A stretch of 42,512 nucleotides of DNA from Bradyrhizobium lablabi (GTDB lineage Bacteria; Pseudomonadota; Alphaproteobacteria; Rhizobiales; Xanthobacteraceae), in assembly GCF_001440475.1 (NCBI RefSeq), contig NZ_LLYB01000047.1, positions 115,720 to 158,231 on the forward strand, written 5' to 3'. A program made the position numbers and the translations under genes. The notes beneath the pieces were generated by a model, which did not search any database, was not told where the DNA came from, and saw only the letters and a list, made by a program, of their open reading frames with translations. This document shows, one piece after another, positions 1-42,512 of this stretch. The stretch's first letter is position 1; every line of letters starts with the position of its first letter.

Positions 1-1461
1 AATGCGGCGCTGTACCGGTGCGTCCTGGACGTGTGCGCGGCAGCCGAACGTCAACTGCTGCTTTACGTCCGGCCTTCCGAGATTCTCGCCCAAGCAAAGT
101 GGCTGAGCGAGCCGCCGACCGCGTCCGAACTGGACGCCATCCTCGACAAACTGACCGAGTGGGGAAATCTCGACTGCCAGGCCGACAACTCGCGCGTCAC
201 CTCGTTGAGCGGGTTCTATCGCCGCCGCATGCTCTACCGGCTTTCGAAGGGCGGCGTCTCCGTCGAAATGGCGCTCAGCGCCTTCGCCAAGGAGATGCAG
301 CGCCGCGGCGAACTGCAGACGGTCGCGCTTGAAGACATCGGCAAGGGCCTCCTCACGCTGATCCACCTCGGCCGAAGCAACGATCCTGACGTCGCCAAGA
401 TCTACGAGACCCTCAATGGTCTGATGACGGTGTTCAACAACATGGCCGAGACCGCGCGGGCCTTCATGGCTGGCGTCCTCCGCGGTGTCGATTTGCAGGA
501 CGGCGACGTGGACGCCGTGTTGAACTACAAGCAGCGTCTCATCGAGTACATCCGCCAATTCGTCGGTGACTTGGTTAGCCGAAGCGGTGCGATTTCGGAA
601 GACATCAATGCCCTTCAATTGCGTATCGACGCGATGCTCCAGTCTGTCGCCCGCCGTCAGGCACGCAACGCACCTCCAGGCGAAGAGCAGGCGGCCTACG
701 AAGCCGAATTGAAGATGTGGGACGAGCGGTGGCAGGGCCTGCGAATGTGGTTCGTCGGCGGGTCGAACGGCGAGCGGTCCCAGAGCGAACAGCTCAGAAG
801 TCGCGCCCGCGCCGCGATCCCGCAACTGCTTGCAGCGATCATCGCGATCAACGAACGCCGAAGCGGCCGCAGCGACCGCTCGGCGGACTTCAAAAGCCTT
901 GCTCACTGGTTCCTCGACTGCGACGGCGACGAAGATGCCCACCGACTTGCACGAGCCGCGTTTGCGCTCAACCCGGCGCGTCACTACGCCGAAAACACCG
1001 CAGCTGCTGACGTTATCGGTGTCATTCCGTGGCATAAGGCGCCGTCCATCGTCGTTCCGCTGCGGCTCCGTGAGACCGGCTACAGCATGCCCCGCGGACG
1101 GCTCCCGCACGTTCATGATCGAAGCGCCGGGCGCAAGAAGCTCGAAGCGCAGGTTGGTGAAGAGCATGCGCAGATCGAGGCAGCCAGACAAAAATTCGCA
1201 ACCGGATGCCCCTTGCTTCTCTCGGAGCTCTGGCGTCTAAACTCGCACGAGTTCCGATTTTTCCTCGATCTCTTGGGCGAAGCCATCGCGACCAAGGCCG
1301 CCGGCGACGATGGCGTCACCGAGATCCAATCCAACGACGGCCTCTATCTCATCCGGCTTGAACCGCTCGACGCGGACACGGAAGCCGAAATCGTCACCGA
1401 AGACGGCCTGTTTTGCGGTCGCGACCACCGCATCACCATCACCCCGACGGATGCCGCATGA
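1..1461 (+). CDS. jetA: Wadjet JetA-type protein (DUF2397, TIGR02677), 5' truncated by window
   Basis: This is the kleisin-like (MukF-like) subunit expected of a Wadjet anti-plasmid SMC complex. The reading frame is open from base 1 and reads NAALYRCVLDVCAAAERQLL, which resembles the conserved N-terminal part of TIGR02677 proteins. The ATG at 31 is therefore internal, and only a few residues (perhaps 10-20) are missing upstream. About 486 residues are visible. The sequence is largely helical, with features such as YVRPSEILA, a FYRRRMLYRLS stretch, and FMAGVLRGVD near residue 155. The last four bases overlap the start of the next gene (ATGA), so translation is probably coupled. The assignment rests mainly on family resemblance plus the strong identity of the three partners behind it. 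In such complexes JetA links the SMC heads. Confidence 0.85.
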   Translation, partial: NAALYRCVLDVCAAAERQLLLYVRPSEILAQAKWLSEPPTASELDAILDKLTEWGNLDCQADNSRVTSLSGFYRRRMLYRLSKGGVSVEMALSAFAKEMQRRGELQTVALEDIGKGLLTLIHLGRSNDPDVAKIYETLNGLMTVFNNMAETARAFMAGVLRGVDLQDGDVDAVLNYKQRLIEYIRQFVGDLVSRSGAISEDINALQLRIDAMLQSVARRQARNAPPGEEQAAYEAELKMWDERWQGLRMWFVGGSNGERSQSEQLRSRARAAIPQLLAAIIAINERRSGRSDRSADFKSLAHWFLDCDGDEDAHRLARAAFALNPARHYAENTAAADVIGVIPWHKAPSIVVPLRLRETGYSMPRGRLPHVHDRSAGRKKLEAQVGEEHAQIEAARQKFATGCPLLLSELWRLNSHEFRFFLDLLGEAIATKAAGDDGVTEIQSNDGLYLIRLEPLDADTEAEIVTEDGLFCGRDHRITITPTDAA

Positions 1462-2765
1462 GCGCCGCCTCGTCCACGCGGAATGAAGCGCCCGCACAGA
1501 CCGGTCGCCCTGGTGGACGCGAGATCCTGCGCCAGCAGGAGACGCAGGAACACGCCGAGCGCAGGGAGGCCGTTCGCGCGCTCCTGATGCGCCCGTTACT
1601 GACGCCCACAACCGCCGAAGCAAGAGAGGCTCTCCGTCTGGTGCGACGTCACTCCGCATACCTCAGGGAGTGGTTCGCCCGCGAGGCGGGATGGCCGCTG
1701 CGCGTGGAGCGCGACTACGCTAGGCTGTGGAAACGCCCGAGCGACACAAGCGATCCTACGCGAGGATGGGCAAGTTTCAACCGCAGGCGCTACGCGATTT
1801 TCTGCCTTGTGTGCGCGGTGCTCGCGCGGAGCGACCCGCAGATCACCCTTTCAGCCCTGGGTGACCAAATCCTGTCCCTTGCAAAGGATACCGATCTCCT
1901 CAGCCGCGGCTTCATTCTCGACATGGCGGACATCCACGACCGACGCAACCTTGCATCGGCCTGCGTCGCGCTCGGCGAACTCGGCGTACTCAATGCCATT
2001 GATGGAGACGCCGAGTCGTTCGTCAAGTCCGGACAGTCGGAAGATCGGTCCCGCGACGTCCTCTACGACGTCAATCGCGGGCCGCTTGCGAGCATTCTTG
2101 CATGCGTGCGGGGGCCATCCACGTGGTCCGAGAACGATGCACCGAAGACAATCATCGATCGGATCTCGGCCATTACGGCAGACATTCAGCCGGAGACCGA
2201 CGAGGGCCGCCGCGATGTCAGCCGGCGCCGCATCTCAAGGCGCCTTCTCGACGATCCCGTTGTGTACGACGACACAGTCGACGAGGCCGACATGCAATAC
2301 TTCATCAATCAGCGCGGCGCGATGGCGAACCGCCTCGCGCTCGGCACCGGCCTCGTCGTCGAACTCCGTTCCGAGGGCCTTGCACTTTGCGATCCGGACG
2401 GCAATTGTAGCGACGTCGCGATGCCGGCGGACGGCACCGATGCCCACGTCACGCTCCTTGTGGCCGACCACTTGGCACATGCCGAAAGCGGCGTTCCCGA
2501 TCGCCTGCAAATCGAAAGGTTCGTGGCTCAGTCGGCCAAGCGGTATGGTCGATATTGGCGGCGCAGCGCCCAGGGCGAAGCCGGCGCGCGGGAGCTGACG
2601 GCGATTGCCATCTACCGTCTCAGTCAACTCAAGCTCATCAGCATCGAAGGCGACAGCATCGAGGTTCTGCCGGCGCTTTCTCGCTACAAACTGGGCGAAC
2701 CGGACATCAAGCATCGCGATGACGACGATCGGCTGCCCGACGTTTCCGAGGAGGCCGACGAATGA
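1458..2765 (+). CDS. jetB: Wadjet JetB-type protein (DUF2398, TIGR02678)
   Basis: Predicted MukE-like subunit of the Wadjet complex, 435 residues. The ATG at 1458 was chosen because it forms an ATGA overlap with the jetA stop; the same frame stays open to 1413, but that would overlap jetA by 49 bases. The N-terminal part carries the DUF2398 hallmark: an acidic/arginine-rich helix, then REWFAREAGWPLRVERDYAR and LWKRP at about residues 72-97. The rest looks like winged-helix modules (for example YRLSQLKLISIEGDSIEVLP near the C-terminus). The tail is strongly acidic (DDDDR...SEEADE). In Wadjet systems this subunit binds the kleisin and helps DNA engagement. Expression is presumably from a promoter upstream of the window. 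Confidence 0.87.
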   Translation: MSAASSTRNEAPAQTGRPGGREILRQQETQEHAERREAVRALLMRPLLTPTTAEAREALRLVRRHSAYLREWFAREAGWPLRVERDYARLWKRPSDTSDPTRGWASFNRRRYAIFCLVCAVLARSDPQITLSALGDQILSLAKDTDLLSRGFILDMADIHDRRNLASACVALGELGVLNAIDGDAESFVKSGQSEDRSRDVLYDVNRGPLASILACVRGPSTWSENDAPKTIIDRISAITADIQPETDEGRRDVSRRRISRRLLDDPVVYDDTVDEADMQYFINQRGAMANRLALGTGLVVELRSEGLALCDPDGNCSDVAMPADGTDAHVTLLVADHLAHAESGVPDRLQIERFVAQSAKRYGRYWRRSAQGEAGARELTAIAIYRLSQLKLISIEGDSIEVLPALSRYKLGEPDIKHRDDDDRLPDVSEEADE

Positions 2766-5700
2766 ACTCCGTTCTTCCTTTCAACCCACAAAGCGCCGGC
2801 CCCGTCCTACCCCTTCCCGGCAAAAAGCGCTGGCAGCCTTTGCGGACCGGCGTCGTGGAGATATTTTTCTATGACGTCGAGGAATTCTGGTTCATCGACG
2901 GACACATCGTGTATCGGGGCAACAACGGCGCCGGCAAGTCCAAACTCTTAGCACTCACGCTACCATTCCTCTTCGATGCAAATCTGAGCCCGTTCCGCGT
3001 CGAGCCGGATGGCGATCGAACCAAGAAGATGGCGTGGAATCTCCTCATGGGGAGGCACAAGCGCCGCGTCGGATATGTCTGGGTCGAGTTCGGGCGCGTC
3101 GACGAGGAAGGCAACAACCAGTTCTCGTGTGGACTGGAAGCGGTCGAAGACCGCGCGAACGTGGAAAGCTGGTTCTTCATCATCGATGGAAGCCGTGTCG
3201 GTCAAGATTGCTCGTTCATCACGCCTGAAAGAGCGGTGCTTCGCCGAACGCAGCTGAAAGATGAGCTCGCTGACAAAGGCGGACACTTCTTTGACCGTGC
3301 CGACGATTATCGCCGTGCCGTGGATCAAAGACTTTTCCAACTCGGAGAGGAACGTTACCGCATCCTGGTCGACACCCTCATTCAGCTTCGCCATCCGCAG
3401 CTTACAAAGACCCCCGACGAGACGCGTCTTTCCAACGCCCTGACTGCCGCCCTACCTCCGGTCGCGGCCGAAATGATCGACACCATTGCGGAAGCCATGA
3501 GCCGCCTTGAAGAGGATCGCAGCCAGCTTAAATCCTATGAATTGGCCCACGCCGCCATCGGAAAATTCGAGCGAACCTACCGCCGCTACGCAGGCGCTCG
3601 GATTCGTACGTTTGCGCGCGAGGTCCGGGCCGCAAGAACCAAGTTCGAAGAGGCAAGCGCGCAGGTAAACAAGGCCGCCGCGCAATTGGCCTCTGCGCTT
3701 CATGAATCGACATCGGCTGAAACCGCCAACATCAATGCGAAACGCGAAGCCGAAGCGGCGGATGCGGCATACAAGGGCATCCTTCAACATCCCGACGGCC
3801 TCAAGGCGGCAGATCTTGCGACCAAACGGATCCTGGCGGAAGAGGCTGAGGGGCGGCTGACTGTATCCGAGAAACGCTCCGCAACGGCGGCTTCAGATCT
3901 GGAGACAGAGTCCGAACGCCAGCAAGCGGCAAGGGCCGACCTTGACCGTGCGATGGAAACCCTTGCCGTCAATCGAAGAAAGGCGCTCGATCTCGCCAGA
4001 TCCGTCGGCATGGTCGCCCAGTTTGAGCATGCGAAGTCGTACTCCGCGTGGCCAAGCGAGCTTGTGCGCGATGGGCAGACCACTCTCCAATCCGAGCGTG
4101 GTAGTCTGCTGACCGCGATCAGGGGCCGCAGAAGCAGCATCGATGCGGTTATCGAGCTGCTTCGCGAAGTCGACAACAAGATTTCAATGCTGGCGAACGC
4201 GGAGCGCGACGAGAATGCGGGCCGTAGCCTCCGTGACGAAGCCGGCAAGACTCTCGCTGCCGCCGAGAATGCGCTGAACGATGAGATCGAAGCTCTCAGC
4301 GCGGCGTGGCGCCGCCATCTTGGGGGCTGCGGACATCTCATGGTAATAGCGACCGAGGACGTCGTGGGTGCCCTCGTCGAATGGGCTCACTCGCTCGAAG
4401 GCGAAAACCCGGCCGCTCGCGAGCTCATCGCCAAGTGTCGACTTGCATACAAGCGGCTCACCGAGGCGCTGGCCGAGCTAAAACATCAGGAGGCTGCGGT
4501 ACGCGCCGAACTGGACGCCGTGGCAAAGCAGATTGCGGATCTGCAGACCGGCTCATTCGAGCGTCCTGCCATCCCACACACACGCAAAGCTGATCGCGAC
4601 GGCCGCCCGGGCCAAGCCTTGTGGCAGGCCGTCGACTTTGTATCGGAGGCCGACGACGACGTTCGGGCCGGCCTCGAAGCCGCACTTGAGGCATCCGGAC
4701 TTCTCGACGCGTGGATTCTCCCCGACGGCCGGATGTTCATTGGCGAGACTGAGCATGACGTGTCACTTGTTTCGAGGCCCTTGGTTACCGGCAGGACCCT
4801 CGCCGACTGGCTTGTTCACTGTGGCGAATCGTCGGTCCAGGATGCCGTCGAGACTTTTCTGTGCGCAGTCTCCTGTACCGACACCGACGACGGCGCCGAG
4901 ATGTGGGTATCACCGGCCGGCCAATTCCGCCTCGGCGCACTCTCGGGCACATGGGAGAAATCCCGCGCCACGTACGTTGGTCATTCGGCTCGAGAGAGAG
5001 CCAGACTGAAAAGGATCGAAGAGCTCGAAGCCACAGCGGCAGGGCTCGGCGAGCAACTTGCCGGTCTCGAAACCGCGATTACGAGCAATGCCGCCACGAC
5101 CGAGGCCATCGAACAGATGGAGAGGACCTGCCCGCCGGACACCAATCTTCGCAAGTCGCACGACACCGTGCGCTCGGCAACCAACGATCTGCACCGGGCA
5201 ACTGAAAACGTCGCAACAAGGGCAAACGATACCGCGGTCGCACGACAAGCTCTGAACGCGTGCAGAAAGTCCGCCGAGCAAGCGGCGCTCGACACCGCTC
5301 TTCCATGCGACAAGCGGGCTCTCGAACAAGCCCGCATCACTTGCGATATCCTCAGCGAGGCCCATCTCGTCGTCGTCGAACATTGCTCGAATTCCATTCG
5401 CGCCGAGCAAAGCCTTCAAGACACCAACGAGCGTGTGGAAACCGCCCGGAGCCGCCATCACGCCGCAACAGAGGACGTCAACGTCGCGGCGATATCGGCG
5501 ACATCCGCGCGCGCCATATACGACGCACTTAAGGAAAGCGTGGGAGCGACTTCCGAACAGTGGGAACGCCGCCTTATTGACGGACAAAAACGTCTCGAGG
5601 ATGCCAAGGCCGACGTAGACAGTACGGACGATCGCCGGCTCTCGGCGGTGGCCGTGCATACCCAAGCCGTCGGTGCACACGAAACCGCGACCCAGGCCCT

Positions 5701-6883
5701 GGCGATGCGCGTAGAGGAACGGCAGCGAGCGGCAAGCAATTTGCAAACGCTCGCAGCAACAGGTCTGATGGCCGCCGGCGCCCCCAACGTACCGTTCCCC
5801 GACACTAGCCGGACATGGACGGTCGACGAGACGCGGGGGCTTGCCGCAGATCTGAATCAAGCGCTCAGCGACATCCGCGACAACGAGTGGGATGGCCTGC
5901 AGTCCAAGATCTACGGCGAATACGTCGATCTCCAGAATGCACTCGCTCAACTAGGATACGTCCCCGACAGTAAGAATGTCGACGGATTCGGTCTAGTGGT
6001 CACTATCGCAGTCCAGAACAAGAGCGGACTGTCACCTGCCGAGGTCCTTGCCCAGGTCGACACCGAGATCACGCAGCGCCGGACCCTTCTCACCGAAAGC
6101 GAGACGAAGATTCTGGAGGATCACCTCCAGTCGGAGATGTCCGTCCAAATCCGCAATCTCATTCAGGACGCCGAACAGTATGTCGAAAGGGTCAACGCAG
6201 AAATCGAGAAACGTCCGACCTCAACGGGCACCTATTTCCGCCTGAGGTGGATCCCGCTTACTGAAGCGCAAGGTGCTCCTGCCGATCTGGAGGACGCCCG
6301 CAAACGGCTCCTCAAGACGAACGCGGATCTTTGGACCGAAAATGACAGGCAAGCCATCGGGGCCATGCTGCAGCGACGCATCGAAGAAGAGCGGCTGAAG
6401 GCCGAAGAGTCTGGCGGCAGCAGTCTCCGCGAGCAGCTTTCCGCCGCCCTCGACTATCGCCAGTGGCACCGCTTCGTCGTCGAGCGCAACGCAATGGGCA
6501 GGTGGATTTCCATTTCTCAGCCTGCCTCCGGCGGCGAACGTGCGTTGGGTCTCACCATTCCCATGTTCGCAGCCGTCGCAAGCTTCTACGGCGACGAGCA
6601 CAGCACCCGGCCGCGCCTTGTCCTGCTGGATGAAGCGTACGCCGGCATCGACGACGGCGTTCGGGCGCACTGCATGGGCCTTATCCACGAGTTCGATCTG
6701 GACTTCGTTATCACGAGCGAACGCGAATGGGCCTGCTACAAGACGCTGCCGGGTGTCGCGATCTGCCAACTCCAGAGACACGACAAGTTCGACGCCATTC
6801 ACGTCTCCCGCTGGCGATGGAACGGAAAGACGCGTTCAAGGATGGAAGAACCGGCGCGGCTGATGTTGAACCGTAGCGCATGA
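2762..6883 (+). CDS. jetC: Wadjet JetC-type SMC ATPase (TIGR02680)
   Basis: SMC-like motor subunit of 1373 residues, a normal length for TIGR02680. The N-terminal half-head carries Walker A, GNNGAGKS, at residues 53-60. Long coiled-coil arms rich in Ala, Glu and Arg follow. They are interrupted by a hinge-like globular segment around residues 610-745 (GQALWQAVDFVSEADDDVRAG to the PAGQFRLGALSG region). The C-terminal half-head has the ABC signature SGGE at 1256-1259 and Walker B LVLLDE at 1286-1291, followed by AYAGIDD. All ATPase motifs are intact, so the protein should be active. The start ATG overlaps the jetB stop, and the stop overlaps the jetD start. In characterised Wadjet complexes this subunit extrudes DNA loops and thereby senses small circular DNA. 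Confidence 0.95.
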   Translation: MNSVLPFNPQSAGPVLPLPGKKRWQPLRTGVVEIFFYDVEEFWFIDGHIVYRGNNGAGKSKLLALTLPFLFDANLSPFRVEPDGDRTKKMAWNLLMGRHKRRVGYVWVEFGRVDEEGNNQFSCGLEAVEDRANVESWFFIIDGSRVGQDCSFITPERAVLRRTQLKDELADKGGHFFDRADDYRRAVDQRLFQLGEERYRILVDTLIQLRHPQLTKTPDETRLSNALTAALPPVAAEMIDTIAEAMSRLEEDRSQLKSYELAHAAIGKFERTYRRYAGARIRTFAREVRAARTKFEEASAQVNKAAAQLASALHESTSAETANINAKREAEAADAAYKGILQHPDGLKAADLATKRILAEEAEGRLTVSEKRSATAASDLETESERQQAARADLDRAMETLAVNRRKALDLARSVGMVAQFEHAKSYSAWPSELVRDGQTTLQSERGSLLTAIRGRRSSIDAVIELLREVDNKISMLANAERDENAGRSLRDEAGKTLAAAENALNDEIEALSAAWRRHLGGCGHLMVIATEDVVGALVEWAHSLEGENPAARELIAKCRLAYKRLTEALAELKHQEAAVRAELDAVAKQIADLQTGSFERPAIPHTRKADRDGRPGQALWQAVDFVSEADDDVRAGLEAALEASGLLDAWILPDGRMFIGETEHDVSLVSRPLVTGRTLADWLVHCGESSVQDAVETFLCAVSCTDTDDGAEMWVSPAGQFRLGALSGTWEKSRATYVGHSARERARLKRIEELEATAAGLGEQLAGLETAITSNAATTEAIEQMERTCPPDTNLRKSHDTVRSATNDLHRATENVATRANDTAVARQALNACRKSAEQAALDTALPCDKRALEQARITCDILSEAHLVVVEHCSNSIRAEQSLQDTNERVETARSRHHAATEDVNVAAISATSARAIYDALKESVGATSEQWERRLIDGQKRLEDAKADVDSTDDRRLSAVAVHTQAVGAHETATQALAMRVEERQRAASNLQTLAATGLMAAGAPNVPFPDTSRTWTVDETRGLAADLNQALSDIRDNEWDGLQSKIYGEYVDLQNALAQLGYVPDSKNVDGFGLVVTIAVQNKSGLSPAEVLAQVDTEITQRRTLLTESETKILEDHLQSEMSVQIRNLIQDAEQYVERVNAEIEKRPTSTGTYFRLRWIPLTEAQGAPADLEDARKRLLKTNADLWTENDRQAIGAMLQRRIEEERLKAEESGGSSLREQLSAALDYRQWHRFVVERNAMGRWISISQPASGGERALGLTIPMFAAVASFYGDEHSTRPRLVLLDEAYAGIDDGVRAHCMGLIHEFDLDFVITSEREWACYKTLPGVAICQLQRHDKFDAIHVSRWRWNGKTRSRMEEPARLMLNRSA

Positions 6884-8112
6884 CGTCGGCCATAGACGAA
6901 CGCCTGGTCCGGCTCCTCGGCGGCGCCGAGCTTTCCGATCTGCGCGCGCGGCTGCGCAGGCGCTACGAGCTCGGACCGGCCGACGGCAAGCTCCCATCGA
7001 TCCAGGTGGGCAAGCTGAATGAAGCGGAACGCGCCGCACTCGCGTCCCTAGTCGGCCGCAAAGGCGGCGTGGCGGCTTCAATCTCCATCGACGTCAGCGC
7101 AGTCGACCGAGCGCTCTCCGATGCCGGTATCGCACCGTCCCTTCGAACTGCGCTCGAACTTCTTGACGGTCCGATCATCCATCGCGAAACTGAATTGAAT
7201 AGGATTCGCGACAATTGGGCGGCCGTTCTGGCCGGCTGCTCGCACGTCGATCTGATCGCCTATTTGGCCTCGCCGCTCAACTTTGGTGTCCTGAAGCGCT
7301 TATCAGGCAATCAACCGGATTCCGCGTCCCTTATCTGCAGACAAACCGAAGACATCCTCAGACGGCTTCCCGCTGCGGGAGTACCGCGCGCTCAAATCGC
7401 GGCGGAGCATCTCGGAGACGCTCACGGATTGGACAGCGCCCGCCCGGTCGCCACTCTCACGCTCGCCGTCCTTCGAAGCCGCTCATCGACCGACACAGGC
7501 GATGACCGCGATACATGGGCCGCGGTCGGCATCCTGGTGAACGAACTCGCCAGGCCTGCCCTGTTCTTGAATGTGCCGTGCAGCGGATTGCCAGTCTCGC
7601 CCGGAGAACCACAATACGCATCACTGCGGCTTCTCGCTCGGCGGCCGCCGGAATGGACGGTGGCGAGCAAATCCATTTTGGTGTGCGAGAATCCGAATCT
7701 CGTCGGGATCCTCGCCGACCAACTCGGGACCGCCTGCCCTCCGGTCGTTTGCGTCGACGGCCATCTCGGTGCGGCTCAGCGGACCATTCTCAAACAGCTC
7801 AAGGAATCGGGGGCAGACCTGCGATATCATGGCGACTACGATTGGCCAGGAATTACGATCGCCAACTACGTGATTGCGAAATACGGCGCCGTACCGTGGC
7901 ATTTCTCCGCGGTAGATTACGTCGCCGCCGCAAAAAGTGCTCCTCAGCTCAGAATACCGCTCAGCGGAAGGCCTGCCATTGCTTCATGGGATGCAGACCT
8001 TACCGCGGCCATGATAAAGACCGGAATCAAGATCGAGGAAGAGGCCATCGCCGAGCGGATCATCGACCTTTTAGGCGAAGAGTGGCTACGCTGGAATAAG
8101 CGAGCTTACTAA
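6880..8112 (+). CDS. jetD: Wadjet JetD-type nuclease, Toprim fold (DUF3323 + DUF2399, TIGR02679)
   Basis: Predicted DNA-cleaving subunit, 410 residues. The N-terminal part (LRARLRRRYELG, then EAERAALASLVGR) fits DUF3323. The GDAHGLDSARPVATLTLAVL stretch at about 179-198 is typical of TIGR02679. The C-terminal DUF2399 part is a topoisomerase VI/Spo11-like Toprim domain with metal-binding Glu270 in SILVCENP and Asp319 and Asp321 in YHGDYDWPG. All acidic residues needed for cleavage are present, so the nuclease looks intact. Its start overlaps the jetC stop by four bases, which closes a strictly coupled four-gene operon. By analogy with studied Wadjet systems, JetD cuts closed-circular plasmid DNA after JetABC has extruded it. 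An 80-base gap separates it from the convergent integrase. Confidence 0.93.
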   Translation: MTSAIDERLVRLLGGAELSDLRARLRRRYELGPADGKLPSIQVGKLNEAERAALASLVGRKGGVAASISIDVSAVDRALSDAGIAPSLRTALELLDGPIIHRETELNRIRDNWAAVLAGCSHVDLIAYLASPLNFGVLKRLSGNQPDSASLICRQTEDILRRLPAAGVPRAQIAAEHLGDAHGLDSARPVATLTLAVLRSRSSTDTGDDRDTWAAVGILVNELARPALFLNVPCSGLPVSPGEPQYASLRLLARRPPEWTVASKSILVCENPNLVGILADQLGTACPPVVCVDGHLGAAQRTILKQLKESGADLRYHGDYDWPGITIANYVIAKYGAVPWHFSAVDYVAAAKSAPQLRIPLSGRPAIASWDADLTAAMIKTGIKIEEEAIAERIIDLLGEEWLRWNKRAY

Positions 8113-8192
8113 GTTGGAAATCTATCCAGTCGCAAACTGATGAGGCTTTAGTGAAATCCTTGTCAGTAGCGTCGATTCGCTTATGCTTTCAA

Positions 8193-9692
8193 CTACGCTC
8201 GCACGTCGAGATGCGGGATCTTTCTAAGCTCTCGCAGCATCGCATCTGGAGGAAACTCACCGTAGGTATCCGCCACTGTCTTTCGGCCGTGCCCGGTCAT
8301 CGCGTCGAGGATATCAACTGCTAACCCGTTTCGCCGACCCAGCGTTTTAATGCGATGACGCCAAGAATGATTTGGGGCGAGCCGTTTGTCGACGACACCG
8401 AGTGTTTTGATCCATCGTCCCAATATTTTGGTCCCATTACCTCCGCGACGACCAAAACGATCCTCTGAAAGATCTGGAAATAGCGGTCCTTTGCCTGCGG
8501 AAGCCGCAAACTTCAGAAACCCTTCATCGATCAACGCCGGATGGACGGGAACAACCCGTTCGGAGTTCAAGTTCTTCAAAGAGCCGGCTTCGGCGGCGAA
8601 GGCGATACACCATATACCGTCGATCTTCTTTATGTCCTCGGACCGCAACTGGCAGATTTCCGCGATGCGTGCGCCCGTATAGGCAGATACCCAAGGCACC
8701 CAACGTTTGTGGGACTCGGTTTCGGCGCGAGCCGCTCGAAGGATAACCTTGGCCTCTTCATCCGTGTATCCCCGCCTCCTCTCCGAAGGCCTATTCTTCA
8801 AATCGATGCTGATGCGAGCCGCAGGATTAATATCGAGTTTGCGGTTATCGACAGCCCATTGAAATATCGCCCGCACGGGCGCCAGCTTACTGTCACGGAT
8901 AGTCTTGGCGGCACGTTGCTTGGCAAGAAGTTCTTCCTTCCATCGCACAAGGTCATCTGCGGTAACTCTCCGCGCGTCGTTATGGTCAAGGAACTCGGAC
9001 AACTCATTCATCACCCGGCGCCACGAGTAGGTTGTCTTCTCATTTGGTTGCTTCTCTCGAAGCCAGCCCTCAATCATCTTTTCGAAAGTTAGAGGCTCGG
9101 CCGCGGCCCGAGGCTGCAATAGCCCCAAACTACCTCGCACCTCTTGCTTGCCGCGCAAAAAGGCTTGGTGATTTTGGACGACCCGTTGCACCTCAAAGGT
9201 AACTGCGCGGGCCAACCTTTCGCGATCTTGGGCGGGCGGAGACAAGCCCCTTTCTTCAAAATGCCGGTCGACTAGCCAGTAACAGACGCTCTGTTGATCA
9301 AGCCGCTTTTGAACGGCTGGGGGCAGCGGCTGATTGACATCCACGTAAAGTTCGCCCTTGTGGGCACTCCAAAGGCTTGCGCCGATCTCAATATCCCACT
9401 GCAGCTGCGCGTAGGGATCTGCCTGAACCTGGCGCCAAAGATGCTCACCAATCGCGGCCGAGTGTTGCGCAATATCGTCGGAGGACAACGGGCGCTGACC
9501 CGAACGCATATTTGACCAGCGTTCTTCGATTTCGGCCAACTTCAGCGCGTGCAGCCGCTTCGCATCGGTCGGGTCTCGAGTGCCCAGACTGAAGCGCTCC
9601 TCGCGCTTCCCGATCAGGTTGCGAAGATCATCCGGAACACGTTTCCGGAACCAGTAATAGCCGCTGTCGGGATGCTTCCAGGGTCGCGTCAT
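8193..9692 (-). CDS. Tyrosine-type site-specific integrase of the tRNA-Ser island
   Basis: Phage/island integrase of 499 residues. The N-terminus (YYWFRKRVPDDLR, residues 12-24) matches the DUF6538-type domain of many proteobacterial island integrases. A SAM-like core-binding domain spans about 200-290 and the catalytic domain about 305-490. Visible catalytic residues are Arg342 (TGARIAEI), His442-x-x-Arg445 (NHSWRH), His468 (TGHG) and nucleophile Tyr477 (ADTYGEF), with a probable Lys373. The ATG at 9692 was chosen because the family begins here. The frame stays open to 9866, but that extension runs through the tRNA gene and is not credible as protein. The gene starts about 100 bases beyond the 3' end of tRNA-Ser, on the same strand, as expected for an element that uses that tRNA as attachment site. 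Confidence 0.93.
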   Translation of the reverse strand: MTRPWKHPDSGYYWFRKRVPDDLRNLIGKREERFSLGTRDPTDAKRLHALKLAEIEERWSNMRSGQRPLSSDDIAQHSAAIGEHLWRQVQADPYAQLQWDIEIGASLWSAHKGELYVDVNQPLPPAVQKRLDQQSVCYWLVDRHFEERGLSPPAQDRERLARAVTFEVQRVVQNHQAFLRGKQEVRGSLGLLQPRAAAEPLTFEKMIEGWLREKQPNEKTTYSWRRVMNELSEFLDHNDARRVTADDLVRWKEELLAKQRAAKTIRDSKLAPVRAIFQWAVDNRKLDINPAARISIDLKNRPSERRRGYTDEEAKVILRAARAETESHKRWVPWVSAYTGARIAEICQLRSEDIKKIDGIWCIAFAAEAGSLKNLNSERVVPVHPALIDEGFLKFAASAGKGPLFPDLSEDRFGRRGGNGTKILGRWIKTLGVVDKRLAPNHSWRHRIKTLGRRNGLAVDILDAMTGHGRKTVADTYGEFPPDAMLRELRKIPHLDVRA

Positions 9693-9704
9693 CGAAAGAG
9701 TCAC

Positions 9705-9725
9705 GTGTACCACCCGTGTGTACCA
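9705..9725. repeat. Pair of 8-base direct repeats upstream of the integrase
   Basis: The octamer GTGTACCA occurs at 9705-9712 and again at 9718-9725, one centre 13 bases from the other, just upstream of the integrase start at 9692. The spacing is slightly over one helical turn, so a dimeric regulator or an integrase/excisionase arm site is possible. No function can be read from sequence alone. Confidence 0.45.
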
Positions 9726-9790
9726 ATCCGGGCGGCAAAAGCCTATGACAATCAATGACCTGTTGATTTTACTGGGTTTCTCTTGTGCCC

Positions 9791-9880
9791 TGGCGGAGAG
9801 GGAGGGATTCGAACCCCCGATAGGCTTGCACCTATGCCGCATTTCGAGTGCGGTGCATTCAACCACTCTGCCACCTCTCC
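9791..9880 (-). tRNA. tRNA-Ser (anticodon CGA), probable integration site
   Basis: A 90-base class II tRNA with encoded CCA. On the minus strand the acceptor arm GGAGAGG (9880 side) pairs with CCTCTCC, followed by discriminator G and CCA at 9791. The anticodon stem CCGCA/TGCGG encloses the loop CTCGAAA, which gives anticodon CGA and reads UCG serine codons. There is a long variable arm (ATAGGTGCAAGCCTAT) and a T arm GGGGG-TTCGAAT-CCCTC. The integrase gene lies about 100 bases past the 3' end, so the island most likely recombined into the 3' half of this gene and restored it. Confidence 0.97.
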
Positions 9881-10202
9881 AGGCGCCGAAGCGGGCCGGA
9901 ATCGGCCCCCGTGGTCGGGCCGTGTTCTAGGCGAGGAAGGCGGGGCAGACAAGGCGCAAGGTGCGAGAAATTCGCAACCAAACGGGCCGGATGGCTTTCT
10001 TAAAAATGGGGTGGGACCGCCAGACGCGACAAAAACTGACGGTCCCGTGCCGCTGCTTTGAAATTCTGGCCGGGAAGTGCGGCTTCGCCGGTCAGCGGAG
10101 CGACGCGGGCGACGGTAGCAAGGCGCCGCGAAACGGCAACGCAAACTGGGTTTTAACCTAACCAGTCAACCTTACTACCCGCGCAAAACGTTAATCCAAG
10201 CG
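9881..10202. other. Intergenic region between tRNA-Ser and the ROK gene, no gene seen
   Basis: These 322 bases should hold the tRNA-Ser promoter and the 3' end of the ROK transcript. I see no convincing coding frame, no clear rho-independent terminator and no long repeat. Short open frames here are incidental to high GC. Confidence 0.5.
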
Positions 10203-11303
10203 CTAATCTTTGCCCTTCTTGGCCTTTTTCTCGTCCTTGCCGCTGTCTTTCCGCCGGTTGGTGAAGCGGGCGTTGCCTAGTCCGGTGCCGATGGTCAGCA
10301 CGCCCCAATGCTCGACATCCTGCATGAAGGGAACTTCGGAGAGACCCTGCACCACACCGTCATTGTGCATCAGGACGGCGGTGTCGTGATCGCCGATCTG
10401 CGGGATCGCCTCCACCAGGCTGGCCGGCAGATTGAACTTGGTGCTCTCCCAATTGCCGGGCAGGTTCTGCGCGCCCTTCTCGATCGAGCCGTCCTCGTTG
10501 ATGACGCCGGGGCACGCGATACCGATGAATGGCGCAAGCTTCAGGCCTTCGGTCTCAGCGGACGCGATCAGGTCCTTCAGCATCTTGACCAGCCGCTTGA
10601 CCGCGCCCTCGCGCGTCGGCTCGTCATCGGCATGCCGCCACAGCTCGGATGTCCACACCTCGGCCTTGGAAAGATCGGGCGCCTTCTTCCAGCGCGTTTC
10701 CACCACGCCGCAGCGGATGTTGGTGCCGCCGATATCGACCGCGAGGATGCTGTCATGGCCCTCGAAGATCCAGGACGGCGCCAGATGCAGCGTTCCGATC
10801 AGGCCGGCATTATCGGGATGAAAGCGGATCGGCACCAGATCGACGTCGAAATCCTCAGCCTTGAGAATGATATCGGTGCGGGCGATCGCGAGCTCGCCGA
10901 CGCGGCTCTGCCGGAAACCGCCGCCCACCACAATGCACTCGGTATCGGCCCACGCCTTGGTCTTGAGAAACCGCCCCGTGACATAGGCCAGCTCCTGGGC
11001 GAATTCCTCGATCGCGCCGTGCACCAGCGCGGCGGCGCCGACATCGTTGCCCGCCAGCGCCGCGTCCAGCTCGCTTTTCGCGATCTCGCCGCTGGACTTC
11101 TTCCCGAGCGGATCGTCGCCGTTTTTCTTCAGTGGCTTGCGGAGGTCATCCAGGATCTTGCGGAAAGCCCCCTTGCTGGCGCGGTCGCCCAGAAAGCCCT
11201 CGTCATCCTTCAATTCGACGTTGAAACTATCGACCTCGACGGACGGCAGGCGGGTGGCCCCGTGGCGGGCGATGCCCGTACTCGTAACGATTTCGTCTGC
11301 CAT
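10203..11303 (-). CDS. ROK-family (sugar kinase-like) protein with permuted motif order
   Basis: A 366-residue protein of the ROK/ASKHA fold. The phosphate-1 motif DIGGTNIRCG lies at residues 190-199, not at the N-terminus. It is followed by GIACPGVI (261-268), NLPGNW (280-285), the catalytic-base type ND (314-315) and phosphate-2 TIGTGLG (337-343), then a Lys-rich tail. The N-terminal half instead contains what is normally the C-terminal ROK piece: ECIVVGGGF (122-130) and DNAGLIGTL (164-172). I see no Cys-rich zinc motif (CxCGxxGC) and no ExGH motif. The order therefore looks circularly permuted. ROK members are glucokinases, other sugar kinases or regulators; no DNA-binding domain is evident. 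Substrate and activity are unknown. It is a single gene, with tRNA-Ser downstream and rplU divergent. Confidence 0.75.
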   Translation of the reverse strand: MADEIVTSTGIARHGATRLPSVEVDSFNVELKDDEGFLGDRASKGAFRKILDDLRKPLKKNGDDPLGKKSSGEIAKSELDAALAGNDVGAAALVHGAIEEFAQELAYVTGRFLKTKAWADTECIVVGGGFRQSRVGELAIARTDIILKAEDFDVDLVPIRFHPDNAGLIGTLHLAPSWIFEGHDSILAVDIGGTNIRCGVVETRWKKAPDLSKAEVWTSELWRHADDEPTREGAVKRLVKMLKDLIASAETEGLKLAPFIGIACPGVINEDGSIEKGAQNLPGNWESTKFNLPASLVEAIPQIGDHDTAVLMHNDGVVQGLSEVPFMQDVEHWGVLTIGTGLGNARFTNRRKDSGKDEKKAKKGKD

Positions 11304-11466
11304 TGCCCTTACCCCTGCCGTATCTCGCCGGCGACAACGGGCGGGGAACCCATTGGTTTCATGGGGACGAATGGCGAATAGACCCCCGACGCGCTATTCG
11401 CTACCCACTATTCGCCCATTCCGGCCCAAATCCTTCATTTTTGGCCGGTTTTTGGGCCTCTTTGCC

Positions 11467-11494
11467 TTGACTCCCGGCGTTCTCCGGCTATAAG
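11467..11494 (+). promoter_or_regulatory. Housekeeping-sigma promoter of rplU-rpmA
   Basis: A -35 box TTGACT (11467-11472) and a -10 box TATAAG (11489-11494) are separated by 16 bases. This is the best housekeeping-type promoter in the 364-base gap between the ROK gene and rplU. It implies a leader of about 165 bases before the rplU ATG. Confidence 0.65.
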
Positions 11495-11505
11495 TCCCGG
11501 CATCC

Positions 11506-11535
11506 GGCGCGGGATTTCTCGCGCCGCTTGTTTTT
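11506..11535 (+). promoter_or_regulatory. Hairpin plus T-run in the rplU leader (possible attenuator)
   Basis: GGCGCG (11506-11511) can pair with CGCGCC (11520-11525). GCTTG and five T follow, a few bases after the likely transcription start. This resembles a small intrinsic terminator inside a ribosomal-protein leader. A second GC-rich pairing (CCCGGAC with GTCCGAGGCCGGG) is possible near 11610-11645. Ribosomal protein operons are often controlled through leaders, but no known L21 leader was recognised by name. Confidence 0.35.
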
Positions 11536-11667
11536 GCGCGAAATCTCAAGGGGTTTGCTCCCCGGCCGCGCGAAAATCGTACCCATAACGACTGAACAAG
11601 AAGCCGACCCGGACAGCCCTTTCGGGAATATGTCCGAGGCCGGGATCGAACACGAAGGAATAAAACG

Positions 11668-12150
11668 ATGTTCGCAGTCATCAAAACCGGCGGCCGGCAG
11701 TACCGCGTCGTTCCGGATGATGTGCTCGAGATAGGCAAGATCGCCGGCGACGTCGGCACGATCGTGCAGCTTGGTGAAGTTCTGGTGGTCGGCGGTGACA
11801 CGCCGGTGCTGGGCACGCCGACGGTGGCAGGCGCATCCGTTGCGGCCGAAGTGCTGGACCACAAGCGCGGCCCGAAGGTGATCGCGTTCAAGAAGCGTCG
11901 CCGCAAGAATTCGCGCCGCAAGCGCGGCTATCGCGACGAGATCACGGTGCTTCGCATCACCGAGATCCTGACCGATAACAAGAAGCCTTCGATCGGCCCG
12001 CGGCCGAAGAAGGAAAAGGTCGCAGCTCCTGCCGCCGAGGGCGACGAGGCGCCGGCCAAGAAGAAGGCGCCCGCGAAAAAGGCTGCGGCAAAACCCGCAG
12101 CAAAGAAGGCCCCGGCCAAGAAGGCCGCGGCGAAGAGCGAGAAGAAGTAA
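11668..12150 (+). CDS. rplU: 50S ribosomal protein L21
   Basis: L21 of the large ribosomal subunit, 160 residues. The conserved domain occupies about residues 1-103: MFAVIKTGGRQYRV at the start, DHKRGPKVIAFKKRRRKNSR and the GYRDEITVLRITEI block. The remaining ~55 residues are a low-complexity Lys/Ala/Pro tail (KKAPAKKAAAKPAAKK), which is unusual in L21 at large but common, as I recall, in Bradyrhizobium relatives. The ATG is preceded by AAGGA at a good distance. rpmA follows 92 bases downstream in the usual L21-L27 operon. Confidence 0.98.
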   Translation: MFAVIKTGGRQYRVVPDDVLEIGKIAGDVGTIVQLGEVLVVGGDTPVLGTPTVAGASVAAEVLDHKRGPKVIAFKKRRRKNSRRKRGYRDEITVLRITEILTDNKKPSIGPRPKKEKVAAPAAEGDEAPAKKKAPAKKAAAKPAAKKAPAKKAAAKSEKK

Positions 12151-12242
12151 CGCGTCTCGACGAAAAGTTGAGGCGTGAGAAAAAGTGAAATGATTCCGTC
12201 AAGGAATTGATCTAGAAATATTCGAGAAGTCGGAGACGAGCC

Positions 12243-12512
12243 ATGGCTCACAAAAAAGCAGGCGGTTCATCGCGAAACGGTCGCGATTCAGCGGGCAAGC
12301 GCCTTGGCATCAAGGCCTACGGCGGCGAACATGTGATTCCCGGCAACATCATCGCGCGTCAACGCGGCACCACCTGGCATCCCGGCCTTAATGTCGGCAT
12401 GGGCACCGACCATACTCTCTTCGCGAAGGTCGAAGGTCATGTCGAGTTCCGTGCAAAAGCCAATGGTCGCACTTTCGTATCGGTAGTTCCGATGACGGAG
12501 GCGGCCGAATAG
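12243..12512 (+). CDS. rpmA: 50S ribosomal protein L27
   Basis: L27, 89 residues, normal length. It starts [16 protein letters not shown], the standard N-terminus that reaches toward the peptidyl-transferase centre. [20 protein letters not shown] and [20 protein letters not shown] are the family signature blocks. It is co-transcribed with rplU and followed by a strong terminator at 12574. Confidence 0.98.
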
Positions 12513-12573
12513 ACGGTGGACAAAATTCGAGTCCGCCGGGTCCTGTTGAACCGGCGGAGTCGAAAAGGGCTCC

Positions 12574-12604
12574 AGGGGAGGCGGGAAACCGGCCTCCCCT
12601 TTTT
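12574..12604 (+). terminator. Rho-independent terminator after rplU-rpmA
   Basis: AGGGGAGG plus CGG pairs with CCG and CCTCCCCT around a GAAA loop, with one bulged G, and is followed directly by a T-run ending at 12604. It separates the ribosomal operon from the acetyltransferase gene. Confidence 0.85.
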
Positions 12605-12636
12605 AATTTGCGCATTTTCGCAATCAGGAGCCCGAC

Positions 12637-13233
12637 ATGTTGCAGGACATCCCGATCCAAACCTCGTCCTTGCGTCAGGCGAGTAGCTGCGTCCTCGAGA
12701 CCGAACGGCTGACGTTGCGCCGGCCGACGCTCGCGGACGTAAAAGCGATTGCGCATCTCGCCAATGATCGCCGCATTGCGGAAAACACCCGCCGCCTGCC
12801 GCATCCCTATTTGCAGGATCATGCGGTCGAGTTCGTGCGCGCCAAGGCTGCCGACAATAACGAGACGGTGTTTCTGATCGAACAGAACTATTCGCCGATC
12901 GGCATGGTTGGCATCGATCGCAGCGAGCCGGACGCGCCGGAGCTCGGCTATTGGCTGGGGGTCGCGCATTGGGGCCAGGGTTTCGGCACCGAAGCCGCGC
13001 GCGCGATGATCGATTTCTTCTTCGAGGAGTTTGACGACGAGCACCTGATTTCCGGCGCCCGCGTCGCCAACCCGGCGTCGCGCAACATTCTGGAGAAATG
13101 CGGCTTCCAGTGGAGCGGCGTCGAACTGCACCGCTTCGAGGCGCTGGGATCCTCAACCCCGGTCGACCGCTTTCGCCTGACGCGCGGCGTGTGGACGTCG
13201 CTGAAGAACTGGGGAAGCTCGACGAGAAGGTAG
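12637..13233 (+). CDS. GNAT-family N-acetyltransferase (RimJ/RimL-like)
   Basis: A 198-residue acetyltransferase of the GNAT fold. The N-terminal part has LETERLTLRRPTLADVKAI, the typical RimJ/RimL-type entry. The acetyl-CoA pyrophosphate-binding region is WLGVAHWGQGFGTEAARAMI at about 107-126. The C-terminal hallmark NPASRNILEKCGF follows at about 146-158. The acceptor substrate is unknown; members acetylate protein N-termini, antibiotics or small molecules. The ATG at 12637 follows AGGAG with good spacing. It lies just after the rplU-rpmA terminator, so it probably has its own promoter. Confidence 0.9.
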   Translation: MLQDIPIQTSSLRQASSCVLETERLTLRRPTLADVKAIAHLANDRRIAENTRRLPHPYLQDHAVEFVRAKAADNNETVFLIEQNYSPIGMVGIDRSEPDAPELGYWLGVAHWGQGFGTEAARAMIDFFFEEFDDEHLISGARVANPASRNILEKCGFQWSGVELHRFEALGSSTPVDRFRLTRGVWTSLKNWGSSTRR

Positions 13234-13238
13234 TTCGC

Positions 13239-13261
13239 ACCCTCCCCCTCCAGGGGAGGGT
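13239..13261. repeat. 23-base palindromic repeat, copy 1
   Basis: A G/C-rich partial palindrome (centre CCCTCCAGGGG). It is identical over 23 bases to 38978-39000, at the right end of the larger element at 38841-39000. It sits in the 38-base gap between the convergent acetyltransferase and EamA genes, where a hairpin could act as a bidirectional transcript end. Confidence 0.8.
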
Positions 13262-13271
13262 AAGAAAGAGA

Positions 13272-14186
13272 TCACGCCGGCGGATTGACCACCGCTTCCT
13301 CGCGACCCAACTTCTGCTCGCGCAAGAAGATGTAGAACCCCGCGCCGATGATGATCGCCGCGCCGATCAGGGTCGAGACCGACGGCACGTCGCCCCACAC
13401 CACGAAGCCGAAAATCACCGCCCACACGATCATCGAATATTGATACGGCACCACGACGCTGGCCGGCGCCAGCTTCAGCGAACGGTTGATGCACAAGAGC
13501 GCAAAGACGGAAATCACGCCCGCCGCGGCAAACAGGCCGAGACTGCCGAGCGTCGGCGTCACCCAACCGATCGGCGACATCAGCGCGCCGAGCAGAAAGG
13601 TGCCGCCGAACTGCGACGTCGTCAGCACGATATCCGGCGTGTCGCGCAGCGAGCGCGTGATCAGCATCAGGAACGCAAACGACAGGCTGCCGCCGAGCGC
13701 GATCATCGCCGGCCAGCTTACCGTCTGTGTGGAGGGGCGCAGCGCGATCAGTACGCCGCAGAACCCGATCAGGATCGCGGTCCAGCGCCGCCAGCCGACG
13801 CGCTCGCCGAGCACGATGCCTGACAATGCCGTGACAAAGATCGGCGAAGCCAGATAGTAAGTGATGACGTCGGCGAGCGGCAGATAGACGGTGGCGAGAA
13901 AGAAGGCCGCGACCTCGAGCGTCGAAAGCGTCACGCGCAGCAACTGCAGCCACGGCCGTTCGATGCGCTTGAATTCGGCGCGCTGCTTCCAGATCACCGG
14001 CAACAGCACAAGCAGCGCCGCGCAGGCGCGCAGCCATAACAACTGGCCGACCGAATAGGTCGCGACCATGAATTTTCCGAGCGCGTCGCCGAACGAGAAC
14101 ATGAAGATTGACAGCAGCATCAAGCCGATGCCGGCCAGTCGCGCCGAACGCTCGTCATAGGTGGAGATTTTGGCGAACAGGCTCAT
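13272..14186 (-). CDS. EamA/DMT-family inner-membrane transporter
   Basis: A 304-residue drug/metabolite-type exporter with about ten predicted membrane helices in two EamA repeats, for example LAGIGLMLLSIFMFSFGDAL near the start and VVPYQYSMIVWAVIFGFVVW in the second repeat. The start MSLFAKISTYDERSARLAG at 14186 fits family length. The frame continues upstream to 14522, but that stretch is not membrane-like and would overlap the divergent MaoC gene. The C-terminus is short and cytoplasmic (FLREQKLGREEAVVNPPA). The substrate cannot be deduced. Confidence 0.93.
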   Translation of the reverse strand: MSLFAKISTYDERSARLAGIGLMLLSIFMFSFGDALGKFMVATYSVGQLLWLRACAALLVLLPVIWKQRAEFKRIERPWLQLLRVTLSTLEVAAFFLATVYLPLADVITYYLASPIFVTALSGIVLGERVGWRRWTAILIGFCGVLIALRPSTQTVSWPAMIALGGSLSFAFLMLITRSLRDTPDIVLTTSQFGGTFLLGALMSPIGWVTPTLGSLGLFAAAGVISVFALLCINRSLKLAPASVVVPYQYSMIVWAVIFGFVVWGDVPSVSTLIGAAIIIGAGFYIFLREQKLGREEAVVNPPA

Positions 14187-14376
14187 TGGCGGGCGCGACG
14201 TTTCCGGTGGTTCCCAGTGACGGCCGGACGTGCTTCGGCCCTCCACGTTCTTGCGCCGCTGTTTTAAGCAAGTGGACGCCTGGGACAAGCCCGGGCACGA
14301 TGAATTGAACCAATTGTCGCAGCGGCCACCCTCTGCGATACCGGTACACCTCTGAGAAGCGCCACAGGAAATCGAC

Positions 14377-14859
14377 ATGACCGACTTCGACCCCGCCCAG
14401 CATCGCATGATCAGCGAACAGCGCTGGTTCGAGGATTTTGTGCTCGGCGAACGCTTCGTGATTCCAAGCCGGACCCAGACCTCGGCGGTGTTCGCCGCGT
14501 TCCAGACCGCGAGCGGCGACACCCATCCGGTCCATTACGACGTCGAATATTGCCGCGCCCGCGGCATGCCGGACCTGCTCGCGCACGGCTTCCAGACCCT
14601 GGTCCACACCGCGCCGGGCGCCGGCCTGTTTCCCTACATCGTCGAGGAATCGCTCGTCGGCTTCCTCGAACAGTCGAGCAAGTTCTTGAAGCCGGTCTAT
14701 GCCGGAGACACCATCTATCCCGCACTCGAAGTGATCGAGCTCGTCCCTGGCCGCAGCACCGGCGTGGTGACGTTACGCTCGACCGTGTTCAACCAGCGCA
14801 AGGAATTGGTGCTGGAGGGAATGCAGAAGTTTTTGATCCGGCGCCGGCCGGCGACTTAG
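14377..14859 (+). CDS. MaoC-like hot-dog dehydratase family protein
   Basis: A 160-residue single hot-dog domain of the MaoC type. The hydratase motif is visible in FQTASGDTHPVHYD: Asp48 and His53, followed by MPDLLAHGFQTL. Such proteins usually hydrate enoyl-CoA or related CoA thioesters in the cytoplasm. The C-terminal strands (GVVTLRSTVFNQRKELVLEG) complete the fold. The gene overlaps the 3' end of the convergent PAP2 gene by four bases. No pathway partner is next to it, so the substrate is unknown. Confidence 0.88.
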   Translation: MTDFDPAQHRMISEQRWFEDFVLGERFVIPSRTQTSAVFAAFQTASGDTHPVHYDVEYCRARGMPDLLAHGFQTLVHTAPGAGLFPYIVEESLVGFLEQSSKFLKPVYAGDTIYPALEVIELVPGRSTGVVTLRSTVFNQRKELVLEGMQKFLIRRRPAT

Positions 14860-15845
14860 TAGGCAGGCGATTTCCATTCGTCCTTGGCTTGGGTGATGAG
14901 CCCGGGGATTGATGGACATTGCTGCAGGATATCGAAGATCCTGATCGCAAGCTGTCGCCCCGCCTTGCTGTCGGACGGAAAATGCAACCCCAGCACTTCA
15001 CGATTGCGGGCGATCCGCGCCGCCATCTGCTGCAACGGCGATCTGCCGGGATTAGGTGGTGGCGGATTGTCCGGCGCAGGCCCAGTCGTTAAGGGAGACG
15101 GAGCGCTTGCGGCGGCCGGCATTACAGCCGCCAGAATCAGCGCGATGAGATAGGCTTCGGTCGCGTGGCCACTTGGAAACGAAGCATGACCGGGCACTTC
15201 GATCGGCGGCAATAAAGCCGGCGAATATTGCGACGGCCTCGCGCGCTTGAAATCCATCTTGTAGTGCATCACCACAAACTGCCCAACTACGTTCGCAATC
15301 GTGACGAGTTGATGGGTCAGTGGCGCAGACTTGGAATTGCACATCAGGATGCCACGAAACCACGCCCAGGGATTGGTGCGTTGCGCCAGCGCCTCCGCCA
15401 TGACACCGGATCGATATTCGATAAGCGTGACCACTTCTTTCAGTTCCTTGTCAAAGGCGGCGGCGTTAGCGGGAAGAAACGCTGCCAGTTCGTTGTGAAA
15501 CTGATCCCATAGAGTGTTTCCCGTAGCAGTATCTGTCACTCGCACGAATTCACTGAGAATGGTGAGAGCAAACAGTTTCCCGTCCCAATACTTCGGCGGA
15601 AAGACGGTCGGCTGGGCGTTAATCCACTGAGACGCAAAATCCGCCGGCGGCCATTTGTAGCCGTGGTACCAATCCTCCATCACACCGTTGTGGTCCGGCA
15701 CGGTTGCCAGCGCCGGAGAAACGCCGATAGGCCTAAACACGCCCGAGCGCCCTGAAGACGAAGCGCCCGTGGAGAAGTCAAAGTCAAAATCAAAATCGAA
15801 ATCGAAATCAAAGTCGAAATCGGCCGATCCAATTCCACCCGTCAT
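14856..15845 (-). CDS. PAP2/vanadium-haloperoxidase-type protein with an N-terminal Asp-Phe repeat
   Basis: A 329-residue protein of the PAP2/haloperoxidase superfamily. All three phosphate/vanadate-binding motifs are intact: K196-x6-R203-P204, PSGH at 224-227, and R282-x5-H288-x3-D292. Members are acid phosphatases or vanadium-dependent haloperoxidases; sequence alone does not decide. No signal peptide is visible. Residues 9-24 are eight consecutive Asp-Phe pairs, followed by a Ser/Gly linker, a highly unusual N-terminus. A Pro-rich insert (about 248-270) separates motifs 2 and 3. It starts 38 bases after the stop of the cyclase-TPR gene on the same strand, so they probably form one operon. 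The opposing subtilase gene is nearby. Confidence 0.85.
   Translation of the reverse strand: MTGGIGSADFDFDFDFDFDFDFDFSTGASSSGRSGVFRPIGVSPALATVPDHNGVMEDWYHGYKWPPADFASQWINAQPTVFPPKYWDGKLFALTILSEFVRVTDTATGNTLWDQFHNELAAFLPANAAAFDKELKEVVTLIEYRSGVMAEALAQRTNPWAWFRGILMCNSKSAPLTHQLVTIANVVGQFVVMHYKMDFKRARPSQYSPALLPPIEVPGHASFPSGHATEAYLIALILAAVMPAAASAPSPLTTGPAPDNPPPPNPGRSPLQQMAARIARNREVLGLHFPSDSKAGRQLAIRIFDILQQCPSIPGLITQAKDEWKSPAY
15774..15821 (-). repeat. Hexanucleotide-type repeat tract encoding eight Asp-Phe units
   Basis: A 48-base tract of eight hexamers of the form GA(C/T)TT(C/T), read on the minus strand and in frame. The units differ at the third codon positions, so the repeat is purer at protein level than at DNA level. 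Gain or loss of a unit would keep the frame and only change repeat length. Confidence 0.9.
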
Positions 15846-15883
15846 CGCTACCCTCCTATGCTCGCCTCGATGAAGCTCCGCGG

Positions 15884-17668
15884 TTAATGGGGCAGGCCTG
15901 CCTTGCTTAGATGCTCGATGTGTTTTTCCTTGAGATCTGGAATCTGAAAGGGCTGAAGCGTCTGCTCGAATCTGCTCAAGCGGAACGCCGGGTCCATCTC
16001 CAAATACTTTCTTCCCGCCTCGCGGGCCTCCTCGATCCGGCCGAGCGCCGCCAGCCCCGCAGCCAGGTATCTCAAATTGGCCGTATGGCGCGGACTTTCA
16101 TTGGCCCCCATGGAGGCCCACTTCACGGCTTCCGCGTAATTGCCGGTGGCGTAATAAGCGAGACCCAGAAGGGCGTAATAATAGAACAGGCTTCGGTCCA
16201 GCGGCGACAATCTTAATGCATGCTCGGCATGCCTTACGGCTTGCTCGCCGCGCCCGATGTAACTCAACGTCGGACTCGACAGCAACCAGGCGAGGGAGTG
16301 GCTGGGACAAGCCGCGAGGGCACGATCGAAGTAGACCAGGGCGCTGTCATAGTCATGAGAGAGCCATGATTTCAGGTGGCCGTAGGTCGCGAGTGCGAGA
16401 GCATTCTGGCCATCCAGCTCGATGGCCCTGGCAGCGAGTTCAAGAGCCTTGGCACGATCTGCGGCCGGGTCAACCGACCAGCTTTGCCCGAGCCACAAAC
16501 CATACCAGCGCGCCGCCCAGGCGATCGGCATAGCGAATTCAGGATCCTCCGCCATCGCCTTTTCCAGAAAATCTCGCGCCTGCATGAAGGTGCTCTTGTC
16601 GAGACTGTGCATGATATGCAGCGCGCGTAGCGTGCAGTCGTAGGCGCTGAAGTTTTCCGGTTTCTTCCTCATCGCATTGCGCAATTCTGCGGCGCGCACA
16701 TTCGGCGCGATGCCGCCGACAATCTTTCTGACGATGCGATCCTGAACATCGAACAATTCGCTCGGCGCAACCTCCGATTTTTCGCCCCAAAGCGTGGTGC
16801 CAGATTGGCTGTCACAGAGCTCCACCGATACACGCACCTGCCGTTCGGATCTTCGCAGGCTGCCGCTTAAGACATAGCGGACCCCGAACATCCGGCCGAC
16901 CTCGCGGGGATCCGAACGACGCCCGCGATACGCAAGCGTCGAACCGCGTGAAATCACCATAAGCTCACGCAATCCGGCCAGGGAAAGTGTGATATCCTCC
17001 ACACATCCATCGCAAAAATAATCGTCCTCCGGATTGCCGCCGCTGTTCTCCAGTGGCAGCACGGCGATCGATGGTAGCCGTCCGGCTGGTTGTATATGCG
17101 GAACCTCGATCTGATGATCCGCAATGTCGAGGGCGAACGCGCGCACCGGATACTCGAAGTTCTTTAGATTCAGCGGACCAAGGTCCTGCATCGCCGTACC
17201 GACGCTGCCACGCACAAGATTGTGAACGGCCTCGGAAACAACGATGCCGCCGGTCGGCGCATGCTCTTGAAGCCGCGCTGCGAGATTCACGCCATCTCCG
17301 AACACGTCGAAATCGGTCGTAATAATGTCGCCGACATGCACGGCGATGCGCAGCGCGATCGATGGCAGCTCACCACCGGCGTTCTGCACCTGTACGACGC
17401 GCTGGACGTCAGCCCCCCACTGCACCGCGTCGAACGCGCTGGGGAATTCGGCCAGAACGCCGTCACCGGTCGACTTCACTATCCTGCCGCGGTGTAACGC
17501 CGCTTGCGGATGAAGGACATTACTGAGGATGGCCATCCAGCGCTGATGGGTGCGTGTTTCGTCACGCGCCATCAGGATCGAGTAACCGGCGATATCGACA
17601 AACGCGATGGCTGCAAGCCGGCGTTCCATGCGTGGAGCGCTATCGCCGTTAGGTGGGCAACTGGACAT
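15884..17668 (-). CDS. Class III adenylate/guanylate cyclase with TolB-like and TPR regions
   Basis: A 594-residue soluble signalling protein. The class III cyclase domain (about 15-180) has a complete active site: metal Asp25 (FVDIAGYS) and Asp69, adenine-type Lys65 and Asp125 (GDGVNLAARL), Asn128 and Arg132, so it is likely a true adenylyl cyclase. A TolB/CadC-like segment follows (SIAVLPLENSGG at about 204-215, then YVLSGSLRRSERQVRV). Residues about 320-590 form TPR-type helix pairs. This architecture is widespread in Bradyrhizobium. The start could also be Met14 at 17629 (MERRLAAIAF), where many relatives begin. It is probably transcribed with the PAP2 gene behind it, and its 5' end faces the subtilase gene across about 130 bases. 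Confidence 0.92.
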   Translation of the reverse strand: MSSCPPNGDSAPRMERRLAAIAFVDIAGYSILMARDETRTHQRWMAILSNVLHPQAALHRGRIVKSTGDGVLAEFPSAFDAVQWGADVQRVVQVQNAGGELPSIALRIAVHVGDIITTDFDVFGDGVNLAARLQEHAPTGGIVVSEAVHNLVRGSVGTAMQDLGPLNLKNFEYPVRAFALDIADHQIEVPHIQPAGRLPSIAVLPLENSGGNPEDDYFCDGCVEDITLSLAGLRELMVISRGSTLAYRGRRSDPREVGRMFGVRYVLSGSLRRSERQVRVSVELCDSQSGTTLWGEKSEVAPSELFDVQDRIVRKIVGGIAPNVRAAELRNAMRKKPENFSAYDCTLRALHIMHSLDKSTFMQARDFLEKAMAEDPEFAMPIAWAARWYGLWLGQSWSVDPAADRAKALELAARAIELDGQNALALATYGHLKSWLSHDYDSALVYFDRALAACPSHSLAWLLSSPTLSYIGRGEQAVRHAEHALRLSPLDRSLFYYYALLGLAYYATGNYAEAVKWASMGANESPRHTANLRYLAAGLAALGRIEEAREAGRKYLEMDPAFRLSRFEQTLQPFQIPDLKEKHIEHLSKAGLPH

Positions 17669-17800
17669 CGCTCAGCACCACGCACATTTATTTTTGGCCG
17701 ACTTGTTAGTTTTCTATTATGCTCCCCCTGATTGCAAGGTCCAGTTTGAAAATAGGACTACCCCAAGCGCTGCCGAATTGCACAACCGGAGCGATTGATC

Positions 17801-19201
17801 ATGACACAAAGCCCGATCAGGTACTACGTCGTCGTCAAGGCAAACAGCGAGGGCCTTAAGCCCGAGATTTTCAACGCAGATAGCCCTGAGGCTCGCCGAA
17901 AGGCCGCGGCCTACCTTTACTTCCTGCTGTTCGACACACGGAACGCCCATCCACCTTTCAAAGTTCGGGCGGTACCCTCCAATGACGTTTTCTTCGGGTT
18001 GGAGCGATCGAGCCTCCCAAAGCCACCGAAAATTGTCGTGGCGCTCGATATCACAGGCAGCAAGAAGCAATCCGCCACCGACGTGGTTAACGACATTATC
18101 ACGGCGATTAAAGGTAAGCGGAAGACATTTGTGGGCGACAGTCCCGACCTGCCCTTTGCCGCCGCAGACCACTGGTGCATCGGCGAAGCATCCACCCCAT
18201 TCTTTGCGGACCGATCGGCGGCGGAGCGCCTGCTTAACATCGACTATCTGCGCCAGCAGGCCCAGACGGACGGGCGAGACGTCAACGTCGTCATTGTCGA
18301 TCAGGGACTCGACCGTCAGGTGTTGGGCAACAGCTTCGCAGGCGGATGGACAGTCGGAAACGCGCAGCCGGGAACGCCTCGACCGCAACCGGGCTCGGTG
18401 CGTCGTCCTCACGCGATGATGATTGCTCACAACGTTCTCAAGGTGGCGCCAAAAGCCAAGTTGTTCGACATGCCGCTGGCGCCGGTGGCGAAGATTTCAA
18501 ACATTACCGCCTTCCTCAGTCTGGCTGATGCGGCATTTCGTCAAATGCTGTTCGACATCGCCCTGTGGCGGGCGCAGGGCAAATTCCCTGGAGAGTGGAT
18601 CCTGGTGAACCCTTGGGGAATCTACGATCGCAGTTCGGAATATCCGCTCGGGCGTTATACCGAGAACCCATTCAACCTCTTCAACCTCTTGGTCGCCCTC
18701 GCCGTGTGGCAAGACATCGATGTTATATTCGCCGCCGGCAATTGCGGCCAGTTCTGTCCCGACAATCGCTGCGGGGCGAAAGACCGCGGACCCGGGCACA
18801 GCATCTGGGGCGCGAATTCGCTTAAGTCCGTGCTCACTGTCGGCGCGGTTCGTGCCGACGAGATGTGGCTCGGATACTCGTCACAAGGCCCCGGTCAGCC
18901 ACGGCTCGCGCGCCTAGCTGACAAGCCAGACCTGTGCGCGACCAGTCAGTTCTGCGAAGACGATGATGCCTTCAGCGTCAATTCGGGAACATCAGCCGCA
19001 TGCGGGCTCGCCGGCGGGATTGTTGCCGCTTTGCGAAGCCGGTGGAATGCGGCGTCCGTCTCGCCCGCTCGGCTGAAACGGACTCTGAACCAGACGGCGC
19101 GAAAGCCAGTTGCCGTGCCCTGGAGCAACGGTCTTCGGCAGCGATTGGGACACGGCGTGCTGGATGCACAGGCGGCGTTTGACCAGTTGGCCAACCCCTG
19201 A
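17801..19201 (+). CDS. Subtilisin-family (S8) serine protease without a signal peptide
   Basis: A 466-residue S8 peptidase. The catalytic triad is visible: Asp167 (VVIVDQGLD), His204 (RRPHAMMIAHNV) and Ser398 (NSGTSAACGLAGG), with oxyanion Asn314 (FAAGNCGQ). The first ~155 residues form a separate N-terminal domain that I do not recognise. No signal peptide or membrane helix is evident, so the protease may be cytoplasmic. The ATG at 17801 is preferred over the TTG at 17795 because GGAG lies upstream and ATG is stronger. It is divergent from the cyclase-PAP2 pair and may share a regulatory region with it. Substrate unknown; maturation of a neighbouring or phage-derived protein is only a guess. 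Confidence 0.88.
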   Translation: MTQSPIRYYVVVKANSEGLKPEIFNADSPEARRKAAAYLYFLLFDTRNAHPPFKVRAVPSNDVFFGLERSSLPKPPKIVVALDITGSKKQSATDVVNDIITAIKGKRKTFVGDSPDLPFAAADHWCIGEASTPFFADRSAAERLLNIDYLRQQAQTDGRDVNVVIVDQGLDRQVLGNSFAGGWTVGNAQPGTPRPQPGSVRRPHAMMIAHNVLKVAPKAKLFDMPLAPVAKISNITAFLSLADAAFRQMLFDIALWRAQGKFPGEWILVNPWGIYDRSSEYPLGRYTENPFNLFNLLVALAVWQDIDVIFAAGNCGQFCPDNRCGAKDRGPGHSIWGANSLKSVLTVGAVRADEMWLGYSSQGPGQPRLARLADKPDLCATSQFCEDDDAFSVNSGTSAACGLAGGIVAALRSRWNAASVSPARLKRTLNQTARKPVAVPWSNGLRQRLGHGVLDAQAAFDQLANP

Positions 19202-19385
19202 CGGAGTGGTGCCAGGAAGGCGGCCCTTCCAACCAATAGTGCCGCCTCCGCGGCCCGCAGCGATGAGATCGCGATGGCGATCAACTTTGACCGAAGCCTA
19301 CCGCGCCTCAAAAGGGCTCAAAAATTAAGGCTTTTCGCCAATGTGGTACCGCTTGAGGGTTGCCGCACGGGGCCCCCTGCCCTAA

Positions 19386-20450
<1,065 letters not shown>

Positions 20451-20544
20451 CCCAAACCTGGCCTTTGCCGCGGCCGCGCCACTTCCAAATCGCGGAGCTG
20501 GCGCGTATTGCTTCCCCGACAATCCCTTTCATTCGACCGCATCC

Positions 20545-21687
20545 ATGAAACGCCCCGCGCTCAAAAACTTCCGCCGCATCGTCGTCAAGGTCGGCTCCTC
20601 GCTGCTGGTCGATTCTGATGCCGGCGAGGTTCGCGCCAAATGGCTGTCGGCGCTGGTCGCCGATATCGCCAAGCTGCACGGCGAAGGCCGCGACGTTCTG
20701 GTGGTCTCATCGGGCTCGATCGCGCTCGGCCGCAGCCGGTTGAAGCTGCCGCGCGGCCCCTTGAAGCTCGAGGAAAGCCAGGGCGCCGCCGCGGTAGGCC
20801 AGATCGCGCTGGCGCGGATCTGGTCGGAAGTGCTGGGGGCTCACGGCATCGGCGCCGGGCAGATCCTGGTGACGCTGCAGGACACCGAGGAGCGCCGCCG
20901 CTATCTCAACGCCCGCTCGACCATCGCCAAACTTCTGGAATGGCGCGCGGTGCCCGTGATCAACGAAAACGACACGGTGGCCACCAACGAGATTCGCTAC
21001 GGCGACAATGATCGCCTCGCGGCCCGCGTCGCCACCATGGCGAGCGCCGATCTCTTGATCCTGCTGTCCGACATCGACGGCCTTTATGACGCGCCGCCCG
21101 GCGCCAATCCGAACGCAAAGCTGATTCCGATCGTCGAGTCCGTCACCTCCGAGATCGAGGGCATGGCGGGCGCGGCCGAATCCGAATTGTCGCGCGGCGG
21201 CATGTTCACCAAGATCGAGGCGGCGAAGATCGCAACCACCTCGGGCACGCATATGCTGATCGCCTCGGGCAAGATCGAGCATCCGCTGCAGGCCATTGCG
21301 GACGGCGGACGCTGCACCTGGTTCCTGACGCCCGCCAATCCCGTCACCGCGCGAAAGCGCTGGATCGCGGGCTCGCTGGAGCCGAAGGGCACGCTGACCA
21401 TCGATGCCGGCGCGGTTGCGGCACTGCGTGCAGGCAAGAGCCTGCTGCCGGCCGGTGTCATCAGGATCGACGGCCATTTCGCCCGCGGCGATGCGGTGGT
21501 AGTGCGCGGACCCGACACCCACGAGGTCGGCCGCGGCCTCGTCGCCTACGACGCCGAAGATGCGGAGAAGATCAAGGGCCGCTCGTCGCCCGATGTGATG
21601 GCCATTCTGGGCATCAGCGGCCGGGCGGAGATGATCCATCGCGATGATCTCGTGGTGGGCCCGGCCGGGACCGTCCCGGTCAAGTAG
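20545..21687 (+). CDS. proB: Glutamate 5-kinase
   Basis: First enzyme of proline synthesis: ATP-dependent phosphorylation of glutamate to gamma-glutamyl phosphate in the cytoplasm. The 380-residue protein has an amino-acid-kinase domain (about 8-255, with [42 protein letters not shown] and [13 protein letters not shown]) and a C-terminal PUA domain (about 278-370). The full kinase-PUA form is typically feedback-inhibited by proline. proA follows 113 bases downstream, so the two steps are encoded together. Confidence 0.98.
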
Positions 21688-21800
21688 GCCATTGGCCGAG
21701 CTTCGGCCTCCGGAGCCGCCCAGCCATGCCGGTTCCGGACCTCGCAAAAGCGGGATTTCCGTGCTAGGACATGGCCTTAATTCAAGCCCCGAGACCTCTA

Positions 21801-23093
21801 ATGACCGCCTCTCTCAAGGCAATCGACGGCAACGCCGATCTGCCCGCTTTGATGACCGACCTCGCTTCGCAAGCGCGCGCCGCCGCGCGGGTGCTGGCGC
21901 TGGCGCTGCCGGAGCAGAAGGACCGGGCGCTGGAGGCCATTGCGCGGGCGATCCGGGCCAATGCGGCAAAGATCCTCGCGGCCAATGCCGAGGACGTGGC
22001 CGAAGTGAAGGCCGGCGGCGCGACCTCCGCCTTCATCGATCGCCTGACGCTGACGCCGGCGCGGATCGATTCCATGGCTGACGGTGTCGCCACGGTGCGC
22101 GCCATTCCCGATCCGGTCGGCACCGTCACCGAGAGCTGGCAGCGGCCGAACGGCATGACCATCGAACGCGTGCGCGTGCCGCTCGGCGTGATCGGCGTGA
22201 TCTTCGAGAGCCGTCCCAATGTCGCCGCTGACGCCGGCGTGCTGTGCCTGAAGTCCGGCAACGCGGTGATCCTGCGCGGCGGCTCCGACAGCTTCCGTTC
22301 CTGCCGCGCCATTCACGAATGCCTCTCGCAGGGCCTGCGCGAGGCTGGCCTCCCCGAGGCCGCAATCACGCTGGTGCCGACGCGCGACCGCGCCGCAGTT
22401 GGCCTGATGCTGTCGGGATTGAACGGCGGCATCGACGTCATCGTGCCGCGCGGCGGCAAGAGCCTGGTGGCCCGGGTCGAAGCAGAAGCGCGCGTGCCGG
22501 TGTTTGCGCATCTCGAAGGCGTCAACCACGTCTATGTCGACGCCAGCGCCAAGCTCGACATGGCCAAGTCGATCGTGCTGAACGCCAAGATGCGCCGTAC
22601 CGGCGTCTGCGGCGCGGCAGAGACGCTGCTGGTCGATCGCGCCGGCGCCGCGACGACGCTCAAGCCGCTGGTCGAGATGCTGCTCGAATCCGGCTGCGAG
22701 GTGCGTGGCGACGACGCCGTGCAGAAGATCGATGGGCGCGTGAAGCCGGCAACGGATGAGGATTGGGACACCGAGTATCTCGATGCCGTCATCGCCGCGC
22801 GCGTCGTCGACGGCGTCGACGGGGCGATCACGCATATCCAGAACCACGGCTCGCGCCACACCGACGCGATCGTGGCCGAGGACGCCAAGGCAGCCGGGAA
22901 ATTCCTCAGCGAAGTCGACTCCGCGATCGTGCTGCACAACGCCTCGACGCAGTTCGCCGATGGCGGCGAGTTCGGCTTCGGTGCGGAAATCGGGATCGCC
23001 ACCGGCAAATTCCACGCCCGCGGCCCGGTCGGCGCAGAACAACTGACGAGCTTCAAATACCGTGTTCACGGCACCGGGCAGACGCGGCCGTGA
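21801..23093 (+). CDS. proA: Gamma-glutamyl phosphate reductase
   Basis: Second enzyme of proline synthesis, NADPH-dependent reduction of gamma-glutamyl phosphate to the semialdehyde. It is 430 residues from ATG 21801; an in-frame ATG at 21771 exists but has a poor Shine-Dalgarno position and lies outside usual family length. The aldehyde-dehydrogenase fold shows [31 protein letters not shown], catalytic Cys270 in [15 protein letters not shown], and [20 protein letters not shown] near the end. An intergenic palindromic repeat begins just after its stop. Confidence 0.97.
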
Positions 23094-23101
23094 ACCGCAG
23101 A

Positions 23102-23202
23102 GCGTTTTCGAGCCAAGTGGAAACCGGTTCGCGTCAAGAAAACGCGTCAAAACAAGAATCTGGAGCTCCGTTTCGATTCCATCGAAACGGAAATAGCTCC
23201 AG
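23102..23202. repeat. Two-hairpin intergenic repeat element (Bradyrhizobium type)
   Basis: Two inverted repeats in tandem. GCGTTTTC (23102-23109) pairs with GAAAACGC (23138-23145). CTGGAGCT (23160-23167) pairs with AGCTCCAG (23195-23202) and encloses the inner stem CCGTTTCGAT/ATCGAAACGG. I recall this layout as a highly repeated intergenic element in Bradyrhizobium and Rhodopseudomonas genomes. It fills nearly the whole proA-nadD gap and ends 12 bases before the nadD start. Confidence 0.8.
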
Positions 23203-23214
23203 CCCGCGCCCGCG

Positions 23215-23856
23215 GTGACCCGGCTGATGCAACTGCAATCCGCTGCGCAAGTCATCCCCTTCCATACCAATGGCATGCGCGTCGGCCTGCTCGGCGGCTC
23301 GTTCAATCCGCCGCACGCGGCGCATCGCGCGATCAGCCTGTTTGCGATCAAGCGCCTGAAGCTCGATCGCGTCTGGTGGCTGCTGACGCCGGGCAATCCG
23401 CTGAAGGATACCGGCCGGCTGCACGGCCTTTCCGAACGTGCGCGCGCTGCGCTCGAGGTCGCCGACGACCCGCGCATCGATATCAGCTGTCTCGAAGCTG
23501 TCATCGGCACCAGGTACACTGTCGACACGATCATGCAACTGCGGCGCCGCGTTTCAGGCGTGCGCTTCGTCTGGATCATGGGCGCCGACAACCTCGCGCA
23601 GTTCCATCGCTGGAAGGACTGGCGGCGCATCGCGGCCGAGGTGCCGATCGCCGTGATCGACCGCCCGCCGCAGAGTTTCCGGGCGCTCGCCGCGCCGGCC
23701 GCCCAGGCGCTGGCGCGCTACAGATTGCCCGAGAATCAGGCGAGCCGGCTAACCGATCAGCAGGCGCCGGCCTGGGTCTTCCTGACCGGCATGAAACTGA
23801 AGATGTCATCGACCGGCCTTCGGAACTCCGACGGGAGCTGGAAGGCAAAGAAGTGA
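23215..23856 (+). CDS. nadD: Nicotinate-nucleotide adenylyltransferase
   Basis: Transfers AMP from ATP to nicotinate mononucleotide, the penultimate step of NAD synthesis. The protein is 213 residues from GTG 23215. The nucleotidyltransferase fold shows [15 protein letters not shown] (about 23-37), [28 protein letters not shown] and the C-terminal SSTGLR variant of the usual SSTxIR motif. The first ~20 residues precede the catalytic core, so other starts are possible: ATG at 23227 or ATG at 23275 (MRVGLLGG). No good Shine-Dalgarno is seen because a repeat element abuts the start. It belongs to the conserved proA-nadD-rsfS-rlmH run. Confidence 0.94.
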
Positions 23857-23992
23857 CAGTTCGGTCCGAAGCGGCGGGTGGGGATACTGGAATATTGAAA
23901 CCGTTAACCCCACATGCCTAATATGGTCCGCGACGCCTAAGGATTCGGCGTTCGCGATACAGTGAAAGGAATGGTCCCTGGCCACGTCTGTA

Positions 23993-24430
23993 TTGTCAAA
24001 GTCAAAGTCTGTTTTACCAAAGGTTCCCAGCAAGTCTGCCAAGACCCCGCGTAAAACATCGACACAAGCTGCGGCCTTGAAGGCGCAACCCGACGCCGAC
24101 AAGACGCTGAATATGATCCTCTCCCGCCTCGACGATATGAAGGCGGAAGAAACGGTCACCATCGACCTTCGCGGCAAATCCGCCTTTTCCGATTACATGA
24201 TCGTTACGTCAGGACGCGCCAACCGGCACGTCGGCGCGATCGCGGAAAACGTCACGAAAGCCCTGAAGGAAACCGGCATCAAGAACATCCATGTCGAGGG
24301 CTTGCCCAATTGCGACTGGGTGCTGATCGATTCCGGCGATGTGGTCGTGCACGTGTTCAGACCCGAGGTGCGCGAATTCTACAACATCGAAAGGTTGTGG
24401 GCGCAGAACCCGGCGGCGGCAGCGATCTGA
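23993..24430 (+). CDS. rsfS: Ribosomal silencing factor RsfS
   Basis: RsfS/Iojap protein that binds L14 on the 50S subunit and blocks subunit joining when nutrients are short. The conserved domain spans about residues 38-135: ILSRLDDMKAEETVTIDLRG, FSDYMIVTSGRANRHV, NCDWVLIDSGDVVVHVF and REFYNIERLW. A Lys/Ser-rich N-terminal extension precedes it. No ATG lies in frame before the domain. TTG at 23993 is the first accepted start; an upstream CTG at 23978, behind AAAGGA, is also possible. rlmH follows after 98 bases. Confidence 0.93.
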   Translation: MSKSKSVLPKVPSKSAKTPRKTSTQAAALKAQPDADKTLNMILSRLDDMKAEETVTIDLRGKSAFSDYMIVTSGRANRHVGAIAENVTKALKETGIKNIHVEGLPNCDWVLIDSGDVVVHVFRPEVREFYNIERLWAQNPAAAAI

Positions 24431-24528
24431 ACACTCGGCCGATGCGAATCGGCTGAGGCGCATGTAGTTTGCCTGACGCGCGCGGAAAAGCGCGCGTGCC
24501 GGGAAAGTGCACGCCAGAAACAACAATC

Positions 24529-25011
24529 ATGCGCCTAGTCGTGGTCTCAATCGGCCGGCTGAAACAGGGGCCGGAACAGGAGCTGGCCGAACGCTATCGC
24601 GAGCGCTTCGAGGACATCGGCCGCAAGCTCGGCTTCCGCGGCCTTGCGATTCATGAAATTCCGGAAAGCCGGGCGCGCGATGCCGCGACCCGGATCTCGG
24701 AGGAAGCCGGGGCGATTGCGGCGGCGATACCGGAGAAATCGGTGCTGGTGGCGCTGGACGAGCACGGCAAGAGCATCGACAGCGCGACCTTCGCCCGGCA
24801 GCTCGGCCAGTGGCGGGATGATGGGATCGCCAACACAATTTTCGCCATCGGAGGCGCGGACGGACTTTCGCCCGAATTGCAGCGCAAGGCTAAATTGCGC
24901 ATTGCGTTCGGCTCGGCGACCTGGCCGCATCAAATGGTCCGCGTCATGCTTCTTGAACAGATTTACCGGGCCGCGACCATTCTGGCCGGCCACCCCTATC
25001 ATCGCGCGTAA
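24529..25011 (+). CDS. rlmH: 23S rRNA pseudouridine-1915 N3-methyltransferase
   Basis: SPOUT-class methyltransferase that modifies m3-psi 1915 in helix 69 of 23S rRNA using S-adenosylmethionine. It is 160 residues, the normal length. The SAM-binding trefoil knot is visible as FAIGGADGLSPEL, followed by FGSATWPHQMVRVMLLEQIY and the invariant C-terminal AGHPYHRA. ATG 24529 was chosen because MRLVVVSIGRLKQGP is the family N-terminus. The frame extends to 24469 but adds only non-conserved residues. Confidence 0.98.
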   Translation: MRLVVVSIGRLKQGPEQELAERYRERFEDIGRKLGFRGLAIHEIPESRARDAATRISEEAGAIAAAIPEKSVLVALDEHGKSIDSATFARQLGQWRDDGIANTIFAIGGADGLSPELQRKAKLRIAFGSATWPHQMVRVMLLEQIYRAATILAGHPYHRA

Positions 25012-25051
25012 GGCGCGGTGAGATGAATACAGACAACACTGAATAGGCCGG

Positions 25052-26431
25052 ATGCATTCAACGCGGGACATTCATTCATACCCTGGCACCGCCGATCGCG
25101 GCGTGTCGCGGATGTCAGCCGTCTCGCTTCCCCTGATCTTGCTTTCCGCGAGCTTCGCCACGGTATCGCCGGCGCTGGCGCAGCAGCCCGCGGCGCCTGC
25201 GCAGCAGGCGACTGCCGTTTCCCCCGACGCCCTCAAGCAGCGCGAGCAGGAATTGGAGGCGGCACGCCAGGAGCAGCGCAAGGCCGCCGAACTGCAACAG
25301 AAGCTGAAGGCCGACATCGCGGCAATCGGACAGGACCGCTCCAAGCTCAACCAGCAAGTGATCGACATCGCTGCGCAGGTGCGCAGCCTCGAGACGCGCA
25401 TCGGCGAGACCGAGGGGCGGCTGCGGCCGCTCGACAGTCGCGAGATGCAGATCCGCGCTTCGCTCGATTCACGCCGCGCCGAAATCGTCGAGGTGCTGGC
25501 GGCGTTGCAGCGGGCCGGCCGGCGCACGCCGCCCGCGCTGCTGGTTCGGCCGGAGGATGCGCTGCAATCGCTCCGCACTGCCATGCTGCTTGGGTCCGTC
25601 GTCCCCGAGTTGCGCGGCCGCGCGGAAAAACTCACGGCCGACCTCACCGAACTGGTGAATCTGCGCAAGGACATCGCCAACCAGCGCGACGTACTGGCTC
25701 GGGACCGCGACAGGCTGAAGGACGATTCCATCAGGCTGGCGGCGCTGGTGGAAGAGCGGCAGCGCAAGCAGAGCGCGATCGAAAGGGACATGGAGGCCGA
25801 AGGCGCACGCGCCATCAACCTGTCCAAGCAGGTCGACAGTTTACAGGGCCTGATCACGAAAATGGAGCAGGACCTGAAAAGCGCCGCCAAGGCGGCCGCC
25901 ACCGCCAGCCTGCAGGGCGCCCCGCCCGCCCCCGGCGGCAAGCCCAATCTGGGGGCTCTGAAAGATCCCGCCCGGCTCAGCCCGGCGATCGCATTCGCTT
26001 CTGCGAAGGGACTGTTCGCCTTTCCGGTCAATGGCCGCAAAATTCGCGATTTTGGCGGTTCCGACGGCGCGGGTGGCGTCGAAAAAGGCATTTCTTTGAC
26101 GACCCGAGCCGGGGCTCAGGTCACAACACCGTGTGACGGCTGGGTTGTTTACGCCGGGCCCTTCCGCAGCTACGGACAACTCTTGATCCTCAATGCCGGG
26201 GGCGGGTATCATGTCCTGATCGCCGGGATGGAGCGCATTTCGGTAAACATCGGCCAGTTTGTACTTACGGGAGAGCCGGTCGCGACCATGGGGACGACGT
26301 CCCAGGTTGCATCCATTCTCGCGACGACCGCGAGCCAGCCGGTGCTCTATGTCGAGTTCCGTAAGGACGGCACTCCAATCGACTCAGGCCCATGGTGGGC
26401 CGCTAACGAAGGCGAAAAGGTTCGCGGATGA
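25052..26431 (+). CDS. EnvC-like murein hydrolase activator with degenerate LytM domain
   Basis: A 459-residue exported protein. A signal-peptide-like segment ends near ALAQQ (about residue 44), long coiled coils fill about 60-285, and a C-terminal M23/LytM domain covers about 335-450. The zinc site is broken: the expected HxGxD reads EKGISL, and the usual HG is replaced by NAGGG. It should therefore not hydrolyse peptidoglycan itself but activate an amidase, as EnvC does in cell division. Its stop overlaps the ctpA start by four bases, coupling it to the processing protease. That pairing is common in alphaproteobacteria. The start could be the internal Met21 at 25112. Confidence 0.9.
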   Translation: MHSTRDIHSYPGTADRGVSRMSAVSLPLILLSASFATVSPALAQQPAAPAQQATAVSPDALKQREQELEAARQEQRKAAELQQKLKADIAAIGQDRSKLNQQVIDIAAQVRSLETRIGETEGRLRPLDSREMQIRASLDSRRAEIVEVLAALQRAGRRTPPALLVRPEDALQSLRTAMLLGSVVPELRGRAEKLTADLTELVNLRKDIANQRDVLARDRDRLKDDSIRLAALVEERQRKQSAIERDMEAEGARAINLSKQVDSLQGLITKMEQDLKSAAKAAATASLQGAPPAPGGKPNLGALKDPARLSPAIAFASAKGLFAFPVNGRKIRDFGGSDGAGGVEKGISLTTRAGAQVTTPCDGWVVYAGPFRSYGQLLILNAGGGYHVLIAGMERISVNIGQFVLTGEPVATMGTTSQVASILATTASQPVLYVEFRKDGTPIDSGPWWAANEGEKVRG

Positions 26432-27783
26432 TGCGCAAGACTTCTGTAATTCTTCTCAGCGCCGCCACCGGTGCGGCTTTGACGCTTTTCGTCACCCAGC
26501 CTCGTTCCGTGCTGATGGGATCGAGTGCGCGTGCCGCAACCTCGGACACCTATCGCCAGCTCAATCTGTTCGGCGACGTGTTCGAGCGCGTGCGCAGCGA
26601 CTATGTCGAGAAGCCCGACGACGGCAAGCTCGTCGAGTCGGCGATCTCAGGCATGTTGGCCGGCCTCGATCCGCATTCCAGCTACATGGACGCGAAGAGT
26701 TTTCGCGACATGCAGGTGCAGACCCGCGGTGAATTCGGCGGACTCGGCATCGAGGTCACGATGGAAGACGGGCTGATCAAGGTCGTCTCGCCGATCGACG
26801 ACACGCCGGCGTCGAAGGCCGGCATCATGGCCAACGACATCATCACCAATCTCGACGACGAAGCCGTGCAGGGTCTCACCCTCAATCAGGCGGTCGAGAA
26901 GATGCGCGGGCCGGTCAACACCAAGATCCGTCTCAAGATCATCCGCAAGGGCCAGGACAATCCGATCGAAGTCACGCTGGTGCGCGACAACATCCGCGTC
27001 CGCTCGGTCCGTGCGCGCGTCGAACAGGATGACATCGCCTATATCCGCGTCACCACCTTCAACGAGCAGACCACCGAAGGCCTGAAGCGCGAGATCGGCA
27101 ACCTCACGAATCAGATCGGCGACAAGCTGAAGGGCTTCATCATCGACCTCCGCAACAATCCCGGCGGTCTGCTGGAGGAAGCGGTGACGGTTTCCGACAC
27201 CTTCCTCGAGAAGGGCGAGATCGTTTCGACCCGCGGCCGCAATGCCGAGGAAACCCAGCGCCGCGCCGCGCATGCGGGCGACCTGACCAAGGGCAAGCCG
27301 ATCATCGTGCTGGTCAATGGCGGCTCGGCTTCGGCCTCTGAAATCGTTGCCGGCGCGCTGCAGGACCACAAGCGTGCGACGCTGGTCGGCACCCGCTCGT
27401 TCGGCAAGGGCTCGGTGCAGACCATCATCCCGCTGGGCAGCGGCAACGGCGCGCTGCGGCTCACCACCGCGCGCTATTACACGCCGTCCGGCAAGTCGAT
27501 CCAGGCCAAGGGTATCGTCCCCGACATCGAGGTGCTGCAGGATGTGCCGGATGAGTTGAAGTCGCGTACCGACACCAAGGGCGAGGCTTCGCTGCGCGGC
27601 CATCTGAAGAATGACGGCGATGAAAAGACCGGATCGCAGTCCTACGTGCCGCCGGACGCCAAGGACGACAAGGCGCTGAAGACCGCGGCCGACCTGCTGC
27701 ACGGCATCAAGTCGACGGCGAGCGGGCCGGCGACCGGCGACAAGGCGGCAGTCGACAAGCCCGCCACCAAGGCCGCGAACTGA
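26428..27783 (+). CDS. ctpA: Carboxyl-terminal processing protease (S41)
   Basis: Periplasmic S41 protease of 451 residues. An N-terminal hydrophobic segment (about 5-23) acts as signal or anchor. A PDZ domain covers about 100-185 (GEFGGLGIEVTMEDGLIKVV). The protease core has the Ser-Lys dyad: Ser302 within GGSASASEI and Lys327 within SFGKGSVQT. A Lys/Ala-rich tail ends the protein. Family members trim cell-wall enzymes and other periplasmic proteins at their C-termini. The ATGA overlap with the envC-like gene suggests they act together. A strong terminator follows at 27811. Confidence 0.96.
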   Translation: MMRKTSVILLSAATGAALTLFVTQPRSVLMGSSARAATSDTYRQLNLFGDVFERVRSDYVEKPDDGKLVESAISGMLAGLDPHSSYMDAKSFRDMQVQTRGEFGGLGIEVTMEDGLIKVVSPIDDTPASKAGIMANDIITNLDDEAVQGLTLNQAVEKMRGPVNTKIRLKIIRKGQDNPIEVTLVRDNIRVRSVRARVEQDDIAYIRVTTFNEQTTEGLKREIGNLTNQIGDKLKGFIIDLRNNPGGLLEEAVTVSDTFLEKGEIVSTRGRNAEETQRRAAHAGDLTKGKPIIVLVNGGSASASEIVAGALQDHKRATLVGTRSFGKGSVQTIIPLGSGNGALRLTTARYYTPSGKSIQAKGIVPDIEVLQDVPDELKSRTDTKGEASLRGHLKNDGDEKTGSQSYVPPDAKDDKALKTAADLLHGIKSTASGPATGDKAAVDKPATKAAN

Positions 27784-27810
27784 TCCGGCGACGCTGGTTT
27801 TAGTCACAAC

Positions 27811-27841
27811 AAAAGGGGCGGCTCTCGGGCCGCCCCTTTTT
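27811..27841 (+). terminator. Rho-independent terminator after ctpA
   Basis: AAAAGGGGCGGC pairs with GCCGCCCCTTTT around a short loop, followed by a further T. The matching A-run on the left would also let it work on the opposite strand. It closes the transcript ending with ctpA. Confidence 0.9.
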
Positions 27842-27950
27842 CGTTGCCAGTTTTCCCATCTCCGGCGGACCGGTGCTTTTGCGGGGCCGGCGCAGGCGCT
27901 CGAATCCGGCCCATCGTGGTATCGTCGGCGTGGATGATTCGGGGAGGTCC

Positions 27951-29138
27951 ATGACGGAAACGGCCGACGAACTCAGCGCGCCGCTCGGACAGAAAACGGA
28001 GCGCAAGAAGCGCCGGTTTCGGCTGCCGTTCACCGCGATGCAGGCGCTGGCGGTACTGCTTGGCCTGTTCCTGGTCGGCTTCCTGACCGTCGCCCTCTTT
28101 GTGGATAATCCGCTGGGCGGGGAGCCCGTCGCCCGTATCGCCCTGCGCACGCCGACGACGGACGACAAGCAGCTGGTCACCGAGAAGGCTGCGAAATCGG
28201 CGCCCACCCAGGCCCCGGCTGGCGACAACAAGACCGTCACCATCATCGACGGCTCCAGCGGCAAGCGCCAGGACATCGTGATCGGCGGCGATGCCGGCGA
28301 CAAGGCAGGCGCGGAATCCGCGCCGGCAAGCCCGATGGCCGGCATTGATCAGCGGCTGCTGGAAAAGTCGAAGTACGGCATGATCCCGGTGGTGACCGAC
28401 GGCCTCAAGCCCTTCACGGTCTACGCGGCCGACGCCGACCGCATCAAGGCTGCCAAGATGCCAGTGATCGCCATCGTCGTCGGCGGCCTCGGCGTCGGCG
28501 CCGCCAAGACCACCGATGCCATCATGAAACTGCCGCCGGCCGTGACGCTGGCGTTCACGCCTTACGGGGCGGACCCCACCAAACTGGCCGAGCGGGCCCG
28601 GGCGCAGCGCCACGAGATCCTGCTGCAGGTTCCGATGGAGCCGTTCGACTATCCCGATAACGATCCTGGGCCGCAGACCCTGCTCACGACGCTCACGTCA
28701 GAGCAGAACATCGACCGGCTATACTGGCACCTCAGCCGGTTTCAGGGCTATGCCGGGATCGCCAATTTCATGGGTGCGCGCTTCACGGCAACGGATACCG
28801 TGATGCAGCCGATCATCCGCGAGGCGGCCAAGCGCGGCCTCGGCTATCTCGATGACGGCTCCTCGCCGCGCAGCGCCGCCGGATCGCTCACGGCGACCCA
28901 ATCGATGCCCTTTGCCAAGGCCGATTTTACCATCGACGCCGTGCCGACCTCGGCCGAGATCGACCGGACGCTGGTCAAGCTGGAAACACTCGCCAAGGAA
29001 CGCGGAACGGCGGTCGGCGTCGCCTCGGCGCTGCCGATTTCGATCGAGCGCCTTGCCGCCTGGATCAAGACGCTGGACAGCCGCGGCATCATGCTTGTGC
29101 CATTGACAACGGCGATGCTGAAATCAAAATCAGGCTAG
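27951..29138 (+). CDS. Divergent polysaccharide deacetylase family protein, membrane-anchored
   Basis: A 395-residue protein of the divergent polysaccharide deacetylase (DUF610) family. A single membrane helix lies at about 28-49 (ALAVLLGLFLVGFLTVALFV), then a Lys/Ala-rich linker, and the (beta/alpha) barrel-like domain at about 165-390. Typical pieces are PVIAIVVGGLGVG, VTLAFTPYG, EILLQVPMEPFDYPDNDPGP and GYLDDGSSPRSA. Catalysis is unproven in this family; it is often found next to envC and ctpA, as here, which points to a role in the periplasm or cell wall. ATG 27951 sits behind a strong GGGGAGG. Confidence 0.92.
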   Translation: MTETADELSAPLGQKTERKKRRFRLPFTAMQALAVLLGLFLVGFLTVALFVDNPLGGEPVARIALRTPTTDDKQLVTEKAAKSAPTQAPAGDNKTVTIIDGSSGKRQDIVIGGDAGDKAGAESAPASPMAGIDQRLLEKSKYGMIPVVTDGLKPFTVYAADADRIKAAKMPVIAIVVGGLGVGAAKTTDAIMKLPPAVTLAFTPYGADPTKLAERARAQRHEILLQVPMEPFDYPDNDPGPQTLLTTLTSEQNIDRLYWHLSRFQGYAGIANFMGARFTATDTVMQPIIREAAKRGLGYLDDGSSPRSAAGSLTATQSMPFAKADFTIDAVPTSAEIDRTLVKLETLAKERGTAVGVASALPISIERLAAWIKTLDSRGIMLVPLTTAMLKSKSG

Positions 29139-29232
29139 AGATCAAGCTGATGGCGGCGAACTGGGTTTTCCCCCGACTGCGCCAGCCCGACCAATTGTGG
29201 TGACTTGATGCAGGCAAGGGAGTCCTGACGGA

Positions 29233-29739
29233 ATGGCGCGCTACGAGGACCTGCCTTACCGGACCTGCGTCGGCATGATGCTGATCAACGCGGCCGGGCT
29301 GGTCTTCATTGGCCGGCGCGCCGGCGGCATCGAGCATGTCGATGAAACCCATGTCTGGCAGATGCCGCAGGGCGGGGTCGATCCCGGCGAGGATACCTGG
29401 GAGGCCGCCAAGCGCGAGCTTTACGAGGAAACCAGCGTTCGCTCGGTGGAGAAGCTCGGTGAAGTCCCGGACTGGCTGATCTACGACATTCCACGCACGG
29501 TGGCCGGCCGCGCCTGGAAGGGGCGCTATCGCGGCCAACGGCAGAAATGGTACGCGGTGCGCTTCACCGGCAAGGACGCGGAGATCAATGTCGCCAGCCC
29601 CGGCGGCGGTGGACACAAGGCCGAATTCGTCAGCTGGCGCTGGGAGCCGATGAAGAATCTCCCGACCCTGATCGTTCCGTTCAAGCGTCCGGTCTATGAA
29701 CGCGTGGTCAAGGAATTTTCCAACCTCGCGGGCGGTTAG
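29233..29739 (+). CDS. rppH: RNA pyrophosphohydrolase (Nudix)
   Basis: A 168-residue Nudix hydrolase expected to remove pyrophosphate from mRNA 5' ends and so trigger decay. The N-terminus [19 protein letters not shown] is the standard RppH form. The Nudix box is complete: [18 protein letters not shown] then RELYEET, with Ser in place of the last Gly. [14 protein letters not shown] and [19 protein letters not shown] are further RppH hallmarks. A second Nudix gene of the same type follows closely, suggesting tandem duplication. Confidence 0.94.
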
Positions 29740-29816
29740 CCCCTTCGCTTCGACGCACGTTCGCAACAAGAACCGGTGCTCCCATCGACATCTCAGACAA
29801 ACCCTATCGGCCCAAT

Positions 29817-30287
29817 GTGGGTATTGCGCTGTTCAACGCCTCGGGTGAGGTGCTGATCGGCCGTCGTTTCCGCGACGACGGACCGGAAATCATTCTTCCC
29901 GGGTTGGAATGGCAGATGCCGCAGGGCGGCATCGATGCCGGCGAGAACCCGCGCGATGCCGTGATGCGCGAGCTTTGGGAGGAGACCGGCGCGGTCAGCG
30001 CCGAATACCTCGGCGAATCCGATTGGATGAATTACGAATTTCCACCCTATGACGGTCCGCCCGACCATCGCCTGGCGAAATTTCGCGGCCAGCGGCAGAA
30101 ATGGTTCGCGCTGCGGTTTACCGGCCGCGACGAGGAGATCGACCCGCTGACGCCGCGCAACGGCCAGCCGGCCGAATTCGATTCCTGGCGCTGGGAACGG
30201 CTGGAGCGCGTCGCCGATCTCGTGGTGCCGTTCCGGTGTGAGGTCTACCGGACCGTGACGCGGCTGTTTGCGGAATTCGCCCGTTAG
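29817..30287 (+). CDS. Second RppH-like Nudix hydrolase; 5' end uncertain
   Basis: A Nudix hydrolase closely related to the neighbouring RppH. The Nudix box is perfect: QMPQGGIDAGENPRDAVM then RELWEETGAV. RGQRQKWFALRFTGRDEEI and SWRWERLERVADLVVPF follow. The frame reads DISDKPYRPNVGIALFN. The recognisable N-terminal YRPN therefore lies ahead of the first accepted start, the GTG at 29817, which falls within the first beta strand. No in-frame ATG, GTG or TTG lies between the upstream stop region and that point. The true start may be a rare codon such as ATC at 29784, or a start codon may be mutated. As given, the protein has 156 residues. Confidence 0.85.
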   Translation: MGIALFNASGEVLIGRRFRDDGPEIILPGLEWQMPQGGIDAGENPRDAVMRELWEETGAVSAEYLGESDWMNYEFPPYDGPPDHRLAKFRGQRQKWFALRFTGRDEEIDPLTPRNGQPAEFDSWRWERLERVADLVVPFRCEVYRTVTRLFAEFAR

Positions 30288-30444
30288 GCAGCATAACGCC
30301 CGAAATTGCTACCTCCGAGCTATGGCCCGGGTTTGCCGCATGATGGAATTGTTGGGGTGGGCGCACGCGTATACACTTGACAGGGACCATGGCAGCAGAC
30401 GACTTGTTATGGAACAAATCGCAATGCGTGGTGTCTCGCCTCAC

Positions 30445-30714
30445 ATGAACGACGTGACTGTGTCCAAGCGCCGCCGAAGCTTCGAATGGCGCGTGCATGA
30501 CCGGAATGGCACGCTGATGTTCAGCGGGCGGGAACGCACTCGTCCGGCCGCCAGGTACCAAGGCTACCGGCATCTGTTCATGCTGCTGGCGATCGGCCGG
30601 CGGGCGCCTGAGGTTCGGACTCTCGAGATATTCCCGACGTCGAACGAACCGGACGCAGGCGCCAGCCCCTCCTGGACTAGTTCGGCCCGACCGAAAACGG
30701 GCCAATCCCGATAA
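30445..30714 (+). CDS. Small hypothetical protein, start uncertain
   Basis: Not recognised. The 89 residues from ATG 30445 begin MNDVTVSKRRRSFEWRVHD, then GTLMFSGRERTRPAARYQGYRHLF, a basic, strand-like segment that looks like real protein. The C-terminal third is Ser/Pro-rich. Earlier in-frame starts at 30424, 30409 and 30322 are possible; none has a clear Shine-Dalgarno. A TTGACA sits at about 30378, which would favour one of the later starts. The 3' end overlaps the convergent cyclase gene by 38 bases. Confidence 0.45.
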   Translation: MNDVTVSKRRRSFEWRVHDRNGTLMFSGRERTRPAARYQGYRHLFMLLAIGRRAPEVRTLEIFPTSNEPDAGASPSWTSSARPKTGQSR

Positions 30715-32302
30715 CCTGACAATTGCTATCGCGCTTGACGCAATCGGCGAGCGCCTCGTTGATCGCCGCCTGTTCGCTCGCGGCCTTCAGCGAAAGTCCG
30801 GGCCGGCCAGCGGCACCGACCGCCACCGCGCTCCAACCGCTCTGCGCTTCCGAAATCCGCCGTGCGACATCGTCGCGTGCGTCAGCTGATATCATCGTGC
30901 TGCCGGTGGCCCTGAAGAAGCCGGTGACCTTCAACATGGTCGGAATCGGAACCACGAAATCATCGTTGATCGCGACGACCATGCACGGCACGCCGGCGAT
31001 CCCTCCACACGACTCCAAAGCGCGCCGCACCGCCTCCTCGGTTGTCTCGAGCGCGATCGGAAAGAACAGCACGCCGCCGCCAGGCCCGATCGCGAGCGCC
31101 TTGTTTCTTCGCGCCGGCACGTAGGCCGCTTCGAGGCGGGCCTTGGCGGTGTCGCGGGCGAGCGGGACATTCTTCGCGGCGAAGGGTTGCTCGATCGCGG
31201 CGTCGCGCCGGATCCATGGCATGGGCGGCAGCGGCGGTTTGCCGTGGACGTACACGATCGTATCGCCGACGGCATATAGTTCGCATTTGCGCGGCGATTG
31301 CGCCGCCTCCGCGCGCTTCTGGCATTGCTCGACCGCAGCACTTTTCGCCGCTTCCTCGCTCGGCTGCGCGGTGACGAAGGCACTGAACCCACCGACATTG
31401 AGCGCGAACGCCTTGAAGTCGGCCGCTGGCGCGTAGTCGGTGGCGAGCGAGGCGCGCGCCTTGTCGCTGATGAAGGGAATACTGGCCGCGGCAAACTTGT
31501 CGGCCGATGCGACCACCGATGGAGGCTGCGACGATGGGATGTCCGGGGCTTTGGCCGCAGGCGCCGACACGGCCGCGATCGCTGACGGTGCCGGCGCGGG
31601 GCTTGCCGTGCTGCTGGGAGACGCGACCCCGGTCGCCGACGTTTCCAGCTTGGTGAAATAGAGGAAGCCGCCAACACCGATAGCGGCGAGGCTGACCACC
31701 GTGACGGCGACCGGCCACATCCAGTTCGGCTGGGCGCCTTGCGGCTTGGCCGGCTTCTTGACCTGCGGCGTCGCGTAGGTGCCGTCCTCGCGGCGCATCG
31801 CCACCATATAGGCGTGCACCGGCGTCGGGATGTTCTTCACTTCCTGCGCGCCGATGTCAGCGAACTGCACCGACAGCTTGTTGGCGACCTGCTCGTGCAC
31901 CGCGCGCGAGATGCAGATGCCGCCGACCTCCGCGAGGCCCTCCAGCCGTGCGGCGATGTTGACGCCGTCGCCGAGCAGATCGCCATCGCGCTCGACCACG
32001 TCGCCGATGGTGATGCCGATGCGGAACGCCATCTGCCGGCTCGGCGGATAGGCCATGTTTCTTGTGCGCAGGCTTTCCTGGATATCGATCGCACAACGCA
32101 CGGCTTCGACCGCGCTCGGGAATTCGGCGAGCACGGCATCGCCGGCGGTATTGAAAATGCGCCCGCCGCCCTTGGCGATGAAATCGTCGGTGACCAGACG
32201 GTAGGACGCCAGGCGGCGCAGCGTCTCCTCTTCGTCCTCGGCAACGAGCCTGGAGTAGCCGGCAATATCGGCCGCAAAAATCGCCGCGATCTTGCGCTTC
32301 AT
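30677..32302 (-). CDS. Membrane-anchored class III cyclase with DUF4189-like C-terminal region
   Basis: A 541-residue protein. The cyclase domain (1-165) begins MKRKIAAIFAADIAGYS and keeps metal Asp12 and Asp55, Asp112 in GDGVNIAARL, Asn115 and Arg119. The usual substrate-specifying Lys is Asn51 (FNTAGD), a non-canonical site also known from mycobacterial Rv1900c. One membrane helix follows at about 194-216, then an Ala/Ser/Pro linker. The outer part (about 280-541) holds repeats rich in Cys with the pattern EAAKSAAVEQCQKRA...CELYAVGD, resembling DUF4189. The layout suggests a periplasmic sensor controlling a cytoplasmic cyclase. It lies 210 bases downstream of atpC on the same strand but behind a terminator. 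Confidence 0.9.
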   Translation of the reverse strand: MKRKIAAIFAADIAGYSRLVAEDEEETLRRLASYRLVTDDFIAKGGGRIFNTAGDAVLAEFPSAVEAVRCAIDIQESLRTRNMAYPPSRQMAFRIGITIGDVVERDGDLLGDGVNIAARLEGLAEVGGICISRAVHEQVANKLSVQFADIGAQEVKNIPTPVHAYMVAMRREDGTYATPQVKKPAKPQGAQPNWMWPVAVTVVSLAAIGVGGFLYFTKLETSATGVASPSSTASPAPAPSAIAAVSAPAAKAPDIPSSQPPSVVASADKFAAASIPFISDKARASLATDYAPAADFKAFALNVGGFSAFVTAQPSEEAAKSAAVEQCQKRAEAAQSPRKCELYAVGDTIVYVHGKPPLPPMPWIRRDAAIEQPFAAKNVPLARDTAKARLEAAYVPARRNKALAIGPGGGVLFFPIALETTEEAVRRALESCGGIAGVPCMVVAINDDFVVPIPTMLKVTGFFRATGSTMISADARDDVARRISEAQSGWSAVAVGAAGRPGLSLKAASEQAAINEALADCVKRDSNCQVIGIGPFSVGPN

Positions 32303-32323
32303 GAACAGCAGCCCCGAACCACG

Positions 32324-32350
32324 TTCTGGCGCGGCAGAATGCCGCCAGAA
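32324..32350 (-). promoter_or_regulatory. Strong hairpin just upstream of the cyclase start
   Basis: On the minus strand TTCTGG pairs with CCAGAA and CGGCA with TGCCG around a TTC loop, with a two-base bulge. The stem ends 22 bases before the ATG at 32302, close enough to affect ribosome access. There is no T-run, so it is not a terminator for this strand. Confidence 0.4.
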
Positions 32351-32430
32351 GTTCCCCGGCGCAACCTTGGCATTCGAAGCCGGCCTGCTCCCGCGACTGT
32401 TTGGGACAAGAGGGCCCTTCGGACGACCCC

Positions 32431-32464
32431 AAAAATCAAAACGCCCGTCACGGTGTGACGAGCG
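32431..32464 (-). terminator. Rho-independent terminator of the atp operon
   Basis: On the minus strand CGCTCGTCAC pairs with GTGACGGGCG around ACC, followed by TTTGATTTTT. It lies about 50 bases after the atpC stop. A second, T-less GC hairpin (32490-32512, GCCCCGGAG/CTCCGGGGC) sits directly behind the stop codon. Confidence 0.85.
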
Positions 32465-32512
32465 CTGATGCAGCCCGGGCCTTCAGTGCGCCCCGGAGCG
32501 GTCCTCCGGGGC

Positions 32513-32920
32513 CTAGTGCATCGCCGTTGTGTTGATTTCGATCTGAATGCTCTTGAAATGATCCAGCCGCTCGATGGCGCGATCAAGTTCGTCGCCTTCC
32601 TTCTCGGCGAGCTTGGCTTCCATTTCGGCGATGGTCTCGGCGAACTGTGCGCGATCGACATCTTCCATCGAGGTGGCGACGTCGGCGAGCACAGTGAGGC
32701 CGCTCTCCGACATTTCCGCAAGGCCGCCGAGCACGATCACCTTTTCACGGGTGCCGCCCGTGGAGATGGTCAGGATGCCCGGGCGAACCGCCGCCACGAC
32801 CGGCGCATGCCCGGCGAGCACGCCGAAATCGCCTTCCAGACCGGGAACATCAACCTGGTCGACCTCGCCGGAGAAGGCGAGCTTTTCGGGAGAGACGAGA
32901 TCGAAATGAAAGGTAGCCAT
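32513..32920 (-). CDS. atpC: ATP synthase F1 subunit epsilon
   Basis: Central-stalk epsilon subunit, 135 residues. The N-terminal beta-sandwich is clear: [20 protein letters not shown], then [20 protein letters not shown] and GILTI. The short C-terminal helical part ([19 protein letters not shown]) regulates rotation. It is the last gene of atpHAGDC and separated from atpD by an 87-base gap that contains a repeated sequence. Confidence 0.98.
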
Positions 32921-32930
32921 GGAGAACCTG

Positions 32931-33005
32931 CGAGTAGCGAGTAGCGAATAGCGAGTGGGAAGAATGGGAGCAGCGCCATTCGCTACTCCCTGTTCGCCAT
33001 TCGCG
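32931..33005. repeat. Repeat of the GCGAATAGCGAGT type in the atpD-atpC gap
   Basis: Near-direct repeats of CGAGTAGCGA/GTAGCGAATAGCGAG (about 32931-32956) face inverted copies (CCATTCGCTACTCCC and GTTCGCCATTCGC, about 32976-33005), so the stretch can fold on itself. Similar GCGAATAG/CTATTCGCTAC/ACTATTCGCC words occur at about 11367-11416 ahead of rplU. This kind of intergenic repeat is, as I recall, frequent in Bradyrhizobium. Confidence 0.6.
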
Positions 33006-33007
33006 CC

Positions 33008-34504
<1,497 letters not shown>

Positions 34505-35383
34505 CTAGACCGCCTCGGCGCCGGAGATGATCTCGATCAGCTCCTTGGTGATCTGGGCTTGACGGGTTCGGTTGTAGACCAGGGTTTGCTTGCGGATCAT
34601 TTCGCCGGCGTTGCGGGTGGCGTTGTCCATCGCGCTCATCTGCGAGCCGTAGAAAGAAGCGTTGTTTTCCAACAGCGCGCGGAAGATCTGCACTGCAAGA
34701 TTGCGCGGCAACAGCCGCGTCAGAATCTCGTCTTCTTCCGGCTCATATTCGTAAGCGGTCGATGGACCGGCGTTGGCGGCCGGCTCTTCGACTACCAGCG
34801 GAATGACCTGCTGGGCGGTCGGGATCTGCGCGATGACGGACTTGAAGCGCGAATAGAACAGCGTGCAGACGTCGAACTCGCCGGCCTCGAACAGTGCCAG
34901 GACCTTCTTGGCGATGTCCTCGGCGTTGACGAAGCCGAGCTGGCGAACCCCGCGCAGATCGACGTGCTCGATGATCTGCTTGTCGAAGGTACGGCGCAGC
35001 TGGTCGTAGCCCTTGCGGCCGACGCAGAAAATCTTGACGTCCTTGCCCTGGTTCATCAGGGACAGCGCCCGCTCGCGGGCCAGACGGACGATTGCCGAAT
35101 TGAACGCGCCGCACAGGCCGCGTTCGCCGGTGCAGACCAGCAGCAGATGCACCTGGTCCCTGCCGGTGCCGGCCAGCAGCGCCGGAGCGCCGGGCGAACC
35201 GGCGGCAGCCGCGGCGATATTGGAAATCACCGCATCCATCTTTTCGGCGTAGGGCCGTGCCGCTTCGGCGGCAGTCTGCGCACGGCGCAGCTTAGACGCC
35301 GCGACCATCTGCATCGCCTTGGTGATCTTCTGCGTCGCCTTGGTCGAGGCGATGCGGACCCGCATGTCTTTAAGTGAAGCCAT
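34505..35383 (-). CDS. atpG: ATP synthase F1 subunit gamma
   Basis: Rotor gamma subunit, 292 residues. The start [23 protein letters not shown] at 35383 is the conserved N-terminal helix; the frame extends to 35413 without conserved residues. The C-terminal helix carries [16 protein letters not shown] and [20 protein letters not shown]. It turns inside the alpha-beta ring. It lies between atpA and atpD. Confidence 0.98.
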
Positions 35384-35478
35384 TCTCAGTTCACCCCGGC
35401 GATCTGGCCTCAAGGCCCCGATCGCAAGCCACTCTGTTCGTCGGGCCCGGCTGGAAGCCGGGCCTCAACGGCAAATCC

Positions 35479-37568
<2,090 letters not shown>

Positions 37569-37676
37569 AGACTCGCTCTTTTCAGCTGTCAAATTCGCAA
37601 GGGAAAAACCGTCGCCACGGGTAGCGGCGCCTAGCGATCCAAGCCCTTGGAATTCAAGCGGGACTTCGATTTTCGA

Positions 37677-37728
37677 CCGGCACGGAAGTGCCGGGGTCGT
37701 TAAAATCGCGGCTTTGCTAACATAGCAA
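37677..37728 (-). promoter_or_regulatory. atp operon leader: hairpin and 15-base palindrome
   Basis: A GC hairpin CCGGCAC/GTGCCGG with a four-base loop occupies 37677-37694. A perfect palindrome TTGCTA-ACA-TAGCAA sits at 37714-37728, about 150 bases ahead of the atpH start. The palindrome looks like an operator for a dimeric regulator. The assignment to the atp operon is by position. Confidence 0.45.
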
Positions 37729-38024
37729 GCGCGCAGGTGCAACATGACCGCGCCTTCAGGCGATGCCTTGTCGCATGTCGATTTTCAGGCCGGTTGAAGG
37801 TTTGTTTTGAGACAGCCCGCGCGGCGGAAGTTGGCCAGGCGCCGAACCGCGGTGTCCATGCGTCACCGAGCGGTGAATTGGTTCCAATCGTATTTGCATG
37901 GCGGCTATGAACCTTGGGGTGCGGAACGAACCGACCCGGCCCGCTCCATTTGCCCATTACTTGCCTAAATCTTTCCACTCCTGAGGACAACTGTATTCGC
38001 AAGTAATGACTAGTATTGAATTAG

Positions 38025-38039
38025 TTAAAATTGGGTTAA
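38025..38039 (+). promoter_or_regulatory. CtrA-type binding box TTAA-N7-TTAA
   Basis: A perfect TTAA (38025-38028), seven bases, TTAA (38036-38039), the consensus full site of the alphaproteobacterial cell-cycle regulator CtrA. It lies about 180 bases before the rlpA-like gene, in an AT-rich stretch. Binding is inferred from consensus only. Confidence 0.55.
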
Positions 38040-38221
38040 GGCGCAAGATTACGGAATATCACCTGATTAGTTGCACGCGGTAACAAGATATGTCAGCCGC
38101 GAACAAAGAGGAACTACTGCCCAATTCATGCCTTATTGGCTGATCAAACGGCAACCGCTGAAACTGGGACGGGGGTTCCATTTGTCACGTATGTGGCAAT
38201 ACTATCTGAGGGACTAGTTTA

Positions 38222-38728
38222 ATGTTGCAAACCAATAAGATCGTGCCGGGAACTCTAACCCGGTCGCGTACAGCGTTCGCCTTGATCGCCGCGACTCTTC
38301 TGGTCGGCGGCAGCATCACCGAAGCATCCGCCAAATCCAGGCATCACCGGCATCACCATCACCACCATTCCCATCACGCCAAAACTCAGCCGGCCGGTGA
38401 CAACTGGCTGAACGCCAACGCCTCGATCGGCTCCCAGAGCACCGGGCGCGGCTTTTCGGGAAAGGCCTCGTTCTACGGCAATGAATCCGGCAGCAGGACC
38501 GCCTCCGGACAGCGCTTCAATCAGAACGCCATGACCGCAGCCCACCGCTCGCTGCCGTTCGGCACCAAGCTCCGCGTGACCCATCGCGGCCAGAGCGTGA
38601 TCGTCACGATCAACGACCGTGGCCCCTTCATCAAGGGACGCGTGCTCGACCTCTCCAAGGGCGCCGCCCGCGCTATCGGCCTGACCGGCGCCGGTGTCGG
38701 CCACGTCACCGCCGAGGTTGTGTCCTAA
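38222..38728 (+). CDS. RlpA-like septal ring lytic transglycosylase family protein, His-rich
   Basis: A 168-residue exported protein. A signal peptide is visible (hydrophobic 17-30, cleavage near ASA-KS at 37). Residues 41-52 are nearly all His, an unusual metal-binding-like stretch. The double-psi beta-barrel covers about 78-168: GKASFYGNESGSRTASGQRFN, AAHRSLPFGTKLRVTH and the catalytic-region TINDRGPFIKGRVLDLS. No SPOR domain follows. RlpA proteins cleave or bind denuded septal peptidoglycan. The ATG has GAGG 12 bases upstream. A strong terminator follows. Confidence 0.92.
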   Translation: MLQTNKIVPGTLTRSRTAFALIAATLLVGGSITEASAKSRHHRHHHHHHSHHAKTQPAGDNWLNANASIGSQSTGRGFSGKASFYGNESGSRTASGQRFNQNAMTAAHRSLPFGTKLRVTHRGQSVIVTINDRGPFIKGRVLDLSKGAARAIGLTGAGVGHVTAEVVS

Positions 38729-38799
38729 AGCGCCAATAGCGCGCCATTCTTCAGTAAGCGTTGCGTTGCGTAACTGCCTGCGGAACTTTCCGCGGCAAC

Positions 38800-38836
38800 A
38801 AAGGCCTGTCGTCGCAAATGACGGCAGGCCTTTTTT
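38800..38836 (+). terminator. Rho-independent terminator after the rlpA-like gene
   Basis: AAAGGCCTG-CG pairs with CG-CAGGCCTTT around a short A-containing loop, with one mismatch, followed by TTTTTTGTTT. It lies about 70 bases after the stop. Confidence 0.9.
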
Positions 38837-38840
38837 GTTT

Positions 38841-39000
38841 ACCCTCCCCTGGAGGGGAGGGTCGGCACGGATCGAGCGAAGCGAGATTCGTGACGGGGTG
38901 GGGTGATCTCTCCACTCGGGCACTGTTGGTTGTGGAGAGACCTTCACCCCACCGCGCCGCGCGTTTCACGCGCGTCGACCCTCCCCCTCCAGGGGAGGGT
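38841..39000. repeat. 160-base intergenic repeat element flanked by inverted G/C palindromes
   Basis: Both ends carry the palindromic block ACCCTCCCC...GGGGAGGGT (38841-38862 and 38978-39000). Inside are further inverted words (CTCTCCAC/GTGGAGAG, GGGGTGGGGTGA/TTCACCCCAC). The whole can fold as a long cruciform. The right-hand 23 bases recur exactly at 13239-13261. No gene is encoded. Confidence 0.8.
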
Positions 39001-39009
39001 GAAACAGCC

Positions 39010-41220
39010 TCACAAAAAGCTCTGCGGGTCGACGTCGACCTCGAGCTTGAGATTGCCCTTGGTCTTAGGCCCGGCAGCCAGCCATTCGCGCAAGTACTCC
39101 GACAAATCGACATTGCGCAGCGACTTCACCAGGATCCGGAACCGGTAGCGGCCCTTGATTACCGCCAGCGGCGCCTCTGCAGGGCCCAGCACCTGGATGC
39201 GCTCGTCGATTGGCGCGACGGCGGCGAGCCTGCGGGCAAAACCTTCCGCGCTCGGCCGGTCGCCGGCGGAAATGATCAGGCTGGCGAGTCGGCCGAACGG
39301 CGGATAGCCGGTGCGCTCGCGCGAGTCGATCTCGTTGGCATAGAAGGCCTCGCGGTCGCTGGCGACCAAGGCCTTCATCACGGGATGTTCGGGCTGATGG
39401 GTCTGCAGAAAGCCTATGCCGCGCCCCTGCTCGCGCCCGGCGCGCCCGATCACCTGGTTGAGCAATTGAAACGTCCGCTCGGCGGCGCGCGGATCGCCGT
39501 TGCCGAGGCCGAGATCGGCATCGACGACGCCGACCAGATTGAGTCGCGGGAAATTATGTCCCTTCGCCACCAGTTGCGTGCCGATGATGATGTCGACGCG
39601 CCCCTCCGCAATTTCGTTCAGTTCGCTGCGCATGGTCTCGATCGAGGTGATCAGATCGCTCGACAGCACCATGGTGCGCGCTTCCGGAAACAACGCGGCC
39701 GCCTCTTCCTGCAGGCGCTCGACGCCGGGACCGACCGCGACCAGCGATTCCTCGGCCTGGCAATGCGGGCAGATGTTCGGACGCGGCATCGAGAAGCCGC
39801 AATGGTGGCAGACCAGGCGCTGACGAAAGCGATGATCGACCAGCCAGGCGTCGCAGATGGTGCAGGCGAAGCGGTGGCCGCAGGCGCGGCATAGCGTCAG
39901 CGGCGCATAGCCACGGCGGTTGAGGAACAACAGCGCCTGCTCGCGCTTCTCGATCGCGAACCTGACCTGCTCGGCCAGCGGAGGCGAGATGAAGCGACCG
40001 CGCGGCGGCGGCGCTCGCCGCAGGTCGATCGCCTCGATATGCGGCATGTGCTGGCCGCCGAAGCGCGACGGCAGCGCGACGCGCTGATAGCGCCCCTTGC
40101 GCGCGTTGACTTCGCTCTCGACCGACGGCGTCGCCGACGCCAGCACGATCGGAATCTTTGCAATGTGCGCGCGCACCACGGCCATGTCGCGGGCGTGGTA
40201 ATGCGCGCCGTCATCCTGCTTGTAGGCCTGGTCGTGCTCTTCATCGACGATGATCAGGCCGAGATCCGCATAAGGCAGAAACAGCGCCGAGCGCGCGCCG
40301 ACCACGACCGGCGCTTCGCCCGCCGATATCGCCGCCCAATTGCGCTGCCGCGTGCGCGGCGTCAGCTCGGAGTGCCACTCGATCGGGCGCACGCCGAAGC
40401 GCTGCGCGAAACGGTCGAGGAATTGTCCGGTCAGCGCGATCTCCGGCATCAGGATCAGCGTCTGCTTGCCGCGCCGGACGACTTCCGCAATCGCCTCGAA
40501 ATAGACTTCGGTCTTGCCAGAGCCGGTGACGCCGTCGAGCAGCGCGACATGGAACGTGCCGTCGGCGGCGAGCGCGCGCATCGCGTCCACCGCCGCGCGC
40601 TGCTGATGGGAAAATTCCGGCTGCGCAAAGGCGGGATCGGGCGCCGGCGGTGGCGGTGGTGGCGGCATCGCCTCGATCGCAAGCGTACCCTCGTCGACCA
40701 GACCGTCGACCACGCCTGAGCTGACGCCGGCTTCCCGCGCCGCATCCGACTTGCCGTGCAAGAGGCCGTCCGACAGCACCTCGATCAGCCGGCGTCGTGC
40801 CGGTGTCAGCCGCCGCGGCGGCTCGCCGACCAGCCGCACGCCGAGGCGCATCCGCTCGGGGCCGAGATTTTCGCCCATCCGCAACGCCATGCGCAGCACC
40901 ATGCCGCGCGCTGAGAGCGTGTAGTTGGCGACCCAATCGACCAGGCTGCGCAGCTCTTGCTTCAGCGGCGGCACGTCGAGCTTTTCGCCGACGTCCTTCA
41001 GGCGGTTGTGCAGCCGTGGATCGGGATTGGCGTTTTCCGCCCACACCACCGCCACCACCTCGCGCGGTCCGAGCGGCACGCAGACGACATCGCCCGGCTT
41101 CAGCTCCATGCCGCGCGGCACGCGGTAGGAATAGTTTTGATTGAGCGCGACCGGCACCAGCACGTCGACGACGCGGGTCGACGAGGCCGGGGAACTGGTT
41201 TGGCGGGTGGCGTGGTCCAT
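39010..41220 (-). CDS. priA: Primosomal protein N' (replication restart helicase PriA)
   Basis: A 736-residue DEAH-type helicase that restarts stalled replication forks. The N-terminal 3'-DNA-binding domain spans about 15-115. Walker A GVTGSGKT is at 230-237, Walker B DEEH at 326-329. The zinc-binding insert carries eight Cys (CRACG, CTIC, CHHC, CPHC) at about 440-485, and GTQLVAKGHNFPRLNLVGVVDAD follows in the second helicase lobe. An insert of consecutive Pro residues (PPPPPPPAPDPA, about 186-197) lies before the helicase core. It is divergent from xerC. Confidence 0.97.
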   Translation of the reverse strand: MDHATRQTSSPASSTRVVDVLVPVALNQNYSYRVPRGMELKPGDVVCVPLGPREVVAVVWAENANPDPRLHNRLKDVGEKLDVPPLKQELRSLVDWVANYTLSARGMVLRMALRMGENLGPERMRLGVRLVGEPPRRLTPARRRLIEVLSDGLLHGKSDAAREAGVSSGVVDGLVDEGTLAIEAMPPPPPPPAPDPAFAQPEFSHQQRAAVDAMRALAADGTFHVALLDGVTGSGKTEVYFEAIAEVVRRGKQTLILMPEIALTGQFLDRFAQRFGVRPIEWHSELTPRTRQRNWAAISAGEAPVVVGARSALFLPYADLGLIIVDEEHDQAYKQDDGAHYHARDMAVVRAHIAKIPIVLASATPSVESEVNARKGRYQRVALPSRFGGQHMPHIEAIDLRRAPPPRGRFISPPLAEQVRFAIEKREQALLFLNRRGYAPLTLCRACGHRFACTICDAWLVDHRFRQRLVCHHCGFSMPRPNICPHCQAEESLVAVGPGVERLQEEAAALFPEARTMVLSSDLITSIETMRSELNEIAEGRVDIIIGTQLVAKGHNFPRLNLVGVVDADLGLGNGDPRAAERTFQLLNQVIGRAGREQGRGIGFLQTHQPEHPVMKALVASDREAFYANEIDSRERTGYPPFGRLASLIISAGDRPSAEGFARRLAAVAPIDERIQVLGPAEAPLAVIKGRYRFRILVKSLRNVDLSEYLREWLAAGPKTKGNLKLEVDVDPQSFL

Positions 41221-41302
41221 CGGGGGAATCAGGCTCGAGGTATCCGAAACGAGGCTAGCGCCGCCTCGGCCAGTTAGCGAACGGTAAACGAAAGAGGTGC
41301 CA

Positions 41303-41308
41303 TATAAT
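41303..41308 (+). promoter_or_regulatory. Consensus -10 box between priA and xerC
   Basis: A perfect TATAAT at 41303-41308, about 50 bases before the xerC start. The -35 partner on the plus strand is poor. An overlapping minus-strand box for priA is also conceivable because the stretch is AT-rich on both strands. Confidence 0.4.
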
Positions 41309-41357
41309 TAATGCGTTGGAGCACGGCCTCCAAGGTGATCTCCAAAAGGCAAGGATG

Positions 41358-42329
41358 ATGGCCAGGGAAGTTCCGACACCGCAAGCGTTTGAGCTCGATT
41401 GCGCCGATGAGGCGTTCGCGCAGGAGGTCGGGCGCTGGTTGACGCATTTGCGCGCCGAGCGCCGGCTGTCGCCGAAGACGCTCGAAGCCTACGCCCGCGA
41501 CCTCCGCCAGTGCCTCACCTTTCTCGCCGAGCATTGGGGAAGTCAGGTCACGCTGAAACGGTTTGCCGCGCTGGAGGCCACCGACGTCAGGGCTTTCATG
41601 GCAATGCGCCGCGCCGACGACATCGGCGGGCGCTCACTGATGCGGGCGCTGGCGGGCTTGCGCTCGTTCGGGCGCTTTCTGGAACGGGAAGGCAAAGGCA
41701 GGGTCGGCGCGCTATCGGCGATCCGCGCTCCGAAAATCGCAAAGAGCCTGCCGAAGCCGATCCAGATGGACGCTGCCAAGCGCTTTGCCGATGCCGACGA
41801 GCGGGCCGGCGAGGAGCGCGAGCCCTGGATTCTCGCGCGCGACGCCGCGGTCATGGCGCTGCTCTACGGGTCCGGCCTGCGCATCTCCGAGGCACTCGGA
41901 CTGAAACGCCGCGACGTGCCGAAGCCGGGCGAAGGCGACGTCATCATCGTCACCGGCAAGGGCAACAAGACCCGGATGGTGCCGGTGCTGCAGAACGTGC
42001 TCGCCCTGATCGCCGACTACGTTGCGATGTGTCCGCATTCATTGCCGCCGGCCGGGCCGATCTTCGTCGGCGCGCGCGGCGGGCCGCTATCCCCGCGAAT
42101 CATCCAGCTCACCATGGAGCGGCTGCGCGGCGCGCTCGGGCTGCCTGACAGCGCCACGCCCCACGCGCTGCGGCATTCTTTCGCAACCCACCTGCTCAGC
42201 CGCGGTGGCGATCTGCGCGCGATCCAGGAACTGCTCGGCCACGCCTCGCTCTCGACCACGCAGATCTATACCGGGATCGACAGCGAGCGGCTGCTGCAAG
42301 TGTACAAGAGCGCCCACCCGCGCGGGTGA
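41358..42329 (+). CDS. xerC: Tyrosine recombinase XerC (chromosome dimer resolution)
   Basis: A 323-residue Xer recombinase that resolves chromosome dimers at dif. The SAM-like core-binding domain spans about 22-112. The catalytic domain has Arg175 (SGLRISEAL), Lys201 (TGKGNKTR), His269-x-x-Arg272 (HALRHSFATHLL), His295 (LLGHASLSTTQ) and nucleophile Tyr304 (QIYTGID). The complete set is intact. Start choice: ATG 41358 or the adjacent ATG 41355. The frame extends to a TTG at 41316 without conservation. Confidence 0.94.
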   Translation: MAREVPTPQAFELDCADEAFAQEVGRWLTHLRAERRLSPKTLEAYARDLRQCLTFLAEHWGSQVTLKRFAALEATDVRAFMAMRRADDIGGRSLMRALAGLRSFGRFLEREGKGRVGALSAIRAPKIAKSLPKPIQMDAAKRFADADERAGEEREPWILARDAAVMALLYGSGLRISEALGLKRRDVPKPGEGDVIIVTGKGNKTRMVPVLQNVLALIADYVAMCPHSLPPAGPIFVGARGGPLSPRIIQLTMERLRGALGLPDSATPHALRHSFATHLLSRGGDLRAIQELLGHASLSTTQIYTGIDSERLLQVYKSAHPRG

Positions 42330-42512
42330 CGCGGCCAGACACAAAATATCGAAAACAACCCCATGCAAAGTAGAGAGGGCCCGGCTCGCGGCACTCTGGC
42401 TGCTTGCGTCCGGGGCACGAGATAGCCCGTCGTCACGGGCCGGCCTGACCTCATCCTGTCCTAGATGCCGTAATGGGCCCTGCTCCGAGCAAGGGGTCAT
42501 GATGGTGGCTGT
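42330..42512. other. Right edge, no gene identified
   Basis: The last 183 bases contain no convincing coding frame. ATG codons at 42499-42504, close to the edge, could start a gene that continues outside, but only a few codons are visible. Confidence 0.4.

What the first reader, a model, noticed from the sequence alone, without database searches (positions are those of the whole stretch)
1..8112. Complete-looking Wadjet plasmid-defence operon with every junction translationally coupled
Seen: four plus-strand genes joined by three ATGA overlaps (1458, 2762, 6880), with intact Walker A, signature and Walker B in the SMC subunit and intact Glu/Asp/Asp in the Toprim nuclease. Known: the DUF2397, DUF2398, TIGR02680 and DUF2399 families make up one Wadjet type (III, as I recall). 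Inferred: the system is active against plasmids. It is a known class, but this variety is less studied than the MukBEF-like types.
Basis: partly seen in the sequence, partly recalled or inferred. Interest (0 to 1): 0.7.

Follow-up and report, generated by a model that had tools for sequence, protein, structure and literature searches.

The report
Type II Wadjet on a tRNA island
A Bradyrhizobium soil bacterium carries, beside a tRNA gene where foreign DNA likely inserts, four tightly joined genes of the known type II Wadjet family, predicted to reel in small circular plasmids and cut them; it is an ordinary member of its family whose gene block has likely moved as a unit between strains.

Summary
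In detail: plus-strand jetA (its 3' part), jetB, jetC and jetD, joined by ATGA overlaps at 1458, 2762 and 6880, matching Wadjet profiles almost end to end. Two corrections: the type is II, not III (PADLOC JetA2/B2/C2/D2), and jetA's first ~20 codons lie left of the window, across two single-N characters. ATP-site motifs and the Toprim Glu/Asp/Asp are intact, the predicted JetD fold matches known Wadjet-type nucleases, and dN/dS is 0.04-0.21. ATGA coupling at all three junctions recurs in 20 of 23 other four-gene Bradyrhizobium operons, so it is a family trait. The operon lies in a ~93-kb (as assembled) integrase/tRNA-Ser island with Gabija, a Mokosh-like gene and an AddAB-like helicase-nuclease pair. 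Its 8.5-kb cassette is 92-94% identical in five other Bradyrhizobium genomes whose chromosomal flanks are 77-86% identical, pointing to horizontal exchange. One cassette edge meets, within 6 bp, a truncated gene of the AddAB-like module; the other falls in jetD's last codons. Activity against plasmids is inferred, not shown. Known kind, ordinary member.

The parts
1..1461 (+). jetA (kleisin-like subunit, DUF2397/TIGR02677), 3' part; gene begins about 61 bases left of the window
   Evidence: PDB JetA 9qe0_E E=7.3e-22
1458..2765 (+). jetB (DUF2398/TIGR02678), ATGA overlap with jetA
   Evidence: PDB JetB 9qe0_D E=1.8e-4
2762..6883 (+). jetC (SMC-like ATPase, TIGR02680), ATGA overlap with jetB; Walker A, signature and Walker B intact
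   Evidence: PDB JetC 9qe0_A E=8.4e-77
6880..8112 (+). jetD (DUF3323+DUF2399 Toprim nuclease), ATGA overlap with jetC; E270/D319/D321 intact; last residues (WNKRAY) not found in the 120 listed relatives
   Evidence: predicted fold matches 8b7f, 7til, 8uru, 1d3y
1..8089 (+). Wadjet cassette shared at 92-94% DNA identity with L006-L010; left edge outside the window at C47:115298 (window about -421)
8193..9692 (-). tyrosine recombinase (integrase; DUF6538 and SAM-like domains over cut-off, Phage_integrase E=7.1e-5 just under its cut-off) beside the tRNA; start placed at ATG 9692 by reading, stop at 8193
9791..9880 (-). tRNA-Ser(CGA), integration target
9790..9809 (.). right attachment-site repeat: 20-bp perfect direct repeat of C47:32136-32155, at the tRNA 3' end

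Best explanation
This is a type II Wadjet operon, jetABCD, whose products are predicted to act as an SMC motor that reels in circular DNA until a small plasmid is fully extruded and the JetD nuclease cuts it. JetA, JetB and JetC would form the loop-extruding, ATP-driven motor. JetD, a Toprim nuclease of the Spo11/topo VI-A kind, would be the cutter, and the chromosome with its integrated island would be spared because extrusion on it is never completed. The three 4-base start/stop overlaps would couple translation of the subunits; this arrangement is conserved in the genus. The operon sits as a self-contained ~8.5-kb cassette in a defence block of an integrase/tRNA-Ser island and has most likely been exchanged horizontally between Bradyrhizobium strains as a unit. 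Shown here: gene content, type, motifs, fold match, selection, island repeat and cassette edges. Inferred: DNA extrusion, cleavage, plasmid restriction and transfer.
For: Profile matches and type. Solved homologues named JetA, JetB, JetC. JetD: invariant Glu/Asp/Asp in 50 of 50; AF2 model, mean pLDDT 90.5, pTM 0.57; best Foldseek hits 8b7f 'Nuclease from C. glutamicum' (8.9e-7), 7til JetD of P. aeruginosa (6.4e-6), 8uru Spo11, 1d3y topo VI-A. Purifying selection, dN/dS 0.04-0.21 in 12 gene-by-relative comparisons. Coupling conserved in 20 of 23 operons. Island: integrase next to tRNA-Ser, similarity to relatives stops at the tRNA 3' end, 20-bp direct repeat. Horizontal exchange: cassette 91.8-93.9% against 77-83% in the same genomes for matches of at least 477 bases within the first ~4.65 kb of a 7.5-kb chromosomal query, one of them 86%. 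Type II cleaves naked circular DNA in vitro: PMC12647877, passages. JetC relatives on plasmids: 21 of 23 records are at least 148,985 bases, consistent with a size escape (not compared with the size distribution of the collection). No relative in phage records.
Against: No functional test. The jetA 5' end is unreadable in this assembly (two N). The JetD tail was altered where the cassette was joined, and its effect is unknown. No JetD of type II was found by sequence among solved structures, and the TM-scores of the fold match are low (0.33-0.44 for the four hits with E up to 0.001), as different relative domain positions would give. Native plasmids that it would meet are unknown; the one replication-protein family searched, PF03428, gave no match in the own genome. 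The core and cassette stretches compared for horizontal exchange were not matched for coding constraint.
Confidence: 0.88

Rival explanations
1. The operon is a decayed or non-functional copy: recombination at the island altered the JetD tail and broke the 5' end of jetA, so nothing is restricted.
For: The JetD tail motif WNKR is in none of the 120 listed relatives; cassette homology stops 23 bases before the end of jetD; two N in the first codons of jetA.
Against: Single N, often in pairs 53 bases apart, recur along this contig, so they look like scaffold joins, not mutations; the open frames of 1373 and 410 aa are intact; dN/dS against relatives is 0.04-0.21; the catalytic residues are intact; the last few residues of JetD vary among relatives.
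Confidence: 0.07
2. It is a chromosome-organising MukBEF/MksBEF-like condensin with a nuclease, not an anti-plasmid system.
For: SMC/kleisin architecture is shared; the PADLOC authors warn of Muk look-alikes (PMC9252829, passages).
Against: All four Jet genes including the nuclease are present and each best match is a Jet model; patchy presence, 25 of 265 genomes of the genus, and location in a defence block are not what a housekeeping condensin shows.
Confidence: 0.03
3. The neighbouring AddAB-like helicase-nuclease pair is a functional partner that finishes off plasmids linearised by Wadjet.
For: It lies divergently, about 0.7 kb from jetA; it is distinct from the housekeeping AddA on contig C123; an AddB-like sequence lies near the operon in 3 of 24 genomes with all four jet genes (own, G010, G092), although only 6 genomes of the genus hold both.
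Against: The arrangement differs in all three and the G010 and G092 copies are broken; the adjacency in our genome is a sharp recombination junction at a truncated gene; 85%-identical pairs in G067, G115 and G258 have no jet gene in the 20-kb stretches read.
Confidence: 0.05

Closest known systems
Type II Wadjet of Neobacillus vireti (nvJET; structure entries 9qe0/9qe1 presumably)
   Same: Same family; JetA, JetB and JetC match 9qe0 chains by sequence; the middle part of JetC, residues 570-806, also aligns.
   Different: Low sequence similarity (JetB E only 1.8e-4); JetD not matched by sequence; Bradyrhizobium island setting. That 9qe0 is the N. vireti complex is inferred from the molecule names and a title in a reference list.
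Type I Wadjet JetD of P. aeruginosa (7til) and the C. glutamicum nuclease 8b7f (MksG, name recalled)
   Same: Same predicted nuclease fold; shared architecture of the systems (recalled).
   Different: Sequence families differ: only weak cross-hits of JetC to JetC1 models (2.2e-10 and 2.8e-4) and none to type-1 models for JetA, JetB or JetD.
Bradyrhizobium cassettes L006-L010 (B. mercantei, B. macuxiense BR 10355 and BR 10303, Bradyrhizobium sp. Ec3.3, a MAG)
   Same: 8.5 kb at 92-94% DNA identity, same ATGA overlaps.
   Different: Different surroundings: IetAS next to jetA (L006, L007, L009, L010; profiles run on L006 only), with a methionine-synthase gene and an AhpC-like gene further out in L006, or other genes and recombinase-like frames (by reading) in L008.

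Membership tests
Wadjet type II | JetA DUF2397, JetB DUF2398, JetC TIGR02680, JetD DUF2399 all present | tested here: met
Wadjet type II | Gene order A-B-C-D on one strand in one operon | tested here: met
   the same in 23 of 23 other four-gene loci of the genus
Wadjet type II | Functional-looking SMC ATPase (Walker A, signature, Walker B) | tested here: met
Wadjet type II | Toprim nuclease JetD with acidic triad and Spo11/topo VI-A-like fold | tested here: met
   (TM-scores low)
Wadjet type II | Complete jetA 5' end | tested here: inconclusive
   two N in the first ~20 codons
Wadjet type II | Restricts small circular plasmids; cuts circular, not linear DNA | not testable with these tools
   needs transformation or in vitro assay
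Wadjet type II | SMC hinge without an open central channel, as reported for nvJET | not tested
   only a sequence alignment over JetC 570-806; reported for nvJET in PMC12647877 (passages)
Wadjet type III | Best matches to type-3 Jet models | tested here: not met
   no type-3 model listed for any of the four proteins at E up to 0.001; that the library holds such models is recalled
Integrase/tRNA genomic island | Tyrosine recombinase beside a tRNA and a direct repeat of the tRNA 3' end | tested here: met
   the island extent rests on scaffold joins and a second copy of its left-end sequence exists at C47:51342-51445

The most novel reading that the evidence does not exclude
The Wadjet cassette landed beside an extra AddAB-like helicase-nuclease pair and the two now form one plasmid-destroying line: Wadjet measures and linearises the circle, and the island's own AddAB-like enzyme degrades the ends.
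Probability: 0.06. Interest if true: 0.6.

Novelty: new member of a known kind. Interest (0 to 1): 0.22.

Why it matters
It fixes the type (II) and gives a set of type II operons in one genus (24 of 265 genomes with all four genes, own included) with conserved subunit coupling. These are useful for choosing a second type II complex to study, since a 2023 review says most work was on type I. It also gives a clean case of an anti-plasmid cassette that was likely exchanged between islands, with edges located to within a few bases, one of them in the last codons of the nuclease gene. If active, it would hamper plasmid-based genetics in the host strain.

Tried and rejected
Type III: rejected. Muk/Mks housekeeping condensin: rejected on gene content and patchy distribution. 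Carriage by a phage: no relative in 50,697 phage records. Carriage on close plasmids: the 23 plasmid records with a JetC relative are all under 60% identical and none covers 80% of the query in one place; one of them is 11.9 Mb long and is hardly a plasmid. AddAB-like pair as an obligate partner: not supported, see rivals. A third gene X (384-430 aa) of that module: no Pfam match, and found in only 3 of the 19 AddB-like loci examined, each with 1.5 kb of flank, so not an obligate part. Empty-site search: no empty site was found; the flanks beyond the tRNA differ among relatives, apart from stretches of 86-428 bases shared within two groups (L013/L014/L031 and L015/L018/L023/L039), and a few relatives' flanks match C47 between 10.7 and 22.6 kb (L013, L014, L016, L018). 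Repeats marking a transposon at the cassette edges: only one 14-nt imperfect palindrome (L002:16427-16446) and three short direct repeats in the two stretches scanned, none pairing the two edges. Promoter-like sites upstream of jetA: 2 found, 0.5 expected in shuffles, not used. Sequence search of solved structures for JetD: nothing usable.

Papers: PMC10586767, PMC12287153, PMC12647877, PMC9252829 and PMC12904381 were seen as passages only; the N. vireti structure paper and the Deep 2022 paper are not held. Searches for Bradyrhizobium with Wadjet (1 paper, about another organism by its title) and TIGR02680 with Wadjet (0 papers) found no report on these operons in that library. The catalytic-motif names (Walker, signature, Toprim), the AddAB/RecBCD roles, the name MksG and the tLST resemblance are recalled.

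Full report
What is there. The window is bases 115,720-158,231 of contig C47 of an 8.8-Mb genome. The named close relatives of its JetC are Bradyrhizobium (5 of 6 loci; the sixth is a 39%-identical Panacagrimonas MAG), and handles of its own genus match those records by coordinates (for example G111 and L006). Four plus-strand genes fill 1-8112. jetB (1458-2765), jetC (2762-6883) and jetD (6880-8112) are intact; jetA runs off the left edge. About 61 bases further left lies the ATG that relatives use, but two single N characters (C47:115666, 115719) lie within the first ~20 codons, so the assembly cannot be read through there; five close relatives have an intact N-terminus at that place. Single N, often in pairs 53 bases apart, recur along this contig and look like scaffold joins.

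Identity and type. PADLOC gives JetA2 1.8e-176, JetB2 4e-130, JetC2 E=0 and JetD2 2.3e-124, and lists no type-3 model. Pfam and NCBIfam agree. JetA, JetB and JetC match chains of 9qe0/9qe1 named JetA, JetB and JetC, JetB only weakly (1.8e-4). A type II complex of Neobacillus vireti has been published (title in the reference list of PMC12647877); that 9qe0 is that complex is my inference.

Integrity. JetC has Walker A, signature and Walker B; JetD has E270, D319 and D321, invariant in 50 of 50 sequences. The AF2 model of JetD (mean pLDDT 90.5, pTM 0.57) matches the C. glutamicum nuclease 8b7f (8.9e-7), JetD 7til (6.4e-6), Spo11 and topo VI-A; the TM-scores are low (0.33-0.44). Against three relatives (L006, L008, L009, of the five close loci), dN/dS is 0.04-0.07 (jetA), 0.13-0.19 (jetB), 0.14-0.19 (jetC) and 0.15-0.21 (jetD): all four genes are under purifying selection.

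Distribution and coupling. JetD is found in 25 of 265 genomes of the genus, own included. I looked at the surroundings of all 24 others (five as L006-L010, nineteen fetched): 23 have all four genes and 1 (G241) only a jetD remnant; in one of the 23 (G148) jetC is split between two frames. In-frame ATGA overlaps at all three junctions occur in 20 of these 23; the exceptions are L099, L101 (G148) and L102, and the jetC/jetD overlap is in 23 of 23. Several of the 23 are near-identical to each other. A search of 295 relatives with TIGR02680 finds 14 over the family cut-off, own included and all in the genus; 52 more match only weakly, below it, as related ATPases would.

Island. A tyrosine recombinase (8193 to about 9692, minus strand) lies next to tRNA-Ser(CGA) (9791-9880). 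The tRNA was found in 25 of 29 relative loci; one of these (L026) begins inside it, and in the other 24 the similarity to C47 stops at the tRNA 3' end, or within 3 bases of it, on the integrase side. The DNA beyond the tRNA differs among these relatives apart from short shared stretches in two groups, so the tRNA looks like an insertion hotspot. A 20-bp perfect direct repeat of the tRNA end (window 9790-9809) lies at C47:32136-32155 (BLAST E 9e-5), which gives an island of about 93.4 kb as assembled. A weaker, 17-base match lies at C47:22662, and a 104-bp copy of the island's left-end sequence at C47:51342-51445 (94%), so the island may be composite. Its right part holds a Mokosh-like MkoA gene, Gabija gajA/gajB, an AddB-like/AddA-like pair and then Wadjet. 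Other parts carry a Cpn60, an FtsH, a trypsin-PDZ protease and carbohydrate genes. Left of the window I scanned 26 ORFs, 24 of them inside the island: 7 with Pfam and PADLOC, 9 with Pfam only, 9 with PADLOC only and 1 with both; many further ORFs were not scanned.

Cassette edges. C47:115298-123808 (window about -421 to 8089) is 91.8-93.9% identical in L006-L010; no other match at E up to 1e-10 was found between these loci and C47:39000-158231. In four of the five, IetAS lies beside jetA, as also in G243; in L006 a methionine-synthase gene and an AhpC-like gene lie further out. L008 has another setting. A 7.5-kb chromosomal stretch of our genome matches those genomes only within its first ~4.65 kb, at 77-83% for the matches of at least 477 bases, one 477-base match reaching 86%. 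So the cassette is younger in common ancestry than the core: horizontal exchange. Coding constraint was not matched between the two stretches. The left edge meets an AddAB-like module whose similarity to G067, G115 and G258 (83-85%) ends at C47:115292, 6 bases away. There the upstream gene X (384-430 aa in those genomes) is reduced to its last ~97 residues. The right edge falls in the last codons of jetD, whose tail motif WNKR is in none of the 120 listed relatives.

Mechanism. By family, JetABC would extrude loops and JetD cut when a circle is fully extruded (PMC10586767, passages). A type II complex cuts naked circular DNA and was bypass-incompetent at tethered obstacles, its hinge lacking an open channel (PMC12647877, passages). 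Plasmids with a JetC relative are mostly large: 21 of 23 records are at least 148,985 bases, and the two smaller ones (66,408 and 72,694) are weak matches. This fits a size escape, but I did not compare with the size distribution of the collection. For this operon every step of action is inferred.

AddAB-like neighbour. It is a second copy, distinct from the housekeeping AddA on C123 (TIGR02784 1385 bits against 200 for the island copy), and AddB-like proteins occur in 66 of 265 genomes. Within the stretches read, an AddB-like sequence lies near the operon in 3 of 24 genomes with all four jet genes (own, G010, G092), each in a different arrangement and broken in two of them; in the other three genomes that hold both (G083, G179, G180) it lies elsewhere. 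This is more than random placement would be expected to give, but is what defence-island clustering gives. I therefore rate a functional link as unlikely.

Verdict. A real, intact-looking type II Wadjet operon in a mobile setting; known kind, ordinary member; the type is corrected and the 5' end is outside the window.

Noticed in passing
L002:10039-15926 (C47:109038-114925), L113:10790-17913: AddB-like (870 aa) and UvrD/PDDEXK AddA-like (1093 aa) overlapping pair on the island; AddB-like in 66 of 265 genus genomes, no PADLOC model for the AddB-like protein. In three genomes a gene X of 384-430 aa without Pfam match precedes it; ours keeps only its end. Possibly an unlisted defence module.
   Followed up: partly
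L002:6862-10026: Gabija gajA/gajB next to the AddAB-like pair, a similar neighbourhood in G258 (L115). The gajB ORF lacks its first ~60 residues just after a pair of single N characters, so probably an assembly effect.
   Followed up: partly
C47:57634-71727 (L004, L005): Cpn60, FtsH/M41 and trypsin-PDZ genes on the same island, resembling a transmissible stress-tolerance locus (resemblance recalled).
   Followed up: no
window 9791-9880 and L013-L041: tRNA-Ser(CGA) looks like an insertion hotspot in the genus: DNA beyond the tRNA 3' end differs among most relatives examined (24 flanks), and in many the tRNA and the ROK-family gene are further apart than here.
   Followed up: partly
window 13239-13270: GC-rich short repeat that recurs many times in other Bradyrhizobium genomes, often as inverted pairs about 145 bases apart; no inverted partner within 13050-13450. 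REP- or MITE-like.
   Followed up: no
C47, single N or N pairs 53 bases apart: Regular pattern of single N characters with 52 bases between them, at or near the 5' ends of several genes (jetA, gajB, the MkoA-like gene); looks like a scaffolding artefact and will disturb gene calls in this assembly.
   Followed up: partly
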